Below are positions 1 to 64,000 of a stretch of DNA of 64,000 bases, piece after piece (the stretch's first letter is position 1; the number at the start of each line of letters is the position of its first letter). Made by a program: the position numbers and the translations under genes. The stretch spans positions 62,001 to 126,000 of the forward strand of contig JRNA01000017.1 of the NCBI GenBank assembly GCA_000758905.1, in the 5' to 3' direction. The notes beneath the pieces were generated by a model. It searched no databases, was not told where the DNA came from, and saw nothing but the letters and a program-made list of their open reading frames with translations. Source of the DNA: Clostridiales bacterium S5-A14a (GTDB lineage Bacteria > Bacillota > Clostridia > Peptostreptococcales > Anaerovoracaceae).

Positions 1-606
1 ATCGCAGCCTCCAACAATGCCATCTTCTGATGAAAAACTCCCGGTCTGTGCATACAAAGCGGCTTGCTTTATCTCTTCTTTTTCTTGCTTAAGTTTTCTC
101 TCCTTTATCTTCTCATATTCCTCTTTGTCATGTACAAACAAAACCTTTAAATCGTATCCGAATCTATTCTTTATTGCGTTATGTATAACGGATGCAGTTT
201 TCTGATTCAAAATTTCCGTAGCACTTATACCGCAGGATTTTATTTTCAAAGTCTCGTCTTCAAGCGTAAAATTGTTAGTGCTTATAGCATTTATCCACGG
301 TGACCTTTCGTGTGGACTATCCTTCATATTCCTTAGGATGGCTGTAATAATCTCTCTCTTTGTCTGTATCACATCTTTGTACTTAATTGAAATTTTAACA
401 TCATCAAGTGTAGGCACAACATCCATTAAATTCAGTTTTATTCTCTCCATCACAAAATAGTCCATCACAAAATTCGTCTCTAGCTTCAAAGACAGCGTGG
501 AATTTTCTTTCATAAAATCTGCTGAAATTAATTTATACCTATATCGATCCCTTGCATCCTCCCCAAGGTCTTTGTAATTCATTGACTTTTCAATTATTTC
601 AATCAT
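1..606 (-). CDS. polC: DNA polymerase III PolC-type, N-terminal part (cut by window edge)
   Basis: An open frame runs from an ATG at 606 to the left edge (202 codons) with no stop. It begins MIEIIEKSMNYKDLGED and continues with charged alpha/beta sequence resembling the N-terminal region of Gram-positive PolC replicases, ending in a Lys/Glu-rich helix. The catalytic exonuclease and polymerase domains lie outside the window. The frame is closed just upstream by a stop, so the ATG is the only ordinary start. It begins 33 nt after the ispG stop, the rseP-ispG-polC order usual in Clostridia. The assignment rests on gene order and general resemblance, so it is good but not certain. Confidence 0.72.
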   Translation of the reverse strand, partial: MIEIIEKSMNYKDLGEDARDRYRYKLISADFMKENSTLSLKLETNFVMDYFVMERIKLNLMDVVPTLDDVKISIKYKDVIQTKREIITAILRNMKDSPHERSPWINAISTNNFTLEDETLKIKSCGISATEILNQKTASVIHNAIKNRFGYDLKVLFVHDKEEYEKIKERKLKQEKEEIKQAALYAQTGSFSSEDGIVGGCD

Positions 607-638
607 TTTCTCGTCTTCTTTAAAATCCCTTAAACTAC

Positions 639-1703
639 CTATTTAAGCAAATCTCTATCTCTTCTAATAATACTTAAAAGTTCTTCTAGCAAATCTTCTT
701 CCTTCACGATTTTGATTACTTCTCCCTTTGAGAAAATAATACCTTTTCCATCTCCTCCCGCGAGGCCATAGTCAGCCTCCTTTGCTTCTCCCGGGCCATT
801 TACAACACAACCCATTACAGCAACGGTTATCGGATCATGTATACCTTCTTTCTCGAGCGCATGTTCAACATCGTTTGCCAGTTTCTCTAGGTTGATTTTT
901 GTTCTACCGCATGTTGGACAGGAAACTAGATTTACTCTATCCTTCCTCAGCCCTATAGAGTACAAAATATCTTTTGCAAAACGCACTTCTTCTATCGGGT
1001 CTGCCGTAAGCGACACCCTCATCGTGTCACCGACTCCAGCTAAAATAAGCGATCCGAGCCCTACTGCAGATTTGAGTTTCCCTGACTTAACTGTTCCAGC
1101 TTCAGTAATTCCTATGTGAATTGGATGCTCCGTCATGGAGGCTACAAGTTTATGAGCCTCATAATTCATTTTGACATCGGATGATTTCAAAGATACAACC
1201 AGATTGTCATATCCCATATCTTCTATCAACTTCAAATTTCGAAGAGCACTCTCTGCAAGCCCCTCTGCATCTACGCAGCCACGCTTCATTACTATATCTT
1301 TTTCAAGAGAGCCTGAATTTACACCAACCCTAATTGGAATCTGGCGATTTTTAGCCGCATTTACAACCTTCTCCAAATTTTCCCTTGATCCAATATTCCC
1401 TGGATTTATTCTTATCTTATCTGCACCCTGATTGATGGCTTCGATTGCAAGTCTGTAATCAAAGTGTATATCAGCAACCATTGGTATCTCTACGCTTCTC
1501 TTAATTCTACCAAATATTTCAGCAGCTTCCATGCTCGGTACAGCAAGCCGTATTATCTGACATCCCTCATTTTCAAGCGCTTTGATCTGATTTATCAACG
1601 CATTTTCATCAAGAGGGTTTACATTTGTCATCGATTGTATCACGATCGGATTTCCACCGCCTATCATGACGTCACCTATTTTTACTATTTTCTTGCTGCT
1701 CAT
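639..1703 (-). CDS. ispG: 4-hydroxy-3-methylbut-2-enyl diphosphate synthase (IspG/GcpE)
   Basis: Converts 2-C-methyl-D-erythritol 2,4-cyclodiphosphate to HMBPP, the penultimate step of the DXP isoprenoid pathway. The 354-residue protein has an N-terminal TIM-barrel-like part and a C-terminal iron-sulfur part. The 4Fe-4S ligands are visible as C262 and C265 (SCPTCGRT) and C299 (MGCVVNGPGE), with the conserved glutamate E306. Length is typical of the short bacterial form. Its ATG overlaps the rseP stop by four bases (ATGA), so translation is probably coupled. Dxr, from the same pathway, lies two genes upstream. Confidence 0.96.
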   Translation of the reverse strand: MSSKKIVKIGDVMIGGGNPIVIQSMTNVNPLDENALINQIKALENEGCQIIRLAVPSMEAAEIFGRIKRSVEIPMVADIHFDYRLAIEAINQGADKIRINPGNIGSRENLEKVVNAAKNRQIPIRVGVNSGSLEKDIVMKRGCVDAEGLAESALRNLKLIEDMGYDNLVVSLKSSDVKMNYEAHKLVASMTEHPIHIGITEAGTVKSGKLKSAVGLGSLILAGVGDTMRVSLTADPIEEVRFAKDILYSIGLRKDRVNLVSCPTCGRTKINLEKLANDVEHALEKEGIHDPITVAVMGCVVNGPGEAKEADYGLAGGDGKGIIFSKGEVIKIVKEEDLLEELLSIIRRDRDLLK

Positions 1704-2689
1704 ATCAGTTTACCTACATCATTTATCGTTACAATGACCGCCAAAAGTAACAACAGTCCCATACCAACGGCGTGGATTATCCCCTCGGTTCTGTCACTTA
1801 TCATTTTTCCAGTAATCGATCTGATAAAAACAAAAACAATTCTTCCACCATCTAGTGCTGGCAATGGGAGTAAATTGATGATTGCAAGGTTAAGACTCAC
1901 CAGTGCAACAAAGGCTGCTACATACTGTATCCCCAGTTTACTCGTTTGTCCTACCATCGAAACCATGCCGACAGGGCCTGCAATGTCTTTTGTTGAAATA
2001 CCACCAGTAATAAGTCCTTTGAAGGCCATTAGCATTGATTTGCCCATTTCGTATGTGGCCAATGTTCCGCCCCCAATCGCGCTGGCAGGATTCCGCGTCA
2101 ATCGACTTGTTATCCCTATTATTTTTTGACCTTCCATTTCTTCGGGATGCACATCAATCACTTGTTTTTTTCTATCCCTCAAAATCTCTACCGAAAGAGT
2201 ATCATCTGATGACTTGATACCTTCAACTACCTTATTCCAGTTATTTGTTTGCTTTCCATCAATCGAGAGGATTTGATCGCCTGACAAAATACCTGCTTCC
2301 GCTGCAGGGCTGCCTGTTCTTACCTCATCTATTGTTGTCGAAGCTGTTCCATATGCAAATGCTAATATAACAAGTATAAGCCAGGCTGTGATTATGTTCA
2401 TAGTTGCGCCTGCTATTAGTACTGCTATCTTTGAAAGTGGAGATTTATTATTGAATGCTCTAGGATTATCGCTTTCCTCGTTCTCACCTTCCATTGCACA
2501 AAATCCACCAATTGGCAAAAGCCTTAGCGAGTATTTTGTTTCTCCCTTCTGCTTATTCCATATCTTGGGACCCATGCCTATTGAAAACTCATTAACCTGC
2601 ACGCCGACAGCCTTTGCCACGACAAAATGTCCAAGTTCATGAGGTATTATCATCATTAAAAAGAGTAATATAGCATATATTGCTACCAT
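1700..2689 (-). CDS. rseP: Site-2 intramembrane zinc metalloprotease RseP
   Basis: Membrane-embedded protease of the S2P family that cleaves transmembrane anti-sigma factors or signal-peptide remnants. The zinc-binding HELGH motif is at residues 17-21 inside the first membrane segment. A PDZ domain covers roughly residues 115-195, and the second active-site motif ALDGG, with D280, lies in the C-terminal membrane part. The 329-residue length suits the single-PDZ Gram-positive type (RasP). The start has a good AGGAG site about 7 nt upstream and overlaps the dxr end by 7 bases. Its target is not shown by the window. Confidence 0.95.
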   Translation of the reverse strand: MVAIYAILLFLMMIIPHELGHFVVAKAVGVQVNEFSIGMGPKIWNKQKGETKYSLRLLPIGGFCAMEGENEESDNPRAFNNKSPLSKIAVLIAGATMNIITAWLILVILAFAYGTASTTIDEVRTGSPAAEAGILSGDQILSIDGKQTNNWNKVVEGIKSSDDTLSVEILRDRKKQVIDVHPEEMEGQKIIGITSRLTRNPASAIGGGTLATYEMGKSMLMAFKGLITGGISTKDIAGPVGMVSMVGQTSKLGIQYVAAFVALVSLNLAIINLLPLPALDGGRIVFVFIRSITGKMISDRTEGIIHAVGMGLLLLLAVIVTINDVGKLI

Positions 2690-3873
2690 AGCCTTCTCCT
2701 AATTCTTTCTTTTACTTCCCTATCCATTTCTTTAATTTCATCAATTGTTTTCAATCCTACTGGTTCGTGTTTGTCTAAAAATGATTCTAGATTATTCTGT
2801 ATATCTATGAATTGAATCTTCTCGTTTAGAAATAGATCCACGAGGGCTTCGTTAGCGGAATTCAAGACTGCTGGATAACTCTTTCCTTCTTCAAGTGCCG
2901 CATATGCAAAAGCCAAGCATTTGAACACAGACATGTCTGGCTTTTCAAATGTTAAGTTTCCAATTTCAAATAGATCAGTAAATTTCATGCCTTTGTTATC
3001 TTCGAGCTCCATGCTGTCCTCGCTCGCAGAGATGATTTTCTTTCGCTCGCCATAGTTAATTGCATATGAAATCGGAACCCTCATGTCAGGCATACCCATT
3101 TGGGCAATGATAGAGCCATCTATGAATTCAACAGCTGAATGCACTATGCTTTGAGGATGCACGTGAACATCTATCTTGTATAAATCAACATCGAATAACC
3201 ACTTTGCTTCAATAACCTCTAAGCCTTTATTCATCATCGTCGCAGAGTCTACTGTTATTTTCTTGCCCATTGACCAGTTTGGATGATTAAGAGCGTCTTT
3301 TAGCGTAACATGTTGAAGTTCCTCAAGGCTATACCCTCTAAACGGCCCTCCTGAGGCGGTCAAAATTATCCTTCTTACTATATTTTCCGCATTGATTCTG
3401 TTTTTATATGTATCCAGGCATTGATATATTGCGCTATGTTCGCTATCTACAGGAAGAATCTCAATCCCCTTATCTTGTACGGCTTTCATAATGATCTCTC
3501 CACCGGCAACCAAGGTCTCCTTGTTTGCAAGGGCAATATCTTTTCCGCTTATAATGGCTTTGTATGTCGGTTCAAGTCCGACCATGCCCATTATGGCATT
3601 GATCATGAGATCAGCATCACATTCTGCTACTGCATTTAACCCTTCTTCTCCCCAAAACACCTCGAGATTTGGATATTTTGTTTCCAGTGCTTTTGCGTCC
3701 TCTTCTCTCTCGACAGAAACTATTTGTGGAGCAAATCGTTCAATCTGCTTGGAGAATAGATCTATATTCTTACCACACGCGAGGGCAACGACCTCTATTT
3801 CGTCTTTATTTATGATGTCAAGTGTCTGTCGGCCAATAGAACCAGTTGAGCCGAGAATAGAAATTTTTTTCAC
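2683..3873 (-). CDS. dxr: 1-deoxy-D-xylulose 5-phosphate reductoisomerase
   Basis: Converts DXP to 2-C-methyl-D-erythritol 4-phosphate using NADPH and a divalent metal; first committed step of the non-mevalonate pathway. The N-terminal Rossmann motif is GSTGSIG (residues 8-14). Later conserved blocks include VDSEHSAIYQCL with metal and substrate ligands, GGPFRG, and MNKGLEVIEAKWLF. The 396-residue length is normal. The start is a GTG at 3873 with AGGTG about 7 nt upstream. It sits between cdsA and rseP in the conserved clostridial isoprenoid/lipid cluster. Confidence 0.96.
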   Translation of the reverse strand: MKKISILGSTGSIGRQTLDIINKDEIEVVALACGKNIDLFSKQIERFAPQIVSVEREEDAKALETKYPNLEVFWGEEGLNAVAECDADLMINAIMGMVGLEPTYKAIISGKDIALANKETLVAGGEIIMKAVQDKGIEILPVDSEHSAIYQCLDTYKNRINAENIVRRIILTASGGPFRGYSLEELQHVTLKDALNHPNWSMGKKITVDSATMMNKGLEVIEAKWLFDVDLYKIDVHVHPQSIVHSAVEFIDGSIIAQMGMPDMRVPISYAINYGERKKIISASEDSMELEDNKGMKFTDLFEIGNLTFEKPDMSVFKCLAFAYAALEEGKSYPAVLNSANEALVDLFLNEKIQFIDIQNNLESFLDKHEPVGLKTIDEIKEMDREVKERIRRRLW

Positions 3874-3929
3874 TTATAATCACCTACGTTCTCAGTATTG
3901 TAAAATTACACTTTTGTTGTATCGTTATG

Positions 3930-4715
3930 TTATTTAATTACAAAGTACACATAGTAAAAAACTGCAGGCGCAACAAAGAGCACGCTGTCGAATCGATCCA
4001 TTACACCGCCGTGTCCTGGAATTAGATTCCCGTAGTCCTTGATGCCCATCTTTCGCTTGAATGCTGATGCTGTCAAATCGCCTGCCATAGAAATAGGGCT
4101 ACATACTATGCCCAAAATTATGCAATGAATCAACATATCGGGCATAACCAGTAATCCGAAAATCGTTGAACAAAGTGCACTCCCTACTACACCGCCAACA
4201 GCTCCTTCAATTGTTTTCTTAGGGCTGAGCACTGGTGCCAACTTGTGTTTTCCGAATAAATATCCAGTAAAATATGCGAAAATATCTGAGCCAAATGCAG
4301 TAATGAAAATAATCCAGACTATCTTGTGCATTGTAATATCAACTAAATATACGTGATATGCAAAAAATACCACATAAACAATGCCCAAAATTGTAGCCAT
4401 TGAATCTGCCATTTCCCGTTCTTCAATCTTAAACATGTATATCATCGAGATAATAACAAAGGCAGCCAACCATAACATCATGACATCGGTTCTTTCTTGG
4501 GCCAAGCTACCAATTACAGCAAGTGACATAGCTGCTATTCTCCCAATCAAATGGCAAGGTTTGATGCCCACATTTTCAAAGCCATTATAAAACTCTTTAA
4601 CGCCGAGCATGCCTACCAAAATAGATGCTGTCAAAATGAAATATCCACCGAGGTAAACCAATATCAGCAATGGGACCATTATCAATCCCGAAATAACTCT
4701 AGTTTTCAAATTCAT
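3930..4715 (-). CDS. cdsA: Phosphatidate cytidylyltransferase (CDP-diglyceride synthase)
   Basis: Integral membrane enzyme that makes CDP-diacylglycerol from phosphatidic acid and CTP for phospholipid synthesis. The 261-residue protein has about seven hydrophobic segments. The family signature near the C terminus is clear: SAFKRKMGIKDYGN followed by LIPGHGGVMDRFDS. The ATG overlaps the uppS stop (ATGA), with GGAGG immediately upstream, so it is translationally coupled to uppS. Confidence is high. Confidence 0.95.
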   Translation of the reverse strand: MNLKTRVISGLIMVPLLILVYLGGYFILTASILVGMLGVKEFYNGFENVGIKPCHLIGRIAAMSLAVIGSLAQERTDVMMLWLAAFVIISMIYMFKIEEREMADSMATILGIVYVVFFAYHVYLVDITMHKIVWIIFITAFGSDIFAYFTGYLFGKHKLAPVLSPKKTIEGAVGGVVGSALCSTIFGLLVMPDMLIHCIILGIVCSPISMAGDLTASAFKRKMGIKDYGNLIPGHGGVMDRFDSVLFVAPAVFYYVYFVIK

Positions 4716-5503
4716 CTTCCTCCAAATCGTCTTTCTCTGTTAGAATACTCCTCGATAATTCTCCAAAATTCATCGCGTGTAAAGTCGGGCCACAAAACAG
4801 GTGTGAAGGCAAATTCACTATATGCAGCCTGCCAAAGCAAGAAATTCGAGAGTCTTTCTTCTCCGCTTGTCCTTATAATCAAATCCGGATCAGGTATATT
4901 CCCATTTCCATCTCCGGTATAAAGATATTTTGAGAAATTTTCTTCTGTGATTATTTTATCCGACAGTGAATCTAATTTATCTGCTATTAGTTCCTTGAAG
5001 GTAATGTTTTCAGATTCGCAAAGTTCATCTGATGTTTTAAATGCATCGGTCAAGATTCCTCTCACCGCCCTTAAAATCTCGGCTCTGCTGCCATAGTTAA
5101 TGGCAATATTCAGAGTCAAACCCGTGTTATTCTTAGTAGTTTCAATTGTTTCCAAGAGTTTATCAAGTGCAGGCTTTGGAATTTTCTCATATTCGCCAAT
5201 TGCATTTACCTTAACATTGTTTCTGTGAAGTTCCTTCAGTTCACTCTCTACATACTTGACCAGAAGTTTAAATATTCCACTAACTTCTTCATTGCTCCTC
5301 TTCCAGTTTTCAGTTGAAAATGCGTAAACTGTTAGATATTTGATTCCCCAATCTGATGCAGCTCTTGTTGCTGTAATCATAGCCTTCATCCCAGCATTAT
5401 GTCCAGCCAATCGAGGAATGCCTCTTTTCTTTGCCCACCTACCATTACCGTCCATAATTATAGCAACGTGCTTAGGCATGTTCTGTACAGTTGAATTTTC
5501 CAT
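4712..5503 (-). CDS. uppS: Undecaprenyl diphosphate synthase (cis-prenyltransferase)
   Basis: Cytosolic cis-prenyltransferase that extends farnesyl diphosphate with isopentenyl diphosphate to make the C55 carrier lipid for wall synthesis. The catalytic motif MDGNGRWAKKRG starts at M17, with catalytic D18. The C-terminal signature IRTSGEERLSNF and the following WQAAYSEF block are intact. Length 263 is slightly longer than usual because of an eight-residue N-terminal extension. A perfect hairpin separates it from frr (5555-5579). It uses the product of the dxr/ispG pathway encoded downstream. Confidence 0.96.
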   Translation of the reverse strand: MENSTVQNMPKHVAIIMDGNGRWAKKRGIPRLAGHNAGMKAMITATRAASDWGIKYLTVYAFSTENWKRSNEEVSGIFKLLVKYVESELKELHRNNVKVNAIGEYEKIPKPALDKLLETIETTKNNTGLTLNIAINYGSRAEILRAVRGILTDAFKTSDELCESENITFKELIADKLDSLSDKIITEENFSKYLYTGDGNGNIPDPDLIIRTSGEERLSNFLLWQAAYSEFAFTPVLWPDFTRDEFWRIIEEYSNRERRFGGR

Positions 5504-5554
5504 ATGAATATCGTTTCCTTAAATTTGATATTGTCAAACTTACCCTATTAAACG

Positions 5555-5579
5555 AATATGGCTGCCAAGCAGCCATATT
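5555..5579 (-). terminator. 11-bp perfect hairpin between frr and uppS
   Basis: AATATGGCTGC and its exact complement are separated by three bases and lie 2 nt after the frr stop. On the minus strand it is followed by TTCGTTTAATA, only a weak U tract. It may be a partial terminator, a processing site or an mRNA-stabilising hairpin inside the operon. Confidence 0.55.
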
Positions 5580-5581
5580 TC

Positions 5582-6136
5582 TTAAACTTCCATAATATCT
5601 TTTTCTTTTTCAGCTATGACATCGTCTATGTCTTTCACTGCCTTATCTATACTCTTTTGAACCTTGTCCAAATCTGACTTAAATTCGTCCTCTGAGATTT
5701 CTCCATTTTTCTCACTCTTCTTCAAAGCATCATTTGCCTCTCGTCTCAGATTACGAATCGCTATCTTTGAATCCTCACCCATTTTCTTAACGGTCTTAAC
5801 AAGTTCCTTCCTGCGTTCCTCAGTCAAAGGAGGAATCGAAAGTCTAACGACCTTACCGTCATTAACAGGGGCTATGCCTAAATCGGCGAGATTAATAGCC
5901 TTCTCAATATCTCCGATAGATTTAGGATCAAACGGTGTTATCATAATCGTCCTTGGATCAGGAACTGAAATGTTTGATAAATTTTGTAAAGGATTAGGTG
6001 AGCCATAGTAGTCAACCATAACCTTATCAAGTAGAGCCGGATTTGCTCTTCCAGCTCGTACAGTTTTTAAATCCGCTCTTAAAACATCTATAGTTTTATC
6101 TATTTTCTCTTCCATTGTCTTATGTGAATGACTCAT
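5582..6136 (-). CDS. frr: Ribosome recycling factor
   Basis: Splits post-termination ribosomes together with EF-G. The 184-residue protein has the family's three-helix-bundle and beta-domain pattern, including LRAGRANPALLDKVMVDYYG near residues 25-45, the block ISVPDPRTIMITPFD, and the charged PPLTEERRKELVK region. The ATG has AGGAGG seven bases upstream. It follows pyrH with a short gap, the standard pyrH-frr-uppS-cdsA order. Confidence 0.97.
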   Translation of the reverse strand: MSHSHKTMEEKIDKTIDVLRADLKTVRAGRANPALLDKVMVDYYGSPNPLQNLSNISVPDPRTIMITPFDPKSIGDIEKAINLADLGIAPVNDGKVVRLSIPPLTEERRKELVKTVKKMGEDSKIAIRNLRREANDALKKSEKNGEISEDEFKSDLDKVQKSIDKAVKDIDDVIAEKEKDIMEV

Positions 6137-6174
6137 CTTTCTTCCTCCTGAAATTTAATATCTTCGGCAAATAC

Positions 6175-6879
6175 TTAAGAAATAAATGTACCTATGCGTT
6201 CTCCCTGAACAGCTTTTAGTACGTTTCCGTCTTCAGAAATTGCAAAAACGTGTATAGCTATTTTGTTATCTCTACATAGGGTTGCAGCTGTTTGATCCAT
6301 TACCTTGAGATCTTTTTCAACTAAATCTCGATGAGATAGTGTATCGTATTTCACGGCATCAGGATTACTCTTAGGGTCGGCAGAATAAACTGCATCTATA
6401 TTTTTGGCTAACAAAATAATATCTGCTCCGATTTCAGCTGCCCTGAGTGCGGCCGCTGTATCCGTCGAGAAAAATGGGCTGCCAGTTCCTCCGCCAAAAA
6501 TTACTATATCCTTGTGCTCAAGTTCGCTTATAGCCCTTCTCCTTGCATATGGTTCAGCAATTTCAGTCATCTCTATAGCTGTCTGAACTCTAGCTTTAAT
6601 TCCTATGGCCAGAAAAGCTTCCTGAAGTGCAAGTGAGTTCATAACAGTTGCAAGCATCCCCATATAGTCTGCTGTGGCCTGGTCCATCTTGGTGGTTGTC
6701 CTTCCACGCCAAAAATTTCCTCCGCCCACAACGATTCCAACTTCAACTCCAAGTTCATGCACCTTTGCAACTTCTCTTGCAATCTTATTAACCATGGAGT
6801 TATCAATTCCGAATTTGGTTTCACCAGCAAGTGCTTCTCCGCTTATCTTTAAAAGCACTCTTTTGTACTTTGGTTCCAT
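6175..6879 (-). CDS. pyrH: Uridylate kinase (UMP kinase)
   Basis: Phosphorylates UMP to UDP in pyrimidine nucleotide synthesis. The 234-residue amino-acid-kinase fold starts [12 protein letters not shown], has the glycine-rich [13 protein letters not shown] loop, the [16 protein letters not shown] block typical of bacterial PyrH, and [26 protein letters not shown] ribosome site lies just upstream of the ATG. It is transcribed with frr. Confidence 0.97.
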
Positions 6880-6971
6880 AATATGCCCCCAATATATTTT
6901 ATCCCCTATATTCTATCAAAAAACCGCTATGGTTTCAATTGCAAAATAGGATATCTATATAATGCATCTAG

Positions 6972-7844
6972 TTAATCAAAGGGTTGAAATCCGTAACCTC
7001 GAACTTCACTGTAATCTAGTATAATTACAAATGCGTTAGGATCTATTTCTCTGACAATGCGGTTTATCCTAACCTGCTGAGCCCTGTTGCAGGCACAAAT
7101 CAGAACTTCCTTGTCATTGCCAGTGTACGAACCCTTCGCTAGCAGCCTCGTGGAACTTCTGTCGATATTATCTGCAATACTCTTAGCTATTTCTACGCTG
7201 TAATCAGAAATTATCATTGCCATCTTGCCTGCATTGAAACCGAACATAATTCGGTCAATTACCATAGTTTCTACTGCTGTGAATAAGAAACCAAACAAAA
7301 CAGCATCGATATTATTAAAGACAAGCCATCCAGCAAAAATTATCATTCCATCGATTAGAATCGTAATTTGTCCAATTGATAGATGCGGTTTAACCTTACG
7401 AGCAGACATTATTACAAGGTCGGTGCCTCCAGTACAAGTTTGGTTATTATAAATAATTGCTAAGCCTGCTCCTGCAAAAGCTCCCGCATATATCGCTGCC
7501 ATCAACGGCATTCCTTCATACATTCCTATTTTAGGTGCAACAAAATCCAGGAAGAAAGCACTTATCACAAGTGTTCTGGCTGTCCTAAGCAAATAGCCTT
7601 TCCCAAGATAACGGTATGACCCAATGATTATAGGAATGTTGAGAACTAAAGAAATTGTACCGATTGGCAGATATTTGAAATAGTGATTTATGATAATAGC
7701 TACTCCAGAGATGCCTCCTGGAGCAAAATTGGCATGTTTTGCAAAATAATAAATACCAATAGCATACAGAAATGACCCCAAACAGTCTAATAGAATTTCC
7801 TTCAAAAAATTACGATTTTCAAGATTTAACCCTTTTTCTTTCAT
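6972..7844 (-). CDS. YitT-family membrane protein (DUF161 + DUF2179)
   Basis: A polytopic membrane protein of about 290 residues. The first two thirds contain hydrophobic segments typical of the YitT_membrane repeat (for example FAPGGISGVAIIIN and NNQTCTGGTDLVIM). The last ~80 residues form the soluble DUF2179 domain (VLICACNRAQQVRINRIVREIDPNAFVIILDYSEVRGYGF, positions approximate). Function of the family is unknown. The frame can be read from a GTG six bases earlier, but AAAGGA fits the ATG at 7844. It lies between yigZ and pyrH; the link to either is unclear. Confidence 0.85.
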   Translation of the reverse strand: MKEKGLNLENRNFLKEILLDCLGSFLYAIGIYYFAKHANFAPGGISGVAIIINHYFKYLPIGTISLVLNIPIIIGSYRYLGKGYLLRTARTLVISAFFLDFVAPKIGMYEGMPLMAAIYAGAFAGAGLAIIYNNQTCTGGTDLVIMSARKVKPHLSIGQITILIDGMIIFAGWLVFNNIDAVLFGFLFTAVETMVIDRIMFGFNAGKMAMIISDYSVEIAKSIADNIDRSSTRLLAKGSYTGNDKEVLICACNRAQQVRINRIVREIDPNAFVIILDYSEVRGYGFQPFD

Positions 7845-7850
7845 CAACAC

Positions 7851-7965
7851 CAGTCCTTTCTAATTATAAAAAAAATAAATGTTAGTCGGTAGCTATGGGG
7901 CTCGTCACTGCCGGCACATAGGACCATTGGTGTAGCTAAAAGTATAATATTAATTTTCAATTATG
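7851..7965. other. Intergenic gap between yigZ and the yitT-like gene
   Basis: A 115-bp gap. On the minus strand it has a TATAAT a few bases upstream of the yitT-like ribosome site and a GC-richer central stretch (7890-7930) that could fold, flanked by TAGCTA copies. No clear terminator or promoter pair was made out. Confidence 0.4.
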
Positions 7966-8598
7966 TTAAAATAATTGAACCTTTTCATTCCTTGTTTCAT
8001 GACCTAGCAAAACTATATCATTTGACGTGAAATTTATCAATCTAGTTTTTAAAATTTCTAAATCATTAATGTCTGTTTTGATTTCTAAACGCACCTTGTC
8101 TGTAAATGATTCCGATATTATTTCAGCATCCCACTCGGGTAAAACTGTAATAATTTTTGAGTGATCAGAGTAGGTAATATCAGCATAAAGTATAGCCATT
8201 TCAGCCACTCCACAAATGCCTGCCTCCTCAAGAGCAAGTTTTGTAGTTGATGTATATGCCCTGACCAATCCGCCAGTGCCAAGTTTGATACCGCCAAAAT
8301 ACCTTGTAACCATCACAGCAACATTTGTTATACCTTCACTCACAAGCAATTGAAGAATTGGTGGCCCTGAGGTGCCCTGTGGCTCACCATCATCACTTGC
8401 CCATTGAAGTTGAAGTTTGTCTCCTATCACCATCGCGGGCACATTGTGTGTGGCTAGCCTGTGCTCTTTGCGAATAAGAGCAAAAAAATCTTCTGCTTCT
8501 TCTCTGCTTTGTGCTGGATAAATATTTGCAATAAATTTAGATTTTTTTATGATTTGCTGGACACTAGATTCTCCATTCACAGTCTTATATAGTAACAT
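7966..8598 (-). CDS. yigZ: YigZ/IMPACT-family protein
   Basis: About 210 residues, the normal size of the YigZ family. The N-terminal IMPACT domain shows KKSKFIANIYPAQSREEAEDF, the ASDDGEPQGTSGPPIL block and VTRYFGGIKLGTGGLVRAY, which are the family hallmarks. A C-terminal DUF1949-type domain follows. The frame is open for 20 more codons upstream, but homology begins at the ATG at 8598, which overlaps the hflX end by 14 bases. Members are linked to translation regulation; the exact role here is unknown. Confidence 0.9.
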   Translation of the reverse strand: MLLYKTVNGESSVQQIIKKSKFIANIYPAQSREEAEDFFALIRKEHRLATHNVPAMVIGDKLQLQWASDDGEPQGTSGPPILQLLVSEGITNVAVMVTRYFGGIKLGTGGLVRAYTSTTKLALEEAGICGVAEMAILYADITYSDHSKIITVLPEWDAEIISESFTDKVRLEIKTDINDLEILKTRLINFTSNDIVLLGHETRNEKVQLF

Positions 8599-9883
8599 AT
8601 TTCTTAACCAGTTCCTGATCTCTTTCATTAAGCCTTGCAAGCATGTGTATACCATCATCCTTATATTCTATGTTCAATACATTGGTATTATCACAGAGTT
8701 TACTCGCCAAATTAGCTTTATCAAAAGGTATCAGCAATTTCAGTTCCTTCTCGTCTTCGAAAACATTTTTCTCAATTGCATTTTTGAGTTTATCCATGTT
8801 CAAACCAGTTTTTGCAGACACAAACACTCTATTATCGTTATTTTGTTCAAATATTGAACTATTTTCTATCTGATTGTCGATCTTATCGATTTTGTTGTAA
8901 ACAAATATTGACTTTTTTTCTGATAGTTTTAAATCATCTAAAACGTTGTTGAGCACTTCTCTTTGAAAATCTGTCCTATTATGGGAAATATCTTCAACCT
9001 GTATAATCAAATCAGCATATTCGGCTTCCTGCAAAGTTCCCTTGAATGCATCAACTAGATTATGTGATAGTTTGCTCACAAAACCTACAGTATCCACCAA
9101 TATGAACTGCCTGTTATTGTCAAACTCGATTAACCTATGTTTTGCATCGAGGGTCGCAAATAGCATATCCTCTTCTTCGACTTTCTTCTCTTCTTTGCCA
9201 TAGTTTTCAAGCATATAATTCATTATCGCGGATTTACCTACATTGGTATAACCCACCAGAGCCACTATAGGAATCCCTGATTTTTTTCGTTTCTTTCGAT
9301 GAAGAGTCCTCGTTTTTTGGATATCAGCTAAATCTCTCTTTAGATCATCAATTCTTCTTCTAATATGTCTTCTATCGGTTTCGATCTGCTTCTCTCCTGG
9401 TCCCCTTGTTCCAATTCCTCCGCCAAGTTTTGATAGAGATTTGCCAAAACCTACAAGCCTAGGAAGTCTATACTGAAGCTGTGCAAGTTCAACCTGCAAT
9501 CTGCCTTCCTTAGAATTTGCTCTTGCTGCAAAAATATCCATAATAAGTATGGTTCTGTCAATTACCTTAGTGCCTATCTGATCTTCCAAATTTCTTATTT
9601 GGATTCCCGAAAGTTCATCGTCAAATACAACTGTATCCACTTCAAGATTTGCAACATATTCGGCGAGCTCTACAACCTTACCCTTACCTATATATGTTGA
9701 TGTGTTAATCTTATCGAGTTTTTGGATCATCTTACCTAGCACAATTCCATTGGCCGACTCAACAAGGCTCTCAAGTTCATCTAAAGAGGTTTCAATCTCA
9801 TAGTTATAATTATTCTTGCTAACACCTACCAGAATTGCACTAAAAGATTCATTAAACGATTTATTAAATAAATTCTCAGACAT
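8585..9883 (-). CDS. hflX: GTPase HflX
   Basis: Ribosome-associated GTPase that rescues or splits stalled 70S ribosomes under stress. The 432-residue protein has an N-terminal HflX domain ending with the glycine-rich LSKLGGGIGTRGPGEKQIE stretch, a coiled linker, and a G domain with P-loop GYTNVGKS, the DTVGF switch and NKID. Its ATG is one base after the hslU stop with no clear Shine-Dalgarno sequence, suggesting translational coupling with hslU. Confidence 0.95.
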   Translation of the reverse strand: MSENLFNKSFNESFSAILVGVSKNNYNYEIETSLDELESLVESANGIVLGKMIQKLDKINTSTYIGKGKVVELAEYVANLEVDTVVFDDELSGIQIRNLEDQIGTKVIDRTILIMDIFAARANSKEGRLQVELAQLQYRLPRLVGFGKSLSKLGGGIGTRGPGEKQIETDRRHIRRRIDDLKRDLADIQKTRTLHRKKRKKSGIPIVALVGYTNVGKSAIMNYMLENYGKEEKKVEEEDMLFATLDAKHRLIEFDNNRQFILVDTVGFVSKLSHNLVDAFKGTLQEAEYADLIIQVEDISHNRTDFQREVLNNVLDDLKLSEKKSIFVYNKIDKIDNQIENSSIFEQNNDNRVFVSAKTGLNMDKLKNAIEKNVFEDEKELKLLIPFDKANLASKLCDNTNVLNIEYKDDGIHMLARLNERDQELVKKYVTI

Positions 9884-9884
9884 T

Positions 9885-11321
9885 TTACAAAATATATTTA
9901 TCTACATCGAAATTTGAAATATTTTCTTTGAATTTTTCAAGCACGTATTCTCTATCTATTGTTATATCCTTTTCTTCTATATCAGGCACATTAAATGAAA
10001 TATCTTCAAGCAGAGCCTCCATGATGGTGTAAAGACGTCTAGCCCCAATATTCTCTGTTTGTTCATTGGCAATGAAAGCCATTGATGCGATTTCCTCAAG
10101 TGCATCATCTGTAAAACTTAAATTAATGTCTTCTGTCTCTAGAAGTGCAATATTTTGCTTTATTATGGCATTTTCCGGTACTGTCAAAATATTCAAGAAG
10201 TCCTTTTTATCAAGGTTCTTTAGTTCAACTCTTATAGGGAAACGTCCTTGCAATTCTGGGATCAAGTCAGTTGGCTTCGAAACATGAAACGCTCCAGCCC
10301 CGATAAACAAAATGTGATCCGTCTTCACAGGGCCGTATTTTGTGTTTATTACACTTCCTTCAACTATAGGAAGAATGTCTCTTTGCACACCTTCTCTTGA
10401 AACATCGGCACCCTGTCTGAAACTGTTTCCAGAAGCTATTTTGTCGATTTCATCTATAAAAATAATGCCATTTTGTTCAGCTGATTCAAGGGCTTCGTCT
10501 GTCACCTGATCCATGTCTACCAGTTTCTGAGCTTCTTGTTCTCTAAGGATTCTTCTGGCTTCACTAACCTTAACCTTTCTGGTCTTCTGGCGTTTAGGCA
10601 TCATATCACCGAAGATGTTTCCAATAGCTATCGTCATTCCTTCGTTACTCATGTCAAGCTGATTACCCTTTGGCACGTCATCGACCTTGATTTCAACGTA
10701 CTGATCTTCCAGCAATCCATCTCTAAGTTGCTGCCTGACTTGTTCTCTTGCCATAACGATTTGATCGTCAGATAGATCGTTTTGCTTTTCCTTTTCAGCC
10801 GTCTGCTCCTCATATTGTGCTTTCTGGCTCTTAAATCCGCCACTGTTCAGTATAAAATCTAGTGGACCGTGAGTGCTTGAAGAGGTAGATCCTGATTTCT
10901 TAGATGGAACAATCGCCTCCACAAGAATATCCTCGACCATCGTATCTGCAACCTTATATTTATCTGACAGTTTTTTCTGTTTAACCTGCCTGATTGCCGC
11001 CTCTACCAAGTCTCTAACCATTGAATCCACGTCTCTTCCGACATACCCAACTTCAGTAAACTTGGTTGCCTCAACCTTGACAAATGGAGCATCCATGAGT
11101 TTTGCTAATCTTCTAGCTATTTCAGTCTTACCTACACCTGTTGGTCCCATCATCAAAATATTTTTTGGAGAGATCTCATCTCGCATTTCCTTAGGCAGAA
11201 GACTTCGCCTATATCTATTCCTGAGTGCAACCGCCACAGATTTCTTCGCTTCATCCTGCCCTATTATATACTTGTCCAGTTGAGCAACTATCTCTTTTGG
11301 CGTCATTTCCTTTATGCTCAT
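9885..11321 (-). CDS. hslU: HslU (ClpY) AAA+ unfoldase subunit
   Basis: ATPase that unfolds substrates and feeds them to the HslV peptidase. The 478-residue protein has the N-terminal block IVAQLDKYIIGQDEAKK, Walker A GPTGVGKT, an intermediate I-domain (roughly residues 110-250, rich in Q/E/K), Walker B IIFIDEIDKI, and the C-terminal end FDVDKYIL that docks into HslV. A GAGGAGG ribosome site precedes the ATG. It follows hslV directly. The codY gene often linked to hslVU in Bacilli is absent here. Confidence 0.97.
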   Translation of the reverse strand: MSIKEMTPKEIVAQLDKYIIGQDEAKKSVAVALRNRYRRSLLPKEMRDEISPKNILMMGPTGVGKTEIARRLAKLMDAPFVKVEATKFTEVGYVGRDVDSMVRDLVEAAIRQVKQKKLSDKYKVADTMVEDILVEAIVPSKKSGSTSSSTHGPLDFILNSGGFKSQKAQYEEQTAEKEKQNDLSDDQIVMAREQVRQQLRDGLLEDQYVEIKVDDVPKGNQLDMSNEGMTIAIGNIFGDMMPKRQKTRKVKVSEARRILREQEAQKLVDMDQVTDEALESAEQNGIIFIDEIDKIASGNSFRQGADVSREGVQRDILPIVEGSVINTKYGPVKTDHILFIGAGAFHVSKPTDLIPELQGRFPIRVELKNLDKKDFLNILTVPENAIIKQNIALLETEDINLSFTDDALEEIASMAFIANEQTENIGARRLYTIMEALLEDISFNVPDIEEKDITIDREYVLEKFKENISNFDVDKYIL

Positions 11322-11337
11322 ATTTTCCTCCTCAAAA

Positions 11338-11874
11338 CTACAGGGTTTCTACTGTTATATTGTCATTCGTATATACACAAATTGAAGCAGCAATTTTTAG
11401 CGACTCTTTCACAATTTCATCTGCCTTCATATCTGTGTGATGGAACAAAGCATTTGCAGCTGAGTATGCAAAGTTACCACCTGAACCAATTGCCACAAAC
11501 GGCTCATCTGGCACAATAACTTCCCCATTACCCGAGATAACAAGAAGGTCTTCTTTGTCTGCTACAATCATCAAAGCTTCTAAACTTCTCATTCCTTTAT
11601 CAGAACGCCAAAGCTGAGCCAAATCAACAGCAGCTCTTTTAAGATTTCCTCCATGTTCCTCAAGTTTATTTTCAAATTTTTCTGTCAGCGAAAAAGCATC
11701 GGCAACCGATCCTGCAAAGCCTGTCAATACCGTTTTCCCATATATTTTCTTAACTTTTTTTGCAGTGTTCTTCATGATAGCGGTCTGTCCCATAGTAACC
11801 TGCCCATCGCCTCCAATTGCGATATCGTTTTCACCACGCCTTACTGCACAAATCGTAGTTCCTTTAAATTCCAT
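11338..11874 (-). CDS. hslV: HslV (ClpQ) threonine peptidase subunit
   Basis: Proteasome-related peptidase that forms the HslVU complex. It contains [19 protein letters not shown], the family start with catalytic threonine, then [16 protein letters not shown] and [16 protein letters not shown]. The catalytic Thr follows a short leader MEFKG rather than Met alone, so a five-residue propeptide must be removed to expose the Thr N terminus. The ATG at 11874 is chosen because AAGGAG lies 7 bases upstream; an ATG two codons earlier is too close to it. Confidence 0.95.
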
Positions 11875-11904
11875 CAACATTCTCCTTTGTACTATATAAT
11901 AATT

Positions 11905-13977
11905 CTATTCCTTATATTTACACTCATTGTTTGAGCATGAAAGTGTGCTGTTCTTAAGTTTGTGTTGCAACAAAAGAGACCCACAGAGCGGGCATTTCTT
12001 ATTAGTTGGTTTGTACCAGAAAACCTGATCACATTCAGGATATTGCGAACACCCGTAGAAAATCTTACCTCTTCTGCTCTTTCTTGCAACAATATCTCCT
12101 ATACCACATTTAGGGCATTTAACATCAATTTTCTTAACTATCGCCTTAGTGTTTTTACATTCAGGATATCCTGTGCATGCTAGGAATTCTCCAAATCTAC
12201 CATTTTTCAGAGCCATCGGTTTTCCACATTTTTCACAAACCTCATCCGTTAAAATAACCTTTTGCTCTATTTTTTCAATTTCCTTATTGGCTACTTCAAG
12301 TTCTTTCTCAAATCCCTTATAGAAATTCCTAATAACATCCTTCCACTGTGTCGAGCCCATTTCAACATCATCGAGCTGATCCTCCATATTCGCAGTGAAG
12401 TCTATATCAAGAATATCCTTGAAATATTCTTTTAATAAATCTGTTACGGTCATCCCTAATTCAGTCGGTATCAATGTTTTCTTGGATCTCTTGACGTATT
12501 TCCTATCTGTTAATGTTGCAACTATTGGAGCATATGTACTAGGTCTACCTATGTCTTTATCTTCCAACTCTTTGATGAGTCCAGCTTCAGTAAATCTGTT
12601 AGGTGGTTGAGTGAAGTTTTGCTCCCCTTCAATCGATTTTGGAATTAATTTTTCTTCTTCCTTAAGTTCAGGCAGCAGCATATCTTTCTTTTCGTCACCA
12701 GTTTGATAAATTCTTCTAAATCCATCAAAGATAATTCTTGAACCAGTTGCACGGAATAGATAACTCCCTGATTTCAAATCTGCACCTACAGAATCAGAAA
12801 CTGAGGCTGCCATTTGACTTGCAATAAACCTTCTCCAAATCAAATTGTACAATTTAAATTGATCTGATGATAGTGATGATTCAACATCTGATGGTAGAAG
12901 TCTGATATCCGTCGGCCTTATTGCTTCATGAGCATCCTGAATATCTTTCTTTTTATTTGAATAGAAATTAGAATTATAATATTCTTCGCCCATCGTATTT
13001 ATAATAAACGTTTTAGCATTCGCACGAGCTTCTGATGAAATTCTAACAGAGTCTGTCCTTATATATGTTACCAGTCCCATAGTTCCGTGACCCTTTACGT
13101 TGATGCCCTCGTATAACTGTTGGGCTATCATCATCGTTTTTCTTGGATTAAATCCCAATTTAGCAGATGCATCCTGCTGCAAACTACTCGTAGTAAATGG
13201 TGCATAAGGTCTTTGAGACCTCTTTTTCTTATCTACTTTGGCAACAGTAAATTCAGAATTGCTTAAATCCTTTAGAATTTGGTCATTTTCTTCCTTATTT
13301 GCAATGGTAAGTTTCTTTCCATTTTTCTTAATGAGTTTTGCAGTGAATTCCTTGTCTTTTTTGAATAATGCACTTACAGTCCAGTATTCCTGAGGTACGA
13401 AATTCTTAATTTCTTCTTCTCTATCACAAAGAATTTTAAGAGCAACCGATTGCACTCTGCCAGCACTCAGCCCTTTTTGCACTTTTTTCCATAATAATGG
13501 AGATATCTGATAACCTACAAGCCTATCTAGGACTCTCCTAGCCTGTTGTGCATCGACCAAACCCTGATCTATACCCCTAGGTTTAGAGATAGCATCCTTG
13601 ATTTTATCCTTTGTAATCTCGTTAAATTCAATCCTCTGGACCTCTTCAGGCGGGATTCCCAAAATATATGCAAGATGCCAAGAGATTGCTTCTCCTTCGC
13701 GGTCCGGGTCAGTTGCAAGAAAAATCTGAGAGGCATTTTTGCTCTCCTTTTTCAATTCTTTGATAACATCACCTTTTCCTCTGATGTTAATATATTGAGG
13801 TTCAAAATCCTCCTCAATGTCGACACCGAGTTTGCTCTTAGGTAAATCTCTGACATGCCCTACCGAAGCAACTACTTTGTACGTTGAGCCCAGGTATTTC
13901 CCTATAGTCTTTGCCTTAGATGGCGACTCAACAATAACAAGTTTTTTCTTTTTTGCATTTTTCTTTGTTGTGGCCAT
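11905..13977 (-). CDS. topA: DNA topoisomerase I
   Basis: Type IA topoisomerase that relaxes negative supercoils. The 690-residue protein has an N-terminal TOPRIM domain (VIVESPSKAKTIGKYLG; acidic triad region ATDPDREGEA at 88-97), the catalytic tyrosine Y305 in GLVTYIRTDSVRIS, and three C-terminal four-cysteine zinc fingers (CEKCGKPM..CTGYPEC, CPKCGIGD..CSQYPEC, CPLCGSLL..CSNNEC). AGGGGG precedes the ATG. The dprA-topA arrangement is common in Firmicutes. Confidence 0.97.
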   Translation of the reverse strand: MATTKKNAKKKKLVIVESPSKAKTIGKYLGSTYKVVASVGHVRDLPKSKLGVDIEEDFEPQYINIRGKGDVIKELKKESKNASQIFLATDPDREGEAISWHLAYILGIPPEEVQRIEFNEITKDKIKDAISKPRGIDQGLVDAQQARRVLDRLVGYQISPLLWKKVQKGLSAGRVQSVALKILCDREEEIKNFVPQEYWTVSALFKKDKEFTAKLIKKNGKKLTIANKEENDQILKDLSNSEFTVAKVDKKKRSQRPYAPFTTSSLQQDASAKLGFNPRKTMMIAQQLYEGINVKGHGTMGLVTYIRTDSVRISSEARANAKTFIINTMGEEYYNSNFYSNKKKDIQDAHEAIRPTDIRLLPSDVESSLSSDQFKLYNLIWRRFIASQMAASVSDSVGADLKSGSYLFRATGSRIIFDGFRRIYQTGDEKKDMLLPELKEEEKLIPKSIEGEQNFTQPPNRFTEAGLIKELEDKDIGRPSTYAPIVATLTDRKYVKRSKKTLIPTELGMTVTDLLKEYFKDILDIDFTANMEDQLDDVEMGSTQWKDVIRNFYKGFEKELEVANKEIEKIEQKVILTDEVCEKCGKPMALKNGRFGEFLACTGYPECKNTKAIVKKIDVKCPKCGIGDIVARKSRRGKIFYGCSQYPECDQVFWYKPTNKKCPLCGSLLLQHKLKNSTLSCSNNECKYKE

Positions 13978-14025
13978 TAAAACCCCCTATATATGTTACA
14001 TAAATCATTATATATAGATTATGCA

Positions 14026-14886
14026 CTATTTCTTAGAAAATTCAACAAAAAATTTGCCCATAGAATTTGTTATGGCACCCTTCATCTCCAAAACAGTTAG
14101 AATACCAGCTAGTTTAGGAACTTCAAAATCCGTAAATTTCATCAAATCTTCTGTCGATAATTCACCTCGTTTCCTAATTATATCATATACGGCAAACTCA
14201 TCATCTCCCAAATTCAAATTTTCCTCATTATCATGAACTTCGATATTTAAATCTGTTAGAACATCATCAAGTACAGCAACCGGTTTTGCGCCCTCCCTTA
14301 TAAGCTGATTACATCCTATGCTAAAAAAGCTCGTAATGTTTCCAGGAATTGCGAATAGTTCCTTACCCTGCTCCATCGCATATTCTGCTGTAATCAACGC
14401 ACCACTCCTAAGAGGTGCTTCAACGACCACAACTGCATCTGAAAGCCCGCTAATTATTCTATTTCTTCTAGGGAAATCATATCTGCGACAAATATATCCC
14501 GGAGGATTTTCAGAAATAATAAGTCCCTTTTTGGATATTTCATTATATATGCCTTGATTCGATGCTGGATAACACCTGTCTATTCCTGTTGCCAATACAG
14601 CGATTGTACTTCCTACTTCCTTCAATGCACCATTATGCGCACAACTATCTATGCCCCTAGCAAGTCCGCTCACAACCGAAATACCTGAATTACTGAGTTT
14701 CGTTGATAATCTTTCTGCGATTGACTTACCATATGCGGTACACTTTCTTGAGCCTACAACCGATATCTTTTTATTCTTGAGGAGATTAATATTTCCTATG
14801 CAATAAAGTTTCTTAGGAGAATCCTGAATAATTCTAAGCGCTATTGGAAATTCTTCATCATTTTGATTTATTTCAATTATATTCAC
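14026..14886 (-). CDS. dprA: DNA-processing protein DprA (Smf)
   Basis: Binds incoming single-stranded DNA and loads RecA during transformation. The 286-residue protein has the Rossmann-like DprA core: SVVGSRKCTAYGKSIAERLS, VSGLARGIDSCAHNGAL, the IISENPPG block, and EAPLRSGALITAEYAMEQGKE. The last ~60 residues look like a winged-helix domain (FAVYDIIRKRGELSTEDLM). It lacks a long N-terminal SAM domain. It overlaps the end of comM by 14 bases, so the two are coupled. Confidence 0.95.
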   Translation of the reverse strand: MNIIEINQNDEEFPIALRIIQDSPKKLYCIGNINLLKNKKISVVGSRKCTAYGKSIAERLSTKLSNSGISVVSGLARGIDSCAHNGALKEVGSTIAVLATGIDRCYPASNQGIYNEISKKGLIISENPPGYICRRYDFPRRNRIISGLSDAVVVVEAPLRSGALITAEYAMEQGKELFAIPGNITSFFSIGCNQLIREGAKPVAVLDDVLTDLNIEVHDNEENLNLGDDEFAVYDIIRKRGELSTEDLMKFTDFEVPKLAGILTVLEMKGAITNSMGKFFVEFSKK

Positions 14887-16411
14887 TCAAGTTACTCCTA
14901 TATTGTAAAGCTTCAGCTACGTGTTCTTGTTTAATTGCAAAGCTACCTTCCATATCTGCAATTGTTCTCGAAATCTTAAGTGTTTTGCTGTACGTTCTCG
15001 GCGTTATTATATTTTTTTCAAATGCCAATTTAAGAAGTTTCTCTCCTCCGCTATCTATAGTACAAAATTTATCGATAAGTTTTTCATCAAGATCCGCATT
15101 CACATTCACATCATAATACTTATATCTTTCTTTCTGTATTTCCCGTGCCTTAAAAATTTCTTCTCTCATTTCTGATGAGCTCTTTCCCTTGCTAGATTTG
15201 AATTCTTCATATTTTAATGTGTTCAATTTAATATGCAAATCAATTCTTTCCATAATTGGACCTGAAATTTTCTTCATGTAGTTCGCTACTTCTCTAGGTG
15301 TGCATGTGCAAGGATGATACGGATCTGAATAATATCCACATGGGCAGAGGTTGCTGCCTGCTATGAATAAAAAATCTGCAGGGAAGGTTACGGTAACACC
15401 ATTTCTTACAATATTAACTTTTTTCTCTTCAAGTGGAACGCGCAAGGCTTCAATCGCATCCCTCTTAAGTTCCGCGAGTTCATCTATGAATAAAACGCCC
15501 TTATTCGCCAGTGATACTTCGCCTGGTTTTGGATAACTTCCTCCACCTATAAGACCTGCCCTTGAGATTGAATAATGAGGGTTTCGAAATGGTCTTTTGG
15601 CTATATAAGGCTCGCTTTCACTGAGTTTCCCTAGAATTGAATAAATATTCGTAGATTCAATAATTTCTTGATATTCCATAGGAGGCAAGATTGAAGGTAT
15701 TCGTTTTGATAGCATTGTTTTTCCTGAAGACGGGCTTCCAACCATTAAAAGCCCATGTGATCCAGCTGCAGCTATACTGATAGCTCTCTTTGCAGCTTCT
15801 TGTCCCCTAACCTGATCATAATCAAGCTCAAAATCAATTTTTCTGTCAAAGTTATATTCATTTTTTACCGGTTCAATCTTCTTCTTTTGTTCAAGATGGT
15901 TGACTATTTCACCTAGATCCTTGGCTGCAAAAACCTGAATTCCCTTGACAAGTGAGGCTTCCATTCTATTGCCCCATGGCACAAATACTTTTTTAATACC
16001 AACCTCATGAAGACACATGACCATTGGCAGAATACCGCTTACAGGCTTAATCTCGCCACTCAAAGAAAGCTCCCCTATGAAGGCATACTCATCAATCAGA
16101 TTCTGATATCCGCTTATTTGTTGACTCGAGCGCAAAAGAGAAATCGCCAATGGCAAATCAAAATGCGTACCATTTTTCCTAATATCAGCGGGTGAAAGAT
16201 TCATGGTAATCCTTCTATTTGGATATCGAAAACCCGAATTGATTATAGCGCCTCTAACTCTTTCTTTTGCTTCTTTAACAGTTGCATCCACAAGACCAAC
16301 AATAGTAAACGAAGGTATACCATTTGAAATAACAACCTCAACTTCTACATAGTTCCCCTTTATTCCGATTATGGTTGCTGTCTTTATTTTGTTAATCATC
16401 TCAGTTATCAT
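14873..16411 (-). CDS. comM: ComM/YifB-type AAA+ helicase (Mg chelatase-like)
   Basis: AAA+ protein; ComM homologues act as branch-migration helicases that help integrate transformed DNA. The 512-residue protein has the N-terminal Lon-like ChlI domain (IPSFTIVGLVDATVKEAKERVRGAI), a central ATPase with Walker A GSPSSGKT and Walker B GVLFIDELAEL, a zinc-binding-like stretch NLCPCGYYSDPYHPCTCTP, and a C-terminal helical domain. Two ATGs four codons apart could start it. It is followed by dprA, which fits a role in DNA uptake. Confidence 0.94.
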   Translation of the reverse strand: MITEMINKIKTATIIGIKGNYVEVEVVISNGIPSFTIVGLVDATVKEAKERVRGAIINSGFRYPNRRITMNLSPADIRKNGTHFDLPLAISLLRSSQQISGYQNLIDEYAFIGELSLSGEIKPVSGILPMVMCLHEVGIKKVFVPWGNRMEASLVKGIQVFAAKDLGEIVNHLEQKKKIEPVKNEYNFDRKIDFELDYDQVRGQEAAKRAISIAAAGSHGLLMVGSPSSGKTMLSKRIPSILPPMEYQEIIESTNIYSILGKLSESEPYIAKRPFRNPHYSISRAGLIGGGSYPKPGEVSLANKGVLFIDELAELKRDAIEALRVPLEEKKVNIVRNGVTVTFPADFLFIAGSNLCPCGYYSDPYHPCTCTPREVANYMKKISGPIMERIDLHIKLNTLKYEEFKSSKGKSSSEMREEIFKAREIQKERYKYYDVNVNADLDEKLIDKFCTIDSGGEKLLKLAFEKNIITPRTYSKTLKISRTIADMEGSFAIKQEHVAEALQYRSNLSEYN

Positions 16412-16485
16412 CCCCTGTTCACAAGCATTTTTTTCACAATCTATGCATTTGATATGAATTTATTTGTTTTCAACTTATATATTGT

Positions 16486-16818
16486 CTATAAATAATTCGA
16501 CATGTGGTTAATTAAAATCTCAAAAATTTCAATCTCATATTCTTCTGCACCTAATCCTCTCTCATACAAAAATTGGCCAAAGCATTTACTCATTCTTCTT
16601 ATTTTGTTTTTATCTACGCTCTCAGAAGGATAGCCAAAATCCAAACTGGTGCGGGTTTTAACCTCAATTAAGCGCCATATCCCATCTTTGACTGCTATAA
16701 TATCTATTTCTTCACCAGATTTAATCCTATAGTTGCGTGCAACGATACAATACCCTGACATCTCTAAAAGGTCTGCTGCAAAAGACTCTCCTAGATCTCC
16801 AAGAACCTTCGTATTAAT
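16486..16818 (-). CDS. yraN: YraN/UPF0102 endonuclease-like protein, probable ATT start
   Basis: A 110-residue restriction-endonuclease-fold protein. It shows GDLGESFAADLLEMSGYCI, ARNYRIKSGEEIDIIAVKDG and RLIEVKTRTSLDFGYP, the family catalytic blocks (E/D..EVK). The first ATG (16761) lies after the conserved LGDLGE segment, which would be lost. Upstream in frame there is no ATG, GTG or TTG before a stop at 16840-16842. A GGAGG at 16826-16830 is followed 7 nt later by ATT (16816-16818), giving (M)NTKVLGDLGE, exactly where the family starts. I therefore start it at ATT. Its biochemical role is unknown. Confidence 0.85.
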   Translation of the reverse strand: MNTKVLGDLGESFAADLLEMSGYCIVARNYRIKSGEEIDIIAVKDGIWRLIEVKTRTSLDFGYPSESVDKNKIRRMSKCFGQFLYERGLGAEEYEIEIFEILINHMSNYL

Positions 16819-16883
16819 ATTATTACCTCCACAATAATATCAAAATTAATTATAAATGACTTATTTCCATAAACTGTAAATTT

Positions 16884-16912
16884 ATTTTACATATATTCCC
16901 ATATGCTGTCAA
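16884..16912 (-). promoter_or_regulatory. Promoter of the yraN-comM-dprA-topA array
   Basis: Minus strand: -35 TTGACA (16907-16912), 17-bp spacer, -10 TAAAAT (16884-16889). It leaves a leader of about 60 nt before the ATT start of yraN. Confidence 0.7.
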
Positions 16913-16981
16913 CAATTTTAATTTCAATTTTTAAATCAACTTAAAAATATATATTTTTAGCCAGGGCAGAATTACATATAT

Positions 16982-17010
16982 AAAAAAAAGGGCAGCTATT
17001 ACACTGCCCT
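16982..17010 (-). terminator. Rho-independent terminator of the MMPL/heptad-repeat operon
   Basis: Minus strand: GGGCAG, 8-nt loop, CTGCCC, then eight T residues. It lies 73 nt after the stop of the heptad-repeat protein. Confidence 0.85.
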
Positions 17011-17082
17011 AAATCCGATTAGATATGAAATACCAAATTACATACTCTAAATGCTCAATAATATTTTTTTTTTAATACTATA

Positions 17083-19176
17083 TTACTTGATTTCACCAGT
17101 TTTAAAAATTATTTTGCTTTCTCCCGACATGCCATCAAGTTTTCCGCCTATAAAGACTTCATTAGAGGACGCTTCCTTGATGCCTTCAAGGTTATTAATA
17201 ATACTTGTTATATCATTGCCTTTTAGTCCGCTAACAAACTTCTCAATTCCTTCGTTATTGAATCTGTGCAAGCCTGCGTCAAGGGTATCTATGCCGTTTT
17301 TCAACTTTTTAGATGCGGCAGAAAGTTTCATGGAGCCATCGTTTAAATCAAGAATACCTTTATTTAGCTCACCCATGCCTGAATTTAATTTTTGGCTTGC
17401 CATCGCTGCAGAATCAACACCATTTGTATACTGTTTAATACCTGCAACAAGCGATTCTACCTGATCAAGACTACATTTTAGCTCAATCAACTGTTTTGGC
17501 GTTTCTTTACCTATTGCAATAGCTGCAAGCTTGCTAACGTTATCAGAAGCGTTTATTGCACCATTCTTAAAAATCACGGTAGCTTTCACATATTCGGTTG
17601 CTTCTTGTAACTTAGATTCCATACCATTTGGATTTCCACCTGCAAGCTCAAGCGCAGTCGCTGAAACTGCTACTAATTCTGTTGTAATTTGCTCGTCATT
17701 ATAACCCTTGCTCTTTAGAATTTGAGCAACTGTCGATTGATTTTTCTCTATAGATTTTTGCACAAAGCCTGCCCTCTTTGCAATTATTCCGGCATTTTTT
17801 ATTGCATCTGCAATTTCATTCATTGAAGCTTCGGTTTTCCCACTTGCCATTAAACTATTATATGCTACAGACAACAATTGATTTTGGAGATTACTATCTG
17901 TAATTCCCTGCTTTGTGAGACTTGCTCTCAGCCTCTGTTCAGCAGTTACAATTGCCTTGTCCGATATCCCCTGGATAACCTGCACATACGTTTTTGGGGT
18001 CAAAGTAATGCTATCGTCGCCGACCTTGCTTCTCATCTGTTTTGTTGCATTATCAAAAATTGACCATTCAAGTTTTGCTACTCCGTCATTTATTTGAGCA
18101 CTGTTAGCACTTAGAGTCATTAGTCCTTTACTCAATTCATCCATTCCAGATGTAAGCTGACCACTTCCGTCTTGTAATTTATTAACACCCGAAAGAAATG
18201 CAGCCATACCATTGTCAAACTCCGTTGCTCCAGCTGACAACTCATCTGCACCCTTAAGCAGTTTGTTTGATGAATCTGATAGCAAATTTAAACCATTTTT
18301 TAACTCATTCATCTTATCATTCACACTGCCTACTTCTGATGTGTTTATATCATTAAATAATCCTGAAAGTGCTATTGTATAGGTTCCCATAATTTCGAAT
18401 TTATCTGTATATGCTGAAATTTCAACAAAAGATGGGATATTGATCTTGGAGCGTTCTATCCCGAGATTTTCGTTCATCGAAGGGAATGCAACTCCAAAAG
18501 CAATAGTCTGATTTCCGTTATCAACAGCTTTCCCGCCTGATACTTTGACGTCGCTGAAGTGTGCATTGTCAAGGATCAAGCCGCTTGCCATAGTGTAAGG
18601 ATGCTTGTATATTTTACCATTCGCAACTTCTTCTCTTTTTACATTATAATCAAAGCGTATTGTTATGTTTCCAGATTTGCCAGCAATTTCCTTTGCGGTT
18701 TTTCTCTGCCCATCAAGATAATATGAAACTTTCACATTTACTGGAAGCTCAGTCGTAGCCTCGCCCTTATATTGTATTTTGTTGCCATCAGCATTCCATG
18801 TCAGATTATTGCCGTCTTGAGTGAATTTCTCATCTCCGGAAGTGTTTTCAATATTTTTCAGATTCGAAATATCCTTCAAGGTTTTTTCTTTGTTATTATT
18901 TGCAAGCTGCTCAGAAACGATAGCTTTTGTCAGTTTTCCGTCACTATCCATAATTGCATATGTGGTTTCAATTTTATCTTTACTATCCCCATTAGACTTT
19001 AGCAGCGAAGGATATGCCTTATTAATTTCTTTTTCTGCATTCTTCATATCTTTTTCTGCTTTTGAATTGGCATGGGCTAAGTTGTAGTGGCTGAAATACA
19101 TAAGTCCGCCAGATATTACAAGAGCAGCACATATAATCAAACTTATAAATTTGATGCTTTGATTCTTAAATTTCAT
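17083..19176 (-). CDS. Heptad-repeat (LxxG) membrane-anchored partner protein, YhgE/Pip-like
   Basis: A 697-residue protein with one N-terminal membrane segment (FISLIICAALVISGGLMYF, residues ~10-28) and a large extracytoplasmic part. Two regions, about 285-375 and 595-650, carry the seven-residue pattern xxxLxxG (ADELSAG, VNKLQDG, MDELSKG; MGELNKG, ILDLNDG, IDTLDAG) found in YhgE/Pip proteins. Unlike YhgE/Pip it has no C-terminal membrane segments; it ends in a soluble tail. It lies 35 nt after the MMPL gene and is surely co-transcribed, so an adaptor or scaffold role for that transporter is inferred. Substrate unknown. Confidence 0.8.
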   Translation of the reverse strand: MKFKNQSIKFISLIICAALVISGGLMYFSHYNLAHANSKAEKDMKNAEKEINKAYPSLLKSNGDSKDKIETTYAIMDSDGKLTKAIVSEQLANNNKEKTLKDISNLKNIENTSGDEKFTQDGNNLTWNADGNKIQYKGEATTELPVNVKVSYYLDGQRKTAKEIAGKSGNITIRFDYNVKREEVANGKIYKHPYTMASGLILDNAHFSDVKVSGGKAVDNGNQTIAFGVAFPSMNENLGIERSKINIPSFVEISAYTDKFEIMGTYTIALSGLFNDINTSEVGSVNDKMNELKNGLNLLSDSSNKLLKGADELSAGATEFDNGMAAFLSGVNKLQDGSGQLTSGMDELSKGLMTLSANSAQINDGVAKLEWSIFDNATKQMRSKVGDDSITLTPKTYVQVIQGISDKAIVTAEQRLRASLTKQGITDSNLQNQLLSVAYNSLMASGKTEASMNEIADAIKNAGIIAKRAGFVQKSIEKNQSTVAQILKSKGYNDEQITTELVAVSATALELAGGNPNGMESKLQEATEYVKATVIFKNGAINASDNVSKLAAIAIGKETPKQLIELKCSLDQVESLVAGIKQYTNGVDSAAMASQKLNSGMGELNKGILDLNDGSMKLSAASKKLKNGIDTLDAGLHRFNNEGIEKFVSGLKGNDITSIINNLEGIKEASSNEVFIGGKLDGMSGESKIIFKTGEIK

Positions 19177-19211
19177 TTTATTTCCTCTCTTTCCAAGATT
19201 TATTAGCGTTA

Positions 19212-21323
19212 TTATTGTTCAGTAACAATGTTATGTTTAACTAGTCCTGCCATACCCTTTGTCGTCCTACAAATTATTCCATCTAAAAGCATCAAGAATG
19301 AAGGTAATGCAAGGATAACTGTAAGCATACTTATTATTGCGCCCCTTGCCATCAAGCTGCACATTACGCTTATGATTCCTACGTTAGAGTATATTGCAAC
19401 TCCGATTGTAGCGGTAAAGAATCCAAGTGCACTTACAATAATTGAAGGAATCGATGCTGCCGCTGCCTCAATAATAGCCGTTCGCTTTTCAAAACCTTTT
19501 AGCCTCTCTGTTTTATACCTGGTGGACATCAAAATCGCATAGTCTACCGTCGAACCTAATTGGATTGTGCTGATACAAATAGGAACAATAAATGGTAATT
19601 CAAGATGCGTGTATCCAGGTATTCCAAGGTTTACTATAATTGCGAATTCAATTACAGACACTAGAATAAATGGTAAAGAAACTGATTTAAGTACGACAAG
19701 TATTATTAAGAAAACCATAGCTATTGAGATCCATGTTACTACCTTAAAATCTTTATCCGTTAGCTTAATCAAATCTTTTGTTGCTGGCCCTTCACCTATA
19801 ACCTTTGATTTCGCATCGTATTTTTTCGCAATGTTTTTTACGCTGTCAATTTGATTGTTGCATTTTTGCGTAGATACCTTATATTCCGAATTAATTACAA
19901 TCATTTGGTGACCTTTTGAAGCCATGGAATCTGTTATTTGGTCTGGCAGAATCTCCTTTGGAATTGCAGTTCCAACGGCCTTTTCCAAGCCTATCACATT
20001 TACGATTCCATCAAGGTTTTCAATTTCATCCACCATTGCTTTGTTTTCTCTGACTGGCATCTTCTCATCCGCAAGCACCATATATGTCGTTGAAATATTG
20101 AAATTATCATGAAGTTTCTCGTTAGCGGTCAAGAATCTCGTTTTTTCTGCAGAAAGATCATTTTGACTGCCTGACATCATTTTTGTAAAGTCGTATACGA
20201 CATTCTGATGGTTGTATCCATATATCGCTGGCACAAGCAAAACTGCAAAAACGAGAATATATATCATATACCTGCTCGTCAAACCATGCGACAATTTATG
20301 GGTATCTGGGATCAGCGCCTTATGCATTGTTTTTCTCAACATTTTTCTAAACTGCAACAACATTACAGGCAAAATAGTTATGCTCGATATCACGCCTAAA
20401 ATTACGCCTTTTGCCATTACAATGCCTAAGTCCTTGCCCATAGTATATGTCATGAAGCAAAGTGCCAAAAATCCTGCAACCGTCGTAATCGAGCTGCCTG
20501 TAACGGATACCAAAGTGTCGTCAATGGCTTTTGCCATAGCCTCCTCATCGTCAAGTCCAGAGTCCCTTCTTTCTGTATAACTATGCCAAAGGAATATCGA
20601 GTAATCCATTGTTACGCCTAGTTGCAAAACAGCCGCAATCGCTTTTGTTATATACGATATTTCTCCGAGGAATATATTGCTCCCGAGATTGTATAATATT
20701 GCAATTCCAATACTTGCCAGGAAAATAACAGGAGCCAGATATGAATCAAGTAGCAGCATCATTGCAAGCAGCGACAAAATAACTGCAACCGCAACATACT
20801 TCGGTTCTTCCTCTTCGCAAAGATTCTTAAGATCGATTACCATCGCTGAGAGCCCTGAAACGTAAGTGTCTTTATTTGAAATTTCTCTAATCTGCTCAAC
20901 TGCCTCCAATGTTTTTTCGTCCGATGTCGATGTATCAAAGAAAACGCCAAGCAAAGTAGCATTTTTATTATTTAACTTACTTGCAACTTTTTCAGGAAGC
21001 ATCTCGGTCGGCATATCTGGATTAATCACATCTTGAAGATTAACTATTTGAGTAACATGATCGACTTCCTTGATATCGTTTTTAAGTTTTGTGACTTGAC
21101 CACTCTTCATGTTCTCAAGCACAATAATCGAAAATCCTCCCTTATTAAAATCATCCATAAGAATGTTTTGCCCCTTAACGGTGTCCATATCTTTAGGAAG
21201 ATAAGTTAACATATCATAATTAATTTTAGTTGCCCTGTATCCCATAAATGCTGGAATCAACAGTACTAGAGCCAAAATCAATACAATTCGCCTATGCTTG
21301 ACTATTTTGTCACCAATTTTCAT
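19212..21323 (-). CDS. MMPL/RND-family transporter
   Basis: A 703-residue membrane transporter with two repeats, each having one membrane segment, an extracytoplasmic loop domain and a bundle of about five segments. The proton-relay-like Asp-Tyr pairs are visible: LGVTMDYSIFL (D240) and LGSTVDYAIL (near residue 590). Such proteins export lipids, drugs or surface components. A GAGGAGG site precedes the ATG. It is divergent from a TetR-type gene and preceded by two copies of that module's operator, so expression is probably repressed until an effector binds. Confidence 0.9.
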   Translation of the reverse strand: MKIGDKIVKHRRIVLILALVLLIPAFMGYRATKINYDMLTYLPKDMDTVKGQNILMDDFNKGGFSIIVLENMKSGQVTKLKNDIKEVDHVTQIVNLQDVINPDMPTEMLPEKVASKLNNKNATLLGVFFDTSTSDEKTLEAVEQIREISNKDTYVSGLSAMVIDLKNLCEEEEPKYVAVAVILSLLAMMLLLDSYLAPVIFLASIGIAILYNLGSNIFLGEISYITKAIAAVLQLGVTMDYSIFLWHSYTERRDSGLDDEEAMAKAIDDTLVSVTGSSITTVAGFLALCFMTYTMGKDLGIVMAKGVILGVISSITILPVMLLQFRKMLRKTMHKALIPDTHKLSHGLTSRYMIYILVFAVLLVPAIYGYNHQNVVYDFTKMMSGSQNDLSAEKTRFLTANEKLHDNFNISTTYMVLADEKMPVRENKAMVDEIENLDGIVNVIGLEKAVGTAIPKEILPDQITDSMASKGHQMIVINSEYKVSTQKCNNQIDSVKNIAKKYDAKSKVIGEGPATKDLIKLTDKDFKVVTWISIAMVFLIILVVLKSVSLPFILVSVIEFAIIVNLGIPGYTHLELPFIVPICISTIQLGSTVDYAILMSTRYKTERLKGFEKRTAIIEAAAASIPSIIVSALGFFTATIGVAIYSNVGIISVMCSLMARGAIISMLTVILALPSFLMLLDGIICRTTKGMAGLVKHNIVTEQ

Positions 21324-21346
21324 AGACTGACCTCCTCTTCTAAAAT

Positions 21347-21359
21347 TGACTATTAGTCA
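21347..21359. promoter_or_regulatory. Operator copy 1 (TGACTATTAGTCA)
   Basis: A 13-bp palindrome, two 6-bp arms around one base, between the MMPL -10 and start codon. It would block early transcription when bound. The same sequence occurs at 21486 and a one-base variant at 21390. Confidence 0.8.
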
Positions 21360-21374
21360 TAAATTGCAAAAACT

Positions 21375-21403
21375 AATATACCACTATAATGACTACTAGT
21401 CAA
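21375..21403 (-). promoter_or_regulatory. Promoter of the MMPL/heptad-repeat operon
   Basis: Minus strand: -35 TTGACT (21398-21403), 17-bp spacer, -10 TATATT (21375-21380). The -35 box lies inside operator copy 2. Confidence 0.82.
21390..21402. promoter_or_regulatory. Operator copy 2 (TGACTACTAGTCA)
   Basis: Same palindromic arms as copies 1 and 3 with a different central base. It overlaps the -35 box of the MMPL promoter. Confidence 0.8.
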
Positions 21404-21484
21404 CTTTTTTCTTAAAAAATTCGCGCAAAATTTTTAATTATTTATATTTCAACGTTTTAAAGAATAGTTTTGCATCATTTCCCA

Positions 21485-21514
21485 TTGACTATTAGTCATT
21501 TATTCTGATATAAT
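21485..21514 (+). promoter_or_regulatory. tetR promoter with embedded operator copy 3
   Basis: -35 TTGACT (21485-21490), 18-bp spacer, -10 TATAAT (21509-21514). Operator TGACTATTAGTCA at 21486-21498 overlaps the -35 box, predicting autorepression. Confidence 0.82.
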
Positions 21515-21608
21515 GAGATTGTATATTCAACAAAACAGTTTTTTCGCGTGCAAAATATGTTCTTTAAATTTTTATTTGAAGCATTAATGAAATGGGATAT
21601 GAATTAAA

Positions 21609-22241
21609 ATGAAAAAGATTAAAATGAATAAAATTGATTTGAATAAAGAAAAGAAAAAGAATGATTTGCTATCTTCAGCCTATGAACTTTTCACTACCGT
21701 AGGTGTTGAAAATACAACGATTACTCAGATTGCTAGAAAAGCGAATGTAGGCAAAGGCACTTTTTATCTTTATTTTCAAGATAAATATGATATTAGGAAT
21801 GCTCTAATTAGCATCAAAACTAATGAGATTTTTCAAGAAGCTATGAAAAGCCTTAACGATTATTGCAGTCATACATCGGAAAAACTTTCAGTCAGCGATA
21901 AATTTATTTATATTACCGACTATATAATTACAAAATTATCAAAGGATATAGCACTGTTAAAATATATTTCTAAGAACTTGAGCTGGGGGCTTTACTCAAC
22001 GCCAGCTTTTCAATCAGATGAAAAAGAAGAATTGATTGATTTTAAGACTTTCACTATGTCTATGCTCGAAAAAGACGGTGTTTCACTTAAAAATTTTGAT
22101 ATGACAATTTTCACAATCGTAGAACTTATAAATTCTACATGTTATAACGTAATCTTGAACGGCGACCCTATAACCTTTAGCGATTACAAGCCTTACCTAT
22201 TCAGATGTATAAGACTTATTATAAATGATAGTATCGCATGA
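21609..22241 (+). CDS. TetR-family transcriptional regulator
   Basis: A 210-residue regulator with a lysine-rich N-terminal tail, an N-terminal TetR helix-turn-helix (TTITQIARKANVGKGTFYLY, about residues 37-56) and a variable C-terminal helical ligand domain. It is divergent from the MMPL operon; three copies of one palindrome in the shared region make it the likely repressor of both itself and the exporter. The ligand cannot be read from the sequence. The ribosome site is weak, and an in-frame ATG six codons later is an alternative start. Confidence 0.9.
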   Translation: MKKIKMNKIDLNKEKKKNDLLSSAYELFTTVGVENTTITQIARKANVGKGTFYLYFQDKYDIRNALISIKTNEIFQEAMKSLNDYCSHTSEKLSVSDKFIYITDYIITKLSKDIALLKYISKNLSWGLYSTPAFQSDEKEELIDFKTFTMSMLEKDGVSLKNFDMTIFTIVELINSTCYNVILNGDPITFSDYKPYLFRCIRLIINDSIA

Positions 22242-22262
22242 TCTATATTATTTTAAAAAGTA

Positions 22263-22291
22263 TTGTCTAAAGGCATATTACTTGTTATAAT
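22263..22291 (+). promoter_or_regulatory. Promoter of the ECF S-component gene
   Basis: -35 TTGTCT (22263-22268), 17-bp spacer, -10 TATAAT (22286-22291). Transcription would start near 22298, giving a leader of nearly 150 nt. Confidence 0.75.
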
Positions 22292-22297
22292 TCCTAT

Positions 22298-22440
22298 GTG
22301 CAATATTTCCGGGTACCCATTGAAGCTTTATAGCACGATAGGGAGTCTACATGGATTATTGTAGTAAATATCAACTATCCTATTTTCGAGTGATTCTCGA
22401 AACTCATCGCTGTATCCTTTAAAGGAACGGCAGAAGGAGG
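22298..22440 (+). promoter_or_regulatory. Structured 5' leader, possible riboswitch of unassigned class
   Basis: The leader can form GTGC/GCAC (22299-22302 region with 22335-22340 region), CTACA/TGTAG, a perfect TTCGAG/CTCGAA hairpin, and the self-complementary TCCTTTAAAGGA just before the ribosome site. ATAGG can pair with the downstream TCCTAT enclosing the CTACA hairpin. I could not match it by eye to TPP, FMN, THF, preQ1, cobalamin, purine, lysine or T-box consensus. Vitamin S-components are often riboswitch-controlled, so a ligand sensor is plausible but unproven. Confidence 0.45.
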
Positions 22441-22444
22441 AAAA

Positions 22445-23065
22445 ATGAACAACAAATTATCAAATTCTAAGTATCTGGCACAACTTGCACTTCTGATAGC
22501 AATAGAAATCGTGATGAAGCTTGTAGGTCTTGGCAGCGTACCAGTCGGTCCACTTTACATGTCTTTTCTCACATTGCCTATAGCAATCGGAGCAATCCTA
22601 ATGGGGCCAATGGCTGGTGGTATACTCGGAGGAGTATTCGGTCTTGTAAGCTTTAAGGACGCGATATCAGGTGTATCTGTTATGACTGGTACTTTTTTTC
22701 AATTCGCACCAATTAAGACCTTCATCCTATGCGTGGTGATGCGAATAATTATGGGAATATTCGTAGGCTTAATTTTTAGAGCACTTCATAAGTCACTAAA
22801 GGGCAACACTATTTCATATGCTATTGCATCATTGAGTGCTCCTGTTTTGAACACCCTATTCTTCATGGGCTTCATAGTCTTAGCCTTTTATAACACAGAG
22901 TATATTCAAAATCTTGCCCATACACTCAGGGTTAGTAACCCTTTGTCATTTGTAGTCGTATTAGTAGGCATTCAGGGGCTTACTGAAGCTGCAGTATGTT
23001 GTGCGCTCGGGACAATTATTAGCAAAGCACTGTCTAAAGCATTAGGAAATCGTATCAAGGCCTAA
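22445..23065 (+). CDS. ECF transporter S-component (substrate unknown)
   Basis: A 206-residue, six-segment membrane protein of the PF12822-like S-component type. It begins with a membrane helix (YLAQLALLIAIEIVMKL) and shows the short polar loops and GPLYMSFLTLPIAIGAILMG / GPMAGGILGGVFGLVSF pattern of ECF S-components that bind vitamins. No ATPase or T-component lies nearby, so it probably uses a shared ECF module encoded elsewhere. GGAGG lies well spaced from the ATG. The substrate cannot be assigned; pantothenate or folate-type vitamins are possible. Confidence 0.82.
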   Translation: MNNKLSNSKYLAQLALLIAIEIVMKLVGLGSVPVGPLYMSFLTLPIAIGAILMGPMAGGILGGVFGLVSFKDAISGVSVMTGTFFQFAPIKTFILCVVMRIIMGIFVGLIFRALHKSLKGNTISYAIASLSAPVLNTLFFMGFIVLAFYNTEYIQNLAHTLRVSNPLSFVVVLVGIQGLTEAAVCCALGTIISKALSKALGNRIKA

Positions 23066-23092
23066 TCAGATATCAGATATTAAAAATTAAAC

Positions 23093-23190
23093 ATAGCCTC
23101 TCAAAGGTAGTTATTCAAACATATATTGTCATAATTCAAAAGTCATAGTTTGTAAATATAGACAAAAAGCTACTAGAGGCTATTTTTTTG
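23093..23190 (+). terminator. Long-loop hairpin with T tract after the S-component gene
   Basis: ATAGCCTCT near 23095 pairs with AGAGGCTAT followed by seven T residues near 23185. GGTAG and CTAC inside extend the pairing. The loop of about 70 nt is long for a terminator but the T tract fits. Confidence 0.5.
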
Positions 23191-23224
23191 TTATAGATTT
23201 TATTTTAAACCATCCTACTATTTC

Positions 23225-24259
23225 TTAAATAGCACTGTCAGTTTTCATAAATTCTCTCAATTCATTTTCCATCTCAATTCGGTGATGTGCCGCATAGTTG
23301 CCTGGGAAACCCCCTGTGTGTATCATAACCACATCTGAATTTTTCTCAATTTCTCCACGATTAATCATATCCAGAATTCCGTAGAACGTTTTACCAGTGT
23401 AGCATGGATCAAGGAAAATTCCCTCCTTGCGTGCCATTAGGTAAATTGCTTCTCTTACCTCATGAACAGCATTATTATATGCACCAAAAATATAATTTTC
23501 ATTAATCTCCATCTGTGAAGCCCTTGGTGGAACATCTATATTGAAACCTAAAGTCCCCATATAAGTCTTGTAAATCTCTCCAAATAGTTTCTCTGCATAT
23601 TCCGCAGCCGTCCTATGTCTAGGTAAGACTGAAATACCGGTAAGATCAAATGAAAGTCTCCTGTTAAGGCGTGCGAATTCTAAACCTAAGTATGTCCCCA
23701 AACTACCTGCCGTAACAAATACGTGAGGTCTCATTAAACCAATGGCTCTAAGTTGTTCTGCAAGTTCAATGCCGCAGTCATAGTATCCCAATGCGCCAAG
23801 AGCATCTGATCCGCCAAGAGGAATAAAATACACTTTTTCGCCCGCAGACTCAAGTTCATTCTTCACAATTTCAACAGCTTCAGATAATTTGAACATAGGC
23901 TTAAAATACACACTGCACCCCAAGAACCCATCCAAAAGTAAATTCGCAGATGTTTCTCCCGGATAATCATCAGTAGTTACAATAGCTGATTTAAAGCCAT
24001 ATTTTGCAGCAACCGCCGCCGTCAATCTCCCATGATTAGTCTGCGCACCACCCACAGTCAGCAAAGTAGTTGCGTTTTGCCTCTGCGCCTCAGCAACAAA
24101 ATATTCAAGTTTTCTAAGCTTATTACCTCCGCCACCAATAGATGTCATGTCATCACGTTTCAAATAGAAATTAACTCCCAATTCTTTAGACAAATTGTCC
24201 AACCTCTCCAGTGGTGTTGGAAGTTGTAAAAAAGAAATTTTATCTTTACCGAAGGTCAT
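23225..24259 (-). CDS. dcyD: D-cysteine desulfhydrase / ACC deaminase-family PLP enzyme
   Basis: A 344-residue PLP-dependent enzyme of the ACC deaminase/D-cysteine desulfhydrase family. The PLP-lysine block is GGGGNKLRKLEY (K47), followed by VGGAQTNHGRLTAAVAAKYG. The phosphate-binding loop VTAGSLGTYLG and C-terminal block DPCYTGKTFYG are present. D-cysteine desulfhydrases release H2S, pyruvate and ammonia; related members act on other small D-amino acids, so the exact substrate is not certain. It is a single-gene unit with a good AGAGGTG site. Confidence 0.82.
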   Translation of the reverse strand: MTFGKDKISFLQLPTPLERLDNLSKELGVNFYLKRDDMTSIGGGGNKLRKLEYFVAEAQRQNATTLLTVGGAQTNHGRLTAAVAAKYGFKSAIVTTDDYPGETSANLLLDGFLGCSVYFKPMFKLSEAVEIVKNELESAGEKVYFIPLGGSDALGALGYYDCGIELAEQLRAIGLMRPHVFVTAGSLGTYLGLEFARLNRRLSFDLTGISVLPRHRTAAEYAEKLFGEIYKTYMGTLGFNIDVPPRASQMEINENYIFGAYNNAVHEVREAIYLMARKEGIFLDPCYTGKTFYGILDMINRGEIEKNSDVVMIHTGGFPGNYAAHHRIEMENELREFMKTDSAI

Positions 24260-24500
24260 AACACACCTCTTTCTTTTTATTATAGTACTTCAATTATCTC
24301 AAAAGCTCACTTGCTTTTGTACATAGGCATACGCCTAATGTGTTATGACAGCATTATAGAATAAAAATACAAAAAGTTCTACAGAAAACTGATATTTTAT
24401 AATTATATTTAAAGTAACACTTTTGTTAACACCCTTGATATCATATAACACCATAGAATAGCATATTTTACAAATTATTATCTCCCATATTTAAGCAACA
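24260..24500. other. AT-rich intergenic region without a recognisable gene
   Basis: About 240 bp upstream of dcyD and downstream of the tRNA cluster terminator. Very AT-rich with no supported ORF. The dcyD promoter must lie here, but I could not choose between several weak AT-rich boxes. Confidence 0.4.
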
Positions 24501-24543
24501 AAAAAGCCCCGAAAGTCTGTAATTTGCAGCATTTCAAGGCTTT
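24501..24543 (-). terminator. Terminator of the tRNA cluster
   Basis: Minus strand: AGCCTTGAAA pairs with TTTCGGGGCT (two G-U pairs) across an ~18-nt loop and is followed by six T residues. Confidence 0.8.
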
Positions 24544-24549
24544 ATTTAG

Positions 24550-24625
<76 letters not shown>

Positions 24626-24698
24626 ACGTTATTTAAAATTAGTGTTATGTGCTTAAATGCGGTTCATCATTCTTCCAAGTCTCTTCTCACCTTTTATA

Positions 24699-24787
24699 TG
24701 GTGCCGGAGACCGGGATCGAACCGGTACGGTCAATTAAGACCACAGGATTTTAAGTCCTGGGCGTCTGCCAGTTCCGCCACTCCGGC
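24699..24787 (-). tRNA. tRNA-Leu (TAA)
   Basis: Class II tRNA with a long variable arm. Acceptor GCCGGAG pairs with CTCCGGC, discriminator A, encoded CCA. The anticodon loop CTTAAAA gives anticodon TAA. Confidence 0.95.
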
Positions 24788-24797
24788 TTTTAAAAAA

Positions 24798-24872
24798 TGG
24801 CTCCGAGGGTGGGGCTCGAACCCACAGCCTACCGGTTAACAGCCGGTTGCTCCACCATTGAGCTACCTCGGA
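24798..24872 (-). tRNA. tRNA-Asn (GTT)
   Basis: Acceptor TCCGAGG pairs with CCTCGGA, discriminator G, encoded CCA. Anticodon loop TGTTAAC gives GTT. First tRNA of the cluster. Confidence 0.95.
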
Positions 24873-24901
24873 ATACGCATCACATTTCAGCGACAATGGA
24901 A

Positions 24902-24931
24902 ATTATACAACATTTTACCTACCATTGTCAA
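24902..24931 (-). promoter_or_regulatory. Promoter of the tRNA-Asn-Leu-fMet cluster
   Basis: Minus strand: -35 TTGACA (24926-24931), 18-bp spacer, -10 TATAAT (24902-24907), with both hexamers matching consensus. Start of transcription would fall about 20 nt before tRNA-Asn. Confidence 0.85.
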
Positions 24932-24977
24932 GGAAAAAGCATAAATACTAACTATATTTTTTAAAATTTTTTAAAAT

Positions 24978-25988
24978 TTAAAACTCTGAAATCAATTCAA
25001 TCATATCACTTGAGGTTGAAATATTATTGATTCTTCGTCGGAATTCATTGCTACCGGCAAGTCCCTTCGTATACCACGCAAGGTGTTTCTTCATCTCATT
25101 AGTTGCTATTCGCTCGCCCTTGTAATCGACAAGAAGTTTTGTGTGGTAAACCATCATATTTTTTATTTCATCCCTGCCCGGTCGAGCTGGAACGTTCTCA
25201 CCGTTCCACCATGCATTAAGTTCCCTGAATATCCAAGGATTACCGAGTGCGCCCCTTGCAATCATCACAAAATCTACACCAGTTTCCTCAAACATTCTCT
25301 TACAATTCTCCACGCTGAAAACATCACCATTACCGATAACCGGAATACTAACTGCTTCTTTGACCTCTGCGATTCTCTTATAATCTGCAACACCTGTGTA
25401 ATAGGCTTCTCTCGTCCTGCCGTGCACACATATCGCATCCGCTCCACCTTCTTCAAGAGCCAAAGCAACCTCTACGCAGTTTATGCTTCCCTCGTCCACA
25501 CCCGTTCTTATCTTCGCCGTCACAGGTTTTGAAGTCTTTGATTTCATCGCCGAAATAATTTTCTCGCAGAGCATCGGCTGCTTTAAAAGAGCTGACCCAT
25601 CCCCATTTTTAAATACTTTAGGAACTGGACAGCCCATGTTTACATCTATTAGAACATTCTCTTTTGTGTCGAGCATTTCAACGGCTTCTGCCATAATGTC
25701 TGGATCACTGCCAAAAATTTGAAAGGCAACGTCGCCAAAATTTGATTTTTGACTATCATCCGTGTACAAAATATCCAAAAGCTGGGCACTCTTTTTGTCC
25801 CCATAATGCATACCCTTCGCAGAAACCATCTCGGAATATACAAGTCCTGCACCCATTTTAGAATAAATTAAGCGCGTCGGCGCGTCCGTAACCCCCGCAA
25901 GTGGTGCCATAAAGAAAGGATTTTGTGGCCTAAAACTACCTATTTGGGGCAACCTTTCGATTCTTGTACTGATTTTTGTTTTTATCAT
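24978..25988 (-). CDS. dusB: tRNA-dihydrouridine synthase (DusB type)
   Basis: FMN enzyme that reduces uridines in the tRNA D-loop. The 336-residue TIM barrel begins PFFMAPLAGVTDAPTRLIYSKMGAG in two blocks, has the active-site cysteine motif VNMGCPVPKVFKNGDGSALL, KIRTGVD, and ICVHGRTREAYYTG, followed by a C-terminal helical domain. The chosen ATG overlaps the coaX end by 53 bases; a start nearer the barrel would trim a few residues. It is directly followed by the tRNA gene cluster. Confidence 0.93.
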   Translation of the reverse strand: MIKTKISTRIERLPQIGSFRPQNPFFMAPLAGVTDAPTRLIYSKMGAGLVYSEMVSAKGMHYGDKKSAQLLDILYTDDSQKSNFGDVAFQIFGSDPDIMAEAVEMLDTKENVLIDVNMGCPVPKVFKNGDGSALLKQPMLCEKIISAMKSKTSKPVTAKIRTGVDEGSINCVEVALALEEGGADAICVHGRTREAYYTGVADYKRIAEVKEAVSIPVIGNGDVFSVENCKRMFEETGVDFVMIARGALGNPWIFRELNAWWNGENVPARPGRDEIKNMMVYHTKLLVDYKGERIATNEMKKHLAWYTKGLAGSNEFRRRINNISTSSDMIELISEF

Positions 25989-26754
25989 ATATTAACCGTA
26001 ATCCTTCTAGCGTCAACATTCTTTCAATCGTGTCAATACATCCTACACCTGCCCTGATCATGCTAGCAAGTCCACCAGTTGCAATAACTTTTGGCTCTGG
26101 AGCTTCAGGATCATACTCGGCAAGCTCTTTTTTCATCATATCGACAACATATTCTACCATCCCCATATGACTGTACAAAAGACCTGCCTGCATGCTTTGA
26201 ATAGTATTTCTACATATCGCATGATTAGGGTTTTCAAGTTCAACCTTAGGTAACTTGGAAGTCTTTTCAAACAACGATTCTGCGGAAATTTTAATTCCTG
26301 GAGCAATCGTACCTCCAAGATATTCGGCATGTCTAGAGATTGCACAAAAAGTCGTCGCGGTTCCAAAGTCAATCACAATTACAGGCCCACCAAATTTTTC
26401 ATACGCAGCAACAGCATTGACAATCCTGTCAGCACCTACCTGTTTAGGATTATCATATTTTATTTTAAGCCCTGTCTTCACGCCAGATGCTACTACAATT
26501 GAATTAATCCCAAAGTATCTTTGAGAGAGATGCTGGATAGTGAAAAGCACTGAAGGAACAACAGTAGATATTATAATATCATCAATATCCTGCATTTTTA
26601 ATCCCTCATATTCAAACAGCTGGCTGACTATCATACCATACTCATCGGTACTTTTCTGGGCATCTGTTTTGATTCTCCAACTTGTAAGCAATTCTCCATC
26701 TTTGAACACTCCAAGTACAATGTTTGTATTACCAATATCAAAAGCTAATAACAT
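25936..26754 (-). CDS. coaX: Type III pantothenate kinase
   Basis: First step of coenzyme A synthesis: phosphorylates pantothenate. The 272-residue ASKHA-fold protein begins LLAFDIGNTNIVLGVF with the phosphate-binding loop, has the GADRIVNAVAAYEKFGGP block and the VIDFGTATTFCAI motif with the second catalytic Asp, then GGTIAPGI. Type III kinases are not feedback-inhibited by CoA. AAGGA lies 9 bases upstream. It is between the PucR-type regulator and dusB. Confidence 0.95.
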   Translation of the reverse strand: MLLAFDIGNTNIVLGVFKDGELLTSWRIKTDAQKSTDEYGMIVSQLFEYEGLKMQDIDDIIISTVVPSVLFTIQHLSQRYFGINSIVVASGVKTGLKIKYDNPKQVGADRIVNAVAAYEKFGGPVIVIDFGTATTFCAISRHAEYLGGTIAPGIKISAESLFEKTSKLPKVELENPNHAICRNTIQSMQAGLLYSHMGMVEYVVDMMKKELAEYDPEAPEPKVIATGGLASMIRAGVGCIDTIERMLTLEGLRLIYDKNKNQYKNRKVAPNR

Positions 26755-26760
26755 CTACGT

Positions 26761-28359
26761 CTATCCTTCCGCAATTTCAAGTCTCTTTAAAGCAAGTGCT
26801 ATCGTCAGTGCAGGTATAACCCTGTTTCCTGTAATTTCAGCACCTAGAACTTCATTTATTCTTTTTAATCTATATTGTACAGTATTAGTGTGAATGCCCA
26901 TAAATTTTGCTGTCATCGAGCTATTAAGCCCTGCATCAAGCACAAATGTCTCCAGCGTATCCAGGAGCTGCTTTGCTTTGTTGCTGCCGAGTTCCCTGTT
27001 GAATGGGTCGAGGAGATTCATGAAAGTCTCCTTTAGATTGCCATTTTGCATTCTGATGCTTGTGCAGCTGCTCACGAGAGTCATGTCGTACTTTGTGAAA
27101 ACCCTCTTATATGGGAAAACATACTCTACAAACATCCAATTTTCATTGATCAATCGATAACCTGATACCGCTCCCTCTATGCCTTCAATTCCAGTGGAGT
27201 GAAAAATTCTTACAGCCTTTGAGCCCTCTTTCATTTTAGAATATAAATCTAGACATAGCGCTTTGTATGAGCCATTTTCTTCATCTATGTCTAAGTCATC
27301 ACCCTTTAGTATTACGCCGTATATTTCTCCATCTGAGGCAATTCTCAAAATTTCAAAACCATGCCTTGATTCCATTTCATACATAAGTTGGTTTGCATGT
27401 GCAAGATCAATACCCTTGGATTGAAAAACGCTAATAATACTCTTATCGTCAATTTCAAGTTCGTTTCTAAGCGAGGACGCAAGACTCAAATTACCCCTCA
27501 TAAGGGCTTTTATAAGATCTGCTTTCGCATCTCTTTCTGGAGTAAACTTCCACATCCCCATTGCAATTTCAATAATCTCAGCGAGTTTAGTAATCTCACC
27601 TGCGGAGTAATTATCATCATTATCTACAATGAATATAAAATGTTTCTGCCCGTCTATAGAAATCGGTCCCCAGTATGTGAGGACCCCATTTACATTAATA
27701 AAGGTGTAAATTCCCGATTTTTCAACATCTCTTTCCTTGCCAAGTTTAATTGCTTCCTCAATAGTAGTCTGATGGCGCGTTTCGACTGTTAAAATTGGAT
27801 TGAAATCCTTGCTCAGCAAAATGACCTGAAAATCATTGCTTATCGCTGCTTCTTTCAGTGCAGTCTGAAAGTTAGAATATTTTTCAAAGTTTAGAAGATG
27901 GAATATGGTCTTTGTAATTAAATCATTCCTAAAATTATCACCATACAAAAGCTTATCCATAACGCCCTCTATGACGTCAGAATACCTTATATCTTCTCCA
28001 TTGTCATCCTTAACACAAAGCAGTGGCATGTCAAGTTCTCTCGCAACCTCGACTGTTTTGTCCTGCAGAAATAGATTACCGTTTCTCCAGAAAACAGCAA
28101 TGCCCGCAATTTTTGCCGCGGCAAGCGCTCTTACAACTTTAATTTGGAGTTCCTCATCCATTGGATCTCCGTCATTTCCCTGAAACGATGTAAGCACAAG
28201 CTGGTTGGGCTTTCCATTTTCAGCAAGAATGCTATCGAGTGTTGTTCCATCCATCACGGAAACACTTGTAACTCTTCTATATCCCTGCGAAGACCCAGAG
28301 AGGACCTGAGATTTACTGAGAGAGTTTATTTCAAGGCAATCATCTATTGTAACCTTCAT
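26761..28359 (-). CDS. PucR/CdaR-family transcriptional regulator
   Basis: A 532-residue regulator. The N-terminal ~125 residues match the PucR N-terminal domain type (KVTIDDCLEINSLSKSQVL). The middle is a GAF-like and CdaR-GGDEF-like region. The C-terminal helix-turn-helix is clear: NSSMTAKFMGIHTNTVQYRL followed by KRINEVLG. PucR proteins control purine or amine catabolism. The ATG at 28359 sits one base after the ftsH stop and uses GGAGG inside the end of ftsH, so the regulator is tied to ftsH expression. Effector and target unknown. Confidence 0.87.
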   Translation of the reverse strand: MKVTIDDCLEINSLSKSQVLSGSSQGYRRVTSVSVMDGTTLDSILAENGKPNQLVLTSFQGNDGDPMDEELQIKVVRALAAAKIAGIAVFWRNGNLFLQDKTVEVARELDMPLLCVKDDNGEDIRYSDVIEGVMDKLLYGDNFRNDLITKTIFHLLNFEKYSNFQTALKEAAISNDFQVILLSKDFNPILTVETRHQTTIEEAIKLGKERDVEKSGIYTFINVNGVLTYWGPISIDGQKHFIFIVDNDDNYSAGEITKLAEIIEIAMGMWKFTPERDAKADLIKALMRGNLSLASSLRNELEIDDKSIISVFQSKGIDLAHANQLMYEMESRHGFEILRIASDGEIYGVILKGDDLDIDEENGSYKALCLDLYSKMKEGSKAVRIFHSTGIEGIEGAVSGYRLINENWMFVEYVFPYKRVFTKYDMTLVSSCTSIRMQNGNLKETFMNLLDPFNRELGSNKAKQLLDTLETFVLDAGLNSSMTAKFMGIHTNTVQYRLKRINEVLGAEITGNRVIPALTIALALKRLEIAEG

Positions 28360-28360
28360 T

Positions 28361-30709
28361 TTATTCCTCCTCAGAATCCTCAAAGTCTCGAGAATCTTTT
28401 GTTTCTATGTCTCCGGTTTCTATGCCAGCATCTATATTTGTCTGACCTTCATTTTTATCATGATCTTCGACATTCATATTTTTTTCTTCGTCGTTTTTCG
28501 GCTTATCTTCATTATTATCATCTGTATTTTCGCGAATGATGACAACTTTGTTTTTAGTGCCAAGATGAGGATTGCCAGGTATTCTTCCTGCAACTGCAAC
28601 TACCTTAGACTTATCATTTGGGAACAATTCTTTAGCCTTTGACTTGGCCTCAGCAATCATTCTATCTCTTTCAGCAGCATCTCTAGCATTTTCTTCCTTA
28701 ATGAGTTTTTCCTCTTCCATGATCTGCTCAGCCAAGGCTTCTGCATCGATTTCATCATTGTAAAGTGCTTCAAACTGCTTACCGTCAATTGTCTCAACCT
28801 TTAGCAAAGCTTCAGCTACCCTAACGAGCTTATCCATATTCTCTTCGAGAATCCTCTTAGTTTCATCAAAGGCTTTTTCGATAATTCTCCTGACTTCTTC
28901 ATCTATCTCGGAAGCTGTCGTTTCTGAATGATTTTGTCTAGTTGAGAAGTCCTTTCCTAGGAAAACTTCGTCTGAGCCACTATAATTGACAGGTCCAAGT
29001 TTTTCGCTGAACCCGTATTTTGTTACCATATCTCTTGCGATATCCGTTGCTCTTTGAATATCGTTTGATGCACCTGTACTGATGTCTTCCAGAGTTAGAT
29101 GTTCAGCAACTCGTCCGCCAAGAAGATGTAATATATCGTTGAACATACCCTTTCTAGTCTTGAAGAATCGCTCATCCTTAGGAAGTGACATGGTAAATCC
29201 GCCTGCCATTCCTCTAGGTACAATAGTCACCTGATGCACAGGGTCAGAATCTGGAATGGACCTCATGACAATTGCATGTCCCGCTTCGTGATAAGCGGTC
29301 AATCGTCTTTCAGCCTCAGAAATCACCCTACTCTTCTTCGCAGGGCCAGCAATAACCTTCGTAGTTGCTTCTTCTATATCGTTCATCCTTATCCTCGTGC
29401 CATTTCTTCTGGCAGCGAGCAAGGCTGCTTCATTCAGTAGGTTTTCAATGTCCGCTGGAGTGAATCCAGGGGTTCTTCTAGCTAAAATGCTAGGTGAAAC
29501 CTGCTCATCCATTGGCTTATTCTTTGAATGAACCTTAATTATCTCTTCTCTTCCCTTTACGTCAGGAATACCTATCACGATTTGTCTATCAAATCTGCCT
29601 GGTCTCAAAATAGCTGGATCCAAAACATCAGGCCTATTAGTTGCAGCCATTATTATGACTCCAGAATTTTCTCCAAATCCGTCCATTTCAACAAGCAACT
29701 GGTTTAAAGTCTGTTCTCTTTCATCATTGCCTCCACCAAGACCAGCTCCTCTTTTTCTACCAACTGCGTCTATCTCATCAATGAACACAATACAAGGAGA
29801 ATTTTTCTTAGCCTGATCGAACAAATCTCTAACCCTTGAAGCACCGACACCTACGAACATCTCAACAAAATCGGATCCACTGATTGTAAAGAATGGCACT
29901 CCGGCTTCACCTGCTGTTGCTCTCGATACATAGGTTTTACCTGTTCCTGGTGGTCCCACAAGCAAGATTCCCTTAGGAATACGTGCTCCCAAATGTTGGT
30001 ATTTAAATGGGTCCTTAAGGAAGTCAACAACCTCCAAAAGCTCCTCTTTTTCCTCATGTAGTCCTGCAACGTCATCAAAGGTAATTTTCTTGCCATCACC
30101 CTTATACATCTTGGCCTTGCTCTTACCAAAATTAAACGCTTTGCCCTGTCCACCCTTAGACATCATAATAAATAGAAACACGGCAATTCCAACCATCACA
30201 AGAGTTGGAAGAAAGTTCACAAATCCTTCCATCACTGAAGGCGGCTTTGTCGTAAATTCCTTGATTTTTCCGTCTTTCAACTGTGGGAAAACATAATTTT
30301 CTTCAAGCCAAGCTATCTCATTTAAATATGGCGCATACGCAACCACATATTTTTTCTTTTGTTCTTTGCCGTTGTCCCCTAGGATTGAGTTCAGAGACTT
30401 TTCAATTGCCTCCTTTTGTTTGTCAGGGTCGTTGCTATTGCTTGATTTCTTGATTTCATCTCGCTCTTTTTTCTTCTTTTTCTCTGCTGCTTCTGCCTGT
30501 TTTCTCTCTTTGGCAGTCATTATCTGAGCACGAATTTTTCTCTCAGAAATATCAATTTTAACAACTTCACCCTTTTCTAGATATTTAATCATCGTCGAAA
30601 AAGGAACCTGTTTTTCAGTATAATTATTCCCCTTAAAATACGATGCCATCCCAAGGATTATTGCACATATTATCAGATATACAACTAAATTCTTACCGAA
30701 TTTCTTCAA
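28361..30709 (-). CDS. ftsH: ATP-dependent zinc metalloprotease FtsH
   Basis: Membrane AAA+ protease for quality control. N-terminal membrane segment (~7-24), an extracytoplasmic region, second segment (~164-183), Walker A GPPGTGKT (252-259), Walker [10 protein letters not shown], and zinc site HEAGH (474-478). At 782 residues it is longer than the usual ~640. The excess is a lysine/glutamate-rich insertion (about 66-120) in the extracytoplasmic region and an acidic C-terminal tail (~710-782). It starts at TTG with AGGAGG 8 bases upstream. Confidence 0.96.
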
Positions 30710-30746
30710 ATTATAGTCCTCCTAACTTGCTGCAAACAGCCTTAAT

Positions 30747-30775
30747 ATGATATCACATTTGCCTTAAAATCTCAA
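30747..30775 (-). promoter_or_regulatory. Promoter upstream of ftsH
   Basis: Minus strand: -35 TTGAGA (30770-30775), 17-bp spacer, -10 TATCAT (30747-30752). It lies between tilS and ftsH, so ftsH can be expressed independently. Confidence 0.6.
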
Positions 30776-30799
30776 TATAAAAGCAATATCTATTATCTC

Positions 30800-32323
30800 C
30801 TAATCTCTGAAAATATCAATACGAAACCAGCCAGCGTTATCAAGTTCACCGCAATTTTTCGCCTTAGGATTTTCAATTTGAAAATCACCCGACAATCTCC
30901 CATTAGAACGTCCCGTCAGATCTGCAATCCAAATTATTTCTGAACCAACGGCAAGGAGTGGTATTCGGTTCCTCAAAATTCTCGGAATCTTATCGTCCAC
31001 AAAGATATTCTTAATTTTCTTTCTTCCGCCGTCCTTTAATATCATATAATCGCCCGACTGTCGATAGCGCAAAACAGGTTTCTTCGACTTACCATATTTT
31101 TGCTCAAACACTTCCTTTGAAAGGAAGACAATAAAGTGCAAATATCTATTTTCAAATTGCCAGTGAATATTTTGAGTATATTCATCAGAATTAACGGCTT
31201 CATTAGAATTAGCGACTTTCACATGACATTTTTCAGCAATATTCTCAGGTAATTTATCTGCCGTTGAAATGTACATCTCAAACAAGTTTTTCTTTGAGAA
31301 AATCTCATTTGAAAAAATACCAATTTCTCCATATATTCTGCATGCCTTAAAACCATAGGGCAGATCAATTCCAGTTGATGGATTCTCAGACTTTAGAAGT
31401 GCGACAAGTGCTTCCAGATGCTTATAACTTATATTTTCAAAAAGACCCATACGCTTTATTATTTGAGAAAACACCCTCTTCTGTACTACAACGTGATAAG
31501 GTCTTAGTTCATCTGTAGAAACCATCGTTATAGATTGCGTTAAAATTATTTTGTTTTCACGTTTCAATTTTTCTATGCATTGGTAAGCTTTGATCTCAAG
31601 AAATTCGTACTGTTCGTCCGCTATTTCTCCGAGCCTTACAACGGCCTCTTTAAAAGCCGGATTGATGCTTTCCATTGCAGGTATTATATCAAGTCTGATC
31701 TTATTTCTCGCGTATATGGGCATTTCGTTTGTTTCGTCCTCACAGTAAGTCAATCCCTCTGATTGCAAAGCTTCTAGTATGTCGCGTTTAGAAATATCCA
31801 GTAGCGGTCTTATAATCTCATATCCCTGTGATGTGATTTCATACTTCTGCATGGCCCTAAGCCCCGTTACGCCAGTACCTCTTATTATCCTGAATAGAAT
31901 GGTCTCCGCCTGGTCATCCATATTGTGCGCTACCAAAATTGGCGGAAATTTACCAGTCTCTTTAAAGACTTTTTCTGTTTCCTCATAGAAAGCCTGATAT
32001 CTGACTTTTCGCCCAGTTTCTTCCGTGGAAATCTTAAGCACCTTTGCAAGCGACGCGACGTCCGCAGAAACCACTGTCAGCGGGCAATTATTTTGTCTAC
32101 AAATTTCTCTCACAAAATCTTCGTCAGCATTGCTTTCCACCCCACGAAGTCCGTGATTGACATGAACGCAGTTTATCGTGATACCAAGTTTGTCCCTCAT
32201 CTGATTTAAAGCATAAAAAAGACACGCTGAATCAGGCCCCCCTGACAAAGCGAGAACTACCTGGTCTCCCTCATTAATGAAATTCAAACCTTCAATATGT
32301 TCTCTAATTTCGTTCAAAGTCAT
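30800..32323 (-). CDS. tilS: tRNA(Ile)-lysidine synthase
   Basis: Modifies C34 of the minor tRNA-Ile so that it reads AUA. The PP-loop SGGPDS is intact near residues 27-32 (from this start), followed by the VHVNHGLRG, RKVRYQAFYE and AHNMDDQAETILFRI blocks. Two C-terminal TilS domains follow, with RQSGDYMILKDGGRKK near the end. The start used is the ATG at 32323, where homology begins; an ATG nine codons earlier is possible. A TGGTATAAT box ends only six bases before 32323. The hprT gene often found between tilS and ftsH is absent. Confidence 0.94.
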   Translation of the reverse strand: MTLNEIREHIEGLNFINEGDQVVLALSGGPDSACLFYALNQMRDKLGITINCVHVNHGLRGVESNADEDFVREICRQNNCPLTVVSADVASLAKVLKISTEETGRKVRYQAFYEETEKVFKETGKFPPILVAHNMDDQAETILFRIIRGTGVTGLRAMQKYEITSQGYEIIRPLLDISKRDILEALQSEGLTYCEDETNEMPIYARNKIRLDIIPAMESINPAFKEAVVRLGEIADEQYEFLEIKAYQCIEKLKRENKIILTQSITMVSTDELRPYHVVVQKRVFSQIIKRMGLFENISYKHLEALVALLKSENPSTGIDLPYGFKACRIYGEIGIFSNEIFSKKNLFEMYISTADKLPENIAEKCHVKVANSNEAVNSDEYTQNIHWQFENRYLHFIVFLSKEVFEQKYGKSKKPVLRYRQSGDYMILKDGGRKKIKNIFVDDKIPRILRNRIPLLAVGSEIIWIADLTGRSNGRLSGDFQIENPKAKNCGELDNAGWFRIDIFRD

Positions 32324-32326
32324 ATT

Positions 32327-32338
32327 GGAATTATACCA
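32327..32338 (-). promoter_or_regulatory. Extended -10 box directly before the tilS ATG
   Basis: Minus strand TGG followed by TATAAT (32330-32335), six bases before the ATG at 32323. No good -35 box and no Shine-Dalgarno sequence. It would start transcription at or next to the ATG. Confidence 0.5.
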
Positions 32339-32397
32339 CAAATTGCGCATACTTCACATGAAAAGTCATATTTTTAATCGTTTTTTGTTATCTGCAA

Positions 32398-32441
32398 CAA
32401 AATACCGGTCAAATGCAGCATTTCGCTGCATTTGTACCGGC
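32398..32441 (-). terminator. Terminator of the cbi operon
   Basis: Minus strand: a long stem, CCGG(TAC)AAATGCAGC with its complement, around a five-base loop and followed by TATTTTGTT. It lies 30 nt after the cbiO stop. Confidence 0.75.
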
Positions 32442-32473
32442 TCAAGTTTCAAATTAGTTACCTTTCGTAAAGG

Positions 32474-33325
32474 CTATTTCTTGATTAGTTTATCGAGTTC
32501 TTCAATCGTCCTCGGTGTATCTTCAACCTTTTCGATTACACCTTTTTCAACCAATCTATCATAAAAATCTAAAATCATAGGTTTCTCAAGATTAGCTTTT
32601 TTCAGGACTTCAACATTATGGAATACAGCCCTTGGTTTATCATGCATGATTACCTTACCAGCATCGATGACTACAACCTCATCTGCCCATCCGTAAGCGT
32701 AATTTACATCATGAGTAGATACAAGAACGGTAATCCCCTCCTCAACCATCATTTCTATTATATTATTAACTATATATGTATGTTTAGGATCAAGCGATGA
32801 TGCTGGCTCATCTAGAATTACGATTTTTGGCATCATAACCAAAACATCCGCAATCGAAACCTGTTTCTTCTGACCACCTGACAAAGCGTGAGTTGCCTTA
32901 TGTACGAAAGGGCCTATCAGAAGCCTGTCAACAACCTTATTCACAGCCTCCTCCGCTTCTTCAGCACTCATACCCATATTCATCGCACCAAAAGAGATTT
33001 CCTGCTTTACACTGGCAGAAAATAGTTGATTGTCCGGATCCTGAAAAACAATTCCAACCTTCGACCTCAGTTCCAGAAGCGACTTCTTGTCATAGGTAAC
33101 TTCTTTTCCATCTACCTCAAGCCTACCCTTTATTAACTTGTGTATGCCATTTAGTGTCAAGAAAAACGTCGACTTTCCTGCGCCGTTTGCACCTAGAAAT
33201 GCTATTTTTTTGCCTCTCTCGAGCTCGAGTGAAAATCCGTCAAGTGAATACGTCTGCTCATCATCATATGAAAAATAAAGGTTTTCAGCCTTCACAATTA
33301 TATCTTTCTTTTTATCTTCCTGCAT
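32474..33325 (-). CDS. cbiO: Cobalt ECF transporter ATPase CbiO
   Basis: Cytosolic ABC ATPase of the cobalt importer. 283 residues from the chosen start. Walker A is GANGAGKS, Q-loop VGIVFQDPDNQLF (family-typical), signature LSGGQKKQVSIADVL, Walker B VILDEPASSLD and the H-loop STHD. The start at 33325 is chosen because AGAGG lies seven bases upstream; the frame is open for 14 more codons that overlap cbiQ. Last gene of cbiMNQO. Confidence 0.94.
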   Translation of the reverse strand: MQEDKKKDIIVKAENLYFSYDDEQTYSLDGFSLELERGKKIAFLGANGAGKSTFFLTLNGIHKLIKGRLEVDGKEVTYDKKSLLELRSKVGIVFQDPDNQLFSASVKQEISFGAMNMGMSAEEAEEAVNKVVDRLLIGPFVHKATHALSGGQKKQVSIADVLVMMPKIVILDEPASSLDPKHTYIVNNIIEMMVEEGITVLVSTHDVNYAYGWADEVVVIDAGKVIMHDKPRAVFHNVEVLKKANLEKPMILDFYDRLVEKGVIEKVEDTPRTIEELDKLIKK

Positions 33326-33345
33326 ATTGCTACCTCTAATAGACG

Positions 33346-34134
33346 TTAAATGTAGATTATTCCACACACTTTAATCCATATTGTTACAGCGAGCATCACA
33401 GCCCCAAGAAGCCCGATCATTAACATAGTTTTACTATTTTGTTCATAATGTTCTTCAATCATTCTCAGTTCACCGTCGTATCCACGTGCCTCCATAGCAT
33501 CAAATAAATTTCCTGATCGCTTGAGTGAGTTAATGAAGAGGGCTGATAGCATCCCAGCAAATGATTTGATTGATGTCCTATAATCCTTATAACCAAGCCT
33601 TGATTTCTGAGATGTCGTGATGTTCATTGCAACGTTTAAGAGTATAAATATAAATCTGTAAATTAGCATCATAAGTTCAACAAAGATTTTTGGCAGTTTC
33701 CATTTTTTAAGAACAGAAATTATATCTGGCATCGTTGTATTGAGTGACAGAAAATAAAGGCTCGAAACTGAAGCCATTGCTGTCATTATCAGTTGAAAAC
33801 CCTTCCACATTCCTATTTTGCTTCCCGTTAGAAAATAACTGCCGATAGGAATAGCATAAAGATCTAGCGTGGTCTTTGATATATTTACAAATAGTGCAAT
33901 TGTACCGAAAATTAAAAATGATAGCGGCCAAGTTAGCAAGACGCGGTATCGCTTCCCGTTTAGGCCACCCTTAAACACATTCAAATAATAGTTAAGTGAC
34001 AAAATAACAATGGCCATAACAACTGATCTGCTTGCGATCAAAAGAATCAGTGTCAACAGACAGTACAAAACTTTTTCGGTAGGATTAACATATCTAAGTT
34101 TGGAATAATAGCACAGTTTATCTATAATAAGCAT
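33346..34134 (-). CDS. cbiQ: Cobalt ECF transporter T-component CbiQ
   Basis: A 262-residue membrane protein with about five or six segments that couples the ATPase to the CbiMN substrate unit. The cytosolic coupling part has the ECF T signature SLKRSGNLFDAMEARGYDGE (the AxxxRG motif). AAGGGG lies five bases before the ATG. A terminator-like hairpin lies between it and cbiN. Confidence 0.92.
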   Translation of the reverse strand: MLIIDKLCYYSKLRYVNPTEKVLYCLLTLILLIASRSVVMAIVILSLNYYLNVFKGGLNGKRYRVLLTWPLSFLIFGTIALFVNISKTTLDLYAIPIGSYFLTGSKIGMWKGFQLIMTAMASVSSLYFLSLNTTMPDIISVLKKWKLPKIFVELMMLIYRFIFILLNVAMNITTSQKSRLGYKDYRTSIKSFAGMLSALFINSLKRSGNLFDAMEARGYDGELRMIEEHYEQNSKTMLMIGLLGAVMLAVTIWIKVCGIIYI

Positions 34135-34145
34135 ATTTTCCCCTT

Positions 34146-34180
34146 AAAAAATATGTCGGCCGGGTAACCCAGCCGACATA
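34146..34180 (-). terminator. Terminator-like hairpin inside the cbi operon, between cbiN and cbiQ
   Basis: Minus strand: TATGTCGGC, ~11-nt loop, GCCGACATA, then six T residues. Stem perfect at nine pairs. It would reduce transcription of cbiQO relative to cbiMN. Confidence 0.8.
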
Positions 34181-34234
34181 GATATACCTTCAGTGCATAT
34201 TATAAAATATCACATACACTTATTCGAAAGAAAT

Positions 34235-34606
34235 TTAGTCTTCGTCAGCGTCTTCAGGGATGCCATATTTTTTCCTGTCCTTAGCACGCTGTGTAAGTCT
34301 TCCCATAATAAATGCGACAACTCCTACACCAATACCTGTCTGTACGCAGAAAATCAGTGATTCAACTTCGCCAGGAAGTTCTCCACCAAGCATCTTTTCT
34401 AGTATTGGTTCAGCCCATGGCTCATACTCATAGTCATCGTCTGTGATTCCTTTTTGCTCTTTTACAATTTCGCTGATTGCACCGCTTCCTGCATCATCAG
34501 ATCCGCCAAATTCAGCATCCTTAAGTGCAAATAGAGGAACTATTGCAAGAAGTACGCAGATGATAATCAATAAAACAGCAACTTTTGAACTACCCTTCTT
34601 ATTCAT
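34235..34606 (-). CDS. cbiN: Cobalt transport accessory protein CbiN
   Basis: A 123-residue protein with two membrane segments (VAVLLIIICVLLAIVPLF and VQTGIGVGVVAFIMGRL) joined by an acidic extracytoplasmic loop containing the YEPWAEPI block typical of CbiN. It supports CbiM in metal capture. Two ATGs lie in tandem; the second (34606) has the better spacing, six bases from AGGAGG. It begins 10 nt after cbiM. Confidence 0.9.
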   Translation of the reverse strand: MNKKGSSKVAVLLIIICVLLAIVPLFALKDAEFGGSDDAGSGAISEIVKEQKGITDDDYEYEPWAEPILEKMLGGELPGEVESLIFCVQTGIGVGVVAFIMGRLTQRAKDRKKYGIPEDADED

Positions 34607-34616
34607 CATCCACCTC

Positions 34617-35363
34617 CTATTTCTGTGGTGCAAGACCGATAGCTCTCATCTCAGGTTTAGCATAGTTCATAAGAGCCATATATACAAGTGCGGACAAAAT
34701 ACCTTCAATGATAGCAAGAGGTACCTGAGTTGCTGCAAAGATTCCTAGGAATTTAGCAACAGAAGCCATAACTCCGCCTGTCTCTGAAGGATATGCAAAT
34801 GCAAGCTGGAAGCTTGTGATGCAATATGTGAACAGATCGCCAAGAGCTGTTGCAAGGAAGATTGCAAAAGGCTTGTTTATGTTAGTGCCCTTTAGTCCCT
34901 TCCAAATAAGCCATGTTAGGATCGGTCCACCGATAGCCATTGAGAATGTGTTAGCACCTAGAGTTGTAAGACCACCGTGTGCTAGCAGAATTGCCTGGAA
35001 TAGCAAAACAATAATTCCAAGTACGCTTGTTGCTGCTGGTCCGAAAAGCACAGCTCCAAGGCCTGTTCCTGTCATATGTGAACAGCTTCCTGTTACTGAA
35101 GGAATCTTGAGGGATGAAAGCACAAATACAAATGCGCCTGCCATCGCGATTAGAACCATAGTCCTTCTATTTTCCTCTGTTAGTTTTTTAATTTTAATAA
35201 TACCTGCTACTACGAATGGAACCGAAATAGCTCCCCAAATCAAGCAGTGCGTAAGTGGCAAATAGCCTTCCATGATGTGCATTCCGTGGGACACAGGTAC
35301 AACACCGAAAACTAGTGCAAAAGCACAGCTCAAAGAAAGGAGAATTTTTTCTCTTTTAGTCAT
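34617..35363 (-). CDS. cbiM: Cobalt ECF transporter substrate-binding subunit CbiM
   Basis: Membrane protein that binds Co2+ through its N-terminal loop. After a signal-like segment (ILLSLSCAFALVFGVVPVSHG) comes the conserved metal-binding start MHIMEGYLPLTHCLIWG. Later blocks include SCSHMTGTGLGAVLFGP and the H/G-rich LAHGGLTTLGAN. 248 residues from the ATG at 35363, which has AGGAGG five bases upstream; earlier in-frame codons lack this. First gene after the cobalamin riboswitch. Confidence 0.95.
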   Translation of the reverse strand: MTKREKILLSLSCAFALVFGVVPVSHGMHIMEGYLPLTHCLIWGAISVPFVVAGIIKIKKLTEENRRTMVLIAMAGAFVFVLSSLKIPSVTGSCSHMTGTGLGAVLFGPAATSVLGIIVLLFQAILLAHGGLTTLGANTFSMAIGGPILTWLIWKGLKGTNINKPFAIFLATALGDLFTYCITSFQLAFAYPSETGGVMASVAKFLGIFAATQVPLAIIEGILSALVYMALMNYAKPEMRAIGLAPQK

Positions 35364-35444
35364 AATGACCTCCTTTGATAAAAATAAAAACACTTAAAAT
35401 ACTTTATGAATTATGATATCGGAACAGAATTCGAGCCAAACATT

Positions 35445-35472
35445 CAACAAAAAATGCCCAACAGGGCATATC
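35445..35472 (-). terminator. Terminator of the cobalamin riboswitch expression platform
   Basis: Minus strand: TGCCC, TGTT loop, GGGCA, then six T residues, about 90 nt before cbiM. Ligand binding upstream would favour this hairpin. Confidence 0.8.
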
Positions 35473-35514
35473 ATTTTTAGACACAAAAATCATCAATGCC
35501 TGTCATCTCTCGTA

Positions 35515-35712
35515 ACATTCCGCATAAATTCAGTGGCAGTTCTTCTGACTTCGATATCACTGGGCGTTTAGCCTTCCCAAAAGACTTATTATACAACCTA
35601 GCATATTTAAACTTTAATATATGCACATATGTCGTCTCTCAGTGGCGATATTAAACGTCCTCAATCTTCACAGCGGCGGGACCGTGGAAGCTTCTACTTC
35701 CTTCTCTTTTAA
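35515..35712 (-). promoter_or_regulatory. Cobalamin riboswitch upstream of cbiMNQO
   Basis: On the minus strand the conserved core GGTCCCGCCGCTGTGA is followed by GCCACTG and, near the 3' side, a B12-box-like GTCAGAAGAACTGCC. This order matches the AdoCbl riboswitch family. It lies between a promoter and a terminator, so excess cobalamin should shut off cobalt uptake. Edges are approximate. Confidence 0.88.
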
Positions 35713-35744
35713 ACAATATGTACCATCTGAATAATTCCATGTTT

Positions 35745-35773
35745 ATTTTATCATTAGGATAACATCACGTCAA
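35745..35773 (-). promoter_or_regulatory. Promoter of the riboswitch-cbiMNQO transcript
   Basis: Minus strand: -35 TTGACG (35768-35773), 17-bp spacer, -10 TAAAAT (35745-35750). Confidence 0.7.
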
Positions 35774-35832
35774 GGAAAATTCTACATCTCCATTAGAATT
35801 TCATCACATTACGTTTTGCTTAAAAAGAAAAA

Positions 35833-35841
35833 TGGTATAAA
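35833..35841 (+). promoter_or_regulatory. Extended -10 box of the gap promoter
   Basis: TGGTATAAA with no good -35 box. Transcription would begin near 35848, just before the 15-bp tandem repeat. Confidence 0.5.
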
Positions 35842-35851
35842 TATATCGTAT

Positions 35852-35881
35852 TTTGTAGAAAACATTTTTGTAGAAAACATT
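35852..35881 (+). repeat. Tandem 15-bp repeat upstream of gap
   Basis: TTTGTAGAAAACATT occurs twice in direct tandem, with no mismatches, in the expected 5' leader of gap. It could be a regulator site; no known operator is recognised. Confidence 0.85.
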
Positions 35882-35930
35882 ATTGAACATCATATCGTTT
35901 ATATAATTTAATTTTGAGAGGAGAAAATTT

Positions 35931-36947
35931 ATGAAAAAGAGATTAGCAATAAACGGCTTCGGTCGAATTGGAAGACTTGCATTCAGAAAAATATGGGAAG
36001 AAGGCGAGCTTGAAATCGTAGCAATCAACGACTTAACAAGTCCTAAAATGCTCGCACATCTTCTAAAATATGACAGCGTCCAAGGCCCATTTAGCGGTCA
36101 TAAAATTGATAATTCAGAATCATCAATAATTGTTGACGATAAAGAAATACCCGTTTATTCAGAATCTGATGCGAGCAAACTTCCATGGAAGGATATGGAT
36201 ATAGATATAGTTCTTGAATGCACTGGATTTTACACAAGCAAAGCAAAATCACAAGCTCATATTGATGCCGGTGCAAAGAAGGTCCTCATTTCAGCTCCTG
36301 CAGGCAATGATCTTCCCACCATCGTATTCAATGTCAACCATGATAAACTAACCGCTGACGACAAAATAGTATCTGCCGCAAGTTGTACCACAAATTGTCT
36401 AGCACCAATGGCTAAAGTTCTTAATGATTACAGAGAACTTAGAACAGGTTTTATGACAACCATACACGCCTACACAGGAGATCAGATGCTTCTTGACGGT
36501 CCTCATAGAAAAGGTGACTTAAGACGTGCCCGCGCAGGTGCAATAAACATCGTTCCTACAAGTTCCGGAGCTGCTTCCGCAATAGGTCTTGTTATCCCAG
36601 AACTTGATGGCAAGCTTATAGGTTCTGCACAGCGTGTACCTGTTCCATCAGGTTCTATCACAATTCTTGACGCAACCTTAAAGGACGAAACAGACACAGT
36701 CAGTGTAGAAGGCATCAACGAAGCTATGAAGGCAGCCGCAAACGAATCGTTTGGATATAACGAGGAAGAAATCGTTTCATCCGACGTCATCGGAATGTCA
36801 TACGGCTCCCTATTTGACGCAACAGAAACACTTGCTCAAAAATGTGGTACACATATCTATGAGGTTCGAATCGTAGCATGGTATGATAACGAAATGAGCT
36901 ATGTAAGTCAGATGGTAAGAACTCTTAAATACATGGTAACACTATAG
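35931..36947 (+). CDS. gap: Glyceraldehyde-3-phosphate dehydrogenase (type I)
   Basis: Glycolytic enzyme that oxidises glyceraldehyde 3-phosphate with NAD. The 338-residue protein has the N-terminal NAD fold ([15 protein letters not shown]), the active-site block [15 protein letters not shown] with catalytic C152, and the C-terminal [26 protein letters not shown] lies before the ATG. It stands alone here, not with pgk or cggR. The upstream tandem repeat may regulate it. Confidence 0.97.
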
Positions 36948-36967
36948 CTCTTAATTTATGTCCCTTA

Positions 36968-37010
36968 GCACATGGTTTGTGGTTTATAGTTCATGGTTTA
37001 TAGATTAAAG
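36968..37010 (+). repeat. Imperfect short repeats after gap
   Basis: CATGGTTT/GGTTTATAG units recur within about 40 bp between the convergent gap and bioY stops. No terminator hairpin is evident. Confidence 0.5.
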
Positions 37011-37026
37011 TTAATCGCACACATTC

Positions 37027-37572
37027 TTACTTCATTAAGTGTCGCCTGATTTTTGTTGCAACTGGCACAGCGACTGCAAGTTTTACTATATCGCCTGGCA
37101 GTGTCAATATAAATCCGTTCATGACGAGCGGCCAAAGCCCGATTGATGACGAGGTAAAAACATTTGCGAGTAAGTACCAGTATCCTAATCCGCACAAATA
37201 CACAACGAGTATATTCAATATACCTGCAACAAAATAGTCGATAGGCTTCACCGAATTACGATGTTCAAAAAAGCCACCTGCAACATAATTTGCAACGACA
37301 AATCCTATAAGATAACCGAATCCAGGTGTGAGCACATAAGCAAGTCCTCCGCCAGATGTAAAAATCGGCAATCCAATAAGGCCCAAAATCATATAGAGCC
37401 CTGCTGAAAGCGAGCTGTAATTTCGAGGCAAAATAAAACATGCAAGCATCGTGAAAAATGTCTGCATGGTAAATGGCAATAGCGGCATAGGAACCTTAAT
37501 AAAGGCACCAACCGCGATGAGGGCTGTAAACATAGCAGAAATAGTTAGGTAATAAAGATTTGATTTTCTCAT
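37027..37572 (-). CDS. bioY: Biotin ECF transporter S-component BioY
   Basis: A 181-residue, six-segment membrane protein that binds biotin. It shows PLLPFTMQTFFTMLACFIL, the GLYMILGLIGLPIF block and GGLAYVLTPGFGYLIGF, the BioY hallmarks. No EcfAT genes are adjacent, so it either works alone or uses a shared module. GGAGT precedes the ATG. Confidence 0.94.
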   Translation of the reverse strand: MRKSNLYYLTISAMFTALIAVGAFIKVPMPLLPFTMQTFFTMLACFILPRNYSSLSAGLYMILGLIGLPIFTSGGGLAYVLTPGFGYLIGFVVANYVAGGFFEHRNSVKPIDYFVAGILNILVVYLCGLGYWYLLANVFTSSSIGLWPLVMNGFILTLPGDIVKLAVAVPVATKIRRHLMK

Positions 37573-37601
37573 AAGAAACTCCTTTTTTAAAATACCTAAC
37601 T

Positions 37602-37630
37602 ATTATCTTATTATTTTGCTTTAATGTCAA
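37602..37630 (-). promoter_or_regulatory. bioY promoter
   Basis: Minus strand: -35 TTGACA (37625-37630), 17-bp spacer, -10 GATAAT (37602-37607). No certain BirA operator was recognised. Confidence 0.72.
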
Positions 37631-37674
37631 CCCTATATTTTATTTTTGTGACGTATAATCGTCTTTATGATTCC

Positions 37675-39198
37675 CTATTTTTCATCTTCCAAACTGCTCC
37701 AGAATTGAACAGTCTTAACAGCGCGCTTCCATCCCTTTAGCAGCATCTCCCTTTCGTCCTCTGCCATTTTTGGTTCAAACACTCTGTCAACTTGCCAGTT
37801 CTTCTTAATGTCCTCTTTGTCCTTCCAATATCCAACTGCAAGCCCAGCAAGATACGCAGCTCCAAGTGATGTAGTCTCAATGACACTAGGTCTGATTATC
37901 TTCTGTTTTAAAATATCAGCCTGGAATTGCATGAGGAAACTATTAGCACATGCTCCTCCGTCAACCCTGAGCCCCTCATCAGACCCATCGCTTGCAGCTG
38001 TTTTGTTTGCGCTTTCTCTCATAACGTCATAAAGGTCCTTGCACTGATACGCCATAGATTCAAGTGTTGCTCTGATAATATGTTCGCGACTTGTACCCCT
38101 TGTCAGCCCTACGAGGCTGCCCCTTGCATCTGCGTCCCAATATGGTGCCCCCATACCTACGAATGCTGGCACAAAATATACGCCTCCGTTATCTGTAATG
38201 TTTTTCGAAGCTGATTCCGTAGATGCAGCATTTTCAATGATCATAAGCTGATCGCGGAGCCACTGAACCGCAGCACCACAGACAAAAACCGAACCCTCTA
38301 TAGCATATTTCAGCTCATCACCTATGCCCCAGGCTATAGTTGTCAATAAACCATTATCCATAAACACTGGCTCATCCCCAGTATTCATAAGCAGGAAATT
38401 ACCCGTTCCGTATGTAGATTTTGTTTCTCCCTTCTCAAAGCAGGTTTGGCCGAATAATGCACACTGCTGGTCACCTGCTGCACCCGCGATTTTAATCGGA
38501 CCACCGAATATCGTAGTCATAGTCTCGCCGTAGATTTGAGAAGATGGCACAGGTTCCGGCAACATATTTGAGGGAATATTTAAGATTTCAAGAATCTCTT
38601 CGTCCCATTTCAATTCTTTGATATTGAACATCATCGTCCTTGAAGCGTTAGAATAATCAGTTACGTGCACCCTACCGCCAGTCATCTTCCATATTAGCCA
38701 GGTTTCAACTGTCCCGAAGAGCAGGTTCCCTTTTTCGGCTTCTTCGCGCGCACCTTTCACGTTTTCAAGAATCCACCTTAATTTGGTAGCGCTAAAATAG
38801 CTATCAATAATGAGACCGGTCTTCTCTCTTATCTTCGATTCAAGCCCTTCTTCCTTTAGGATTTCACAGTATTCCGATGTTCTCCTGCATTGCCATACTA
38901 TCGCGTTATATATCGGTTTCCCTGTGTTTTTATCCCATACTATTGTAGTTTCCCTCTGATTTGTGATGCCGATTGCTTCTATATTCTTATAATCTCCGTT
39001 GAGTTTGAGCAAGGCTTCCTGTGCAACGTTCATCTGTGTCGTCCAGATCTCCATTGCATCCTGCTCCACCCATCCTGATTTTGGAAAAAATTGTTGAAAT
39101 TCTTTTTGTGCTGTAATAATTGGCTGCCCTTTTTTGTTGTAAATTATCGCTCTACAGCTCGTGGTTCCCTGATCCAGCGCCAAAATATATTTTTCCAT
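37675..39198 (-). CDS. glpK: Glycerol kinase
   Basis: Phosphorylates glycerol to glycerol 3-phosphate. The 507-residue FGGY-family protein starts [16 protein letters not shown], contains [13 protein letters not shown], the [10 protein letters not shown] block, the [13 protein letters not shown] segment and the C-terminal [20 protein letters not shown] signature. AGGAGG precedes the ATG. It follows hemW after 44 bp; glpF and glpD are not nearby. Confidence 0.96.
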
Positions 39199-39242
39199 TT
39201 CCTCAATTCCTCCTTAATTTTTTTGTGGATTGCATAAATATT

Positions 39243-40517
39243 CTACACAAACAACGCCATTATGCTGTTTGATACATCTATTCCTTTTCTTGTCAATCTC
39301 AAACCCAATTCGTCGATTTCCACATCACCTAGAGTTTTAAAACGCTCTATTTCGGGTTTTTCTTTCTCATAAAATTTCAGAAATTCAACACCAAACTCTT
39401 TTTTGAATTTGTCGAATGAAATTCCATCTGGAGTCCTCAGTGCTGTAAACGCAAACTCGCCTGCGGAATCTCTCAATGTGTTTTTGTGGACATCTGAGAA
39501 CAAAGTAGTGCGCTGCCCTGCATCTCTAGGTTTGTCCATATTTTCTTCATAATTTGAAATAAAATCTTTTACTGATGGCTGCACTTCAAATCGAAATCCG
39601 TCAACAAAAGAGGCTGCCGATGGACCTATCCCGAGGTATTCATCGAACTGCCAATATTTGAGATTGTGCCTGCACTCAAATCCTGGCTTTGCCCAATTCG
39701 ATATTTCGTAGTGTTCGAAGCCGCTGTCTACCAGTATATCACAGGTCCTATGATACATCTTTCTGTCGAGCTCATCGCTTGTTTCATCAAATTCACCAGC
39801 ATTGAATCGCTCAAAAAATTCAGTTCCTTCCTCAAGTTGGAGCCCATATATCGAAAGATGTTCAGGAGAAAGACTTATGGCTTTTTTCAGATTACTCTCC
39901 CAAATTTCAAAGCTCTGATTAGGAAGTGAAAATATCAGGTCGAGATTTAAGTTTTCAAATCCTGCTTTCCTGCATAATTCTACGGTTTTCAATGCAGTTT
40001 TTGTGTCGTGAATTCTCCCAATCTGGAGGAGCTCATCATCATTGAAGCTTTGTATGCCTAAACTTATTCTATTGATCCCTGCGGCTTTGTATCCCTTAAG
40101 TTTCTCAAGAGTAAGCGTTCCGGGGTTCGACTCTATCGTTATCTCTGCATTTTTCTCAACTGAAAATGTAGAGTCAACAACGTTGAGTATTTTGTGTATA
40201 TATTCTGTGGATAACAGTGATGGTGTGCCTCCTCCGAAGAAAATGCTATCAACTGAATACTTGTGCGCATCGAAGTGGTCAATTCCAAAAGTCGCAACTT
40301 CTCTTGGGAGAAATGACCCATTCAAGATCTGTTTCTCAACTGCGATTGCGTATTTCTCTAGGGCATCCTCAAATGCATCATCAAATGAATCTTCAAATGC
40401 CTCTTTAAATACATCATCTCTTGGCGCAATCGAATAGAACCCGCAGTAACCGCACTTTCTAACACAGAATGGCACGTGTATATATATACCTAAAGATTTT
40501 TTTGACTCGTCTGGCAT
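39243..40517 (-). CDS. hemW: Radical SAM heme chaperone HemW (HemN-like)
   Basis: Radical SAM protein. The iron-sulfur motif is C18, C22, C25 in FCVRKCGYCGFYS. Next come FFGGGTPSLLS and the ITIESNPGTLT block, RISLGIQSFND, and DLIFSLPNQ, then a C-terminal HemN-like domain. Its position after lepA is the usual place for hemW. HemW proteins deliver heme rather than oxidise coproporphyrinogen. 424 residues, slightly long because of an extra acidic segment at about 35-55 (FKEAFEDSFDDAFEDALEKY). Confidence 0.92.
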   Translation of the reverse strand: MPDESKKSLGIYIHVPFCVRKCGYCGFYSIAPRDDVFKEAFEDSFDDAFEDALEKYAIAVEKQILNGSFLPREVATFGIDHFDAHKYSVDSIFFGGGTPSLLSTEYIHKILNVVDSTFSVEKNAEITIESNPGTLTLEKLKGYKAAGINRISLGIQSFNDDELLQIGRIHDTKTALKTVELCRKAGFENLNLDLIFSLPNQSFEIWESNLKKAISLSPEHLSIYGLQLEEGTEFFERFNAGEFDETSDELDRKMYHRTCDILVDSGFEHYEISNWAKPGFECRHNLKYWQFDEYLGIGPSAASFVDGFRFEVQPSVKDFISNYEENMDKPRDAGQRTTLFSDVHKNTLRDSAGEFAFTALRTPDGISFDKFKKEFGVEFLKFYEKEKPEIERFKTLGDVEIDELGLRLTRKGIDVSNSIMALFV

Positions 40518-40520
40518 TGC

Positions 40521-42326
40521 TTACTTGCCTTCATCATACTTGAGAACGGCTGTAAAAGCTTCCTGAGGGACTTCTACCTTTCCGAATTGTCTCATTCTCT
40601 TCTTACCAGCCTTCTGTTTTTCAAGCAATTTCTTCTTCCTTGATATGTCCCCACCGTAACACTTGGCAATTACGTCTTTTCTATAGGCTCTTACAGTGGT
40701 TCTGGCAATAATTTTCTGACCAATCGCCGCCTGAATCGGCACCTCAAACTGATGCATTGGGATAACTTCCTTGAGTTTTTCGCATACGAACTTGCCCCTT
40801 GCATATGCTCTTGATTCGTGAACAATCATTGAAAAAGCGTCGACAAGGCTCTTGTTGAGCAAAACATCGAGTTTAACTAACTGACTTTTCTCATATCTGT
40901 CAAACTCATAATCGAGCGAGCCATAACCCCTTGTCTTAGACTTCAGTGCATCAAAAAAATCATATATTACCTCATTGAGCGGCATGTCATAGTGCAAATC
41001 AACCCTATCTCCTGCAATATATTCCATGTGAAGCATGGTGCCGCGCCTCTCCTGACACATCTCCATTATCGACCCTACATATTCCTTAGGAATGATAATG
41101 TTGGTCTTAACCATAGGCTCCTCAATGTGGTCAATTTCAGTTAGAGGTGGAAGATTCGTAGGATTTTGAATCATTTCAATGCTCCCATCGTTTTTCACGA
41201 CCTTATATACAACACTTGGTGCCGTTGTTATTACCGCAAGGTCGAACTCCCTCTCCAGTCTTTCAACAATGATTTCCATGTGAAGAAGTCCGAGGAAGCC
41301 ACACCTAAATCCAAACCCAAGCGCAGTTGACGTCTCAGGCTCAAACAAAAAAGCAGCGTCATTTACCTGCAGTCTTTCAAGCGCATCCTTTACACCCTCA
41401 TACTTTTCACCCTCTGCAGGATAAATTCCGCAGTAAACCATTGACTGGACCTTTTTGTAGCCTGGCAAGGTCTCTGCTGTAGGGTTATCTGCAAGAGTTA
41501 TTGTATCTCCCACTCTAGCATCCTTAACCTGCTTGATGGAAGCAACAATGTAGCCAACATCCCCCGCGGACAATTGTTTTGTTGGATTATGCGAAGGCGC
41601 CATTACGCCCACTTCCGTAACCTCATATCGTTTATTGCTGTTCATGAGGAGGATGTCGTCGCCCGCTTTGACCTGCCCATCGAATATACGTGTATAAATA
41701 ACCACACCTCTATAGTTGTCGTAAACTGAGTCAAAAATCAGGGCTTTAAGGGTTGCATCAGGGTCTCCAGTCGGCTGAGGTATGTGATTAACTATTGCCT
41801 CGAGGAGTTCATCTATTCCAATGCCTTCCTTTGCTGAAACCAGCGGAGCATCTTCAGTATCAATGCCTATCATATCTTCGATTTCATCCTTAACCTCATC
41901 AGTTCTGGCACTTGCGAGGTCTATTTTGTTGAGGCATGGCAGTATCTCAAGATCTTCCTCTAGGGCTAAATATACATTTGCCATAGTCTGAGCCTCTACT
42001 CCTTGGGTTGCATCAACGACAAGAACAGCTCCTTCACAGGCAGCCAAACTCCTTGAAACCTCATAGTTAAAGTCGACGTGCCCTGGTGTGTCGATCAAAT
42101 TGAATATATATTCATGACCATCCTTCGACTTATACACTAGCCTACTAGTCTGCAGCTTAATCGTGATACCACGTTCCCTTTCAATATCCATATTGTCGAG
42201 GAACTGCTCCTTCATGTCTCTGGTTGCAACCAGTCCAGTGTTTTCAATTATCCTGTCGGCTAGTGTGCTCTTGCCGTGGTCAATGTGTGCTATTATGCTA
42301 AAGTTTCTTATATATTTTTGGTCCAT
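40521..42326 (-). CDS. lepA: Elongation factor 4 (LepA)
   Basis: Ribosome-bound GTPase that affects translocation and assembly. The G1 motif is AHIDHGKST, then DTPGHVDF and NKIDL, EF-G-like domains, and the LepA-specific C-terminal domain ([40 protein letters not shown]). 601 residues. The ATG at 42326 has AGGAG seven bases upstream; the codon before it is TTG. hemW follows after three bases. Confidence 0.97.
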
Positions 42327-42408
42327 CAAACAACTCCTAAATTTTGCTTTTACTGCATTAATAATACCATATCTCTTGATACAACACTAGCATTTTAATT
42401 GCGATTAG

Positions 42409-42414
42409 TATAAA
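42409..42414 (+). promoter_or_regulatory. -10-like TATAAA just before the MATE gene
   Basis: Lies ten bases before the ATG at 42424, with no good -35 box and no ribosome site between. If used, the mRNA leader would be about three bases. Confidence 0.35.
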
Positions 42415-42423
42415 ATGATAGCC

Positions 42424-43827
42424 ATGAGTAAAGTAGAAAATTCCACAAATTTAAATATCGATAAGTCAAAAATCAGGAAGGATTTTGCCCTCTATGTCAG
42501 CCAAAGCATACTTGCGATGATTGGATTTTCGGCATATATCCTGGCGGACACTTATTTTGTTGCAAACGGCATAGGTACGATGGCACTCGCAGGCCTAAAT
42601 ATCGCCCTTCCAATTTACAGCATCATCCTCGGCATCGGCATGTTGATTTCCGTTGGGGGATCGACATTTTTTGCTGTCGTCAAGGCACGTGGCGACCATG
42701 ATCTTGGGAACAAAATATTTACCTTCGCTGTTACTATTGCGGTTGTTTTTGGCTTTGTTTTTTTATTTTTAGGACGAACCTATGCGGAAAAACTCGCATT
42801 TATTTTTGGTGGGGATGATGTTACTGTGCCATATGCATCGACCTACATCCGTGTAGTTTCAACATTTTCAGTGCCGTTCATGCTCAACAACATTATAGTT
42901 GCTTTTATCAGAAACGATAATGCACCGAAGTTTGCGACCGCATCACTGCTCGCTAGCAATATGTCAAACTTTATCATGGACTGGATTTTCATATATCCAT
43001 GCAAAATGGGAATGAAGGGTGCTGCCCTAGCTACCGGAATCGCTCCCATCATCGGGCTCATTGTGCTTTCGGTTTACTTTCTCAGGCATATGAACACTTT
43101 CAGAATACTCAATCCTATAAAATGTGCGACCGATGGCAATAACCATGAAAACAGGCATCACCACATTAATAGATTTTTCTGGATATTTAAAAATATCTTT
43201 GTGCTCGGACTTTCCAACTTTATTATCGAAATTTCATCAGGGCTTTCAATAGTCTCATTTAATATTGCATCCTGGACAATTGCTGGAAATCTCGGAGTTT
43301 CCGCGTATTCAATCGTCGCTAACATCGCCTTTGTTGTAAACGCACTCTTTAACGGCGTCGGACAGGGAATGCAGCCACTCATTAGCAAATACCACGGCAA
43401 AGATGATAATAACTCTAAAGCTCAGGTCATCCGACTTGGACTTATAACAGCCTTTGCGATGGCTGTTCTTTTGTACATTATTCTCTATGTTTTTGCAACG
43501 CCGTTTTCGGATGTATTCAACAAAACAAGCGACCCTGAACTAAATGAAATGGGGTCCGTCGGGATAAGATGCTACTTTATCGGTTATTTCTTCGCTGGCC
43601 TTAACATCGTAATAGCCGCATCTATGAACGCTCAGGAAGCAGCTATTAAATCGCTTTTGATAACCGTGAGTCGAGGCCTTCTGCTCCTTGTACCTGCAAT
43701 TGCCATTCTGGCCCAATTTGGAAATATCATATATCTATGGTTCGCCCTGCCGGTTTCAGAATTTATAACGCTGACATTTGTTACAATCATGTATATGAAG
43801 ACCTCTCACAGGATACAAAATAGGTAG
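42424..43827 (+). CDS. MATE-family efflux transporter
   Basis: About 467 residues with 12 membrane segments in two six-helix halves. The first half begins FALYVSQSILAMIGFSAYILADTYFV in two blocks, and LAGLNIALPIYSII and GGSTFFAVVKARGD are MATE-type. The second half has SAYSIVANIAFVVNALFNGV and GQGMQPLISKYHG, a family signature. It exports cationic compounds or drugs using Na+ or H+; the substrate is unknown. An in-frame ATG three codons earlier is the alternative start. Neither has a good ribosome site. Confidence 0.9.
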   Translation: MSKVENSTNLNIDKSKIRKDFALYVSQSILAMIGFSAYILADTYFVANGIGTMALAGLNIALPIYSIILGIGMLISVGGSTFFAVVKARGDHDLGNKIFTFAVTIAVVFGFVFLFLGRTYAEKLAFIFGGDDVTVPYASTYIRVVSTFSVPFMLNNIIVAFIRNDNAPKFATASLLASNMSNFIMDWIFIYPCKMGMKGAALATGIAPIIGLIVLSVYFLRHMNTFRILNPIKCATDGNNHENRHHHINRFFWIFKNIFVLGLSNFIIEISSGLSIVSFNIASWTIAGNLGVSAYSIVANIAFVVNALFNGVGQGMQPLISKYHGKDDNNSKAQVIRLGLITAFAMAVLLYIILYVFATPFSDVFNKTSDPELNEMGSVGIRCYFIGYFFAGLNIVIAASMNAQEAAIKSLLITVSRGLLLLVPAIAILAQFGNIIYLWFALPVSEFITLTFVTIMYMKTSHRIQNR

Positions 43828-43907
43828 ACTAGCAAAGTAAGGAATTAATATGTAGATTAGTAAACCAAGGAATTAATAGGTAGATTAGCAAAGTAAGAAA
43901 TTAAATG
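43824..43907 (+). repeat. Three 28-bp tandem repeats at the end of the MATE gene
   Basis: Units at 43824-43851, 43852-43879 and 43880-43907, all starting GTAGA(C/T)TAG and containing AATTAA. Each differs from the next at several bases. The first copy holds the MATE stop codon. Confidence 0.85.
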
Positions 43908-43961
43908 GGATAAAATAGCACACTAATGAATGTAAAAGATTGATATTTCAAAATAAAATCG

Positions 43962-43990
43962 TTGCAAACTCAGCTATTTTGTTATATAAT
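43962..43990 (+). promoter_or_regulatory. rpsT promoter
   Basis: -35 TTGCAA (43962-43967), 17-bp spacer, -10 TATAAT (43985-43990). Confidence 0.8.
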
Positions 43991-44045
43991 GGCAAGTGCG
44001 AATTTAGGCAAATTGTTAAATTTAAGAAAAGTGGGGTGAAAATTA

Positions 44046-44318
44046 ATGGCAAATATTAAATCCGCAAAGAAAAGAATCAGAGTAATCGATAAGAAAACCG
44101 CAAGAAATAAGCGTGTTAAGAACCATGTGAAGGAAGCTATCAAAGAATTTGAGGTTGCTATTGAGGCAAATGACCTTGATCAGGCAGCTGAGAAACTCGC
44201 AGTTTGCGAAAAGAAATTGATGCAGGCAGCTTCTAAGGGAACTCTTAACAAAAAAGCTGCTTCAAGAAAGGTTTCAAGACTTACAAAAAGATTCAACGCA
44301 GCAAAGGCTGCAAAATAA
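44046..44318 (+). CDS. rpsT: 30S ribosomal protein S20
   Basis: A 90-residue basic helical protein that binds 16S rRNA. It starts MANIKSAKKRIRVIDKKTARN and ends with alanine/lysine-rich KGTLNKKAASRKVSRLTKRF, the full S20 pattern. GGGGTG precedes the ATG. It has its own promoter and terminator; its usual neighbour lepA lies 1.7 kb away on the other strand. Confidence 0.97.
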   Translation: MANIKSAKKRIRVIDKKTARNKRVKNHVKEAIKEFEVAIEANDLDQAAEKLAVCEKKLMQAASKGTLNKKAASRKVSRLTKRFNAAKAAK

Positions 44319-44371
44319 GTCTCACCCGTCCCCACCTGTGTATAAGTTAAATACACATGCAATGAGCATAC

Positions 44372-44402
44372 AAACGATGGAGTGTCTCCCATCGTTTTTT
44401 AT
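44372..44402 (+). terminator. rpsT terminator
   Basis: ACGATGG, 8-nt loop, CCATCGT, then six or more T residues. Confidence 0.88.
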
Positions 44403-44534
44403 TTTACACAAATTTTTAAAATTTTGGCTACGTGGAACTTATAGCATTTTAAGTCAAGATTTTCATACTATACACCGCGTACCTATGTTATAATTTATAG
44501 AAAATGAAGAGCATATTTACACCAAGGAGATATT

Positions 44535-47108
44535 ATGTATTACAACAAAGACGCCATGGAAGTAATGACTGAACTTTCAACAAGTTTAAATGGTCTTTCA
44601 CAGAAGCAAATCAGCGCTAACCGCAAAAAATACGGTTCCAATAAAATTGAAGAAAAGCAAAAGAAATCCGTGTTTGAGATATTCCTTGATCAGTTTAAGG
44701 ATCTCCTCGTTATCATCCTCATAATAGCTGCAATAATTTCTATGATAACAGGAAGCTACGAGAGCACTGCGGTAATTATTGCCGTCCTCATATTAAACGC
44801 AGTTTTAGGCACTGTGCAATATTTTAAGGCCGAGCAATCTCTCAAAAGTCTCAAGAGTATGTCATCCCCAAATGCAAAGGTCATAAGGGACGGCCACAAA
44901 ATAGAGGTGCCTGCTGAGGATCTCGTTGTTGGTGATATATTTACACTCGAAGCGGGCGACATCGTTCCTGGAGATGGCAGAATCATTGAAAACTATTCAC
45001 TAAAGGTTAACGAGAGTGCTCTAACCGGTGAATCTGAAAGCGTTGAAAAGCAGTCAGGCACATTAAATGCAAATAATCCTGATAATCCCGATGGAAAGGT
45101 TGCACTCGGTGATCAACTCAATATGGTCTTTTCAGGTTCTCTAATAACATATGGTAGAGCAACCGTAGTCTGTACCGCTGTTGGATCAAAAGCACAACTC
45201 GGTTTAATTGCTGACATGATCAGCAACGCCGAAGAAAAAAAGACACCTCTTCAGGTGACCATGGATAACTTCTCAAAGAAGCTTTCCATCGGTATAATTA
45301 TTCTCTCTATACTCGTATTTGCACTCAACATTTACAGACATATGCCAATTCTGGATTCGCTACTATTTGCTGTAGCGCTAGCTGTTGCGGCAATCCCAGA
45401 AGCTTTGTCATCGATAATAACTATTTCTCTTGCCATCGGCACCAAACGCATGGCTGAGGAGAATGCAATAATTAAGGAGTTATCAGCTGTAGAAGGCCTA
45501 GGCTCCGTATCCATTATCTGTTCAGACAAGACCGGAACTTTGACCCAAAACAAAATGACTGTCGAGGATACTTATATTCTTCCATCTGCATCTGAAAAGA
45601 TGTTCAAACTAGCATCAGTTCTATGCAACGATACAACAATAACAGATGAGGGTTATCTTGGGGATCCCACAGAAACTGCTCTCGTGGAATACTATGTCAA
45701 AGAAGGTGGCAATTATGATGAGATTCGCACAAAATATCCACGATTTGCGGAGATTCCTTTCGATTCTAACCGTAAACTCATGTCAACGTATCATGACATA
45801 GATGGAGAAACTGTTTTGTTCACCAAGGGTGCTCTTGACGTCCTGCTCAGCAGGACCATCAACCTTTCGGAAGACGAGCGAAAGGCGATTGAGGCCCTCA
45901 ATCAAGATTGGTCATCTCAGGGTCTGCGTGTGCTTGCTTTTGCGAAGAAGAAGATCGAGGGCCTTGTCAAGAGCACCGAGGCAGAGCTTGATCTTGAATA
46001 TGAGCATAATCTAGAATTTCTTGGCCTAATGGCAGAGATGGATCCACCGAGAGAAGAATCCTTTGAAGCCGTTGCGGAATGTAGGCGTGCAGGGATTAAA
46101 CCTATCATGATAACAGGTGACCACAAAATCACGGCCTCGGCAATTGCGAAACGAATTGGAATTATGGAAGAAGGAGACATTGCCATTACAGGTCCTGAAC
46201 TCGATGAAATGAGCCAGGACGAACTCATGAGCAAGCTTGAGAAAATCTCGCTGTATGCAAGGGTTTCTCCGAGCAACAAAATTAGGATTGTCAAAGCTTG
46301 GCAATCTCTCGGTCATATAGTAGCAATGACTGGAGATGGTGTAAACGATGCGCCAGCTCTTAAGAGCGCAGATGTCGGTGTCGCTATGGGAATAACCGGC
46401 ACTGACGTTTCCAAAGATGCTGCAAGCATGATTTTGACAGATGACAATTTTGCAACGATTGTAAAATCAGTCCTTAACGGAAGAAATATATATGCTAATA
46501 TTAAGAACTCTATTTTGTTCCTACTATCGGGCAATATGGCTGGCATCTTCGTTGTTTTGGCGACGGCATTGCTTGCACTTCCTACACCTTTTACAGCCGT
46601 TCATCTTTTATTTATAAATCTTTTGACGGACTCGCTGCCTGCCCTCGCAATTAACATGGAGCCTATGAACAAAGCTCTGATCAACGAAACTCCTCGTCCT
46701 CGAAATGAGAATGTCATTACAGGAGCGAATTTTGTTCAGATTATTCTTCAGGGTGCCCTCATCGGTGGCGCGACTCTTGGAGCATTCTATATTGGGCTTG
46801 CAAATGAGGGTAATTACGGTGCTATGACAATGGCGTTCGCAACCCTTTGTCTTGCAAGGCTTTGGCATGGGTTTAACAGCAGAGGCAAGGAATCCATCTT
46901 CACACTTGGCCTATTCACTAATATGGCCGTCGTTGGAGCTTGGTTCGCTGGAGCCTGTCTTCTCGGAGCCGTGCTCTTTGTCCCTGTATTACAAAGTCCG
47001 TTTACAATTGATCCGCTCAGGACTATTGACGTAATTTACATTGTTGGACTTTCACTCATACCTACCATTATTATTCAGATGGCCAAGGCTGCATTTGTCA
47101 GAAGCTAG
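44535..47108 (+). CDS. P-type Ca2+-transporting ATPase (SERCA-like)
   Basis: An 857-residue P2-type cation pump. The N-terminal cation-ATPase domain precedes the TGES loop (TGESESVEK), the phosphorylation site DKTGTLTQNK with D331, KGALDVLL in the nucleotide domain, and TGDGVNDAPAL. The fourth-helix motif VAAIPEAL matches bacterial Ca2+ pumps of the LMCA1 type. AAGGAG lies five bases before the ATG. It probably exports Ca2+ from the cytosol. Confidence 0.92.
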   Translation: MYYNKDAMEVMTELSTSLNGLSQKQISANRKKYGSNKIEEKQKKSVFEIFLDQFKDLLVIILIIAAIISMITGSYESTAVIIAVLILNAVLGTVQYFKAEQSLKSLKSMSSPNAKVIRDGHKIEVPAEDLVVGDIFTLEAGDIVPGDGRIIENYSLKVNESALTGESESVEKQSGTLNANNPDNPDGKVALGDQLNMVFSGSLITYGRATVVCTAVGSKAQLGLIADMISNAEEKKTPLQVTMDNFSKKLSIGIIILSILVFALNIYRHMPILDSLLFAVALAVAAIPEALSSIITISLAIGTKRMAEENAIIKELSAVEGLGSVSIICSDKTGTLTQNKMTVEDTYILPSASEKMFKLASVLCNDTTITDEGYLGDPTETALVEYYVKEGGNYDEIRTKYPRFAEIPFDSNRKLMSTYHDIDGETVLFTKGALDVLLSRTINLSEDERKAIEALNQDWSSQGLRVLAFAKKKIEGLVKSTEAELDLEYEHNLEFLGLMAEMDPPREESFEAVAECRRAGIKPIMITGDHKITASAIAKRIGIMEEGDIAITGPELDEMSQDELMSKLEKISLYARVSPSNKIRIVKAWQSLGHIVAMTGDGVNDAPALKSADVGVAMGITGTDVSKDAASMILTDDNFATIVKSVLNGRNIYANIKNSILFLLSGNMAGIFVVLATALLALPTPFTAVHLLFINLLTDSLPALAINMEPMNKALINETPRPRNENVITGANFVQIILQGALIGGATLGAFYIGLANEGNYGAMTMAFATLCLARLWHGFNSRGKESIFTLGLFTNMAVVGAWFAGACLLGAVLFVPVLQSPFTIDPLRTIDVIYIVGLSLIPTIIIQMAKAAFVRS

Positions 47109-47140
47109 AACAAACCGAAAAACGATCATCATAAAATATT

Positions 47141-47178
47141 TAAAGGCGAAGGATTCATAGAGTCTTTCGCCTTTTATT
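47141..47178 (+). terminator. Terminator of the Ca2+ ATPase gene
   Basis: AAAGGCGAA pairs with TTCGCCTTT; a T-rich tail follows about 40 nt after the stop. Confidence 0.82.
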
Positions 47179-47199
47179 TTGCAATATCTAAGTTTGCCG

Positions 47200-47253
47200 A
47201 TAGTTATGGTTTAAAATATAGTTATGATTTAGAATATGGTTATGATTTAGAGT
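47200..47253 (+). repeat. Three 18-bp tandem repeats
   Basis: Units of the form AT(A/G)GTTATG(A/G)TTTA(A/G)A(A/G)T at 47200, 47218 and 47236. Downstream, TTATTTCAGAAAAT occurs twice between 47284 and 47351. Confidence 0.8.
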
Positions 47254-47363
47254 TCTGTACCTGAAATTCCTTCGATTTTCACCCTTTATTTCAGAAAATA
47301 AGGTTTTATTGAAATAAGACATCATAAATTCTTTTCTTATTTCAGAAAATTGAATTTAATTAT

Positions 47364-47405
47364 AAAAAAAGAGCTATACCGAACTTAGATCATTCGTCAT
47401 AGCTC
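47364..47405 (-). terminator. Terminator of tRNA-Leu
   Basis: Minus strand: GAGCTAT pairs with ATAGCTC and is followed by seven T residues, starting seven bases after the tRNA. Confidence 0.85.
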
Positions 47406-47411
47406 CTTATT

Positions 47412-47496
47412 TGGTGCGGTCAAAGGGATTTGAACCCCCATGAGTTTCCTCACACGGACCTGAACCGTGCGCGTCTGCCAATTCCGCCATGACCGC
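47412..47496 (-). tRNA. tRNA-Leu (CAG)
   Basis: Class II tRNA with a long variable arm. Acceptor GCGGTCA pairs with TGACCGC; discriminator A and encoded CCA. Anticodon loop TTCAGGT gives CAG. Confidence 0.95.
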
Positions 47497-47538
47497 ACAC
47501 TCTTCGAATTAAGCTAGCAAACTTAACACGACTTAAAC

Positions 47539-47567
47539 AGTATACTAAAATTATTCCTAATTTTCAA
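47539..47567 (-). promoter_or_regulatory. Promoter of tRNA-Leu (CAG)
   Basis: Minus strand: -35 TTGAAA (47562-47567), 17-bp spacer, -10 TATACT (47539-47544). Confidence 0.65.
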
Positions 47568-47586
47568 TATCCAGGAAAAATTTTTC

Positions 47587-49029
47587 TTATTTATCCATAA
47601 TGTGCCGTGCAAGGATGACTCCACTTGCTGATGCCTGGGACAGCGAATGTGTGAGGCCGGAGCCGTCACCTATAGCATAGAGATTCGGAATTTTGGTTTG
47701 CATATTCTCATCAACTGGCACCTTTGAATTATAGAATTTTACCTCAACGCCATAAAGCAAAGTATCTTCATTTGCCGTGCCCGGTGCTATTTTGTCGAGG
47801 GCATAAATCATCTCGATAATGCTGTCGAGCTGTCTTTTGGGGATAACGAGGCTGAGGTCGCCAGGCGTTGCTTCAAGTGTCGGACGCGTAAAACACTTTT
47901 CCATCCTCCTGGCACTGCTCCTCCTGCCTTTTTCAAGGTCTCCAAATCTCTGAAGTAGGACACCGCCACCTAGCATGTTTGAAAGCCTGGCAATAGATTC
48001 CCCATATTCGTTGCTGTCGTCAAATGGCTCCGTAAACTTATTTGTTACGAGAAGTGCAAAGTTTGTATTTTCGGAATGCAACTTAGGATCAGCATAGCTA
48101 TGTCCATTTACAGTAATTATACCATTTGTATTTTCGGACACAACGTGGCCATAAGGATTCATGCAGAAAGTCCTCACCATGTCATTATACCGATCTGTTT
48201 TATAGACTATTTTGCTCTCATAGACGTCATCCGTTATTGCCTTAAAAACTTCGGCAGGAAGCTCGACTCTGACACCAATGTCAACCCTGTTTTTTTCCTG
48301 CGGAATATCAAATTTGGAACAGACCCCTCCAATCCACTTGGATCCTGAGCGACCCGTAGCCATGACTAATTTCTCGCAGGTATAATCTCCCTTGTTTGTG
48401 TGTAGCAGAAAGCCACCACCGCCTAGAAGATCAATGGTTTCGCATGCAGTGTAAAATTCAAACTCAATTTGAGGTGTTACATAATCATACATATTGTGAA
48501 GTATTTTGATGTTCCTATCTGTTCCAAGATGTCTCACCTTTGCAGATAGCAGGTGCAAGTTATTTTGCAAGCATTTAGTCTTGAGATCAGTGTCCGCAGT
48601 CGAATAAAGCCTCGCCTCTGATCCGCCCATTGAACAAAGCACAGAGTCAACATACTCCATCATCTCCATTGCTTTGTCGTAGCCAACAACCTTGTGAAGA
48701 TCACCGCCGAATTCTGTAGTGATATTATATTTCCCGTCGGACAAAGTACCTGCGCCACCGTAGCCGTTCATTATATGGCATGGATTGCACCTGATGCATT
48801 TTGGCGTTTTGCCCAGTTTAATCGGGCAGTTCCTGCGTTCAAGAGGCGCACCGCGATCAATTACTAGCACTTTCCCCTTATAGCCATTTTTGCATAGCTC
48901 GTATGAGGCGAAAACACCACCGGCACCTGCGCCGACAATAATAACATCATAATCTTTTGTTGTAGCCTTATTTGGAGCATCATTATTCGCAGCAGCATCT
49001 TTTGTTTTAATCAATTTAGTTGCATTCAT
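47587..49029 (-). CDS. FAD-dependent dehydrogenase-like protein (COG2509 type)
   Basis: A 480-residue flavoprotein. After a 26-residue low-complexity start comes the FAD-binding motif VIIVGAGAGGVFASYEL. It is followed by a cysteine cluster C68, C78, C81, C84 (KCIRCNPCHIMNGYGGAG), typical of the COG2509 family. The C-terminal NLYAIGDGSGLTHSLSQA block is the second FAD region. Family function is unknown; the cysteines could bind a metal or be redox-active. No clear ribosome site at this ATG, but no other start exists before residue 87. Confidence 0.85.
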   Translation of the reverse strand: MNATKLIKTKDAAANNDAPNKATTKDYDVIIVGAGAGGVFASYELCKNGYKGKVLVIDRGAPLERRNCPIKLGKTPKCIRCNPCHIMNGYGGAGTLSDGKYNITTEFGGDLHKVVGYDKAMEMMEYVDSVLCSMGGSEARLYSTADTDLKTKCLQNNLHLLSAKVRHLGTDRNIKILHNMYDYVTPQIEFEFYTACETIDLLGGGGFLLHTNKGDYTCEKLVMATGRSGSKWIGGVCSKFDIPQEKNRVDIGVRVELPAEVFKAITDDVYESKIVYKTDRYNDMVRTFCMNPYGHVVSENTNGIITVNGHSYADPKLHSENTNFALLVTNKFTEPFDDSNEYGESIARLSNMLGGGVLLQRFGDLEKGRRSSARRMEKCFTRPTLEATPGDLSLVIPKRQLDSIIEMIYALDKIAPGTANEDTLLYGVEVKFYNSKVPVDENMQTKIPNLYAIGDGSGLTHSLSQASASGVILARHIMDK

Positions 49030-49076
49030 AGTACTTTAAATCTATTAAACTCCCGAAACATTCCCTTAAAAACCAT

Positions 49077-49103
49077 AAAAAGGCACCATAAACCAGGTGC
49101 CTC
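49077..49103 (-). terminator. Terminator after the DUF1292 gene
   Basis: Minus strand: GGCACC, 8-nt loop, GGTGCC, then five T residues. Confidence 0.85.
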
Positions 49104-49131
49104 AACATACAAAATATTAAATTGAATTGTC

Positions 49132-49434
49132 CTAGTTCAGAACCTCATCCGTTTCATCTTCGGCCATGATCTCATCAAATGTCTTAACAACATCCTCAAA
49201 CAGCTTATCGTCGGTGATGTCTATAAGTTCAAATTCCACGCCCTCGTCATCGCTAGAAACTTCTTTATATCCATAAATATAAATATCGTCAGAATCATCA
49301 AGCGGAATCAAAGCCATGTACTCATTGCCCTCATGATCAAACGTCCCCATAATTTCGCACTCGATGCTGCCATCCTCAAACTCCAATGTCAAAACATCAT
49401 CCTCGTTTATCATATCTTTTTCTTTATCGTTCAT
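49132..49434 (-). CDS. DUF1292-family small acidic protein
   Basis: A 100-residue acidic protein. The DUF1292 core is TLEFEDGSIECEIMGTFDHE followed by the YMALIPLDDSDDIYIYGYKE-like block. The C-terminal ~35 residues are rich in Asp and Glu. Homologues (YrzB type) are widespread in Firmicutes, often near ruvX/alaS; function unknown. GGAGG precedes the ATG. It has its own promoter and terminator. Confidence 0.88.
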   Translation of the reverse strand: MNDKEKDMINEDDVLTLEFEDGSIECEIMGTFDHEGNEYMALIPLDDSDDIYIYGYKEVSSDDEGVEFELIDITDDKLFEDVVKTFDEIMAEDETDEVLN

Positions 49435-49498
49435 CTAAATTTCCTCCATGAAACGTATTGAATTTCAAATCGCTGATGAAATTCATTTAACTACTGAT

Positions 49499-49527
49499 AC
49501 TATAACATTTTTAGAGTTATATTTCAA
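49499..49527 (-). promoter_or_regulatory. Promoter of the DUF1292 gene
   Basis: Minus strand: -35 TTGAAA (49522-49527), 17-bp spacer, -10 TATAGT (49499-49504). Confidence 0.65.
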
Positions 49528-49620
49528 ACAAAATAACTTTCTAAGCAAAATTTGCTTTTTTGTAACATAGGCAATCTGTATAATTGCCATTTTCCTCAGT
49601 TATTCTCAAGCTACTCTCAG

Positions 49621-51513
49621 CTATTTTGTGCCAAAAAATTCCCGAATCGCCTCGGCATTGCTCTCACTGATTCCCTGCACCTTCTCAAGTTCCTCAACTG
49701 ACGCAGATTTTATGGCATCGATGGATTCAAATTGAGCAAGTAGAGCATTTCGCTTAACTGGGCCAATCCCCTTAATTTCGTCGAGCACAGAACCGATGGA
49801 ATGCCTTCCCCTTAATTTCCTGTGATAATCTATCGCAAACCTGTGGACTTCTTCCTGAATCCTGCCGCAGTATTTGAACAAAACAGGTGTCTCCGCAAGT
49901 GAAATCTCGCGTCCGTCCTCAAATACCATCCGCTCGGTGCGGTGATTGTCATCCTTTGCAAGCCCAACTAATGGAATATTTATACCGAGGGCATCCAAAA
50001 TCGTTTTCGCCGCCGAAACTTGACCAGCACCACCATCCATGAAAATTATGTCTGGCATCTTGATGAATCCTTTGTCCCCGGACTGCGCACGCCTGAATCG
50101 CCTATATAAAACCTCTTGAAGGCTACCATAATCATCGTGTGCATTAGCAGTTCTAATTTTAAATCGCCTATAGTCTTTCTTAACCGGCTTCAAGCCCTGA
50201 AACACCACCATCGCGCCGACCGTATCAATCCCGTTCGTATTTGATATGTCATATGCCTCAACCCTGAACCCATTTACAGGCGGAGTAAAATCGCTAGATA
50301 TTTGTTGTAAAACTCCCGACATTGCTTCAGCGAGAGAATCTTCCTTCTCACGCGTGCCCTCAGCCTTCAAATTTATCGTGTTGATGAGCTGATCTCTGTC
50401 TCGCCTTGCCATATCAAGAAGTTTCCTCTTCACACCCTTCTTCGGCGTAAAAATTCTCACCCTTCGTGAGTCATTCGACAAAAATTCTTCTATCAGTTCC
50501 TTCTCAGGAATCTCCTTTTCAATCAAAATTTCTCGCGGAACATTCGCCCACTGGCTGTAGTACTGTTTTAAGAAGCTCCCGACGATTTCTTCGTGCGAAT
50601 CCCCCTCTTCTGCTGCAATCTCAAAAGTGTCACGTCCGCTGAGTTTCCCGCTTCTCACAGAAAATACAACAACAAAATACTGCTCTCCGGCAACAAGCGG
50701 CAGCACGAGGTCGAGGTCATCGTCATTTATCATAGTAACCCGCTGAATCTGGCTAAGAGATTGCAAATCTTTGATCAAATCCCTGTAATGAGCCGCCTCC
50801 TCAAATTCCATTCGCTCAGAGGCCGACTTCATCAGTTCCTCCAGATTTCTGCGCAGCGTCGAGGTCCTACCTCGAAGAAATTCAAGGACCTCCTCTATTT
50901 TGTTGCGGTATTCCTCTTTATCAACCGTGCCCAGGCAGACTCCGGGGCATACGTTGATGTGATAGTTGAGGCAGGGTCTAAAATCATCCGGAAAAGATTG
51001 GAGATTGCACCTTTTTAGCTTGAACGCCCTGTTTATAAACTCTACGATTCTATTCACAGCACCGACATCACTGTAGGGGCCAAAATATTTGTTGCCGTCG
51101 TTTTTCAGAATGCGCGTCTTGAGAATGCGCGGATAATCCTCATTCGTTGTGATCACTATGTATGGGTAAGTTTTGTCGTCTCTGAGCAAAACATTGTACT
51201 TCGGCATATAACGCTTTATTAGGTTGTTTTCGAGAACCAAAGCTTCCATCTCGCTGCTGCAAGTGATCCACTCAAAATCCGCGATATTCGAAACGAGTGC
51301 CCGCGTCTTCGGATTTGTATGAGAAGATTTCTGGAAGTATTGACGCACGCGATTTTTCAGTGAAATAGCCTTCCCAACATAAATTACCTGACCAAGTCTA
51401 TCTTTATGCAGGTAGACACCAGGGAGATCAGGTAATTTCTTTAAATTCTCTTCTATTCTATTGTTAATTTTATTCTCGACTTGGTTGTTATCAGAGTTAC
51501 CGGACTTTCTCAT
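49621..51513 (-). CDS. uvrC: UvrABC system protein C
   Basis: Makes both incisions in nucleotide excision repair. The 630-residue protein has the N-terminal GIY-YIG nuclease (LPGVYLHKDRLGQVIYVGKA), a UVR motif (~210-245), a cysteine-bearing central region, an RNase H-like C-terminal nuclease (FRVEAYDISNTNG, DGGAGQVSAAK) and helix-hairpin-helix repeats (IKGIGPVKRNALLAQF). Its ATG overlaps the stop of the DacA-like gene by four bases, so the two are translationally coupled. Confidence 0.96.
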   Translation of the reverse strand: MRKSGNSDNNQVENKINNRIEENLKKLPDLPGVYLHKDRLGQVIYVGKAISLKNRVRQYFQKSSHTNPKTRALVSNIADFEWITCSSEMEALVLENNLIKRYMPKYNVLLRDDKTYPYIVITTNEDYPRILKTRILKNDGNKYFGPYSDVGAVNRIVEFINRAFKLKRCNLQSFPDDFRPCLNYHINVCPGVCLGTVDKEEYRNKIEEVLEFLRGRTSTLRRNLEELMKSASERMEFEEAAHYRDLIKDLQSLSQIQRVTMINDDDLDLVLPLVAGEQYFVVVFSVRSGKLSGRDTFEIAAEEGDSHEEIVGSFLKQYYSQWANVPREILIEKEIPEKELIEEFLSNDSRRVRIFTPKKGVKRKLLDMARRDRDQLINTINLKAEGTREKEDSLAEAMSGVLQQISSDFTPPVNGFRVEAYDISNTNGIDTVGAMVVFQGLKPVKKDYRRFKIRTANAHDDYGSLQEVLYRRFRRAQSGDKGFIKMPDIIFMDGGAGQVSAAKTILDALGINIPLVGLAKDDNHRTERMVFEDGREISLAETPVLFKYCGRIQEEVHRFAIDYHRKLRGRHSIGSVLDEIKGIGPVKRNALLAQFESIDAIKSASVEELEKVQGISESNAEAIREFFGTK

Positions 51514-53021
51514 ATATTCCAGCCCCTCCTACGCCTATCTTCTTCAATTTCAATCTGGCGAAGTGCCTTTTGATAAGCCAGCTGCCTCCTTCTTCTGGCA
51601 GCCCTTCTCCTCATTTGCGCAATCTTTATTCTAATGTAAATATATAATATAATCAGCAACAAAATAGCGGACACTATGAGCACCGTGCCGAGATTGGATA
51701 TTCCGATTTTCGAAGGGAGCCAGCCAGTTCCAATGTCCTCATTGATTATAATAGGTATTTTGTTGACAGGATCATCAGCTACGCTAATCGTGTAAGTTCC
51801 AACCTGTGTGCCTTTTTTGATAGGAGCCTTTAGTTTTTCGTCCATATCTACGGTGCCGCTGATCAGTTCCTTCGAGCCTTGCTCCGGCAGATATGCATAT
51901 CCATCATCCGATGCATAAGCATTCACCCTCGTCTTCTCGCCGCCCTTTATATATGCCTTGTCAACCTTCTCGCCCTTTGAAATCACCTTGATACCACGGA
52001 CACAAGACACTGCATAATCAATCAATTTTTTTGCATCTTTTTCGCGCGTCTTATTTTTCGGAGAACCCATCACGGCAAGAACAAGTTTTAGCCCCTTATA
52101 ATTATACGACATTAGAACGGAGCCCTCTTCTTCCGAACCTCCGTCACCTTTCTGAATAGCTATAATATTTTTGTCCTTTAAAATTTCAGGGTTCTGATTC
52201 GTGAGCGTCCACGCATCGTTCATATTAGTAGCCTTCATTTTGTGTTTCTTGGCGGACGAAATCTTCCTAAATATATCATTTGACGATGCAACCTTCATGA
52301 TTTGCATCATGTCATTGGCAGTTGAATAGTGGTCTTCCTCAGGCGTGCCAACAGGGTTTGTAAAATGAGTTTCCCTGCAACCCATATTCTTGACCATATC
52401 ATTCATCATGTTTACAAATTTGGCTTGATCGCCCCCAGAAACTGCCTCGGACAGCGCGTAAGTAGCATCGCTACTGTTTGCCATCAGAGAACCATAAATA
52501 AGGTTTTCGACCGTAATCTTCTCGCCTTCCTTGAGCCCCATTGGACCGCCGTAGCTTGCTGCCTTTGCCGAAACCTCGACTTCTGTGCTCAGCTGTAGAT
52601 TTTGAATCGCCAAAATAACTGTAATAATTTTGGTCGTTGTCAGAGGTGCAACTCTGCTCCTTGACTTCTGCTCGAAAAGCACTTCGCCCGTGTTCTCACA
52701 GTACAAAACCCCTGACGTTGAAGAGATTGATGGTTTCTTCGACGATTTATCTTTCTTCGTGGATTTGCCCTTCTTAGATTTCTCAGACTTCTTCTTATTT
52801 TTTTCAGATTTCTTGGATTTATTTTGTTTGGCAGCTGTTAGACCTGCACTCGAGGCTTTGCTTTTGCCATCCTCAAAACTCACGCCGCCGCCATCTCTTG
52901 CTGAAATTGCAAAAGCCGGGTTCAATTCCATCACAGCAAAAACCAAAACAAGGACCACTACTAACGTGGCCCTAGTCATTCTGTTGATCGCTCTGCTGAA
53001 AAAAGCTGCTTTTAACTCCAT
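51510..53021 (-). CDS. DacA/PBP5-family protein with degenerate catalytic motifs (probable pseudo-enzyme)
   Basis: A 503-residue serine-type D-Ala-D-Ala carboxypeptidase homologue. It has a signal segment (~17-38), a Lys/Ser-rich linker (~65-96), the peptidase-like domain (~98-330), a C-terminal beta domain, a membrane segment (~447-467) and an Arg-rich cytosolic tail. The three catalytic motifs are changed: SxxK is T128-T-T-K131, SxN is N182-S-S184, and KTG is Q290-K-G292. The fold markers around them (GLKEGEKITVENLIYGSL, NPVGTPEEDHYSTANDMMQI in two blocks) are kept. It is likely inactive and may bind wall material. Confidence 0.85.
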   Translation of the reverse strand: MELKAAFFSRAINRMTRATLVVVLVLVFAVMELNPAFAISARDGGGVSFEDGKSKASSAGLTAAKQNKSKKSEKNKKKSEKSKKGKSTKKDKSSKKPSISSTSGVLYCENTGEVLFEQKSRSRVAPLTTTKIITVILAIQNLQLSTEVEVSAKAASYGGPMGLKEGEKITVENLIYGSLMANSSDATYALSEAVSGGDQAKFVNMMNDMVKNMGCRETHFTNPVGTPEEDHYSTANDMMQIMKVASSNDIFRKISSAKKHKMKATNMNDAWTLTNQNPEILKDKNIIAIQKGDGGSEEEGSVLMSYNYKGLKLVLAVMGSPKNKTREKDAKKLIDYAVSCVRGIKVISKGEKVDKAYIKGGEKTRVNAYASDDGYAYLPEQGSKELISGTVDMDEKLKAPIKKGTQVGTYTISVADDPVNKIPIIINEDIGTGWLPSKIGISNLGTVLIVSAILLLIILYIYIRIKIAQMRRRAARRRRQLAYQKALRQIEIEEDRRRRGWNI

Positions 53022-53055
53022 AAATCCTTACTCTCTTTGAAAATTCTCTACAATT

Positions 53056-54417
53056 CTATTCAGCGAGAAAAGCCTCGGCGATATCCGAGCCCTTCTCGAA
53101 AATGCATCCCTTCTCTGCCGATTCTTCTGTAAAATTCCTCTCCCCATCGTAGCCTTGCTCATTTTCACTATCATAGAGCACAAAAGGCACAGGATCCGCA
53201 CTATGCGTCCTTATACTAATCGGGGTATAGTGATCGGGCATTATTAAAATTTTATATCTTTCTCCGCAATTTTTCAAGTGCGAAAGGACAGGTTTAAGGA
53301 TTTCTTCGTCAATTCTTTCAAGACAAAATATTTTTCCTTCCGTATCGCCTTGGTGTCCGCATTCATCAGGTCCCTCGACGTGCACAAAAACCATCTGATC
53401 GCCTTCCTCAAACGCTTTGACCGCAGCCCTGCCCTTACCTGCAAAATTCGTTTCCTTATTTCCGGTAGCACCCTCAACGTCGATAACCTTCATACCGGTT
53501 AGAATTCCAATCCCTTTAATAAGGTCAACCGCACTTATTACAGAACCTTCAATCTTCCTGCCGTTTCCATAAGGCACAAGAGCTGGTTTTCTACCGCCGC
53601 CCCATATCCACAAGCAGTTTCCAGGCCTCAGGCCTCTTTCGATTCTAGACTTATTCACAGGATGGTTGCGCAAAAACTCATAGCTCGCCCTCATTATCTC
53701 CTTGATTCTACTTGCAACAAAATAGTCGTCTTCCAAAGGAGCTACATTTTCGTTCGTTCCAGTATTCGCATTCACTGAATCCGATTCTGCATTTAATTTA
53801 TATCCCGGTAGATAATCCGCAATTCCCCTGCCCAAGATGTTATGAGGAGGTTCACTGCCTACGTCGATTGGGTTAATATCTCTGCTCAGATTTCTAATAA
53901 CAAAAGCTCCTCGATAAGAAACTCCATGCTTCATATCTATTCCATCCAAAAGTCCCTTTTCAGCAAGATGCCTACTCAAGTCCTCATAGAGTCTAAGGCC
54001 TTCTTCTGTTGTTATATCCTGACTGCTATGGTCAACCATCTCTAGGTTCTCAAATTCAGCCATATCAACAGATGATTTGCTATTAAGTTCATCTTCGCAA
54101 TTATTTGGCACTCTTAGGGTGACAATATTTCCCCTAAATGCAGCATCATTTTCTCCGAGATCAACTCCAATATTTGCCGCTTCAAGAGGCGCTCTACCGG
54201 TATGAAATCTCTCAGGCGGATATCCCAAAAGTGATAGATGTCCCACATCACTTCCTGCCTCCATTCCATCTGGAATCGTCCTACATCTACCCACCATACC
54301 CCGGTGAGCCAATTCATTCATAACAGGATTATCTGCCAGCTGCAGAGGTGTTTTGTTGCCCCTGTCCTCAAGTGGATAGTCTCCGGCACCGTCAGTTACT
54401 AATATAAAATACTTCAT
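53056..54417 (-). CDS. apgM: Archaeal-type cofactor-independent phosphoglycerate mutase (ApgM family)
   Basis: A 453-residue alkaline-phosphatase-superfamily protein of the COG3635 type. It begins YFILVTDGAGDYPLE with the first metal-binding Asp, then GMEAGSDVGHLSLLGY with the likely phosphorylated serine S56. The metal-site blocks FVHVEGPDECGHQGD and IMPDHYTPISIRTHS follow. It should interconvert 2- and 3-phosphoglycerate; some bacterial members have other phosphotransfer roles. Its ATG shares a base with the serC stop, so it is coupled to the enzyme that uses 3-phosphoglycerate-derived carbon. Confidence 0.88.
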   Translation of the reverse strand: MKYFILVTDGAGDYPLEDRGNKTPLQLADNPVMNELAHRGMVGRCRTIPDGMEAGSDVGHLSLLGYPPERFHTGRAPLEAANIGVDLGENDAAFRGNIVTLRVPNNCEDELNSKSSVDMAEFENLEMVDHSSQDITTEEGLRLYEDLSRHLAEKGLLDGIDMKHGVSYRGAFVIRNLSRDINPIDVGSEPPHNILGRGIADYLPGYKLNAESDSVNANTGTNENVAPLEDDYFVASRIKEIMRASYEFLRNHPVNKSRIERGLRPGNCLWIWGGGRKPALVPYGNGRKIEGSVISAVDLIKGIGILTGMKVIDVEGATGNKETNFAGKGRAAVKAFEEGDQMVFVHVEGPDECGHQGDTEGKIFCLERIDEEILKPVLSHLKNCGERYKILIMPDHYTPISIRTHSADPVPFVLYDSENEQGYDGERNFTEESAEKGCIFEKGSDIAEAFLAE

Positions 54418-55508
54418 TAAATGTTCTCTTCCTCAAAGTTCTTCATAAATTCAATAAGTTTATCTACACCTTCCTCAGGCATAGCGTTGTAAATGCTTGC
54501 TCTCAGGCCACCAATTGATCTGTGACCCTTGAGGTTTATAAATCCGGCAGCCTTAGCTTCTTCAACAAACTTTTTGTCCATAACATCATTACCGGTAACC
54601 ATAACAACATTCATTATAGAGCGGTCTTCCTTTGCTACAGGGCACTTGAACAGTTTGCTATTATCTAGAAAATCATAAAGTTTTTCAGCTTTACGGAGGT
54701 TGACCTTTTCAATAGCCTTTATTCCACCCATATCGAGAAGATGCTTGAATACCTTACCAGCCACGTAAATCGCAAAACATGGAGGTGTGTTGTACAGTGA
54801 ATCCTTATCAGCATGAGTCTTGTAATTCATATAAACTGGCGTCATAGGGTGAGCCTTGCCAATCATATCCTCTCGAATAATCGCAATAGTAACACCTGCA
54901 GGACCGATGTTTTTCTGTGCACCCGCAAAAATGGCTGCGTACTTGGTTACATCAATTTCCTGCGACAAAATACATGAGCTCAGGTCTGCAACTAGTGGTA
55001 TTCCACCTGTATCGGGTAGCTCATGATAGTGAGTTCCGTAGATTGTATTGTTTTCACAGATATACACGTAGTCTGCATCCGTTCTAAAATCTTCTTTACT
55101 AACCTTTGGAATATATGTGAACTTCTTGTCTTCAGAACTTGCTACAACCTTAATATCGCCGTATTTGCATGCCTCAGTGTAGGCCTTCTTAGCCCACTGT
55201 CCTGTGATAATATAGTCTGCCTTGTGCGTTCCGCCCATGAAGTTCAATGCAACCATTGAGAATTGAGTAGTTCCTCCACCTTGCAGGAAGAGTACCTTGT
55301 AATTATCCGGTATATTCATGAGTTTCCTCAGATCGCTCTCAGCATCCTTAATTATCTGGTCGAACTCTGCCGACCTATGGCTCATCTCCATTACGGATTG
55401 CCCTGAGCCCTGGTAATTTGCAAGTTCTGCCGAAACTTCGTTTATTACGTCAATTGGGAGCATTGAAGGACCCGCTGAAAAGTTAAAAACTCTCTCTTTT
55501 TTGTTCAT
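54417..55508 (-). CDS. serC: Phosphoserine aminotransferase
   Basis: Transaminates 3-phosphohydroxypyruvate with glutamate to phosphoserine, second step of serine synthesis; also serves pyridoxal synthesis in some bacteria. The 363-residue PLP enzyme begins RVFNFSAGPSMLPIDVI, has VLFLQGGGTTQFSMV, and the PLP-lysine block FAGAQKNIGPAG. The ATG at 55508 is used; the frame also opens at a GTG three codons earlier that lies inside the ribosome site. It is divergent from serA. Confidence 0.95.
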   Translation of the reverse strand: MNKKERVFNFSAGPSMLPIDVINEVSAELANYQGSGQSVMEMSHRSAEFDQIIKDAESDLRKLMNIPDNYKVLFLQGGGTTQFSMVALNFMGGTHKADYIITGQWAKKAYTEACKYGDIKVVASSEDKKFTYIPKVSKEDFRTDADYVYICENNTIYGTHYHELPDTGGIPLVADLSSCILSQEIDVTKYAAIFAGAQKNIGPAGVTIAIIREDMIGKAHPMTPVYMNYKTHADKDSLYNTPPCFAIYVAGKVFKHLLDMGGIKAIEKVNLRKAEKLYDFLDNSKLFKCPVAKEDRSIMNVVMVTGNDVMDKKFVEEAKAAGFINLKGHRSIGGLRASIYNAMPEEGVDKLIEFMKNFEEENI

Positions 55509-55571
55509 TTCAATCACCTTTTCCCTACTAAAATTGTTTCAAATCACTAAATATTTCTCGATTTGTTCTAA

Positions 55572-55599
55572 ATTATATCACAATCAGTATTGATGTCAA
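55572..55599 (-). promoter_or_regulatory. serC promoter
   Basis: Minus strand: -35 TTGACA (55594-55599), 16-bp spacer, -10 TATAAT (55572-55577). Its -35 overlaps the serA -35 by two bases. Confidence 0.8.
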
Positions 55600-55618
55600 T
55601 GCTTTGATGTGCTATAAT
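55590..55618 (+). promoter_or_regulatory. serA promoter
   Basis: -35 TTGATG (55590-55595), 17-bp spacer, -10 TATAAT (55613-55618). Confidence 0.75.
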
Positions 55619-55644
55619 CCTAAATATAGTATTAATTTATAAAT

Positions 55645-55664
55645 GCACCGCAATATAGCGGTGC
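55645..55664 (+). other. Leader hairpin of serA
   Basis: GCACCGC and GCGGTGC form a perfect 7-bp stem with a six-base loop, about 20 nt into the serA transcript. There is no T tract after it, so it is not a terminator. Confidence 0.65.
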
Positions 55665-55703
55665 TGTGTGATAGTTAAGTCTTAGTTTGAAAGGAATTGC
55701 AGT

Positions 55704-56849
55704 ATGTACAAAATAGCTACTTTAAACAAAATCTCAAAAATTGGTCTTGCGCAGTTTTCTGATCAATACGAAATTGTTGATGATGTAAACTCTGCAAATG
55801 GTATTATAGTTAGAAGCCAGGATATGCACTCGATGGAGTTTCCTGATTCACTTGTAGGCATTGCAAGGGCCGGCGCCGGCGTCAACAATATTCCACTTGA
55901 TAGATGTGCTGATGAAGGCATTGTGGTATTCAATTCTCCTGGTGCAAATGCGAACTCTGTCAAGGAACTTGTGATTGCCAGCATAATAATGAGTGCGAGA
56001 AATCTTTATGATTCAATTAACTGGGCATGTTCACTTTCTGACAATGTTTCTGCTTCTGTCGAGAAGGGTAAGAGCCAGTTTGCGGGGCATGAAATTGCAG
56101 GAAAAACACTCGGTGTTATCGGTCTTGGTGCAATAGGTGTTAGGGTAGCTAATGCTGCTTCAGATCTTGGCATGAATGTAGTAGGCTTTGATCCGTATTT
56201 GGGAATAAAAGCTGCTCATGATATGTACCCTTGCATTGAAATAGTAGATAAGGTTGAAAAACTTTTAAATGTTTGTGACTATATAACAGTACACATTCCA
56301 GCTAGTCCTGATAATAAGGAGATGTTTAATAAGGAAATCTTTGCTGCTTGTAAGGATAATGTCGTTATTCTTAATTTCTCAAGGAATAGCCTAATTAAAG
56401 AAGAAGATCTTCTTGATGCGATCAATTCCGGTAAGGTTAAGCAGTATGTAACAGACTTCCCAACAGACGGCATAATGTGCAAGCCAGGTGTTTTGTGCGT
56501 TCCACATCTTGGAGCTTCAACTGAAGAAGCTGAGGATAACTGTGCAATCATGGCTGCTAACGAGCTGATGGATTTCATAGACAATGGAAATATTTTAAAT
56601 TCTGTAAATTTCCCACCTGCAAATCTCGGTCCTATTGCTGATGGTGAAGCGCGTGCAGCTATAATGACAAAGGGTATAAGCAATCCTGTTGACCTAGCTA
56701 TAAGAATGTGTGATAACAACATTATAACGGCAGCTACTGGCGGATTACGCGGTGAATATGGCTATGCCCTGATAAGTTCATCCGAGCCATTCACAAAGAT
56801 AAAATCCGGCGAAGGTGTAATCAAAGTCAGGGTTATGCAGGATCTATAG
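55704..56849 (+). CDS. serA: D-3-phosphoglycerate dehydrogenase
   Basis: Oxidises 3-phosphoglycerate with NAD, the first step of serine synthesis. The 381-residue D-isomer-specific dehydrogenase shows GLGAIGVRVANAASDLGMNV (NAD fold), the catalytic-region block NFSRNSLIKEEDLLDAI, and VPHLGASTEEAEDNCA with the catalytic His. It ends in a short domain without a clear ACT motif, so serine feedback is uncertain. AAAGGAA precedes the ATG. Divergent serC and apgM complete the local pathway; serB is not present. Confidence 0.93.
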   Translation: MYKIATLNKISKIGLAQFSDQYEIVDDVNSANGIIVRSQDMHSMEFPDSLVGIARAGAGVNNIPLDRCADEGIVVFNSPGANANSVKELVIASIIMSARNLYDSINWACSLSDNVSASVEKGKSQFAGHEIAGKTLGVIGLGAIGVRVANAASDLGMNVVGFDPYLGIKAAHDMYPCIEIVDKVEKLLNVCDYITVHIPASPDNKEMFNKEIFAACKDNVVILNFSRNSLIKEEDLLDAINSGKVKQYVTDFPTDGIMCKPGVLCVPHLGASTEEAEDNCAIMAANELMDFIDNGNILNSVNFPPANLGPIADGEARAAIMTKGISNPVDLAIRMCDNNIITAATGGLRGEYGYALISSSEPFTKIKSGEGVIKVRVMQDL

Positions 56850-56885
56850 GAATCCATTTAAAGATAATTAAGCTACACCAAAATA

Positions 56886-56941
56886 CAAAACAGCTATGAG
56901 CATATGCTATTATTTTGCATACCGTTTCATAGCTGTTTTTA
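56886..56941. terminator. Bidirectional terminator between serA and the SPFH gene
   Basis: AAAACAGCTATGA pairs with TCATAGCTGTTTT across a ~28-nt loop; T-rich and A-rich flanks serve both converging genes. Confidence 0.8.
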
Positions 56942-56962
56942 TATCAATGTAAAAAGTTCTAT

Positions 56963-57853
56963 CTAATCTTTAACAAGTTCTTTGATACTTGTAGCAAGAC
57001 CTGCTACACTTGCAATTTCAGACGGAATAATTATCTTCGTTGCCTGACCATCTGCAGCCTTTTCAAGCGATGCTAGAGATTTTAAAGCTATAATTTCTTT
57101 GTTAGGATTTGACTCAACTAGCATCTTTATTCCATCAGCGGTAGCTTTCTGAACCATTCTTATTGCTTCGGCTTGTCCCTCAGCATTTTTAATTGCAGAT
57201 TGCTTGTTCGCTTCAGCCTCCAAAATCATAGCTTCCTTGTTACCCTCTGCGATGAGAATAGCAGATTTTTTCTCTCCCTCTGCCTTAAGAATGCTCTCCC
57301 TTCTCTCACGTTCGGCACGCATCTGTTTTTCCATTGCGACCTGTATATCCCTCGGTGGCGTAATATTTTTTACCTCAACCCTATTAATTTTTATTCCCCA
57401 CGGATCTGTCGCTTCATCAAGCACTATTCTTATTTTGGTATTGATATGCTCCCTTGAGGTCAACGATTCATCTAGTTCAAGCTCTCCGATAATATTTCTT
57501 AGAGTTGTAGCCGTTAGATTTTCAATTGCCTGCATCGGTGATTCTGAACCGTAAGTAAAAAGTTTAGGGTCAGTTATTTGGAAAAATACTACTGTATCGA
57601 TTTCCATTGTTACATTATCTTTTGTTATAACCGGCTGTGGAGGAAAATCAATTACTCGTTCCTTTAGGGATACTTTACGGGCCACCCTGTCAATGAAAGG
57701 AATCTTAAAATGAAGTCCAACCGGCCATGTTCCTTTATACGCTCCAAGCCTTTCTATAACATAAGCCTGAGCCTGAGGGACAATTCTAACATTTGTTGCA
57801 ACAAGAGCAACTGCAGCTATTATAAGAACTACGATCAAAATAAATCCTACCAT
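56963..57853 (-). CDS. SPFH/band 7 (stomatin-like) membrane protein
   Basis: A 296-residue protein with an N-terminal membrane segment (FILIVVLIIAAVALVATNV) followed by the band 7 domain (VPQAQAYVIERLGAYKGTW, VKNITPPRDIQVAMEKQM) and a coiled-coil rich in Ala/Glu (AEGNKEAMILEAEANKQSAI). Such proteins organise membrane microdomains and often partner NfeD. It begins 7 nt after the nfeD stop and shares its promoter. QmcA/stomatin subgroup assignment is by pattern. Confidence 0.92.
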   Translation of the reverse strand: MVGFILIVVLIIAAVALVATNVRIVPQAQAYVIERLGAYKGTWPVGLHFKIPFIDRVARKVSLKERVIDFPPQPVITKDNVTMEIDTVVFFQITDPKLFTYGSESPMQAIENLTATTLRNIIGELELDESLTSREHINTKIRIVLDEATDPWGIKINRVEVKNITPPRDIQVAMEKQMRAERERRESILKAEGEKKSAILIAEGNKEAMILEAEANKQSAIKNAEGQAEAIRMVQKATADGIKMLVESNPNKEIIALKSLASLEKAADGQATKIIIPSEIASVAGLATSIKELVKD

Positions 57854-57859
57854 AACCTC

Positions 57860-58315
57860 TTAATTCTCCTTTTCTAATTTTTCATTATCTTCAACAATAA
57901 GCTTTACACCGTCTATCCTCAATATCTTAACTTTTTTACCTATGCTAATTACTTCTCCGGGGTTTTGAGATATCGCAGACCATTCTTGCCCCCATACATA
58001 TACAGTGCCGGGTTCATAAGACTTAATCTCTCTCCTAACGACACCTATCTTGCCGATAATCGTATCTATGTTTGTATCTTCTTTCCCTGTCTTGAGCTTT
58101 TCAACAACAATTTTTCTAGTAAAAACAAGCATAATTGCACTTACTACAACAAAAGAGAGAATTTGGATCGGCAAACTTCCCCCAAGAAGAGCAACAATAG
58201 TAGCAGCTGCAGTACCAAAAGCAAACCAAATTGTGGTCAATCCCATTGTAAGCGCTTCCACTACAATGAGAATAATTGTTGCTATTATCCAAAAGGTTAC
58301 CATTGAGATTCCCAT
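57860..58315 (-). CDS. nfeD: NfeD-family membrane protein
   Basis: A 151-residue short-form NfeD protein lacking the protease domain. It has membrane segments at about 6-26 and 30-70 and a C-terminal OB-fold domain (IGKIGVVRREIKSYEPGTVY, VWGQEWSAIS). GAGGAGG lies close to the ATG. Together with the downstream SPFH gene it forms the conserved NfeD-SPFH pair thought to act in membrane organisation or quality control. Confidence 0.9.
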   Translation of the reverse strand: MGISMVTFWIIATIILIVVEALTMGLTTIWFAFGTAAATIVALLGGSLPIQILSFVVVSAIMLVFTRKIVVEKLKTGKEDTNIDTIIGKIGVVRREIKSYEPGTVYVWGQEWSAISQNPGEVISIGKKVKILRIDGVKLIVEDNEKLEKEN

Positions 58316-58355
58316 ATCTCCTCCTCAAACTACCGTACAACATAGTACTATGAAT

Positions 58356-58415
58356 ATTATATTTGATAACAAACTGCCTTGCAAGAAAATATTTTGTAAA
58401 TAATTTAACAAATGG
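58356..58415 (-). promoter_or_regulatory. nfeD-SPFH promoter in duplicated module A
   Basis: Minus strand: -35 TTGCAA (58379-58384), 17-bp spacer, -10 TATAAT (58356-58361). The whole ~60-bp block is nearly identical to 61957-62017. Confidence 0.78.
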
Positions 58416-58447
58416 ATTTATTTTAACTGCACCCTAAAGTACACCCC

Positions 58448-58478
58448 AAAAGTTCTCGGGGAAACCCCAAAACTTTTT
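58448..58478. repeat. Two-part inverted repeat with GGGG/CCCC core
   Basis: AAAAGTT and AACTTTT enclose GGGGAAACCCC. It lies in the gap between nfeD and the surface protein gene. No plus-strand gene needs a terminator here, so its role is unknown. Confidence 0.6.
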
Positions 58479-58487
58479 AGATACCCC

Positions 58488-58530
58488 ATAAAAATAACCG
58501 CTCTTATGTCGGTGCATAGGAGCGATTATT
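58488..58530 (-). terminator. Terminator of the surface protein gene
   Basis: Minus strand: AATAATCGCTC pairs with GAGCGGTTATT (one G-U pair) and is followed by TTTTA, 43 nt after the stop. Confidence 0.78.
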
Positions 58531-58573
58531 ATTGTTTTTGAATATATTGTTGTTTGCTTTCGTTTAATAGATT

Positions 58574-61348
58574 CTATTTTTCTTTTCTAGAGATTCTATT
58601 CATAACTAGTGCACCGCATGCTACGAATGCAAGTCCAAAAGCATAAAGCATATTCATTCCGTTATCACCAGTGCTTGGTCCTGCATTTTTAGCTACAGGT
58701 TTCCACTGAGCAACAAATGTATGGCTTCCCTTAACGTTATATGTATCGCCTGGCTGATATTTTGAACCCTTCCAGTAATCGAATACATACCCTTCTCTTG
58801 TAGGTGCCTTTAATATAGTAATGTTGTCTCCCACTCTTGCTTCTACATATTTAACTATATCATTGTCAGCCCATTTGCCACCGTTTGCATCGAATTTGAC
58901 TATTATTAGTCCGTTTCCTGGATTTGTTCCAGCATTGCCTGGAGTTTGTGATCCAGGTTGACCAGGTGTCTGCCCAGGATTTTCTGGATTTCCGCCAGGT
59001 GTGTTTCCATTATTAGGGTTTTCTGTTCCTGGTGTTTCATTTCCAGTGTTTGAAGTATCTCCTCCTGGAGTTGGCTTAGCTTTCCAGATGGCTTTGATAA
59101 CGGTATCCTTGTCAGCCTTGATCTTGGTTCCTGGTGCAACCTTCTCACCATTAACTTCCCAAGTATCAAACTCTTGGGTGTCATCTGGAGCTTTAAAAGC
59201 GTTAGGCAACACCGTGTAATCACTACCCTTATCTACGGTTTCAGCTTTCATTTCGCCACTTCCACCGTTAGCATCGTAGCTCACCTTGACCTGATGTTTC
59301 TTCCAGACGGCTTTCACCGTGGTGTCCTTGTTAACGGTAATCTCGGTGCCTGCAGCTACCTCTTTGCCGTCGACTTCCCAAGCTTTAAACTCCTGGTTTG
59401 CCGGGGCTTCGAATGTATTATCCAAAATCTTGTATTTTGAACCCTTGTTGAGCTCCTTGCCATCCATTTCGCCGGTGCCTTTGTTGGCATCGTAGCTCAC
59501 AGTGGCAGTTTCGAGCTTCTTGCTTTCCTCAACTGAATCGAGCTTATCGGTGTCACCATCAAGCCCACCATTATCTTTTGCGGTTGCCTTGATGGTTCCA
59601 GCGAGTTCGACGTCTTCGACACTCAGCGTTATCACACCGGTGTCCGCGTCAACGCCAGTTCCGCTCCATTTATTGGTTTGCAAATCTCGCGTTGCAGTGA
59701 CGGTTTTCTCCGCTCCAGAATTATCTTTATAGGTAATCGTGTAAGACAGCAAGTCGGTATCATCACCGGGATCTTTATAAGCCGGTGGAGTAATGGTGAC
59801 TTTGCCGGTATCCGTATCTACCTTAATCGCAGGAGATTTGGGTGCGATATTTTTCAGCAGATCTTTGGCCGGAATTGTTATTTTTGGTTCAGCTCCTTCT
59901 GTTATCTTAACTGAACCATCATCATTTTTTTTCGGAACAAAGTTTCCATCATTGTCCCAATCACCTGCTACATCACTACCGCTAAATATCTTAACATTTC
60001 CGCTGTCATCAATTTGTATAACTGCCGGGACTCCCTCCCAGTCTCCAGTTCCGTTTGGTAGTTTAGATGTGCCATCTACTATATATGCTTTTCTTATAGC
60101 AGCATCAATTTCTTTTTTTTCGTTAGCTGTTAGTTTTCTTGGGTCTCTAACTTCTTTTTTTTCTACTTTTACCGGTTTAACAGTTGTTGTGGAACAAGAC
60201 TTGAATTTATGGGGTTCTTTTACAGAAACGCCAACTATTTGGTCGAGAGTTAAACTATCCTTATTTTGTTCTTGTAAAGCATAGGAAAAAGTTCCATCGC
60301 TTTCTACTTTTACCTCTATCGGTTTAGATGAATCTTTGTCAATTTTACATCCTTTGTCAGTACAAAAGTCTCCTGATTTCTCCTTTTTAACATTAATGAT
60401 TACTTGTACTTTTATGTCGTCAAAAGGTCCCGGTCCGGGCAGTTTTCCCTTAATTACATTGTCTACAACTGTAATACTGCCAATCTCAGGTGATCTTGAG
60501 GTTTCTGTAACTTGTTTTATTTTTAAATTTGTAGCTTCAACTTTGCCTGATGTCGAATCGTCAGTATAGGTTACTTCATAATAAGCATGGGCAATGCCAT
60601 CAACAGAAAAATCAACTGATTTGATATCCCCTACGATTTCAGTGTTTGCATCTTTCAACATCTTAACAGCTTCTGCTTGTTCATCTTCATTAACTATATT
60701 TGATGATGTTTGTTCTATCCAAATTTCACCTGTAGGCATTGTAAGAGTAACTGTAGATGCCTTAGATGGTTGTGCCTCTGCAATTACCTCCGATGATTTA
60801 TCTTCATATATTTGTTGGTAGACTGTTACCGTATCGCCTTCTTCAACTTTTTTTCCTTCAGGTAATTTTACTGACCATTTTGTTCCACTTGTAGGTGTAA
60901 CAGAAAGAGTGGCTTTTACTGTGCCATCTTTACCCTTTAATGTTACATGGACTGTCGCTATTATAGTCTTTTTATTAACTTTATCTCTATATTTAGCTAG
61001 ATTGCCTCCGGAAATAGTCGTGTCATCGTAAAAGACTTTGTCAATTGTCGGTGCCTTAACCTCAATTTGCGTAACCGCCTCGTTAACAATCTCTGGTCCA
61101 ATCTCTAGACCATCGCCCTGTTCGTCATCAAATATTGTCTTAGGCGTTTCCGCATTAGAATTTGTAGCTTCATCTGCCTTTACTTCAGCATCTTTTGTTG
61201 TATCAAGATTTGGCTGGAAGTCATTTGCATTTACGACAGGTGCTAACAATGACAACATAATCATAAATGAAAGTAGCCCAACTGAGAACTTCTTGGTCAT
61301 ACCAATGTTCTCCCTAAATACGTTTATAAATTTTGTTTTTAATTTCAT
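58574..61348 (-). CDS. Large secreted, wall-anchored mosaic protein with InlB-type B-repeats
   Basis: A 924-residue surface protein. Extended signal peptide (FSVGLLSFMIMLSLLAPVVNA, ~21-41), Ig-like or beta modules in the first ~610 residues, a helical module KLTANEKKEIDAAIRKAY, two adjacent Listeria-Bacteroides B-repeats (~615-683 and 684-758; VSYDANGGSGEM, FDTWEVNGEKVAPGTKI), a Pro/Gly/Asn/Thr linker (~760-814), a third B-repeat (FDANGGKW, REGYVFDYWKGS), and a C-terminal sorting signal GPSTG (~890), hydrophobic stretch and RISRKEK. The sorting motif is not LPxTG. Likely an adhesin; ligand unknown. Confidence 0.85.
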   Translation of the reverse strand: MKLKTKFINVFRENIGMTKKFSVGLLSFMIMLSLLAPVVNANDFQPNLDTTKDAEVKADEATNSNAETPKTIFDDEQGDGLEIGPEIVNEAVTQIEVKAPTIDKVFYDDTTISGGNLAKYRDKVNKKTIIATVHVTLKGKDGTVKATLSVTPTSGTKWSVKLPEGKKVEEGDTVTVYQQIYEDKSSEVIAEAQPSKASTVTLTMPTGEIWIEQTSSNIVNEDEQAEAVKMLKDANTEIVGDIKSVDFSVDGIAHAYYEVTYTDDSTSGKVEATNLKIKQVTETSRSPEIGSITVVDNVIKGKLPGPGPFDDIKVQVIINVKKEKSGDFCTDKGCKIDKDSSKPIEVKVESDGTFSYALQEQNKDSLTLDQIVGVSVKEPHKFKSCSTTTVKPVKVEKKEVRDPRKLTANEKKEIDAAIRKAYIVDGTSKLPNGTGDWEGVPAVIQIDDSGNVKIFSGSDVAGDWDNDGNFVPKKNDDGSVKITEGAEPKITIPAKDLLKNIAPKSPAIKVDTDTGKVTITPPAYKDPGDDTDLLSYTITYKDNSGAEKTVTATRDLQTNKWSGTGVDADTGVITLSVEDVELAGTIKATAKDNGGLDGDTDKLDSVEESKKLETATVSYDANKGTGEMDGKELNKGSKYKILDNTFEAPANQEFKAWEVDGKEVAAGTEITVNKDTTVKAVWKKHQVKVSYDANGGSGEMKAETVDKGSDYTVLPNAFKAPDDTQEFDTWEVNGEKVAPGTKIKADKDTVIKAIWKAKPTPGGDTSNTGNETPGTENPNNGNTPGGNPENPGQTPGQPGSQTPGNAGTNPGNGLIIVKFDANGGKWADNDIVKYVEARVGDNITILKAPTREGYVFDYWKGSKYQPGDTYNVKGSHTFVAQWKPVAKNAGPSTGDNGMNMLYAFGLAFVACGALVMNRISRKEK

Positions 61349-61424
61349 TTTGTCCTTCCCCTTAACATTCTATGTGAAATCTACCCTAATCATATCTTTT
61401 TAACTCTATATTTTAACTATGCCC

Positions 61425-61453
61425 ATTATATCACATTTCTAACTCATTGTTAA
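61425..61453 (-). promoter_or_regulatory. Promoter of the surface protein gene
   Basis: Minus strand: -35 TTAACA (61448-61453), 17-bp spacer, -10 TATAAT (61425-61430). Confidence 0.7.
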
Positions 61454-61465
61454 ATTTTTTTATCA

Positions 61466-61921
61466 TCATGAAAATACCGCAAATCCGCCGTAGGTTATGA
61501 CTGACACTAATGTTCCAGCAATTATCACTCCAACGGTTATTGCGGGCAGTGACCTTCTCATCCTTATGTCCAAAACAGTTGCAACCAGTGCGCCTGTCCA
61601 CGCTCCTGTTCCAGGAAGTGGTATGGCAACAAGTATGATCAGACCGATAATTTCGTACTTATCTACTATGCCCTTTTTACTTTTTGCTCTTGATTCGAGC
61701 TTTTCGACAATATTTTCAAAGCCTGGGCTGATTTTTCTCATCCAAAGAAAAACCTTCCTAAGAAAAAGAAGGATGAACGGAATAGGTATTAAATTTCCAA
61801 TAATGGCGCATGTCAGGGCTTGCTTCACGGTAATCCCTGCAGCCACACCGAACGGAATCGCTCCTCTTAATTCTATAACTGGCACCATTGCCATAAGCAT
61901 CGTCGAAAAAAATATCTTCAT
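61466..61921 (-). CDS. Small multidrug export family protein (COG2426)
   Basis: A ~151-residue membrane protein with about four segments. The family pattern is PVIELRGAIPFGVAAG near the N terminus and LVAIPLPGTGAWTGALVATV in the second half. The family name is historical; no transport function is established. The ATG at 61921 follows a GAGG site; a TTG three codons earlier (61930) is an alternative. It is driven by a promoter module nearly identical to that of nfeD. Confidence 0.85.
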   Translation of the reverse strand: MKIFFSTMLMAMVPVIELRGAIPFGVAAGITVKQALTCAIIGNLIPIPFILLFLRKVFLWMRKISPGFENIVEKLESRAKSKKGIVDKYEIIGLIILVAIPLPGTGAWTGALVATVLDIRMRRSLPAITVGVIIAGTLVSVITYGGFAVFS

Positions 61922-61956
61922 TTGCCTCAAACCACCGTTAACTTAATTCTACTATG

Positions 61957-62017
61957 ATTATATTTTATAACAAAATACCTTGCAAGGAAAATATTTTGTA
62001 AATAATTTCACAAAAGG
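61957..62017 (-). promoter_or_regulatory. Promoter of the small exporter in duplicated module B
   Basis: Minus strand: -35 TTGCAA (61980-61985), 17-bp spacer, -10 TATAAT (61957-61962). Nearly identical over ~60 bp to 58356-58415. Confidence 0.78.
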
Positions 62018-62019
62018 GC

Positions 62020-62060
62020 TTGACAAATCCACTTCGTTACCTTATGCTAACTATAGTCAG
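62020..62060 (+). promoter_or_regulatory. Promoter and candidate operator of the DUF2325 operon
   Basis: -35 TTGACA (62020-62025), 17-bp spacer, -10 TATGCT (62043-62048). The -10 overlaps an imperfect palindrome CTAACTATAGTCAG (62047-62060); another GCTAAC lies 30 bp later. The half-site CTAAC resembles DtxR-type iron boxes, but this is only suggestive. A hairpin CTCGCT/AGCGAG follows at 62102-62116. Confidence 0.55.
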
Positions 62061-62143
62061 CTAGTAAGCGCAGGCTAACTTTATTGCGCATGTAGACTGA
62101 ACTCGCTATTAGCGAGATTTTAATATTAGTTTTAGGAGGTTTT

Positions 62144-62428
62144 ATGAGTATCGTAATAATTGGTGGTAATGATTGTATGGTATGTAAGTACAAGAATCTT
62201 TGCAAGGATTACAATTGTGAAGCTAAGGTTTTTACGCAGATGAAGGGAACGATGAGGAATAGAATAGGCAATCCCGATCTTTTGGTGTTGTTTACAAATA
62301 CAGTCTCTCATAAGATGGTTAGGGTTGCGACTAGTGAGGCAAAGGCCTCAAATCTGGCAATTGAGAGATGCCACTCAAGTTCACTTTCTGCACTTAAGAA
62401 CATCCTTGATAAGCATGTTCAAGCCTAG
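62144..62428 (+). CDS. DUF2325-family cysteine-containing protein
   Basis: A 94-residue protein of the DUF2325 type: starts SIVIIGGNDCMVCKYKNLC and has the DLLVLFTNTVSHKMVR block. Cysteines C11, C14, C20 and C25 form a CxxC-x5-C-x4-C cluster that could bind a metal or iron-sulfur centre; a fifth lies in ERCHSS. Function unknown. GGAGG precedes the ATG. It leads an operon with a DUF3793 protein and a flavodoxin, which suggests redox or iron-limitation use. Confidence 0.82.
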   Translation: MSIVIIGGNDCMVCKYKNLCKDYNCEAKVFTQMKGTMRNRIGNPDLLVLFTNTVSHKMVRVATSEAKASNLAIERCHSSSLSALKNILDKHVQA

Positions 62429-62437
62429 GAGATAAAG

Positions 62438-63010
62438 ATGTCTGAGTATCAAATAATTAAGCATTGTGCTCCCACCCTTGCGGGGCTGAAAACTGGGAGT
62501 TTGATCCGCGTAAGATTATCCGATCTCGATGAATTTAATGCGAGCATCCGTGCAATGAGTAAAAAACTTAACAACAAGGGAATTTACATCTTGCCGCTAA
62601 TTTCCTTTAAGTCCTTTGTTTTGTTGTACATTTTCAGACCGTCAAGTTTGGCGAAAATTCTTAGCAATTCGAGTGCGCTAAATCTACTTGAAGAGCTGCA
62701 CTATGATGTTTCTTCAATCGGAGGGCTTCTTAGATCGCTAAAATCCAGGCTTGAGTCATATGCAAATAACGATGATTTTCCGCATGAAATTGGCTTTTTC
62801 CTCGGATATCCTTCGGAAGATGTGATTTCTTTCTTCGAGAACAAAGGGAAGAATTATCTTTTGAGCGGGCCTTGGAAGGTCTACCATGACGTCTGTTCGG
62901 CAAAGTGTTTATTTGATAAGCATAAAAAATGCACAAATATATACTGTAAATGTTACAATGCCGGCATATCACTAGAAAGATTGGCAGTTTCAGGGAAGCA
63001 TTTTATGTAA
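62438..63010 (+). CDS. DUF3793-family protein
   Basis: A 190-residue protein matching the DUF3793 pattern: an early HCAPTLAGLKTGSLI segment, then HEIGFFLGYPSEDVISFF, the block GPWKVYHDVCSAK, and a cysteine-rich end (C-x12-C-x4-C-x3? spacing approximate: DKHKKCTNIYCKCYNAG). No known enzyme fold is obvious. AGGAG lies eight bases before the ATG and 10 nt separate it from the DUF2325 gene. The family is often beside flavodoxins in Clostridia, as here; function unknown. Confidence 0.85.
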   Translation: MSEYQIIKHCAPTLAGLKTGSLIRVRLSDLDEFNASIRAMSKKLNNKGIYILPLISFKSFVLLYIFRPSSLAKILSNSSALNLLEELHYDVSSIGGLLRSLKSRLESYANNDDFPHEIGFFLGYPSEDVISFFENKGKNYLLSGPWKVYHDVCSAKCLFDKHKKCTNIYCKCYNAGISLERLAVSGKHFM

Positions 63011-63013
63011 ATT

Positions 63014-63037
63014 TCAATGAAAATGAAAATGAAAATC
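63014..63037 (+). repeat. Short GAAAAT repeats between the DUF3793 and flavodoxin genes
   Basis: Four near-copies of a six-base GAAAAT unit follow the DUF3793 stop, in the spacer before the flavodoxin ribosome site. Confidence 0.75.
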
Positions 63038-63072
63038 AAAATTGAGTCTGATTGCCAAAAGGAGGAGAAACT

Positions 63073-63489
63073 ATGAAAAATATTGCTATTGTTTATTGGA
63101 GTGGTACAGGCAACACTAAAATTATGGCTGAATCCATCAAAGAAGGTGCTGGAGATTCGGCAAAATTATTTGCTGCTGAAGAATTCAGTGCAGATATGAT
63201 AGATGATTTCGACGCGGTTGCTCTGGGATGCCCATCAATGGGTGCAGAAGAACTTGAATCAGACGTATTCAGACCTCTTTGGGAAGAACTTGTACCAAAG
63301 CTATCAGGAAAGTCAGTGGCGCTTTTTGGCTCATATGGCTGGGGAGATGGCGAATGGATGAGATTATGGGAAGAAGAGGCTAATGAAGCTGGAATCGAAC
63401 TTGCTCACCCTGCTCTGATTGTGCACGAAACACCTGACCAGGAAGGCATGGACGAATGCCGCTCTCTCGGTGAAAGTCTATCTTTCTAA
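63073..63489 (+). CDS. Flavodoxin
   Basis: A 138-residue FMN electron carrier. The phosphate loop WSGTGNT is near residues 10-16, the FMN-ring loops are CPSMGAEELE and GSYGWGDGEW, and the C-terminal block MDECRSLGESL closes the fold. Flavodoxins replace ferredoxins when iron is scarce. The start at 63073 is chosen because GGAGG lies upstream with good spacing; an earlier ATG at 63052 does not fit. Confidence 0.93.
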   Translation: MKNIAIVYWSGTGNTKIMAESIKEGAGDSAKLFAAEEFSADMIDDFDAVALGCPSMGAEELESDVFRPLWEELVPKLSGKSVALFGSYGWGDGEWMRLWEEEANEAGIELAHPALIVHETPDQEGMDECRSLGESLSF

Positions 63490-63566
63490 TTAATTTATCT
63501 TTCCAATTTAGAATATAAGTATTATATAACTTCTTGACAGTTTATAATTATAACTTTTTTCCAAAC

Positions 63567-63607
63567 ATATAGCCGCCCTTCTTTCCGGGCGGCTATATTG
63601 TTTTTTG
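63567..63607 (+). terminator. Terminator of the DUF2325-DUF3793-flavodoxin operon
   Basis: ATATAGCCGCCC, 8-nt loop, GGGCGGCTATAT, then TGTTTTTTG. Twelve perfect pairs. Confidence 0.9.
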
Positions 63608-63647
63608 TTTTGTTCTGAGGGCCGTCTCGTCTAGCCATCTATCACTT

Positions 63648-63671
63648 CGTCAATACGTCAATACGTCAATA
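63648..63671 (+). repeat. Three exact 8-bp tandem repeats before the sbcC stop
   Basis: CGTCAATA repeated three times, followed by related AATCAATC and CATCAG units up to 63692. Confidence 0.85.
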
Positions 63672-63689
63672 AATCAATCCATCAGCCCA

Positions 63690-64000
63690 TCAGACTTGAA
63701 TGGTCACTTTGCTTCCCTTAAAGCTACTCTTTTCTATGCTTATCCCTCTGTCTATTCTTTCACGGAGCTCGTCCACGTGTGAAATTATCCCGACCAGTTT
63801 ATTGCCCTTACTCAAATCTACAAGGCTGTCTACCGCATTTTTCAGAGCAACATTGTCCAATGTGCCAAAGCCTTCATCTATGAACATCGTTTCAATTTGA
63901 ATTCCGCCCGCTGAGTGCTGTATTTCGTCGGCAAAGCCAAGAGCTAAGCAAAGCGATGCCTGGAAAGACTCCCCTCCTGATAATGACTTGGTGCTCCTAT
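63690..64000 (-). CDS. sbcC: SbcC nuclease ATPase subunit, C-terminal end (cut by window edge)
   Basis: The frame continues to the right edge. It encodes the C-terminal ATPase lobe: signature STKSLSGGESFQASLCLALG, then AGGIQIETMFIDEGFGTLD (Walker B and D-loop) and GNKLVGIISHVDEL with the H-loop His. This is the diagnostic end of SbcC, the partner of SbcD in cutting DNA hairpins and ends. Only the last 102 codons are in the window. Confidence 0.93.
   Translation of the reverse strand, partial: RSTKSLSGGESFQASLCLALGFADEIQHSAGGIQIETMFIDEGFGTLDNVALKNAVDSLVDLSKGNKLVGIISHVDELRERIDRGISIEKSSFKGSKVTIQV

Follow-up and report, generated by a model that had tools for sequence, protein, structure and literature searches.

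The operon and its promoter

A flavodoxin gene preceded by the genes of two proteins from the uncharacterised families DUF2325 and DUF3793 raises two questions: which signal controls such an operon, and what do the two additional proteins contribute to it? The operon was analysed in a window of 64,000 nucleotides from the genome of Clostridiales bacterium S5-A14a, and positions given without a contig or locus refer to this window. The order promoter, DUF2325, DUF3793, flavodoxin and terminator, proposed in the initial annotation, agrees with the open reading frames, the Pfam matches and the motif positions, all on the forward strand. The promoter (62020..62048) is composed of the -35 element TTGACA (62020-62025), a 17-nt spacer and the -10 element TATGCT (62043-62048). 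The first gene (62144..62428) encodes a DUF2325 protein of 94 aa (PF10087, E 7e-34, 116.3 bits against a curated cut-off of 33.6, covering profile positions 1-94 of 94) and the second gene (62438..63010) a DUF3793 protein of 190 aa (PF12672, E 1e-51, 175.4 bits against a curated cut-off of 25.1, profile positions 1-166 of 167); each family is represented by a single gene in the genome. The third gene (63073..63489) encodes a short-chain flavodoxin of 138 aa (PF00258, E 6e-16, 59.3 bits against a cut-off of 25). In this protein the FMN phosphate loop (T/S-x-T-G-N-T) is present as SGTGNT, the TIGR01753 score of 120 is slightly below the cut-off of 123, and the closest PDB entry is 2fz5, followed by the group 1fln/2fox/5nll. 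The ribosome-binding sites of the operon are good, with AGGAGG at 62134 and 63060, and a strong intrinsic terminator (63567..63598), made of a 12-bp stem followed by TGTTTTTTGT, ends the transcription unit.

The gap between the DUF3793 and flavodoxin genes contains a short run of ATGAAA-like units (63018-63040). On the reverse strand, positions 58574-61348 of the window encode a cell-surface protein of 924 aa that carries Listeria-Bacteroides repeats and weakly matches a sortase-anchor profile. The leader of the operon, between the second operator described below and the ribosome-binding site of the DUF2325 gene, includes a weak terminator-like hairpin, CTCGCTATTAGCGAG followed by ATTTTAAT (62102..62116, forward strand), which perhaps has no role at all. 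Rfam gave no match in 61300-64000, and an RNA leader or riboswitch was dropped on this basis.

The initial annotation had recognised an imperfect palindrome with CTAAC half-sites, GCTAACTATAGTCAGC, over the -10 element. This palindrome exists at that place, yet conservation points to another register, in which its first CTAAC forms the right half-site of a GTTAG-N6-CTAAC box beginning 11 nt further upstream. GCTAACTATAGTCAGC was accordingly rejected as operator; two boxes are present in the conserved register. The full motif is the 18-bp palindrome aGTTAGc-N4-gCTAACt. Operator O1 (CGTTACCTTATGCTAACT, 62035..62052) spans the -10 element and has the core GTTAC-N6-CTAAC with one core mismatch, in addition to an outer position occupied by C instead of A/G. 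Operator O2 (AGTAAGCGCAGGCTAACT, 62063..62080), with the core GTAAG-N6-CTAAC and likewise one core mismatch, sits just 3' of the expected transcription start, at a centre-to-centre distance of 28 bp from O1. A position weight matrix applied to the 64-kb window ranked O1 and O2 as the two best positions (scores of 15.9 and 13.6), the next best position reaching 2.5. When the 204-nt intergenic region was shuffled 20,000 times with a Markov model, no shuffle contained two boxes and 0.98% contained at least one. When location is ignored, two matches with one mismatch are unremarkable in the whole window (shuffle mean of 1.09), so the boxes are significant through their joint placement in one promoter and their recurrence in relatives, not through the whole-window count. 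The promoter of the first feo cluster in the same genome is built alike, with boxes directly behind its elements (TTGACA-17-TATGAT, then ACTAACACAAGGTTAGCACGTACTAAC). The search for a Fur/PerR-like box in the operon promoter returned a best match with four mismatches to a TGATAATNATTATCA-like Fur box, and control of this promoter through a Fur box was dismissed accordingly. Comparative genomics, detailed below, strongly argues for a DtxR-type metal operator in the promoter.

Distribution of the operator and candidate regulator

The regulon of the source genome was compiled from pattern searches for the box. Eleven exact boxes were detected, against two for the reversed control, and all are intergenic, 18-128 nt upstream of a gene. 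Both feo operons of the genome are preceded by an exact box: the cluster feoA-feoA-feoB-(small Cys-rich protein)-DtxR on the one hand and, on the other hand, two ABC transporter genes with a second feoA-feoB, which apparently form a single operon (L036, box at G000:C5:3185). Other targets of exact boxes include ABC and TetR genes, a methyltransferase, a hydrolase and secreted proteins. Four exact operators are distributed over 12 kb of TetR regulators, ABC gene pairs and a methyltransferase (L095, G000:C14:28834-40832), a cluster that is possibly an island for iron or siderophore transport. Another lies 68 nt upstream of the gene of a secreted leucine-rich-repeat protein of at least 1195 aa with an FMN_bind domain (G000:C3:57838; L090:3414-7001), which suggests an extracellular flavoprotein under iron control. 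A one-mismatch operator is located 95 nt upstream of the gene of a pyruvate:ferredoxin/flavodoxin oxidoreductase (L102, G000:C19:39171), an enzyme that could feed the flavodoxin.

The same operator recurs across the class. In the DUF3793 neighbourhoods of 38 loci, together with the three loci of the source genome, 48 exact copies of GTTAG-N6-CTAAC were counted, 42 of them at most 500 nt upstream of a DUF3793, DUF2325, flavodoxin, feoA, feoB or DtxR gene. A second set of 80 named genomes (717 kb around DUF3793) contains 123 copies, and 104 of these are upstream of a DUF3793, DUF2325, flavodoxin, feo or DtxR gene. In these 717 kb, the other spacings between half-sites (0-12) give 0-5 copies each and three control patterns 1-4 copies; the spacing of 1, that of the canonical 19-bp DtxR/IdeR box, gives zero copies. 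Of 118 promoters of DUF3793 operons, 100 carry the box, either exact (81) or with one mismatch (19). Two boxes per promoter are frequent, mostly 21-68 bp apart.

The occurrence of the box follows that of a short DtxR protein. In 196 genomes the mean number of boxes is 4.0 with this protein and 0.96 without it (Mann-Whitney p 6e-17, a value that overstates independence because the genomes are related and kinship is uncorrected), and a control pattern gives p 0.58 in the same comparison. A genome of the same family (G097, contigs C1-C29) holds 11 exact operators without DUF3793 or DUF2325, and no clear short DtxR gene was found in it; either the assembly lacks the gene or the box can be recognised by a different protein.

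In the source genome, the Pfam search detected one DtxR-family gene (L035:7157-7516), the last of the first feo cluster (contig C3). It encodes a protein of 120 aa with the domains Fe_dep_repress and Fe_dep_repr_C, both above the Pfam cut-off. The C-terminal SH3-like domain is missing, and the counterpart of Glu83 of the DtxR ancillary site is seemingly lost. The set of metal ligands consists of Met9, Cys100, Glu103 and His104. The 14 aligned sequences all share Cys100, Glu103 and His104, and most have Met at position 9 (Asp in 2 of 14). In the DtxR family, the pair Met and Cys is of the iron type and the pair Asp and Glu is the manganese pattern of MntR. Two Fur-family genes are also present in the genome; a rubrerythrin adjoins the first and a His-rich metal-binding lipoprotein the second. 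By gene context alone, the first is PerR-like and the second Zur-like, so that the DtxR protein was the sole iron-type candidate recovered. We infer that this short protein binds the boxes and senses Fe(II).

A change of operator is observed in other lineages. Among the DUF3793 promoters lacking the DtxR-type box, 6 of 18 contain a Fur box (at most two mismatches, one of them perfect), against 3 of the 100 promoters that bear the box (p 4e-4, from related genomes). The DUF2325 genes located apart from DUF3793 have a DtxR box upstream at two loci (L189, L190) and a perfect or near-perfect Fur box at three others (L193, L197, L198). In one locus, DUF2325, feoA, feoB, a small Cys-rich protein, flavodoxin and DUF3793 follow one another downstream of perfect Fur boxes (L191:5059-9358); in another one, flavodoxin, DUF3793, DUF2325, feoB and feoA adjoin DtxR (L042). 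Both DUF families are linked to iron-type operators in many genera. Nothing argues more strongly for the membership of these genes in an iron-starvation response than their placement under two unrelated iron regulators in different lineages; judged from their genomic setting, DUF3793 and DUF2325 look like core parts of that response in the clostridia.

The DUF2325 and DUF3793 proteins

A cysteine cluster CxxC-x5-C-x4-C had been pointed out in the DUF2325 protein. The spacing is correct (C11, C14, C20 and C25), but the four cysteines are not conserved. In an alignment of 35 sequences, C14 is replaced by Arg in 29 and only C20 is invariant; in a second alignment of nine sequences, C11 is replaced by Arg in seven. 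It is therefore unlikely that these four residues form a Fe-S or metal site as a function of the family, and the cluster was rejected as a family-wide metal site. The structural model of DUF2325 (pLDDT of 89.1) has the topology beta-alpha-beta-beta-alpha-beta-alpha, a predicted small alpha/beta fold of the Rossmann/receiver-like type. The search with this model recovered generic Rossmann, receiver and PTS-IIB-like matches, none at E <= 0.001. Domain fusions were set aside as a clue to function: DUF2325-like stretches do occur within frames of up to about 616 aa in four genomes (G011, G049, G112 and G191), but as weaker matches. Tentatively, DUF2325 may be a small alpha/beta protein, redox-active or nucleotide-binding, of the iron/oxidative-stress response.

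The DUF3793 family is more constrained in its sequence, with 26 invariant positions in an alignment of 62 sequences, including the motifs FPHEIG-FLGYP--DV and W-x2-Y. C10 is found in most and C165 in all members of the nearer set, but neither is kept throughout the more distant members. The AlphaFold2 model has a pLDDT of 94.6; its best Foldseek match is no better than E 0.21, and the sequence gave no convincing match against the PDB. This combination of a confident model and no PDB match makes DUF3793 a good structural target. One conceivable role, which we put forward with reserve, is that of a ligand-binding partner or maturation factor acting with the flavodoxin. A bolder proposal, to be taken as equally speculative, is that DUF3793 has a fold unrepresented in the PDB and is a new iron-sparing factor, for example one that loads, docks or steers the flavodoxin and thereby allows pyruvate:ferredoxin oxidoreductase and enzymes related to it to run without ferredoxin, under a previously undescribed DtxR-type operator system that replaces Fur in many gut Clostridia.

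Probable low-iron control of the flavodoxin operon

The operon is most probably an iron-starvation (iron-sparing) operon repressed by Fe(II)-DtxR at O1 and O2, in which the flavodoxin takes the place of ferredoxin and the DUF pair belongs to the same programme. With plentiful Fe(II), the short DtxR-type repressor would occupy O1 and O2 and shut the promoter, O1 blocking at the -10 box and O2 just beyond the start site. As iron becomes scarce, the repressor would release the promoter, the FMN-based flavodoxin would then replace ferredoxin, and DUF2325 and DUF3793 would be made alongside as parts of the same low-iron programme. The iron-limitation system with a DtxR-type operator and two parts of unassigned function, as first suggested for this locus, is supported at the level of sequence by the conservation of the box, the feo/DtxR context, the type of flavodoxin and the exchange with Fur boxes. 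The binding, the metal and the direction of the response (expression in low iron) would follow those of the DtxR family and of the clostridial flavodoxins that have been measured: a flavodoxin of C. difficile is induced in low iron and has a Fur box (PMC6311696), and flavodoxin is up 14-fold in iron-limited C. pasteurianum (PMC5395762). Several observations weigh against this reading: the core mismatches of O1 and O2, the boxes of G097 without a clear short DtxR gene, the missing SH3-like domain and apparently lost Glu83 counterpart of the regulator, and 25 of the 80 named loci in which DUF3793 has neither flavodoxin nor DUF2325 as a direct neighbour.

The metal sensed might instead be manganese or another one, with an MntR-like regulator reading the box and the operon answering a shortage of manganese or of metals in general. 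Among solved structures, MntR proteins (E 1e-22) come closer to the short DtxR protein than DtxR/IdeR (E 1e-18) do; MntR of Bacillus (PDB 1on1/1on2) is the best PDB match of the short protein and has the same short two-domain build. The Asp found at position 9 in two of the 14 aligned sequences is that of MntR, and an Nramp-like transporter gene follows a DUF2325 gene in one genome (G168, L190). However, Cys100, which is invariant, aligns with Glu99 of the solved MntR, position 9 is Met here and in most of the other sequences, the regulon contains feoAB and flavodoxin, which are iron-response genes, in place of the manganese regulon of Bacillus, and Fur boxes take over at these genes in lineages that lack the box. 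We consider this alternative improbable. Slightly more improbable still is a PerR-like redox or oxygen-stress operon, in which DUF2325 and the flavodoxin would guard against reactive oxygen species and iron would act indirectly. An argument for it comes from Campylobacter jejuni, where Cj1384, a Cys-rich protein annotated as DUF2325 by the authors, is reported as regulated by PerR/RacRS, is encoded beside katA and is induced 352-fold in light stress (PMC9426514); DUF2325 is also included in a list of possible secondary cargos of encapsulins (PMC6934571). The operon analysed here has, in contrast, an iron-type operator and a flavodoxin. No PerR-type box was recognised in its promoter, where the best Fur/PerR-like match has four mismatches, the conserved box is common to the feo operons, and none of the 22 sites found in the genome is located at the rubrerythrin gene.

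A last alternative concerns solely what the two DUF proteins do and can stand beside the regulatory half of the low-iron reading. The three proteins could act separately and be co-transcribed for a shared need in low iron, DUF3793 or DUF2325 serving feo uptake or acting elsewhere. We regard it as a serious contender, if not quite an even one. DUF2325 is found beside feoB without flavodoxin or DUF3793 at two loci (L194 and L195), and DUF3793, near feoAB in several cases, stands without a neighbouring flavodoxin at 35 of the 80 named loci. Against separate roles, flavodoxin is the most frequent direct neighbour of DUF3793 (45 of 80 loci), always downstream and on the same strand. DUF2325 precedes DUF3793 in 33 loci, and the three genes occur in the order of the window in 23.

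The DtxR/IdeR iron regulons of Actinobacteria use TTAGGTTAGCCTAACCTAA boxes. The clostridial system has in common with DtxR/IdeR of Actinobacteria the GTTAG/CTAAC half-sites and the Met and Cys-x2-Glu-His ligands of the regulator. It differs in the distance between half-sites (6 bp instead of 1), in the regulator (120 aa, without SH3-like domain), in the regulon (feo, flavodoxin, DUF2325 and DUF3793) and in the phylum. The flavodoxins fldX of Clostridioides difficile and fld1 (CA_C0587) of C. acetobutylicum are likewise iron-repressed and induced in low iron, with feo alongside (PMC6311696, PMC5050335), whereas the operon of the window has a DtxR-type palindrome instead of a Fur box, and DUF2325 and DUF3793 in addition. 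Iron-regulated flavodoxins and DtxR regulons are already known. The literature searched, with most subscription papers and regulon databases outside its scope, yielded neither a clostridial DtxR regulon with a flavodoxin nor a paper linking DUF3793 and flavodoxin. As far as this search extends, three things are new: an operator whose half-sites are 6 bp apart, its broad occurrence in clostridia, and the assignment of two uncharacterised families to the iron response.

Among the major inhabitants of the gut and the rumen are Lachnospiraceae and Oscillospiraceae, whose iron sensing is poorly described in the papers searched. The operator, its probable regulator and the list of targets make iron sensing in gut clostridia directly testable. 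DUF2325 and DUF3793 gain a firm physiological context, iron starvation. Fermentation products depend on the switch from ferredoxin to flavodoxin, and a role of the DUF proteins in this switch would bear on them.
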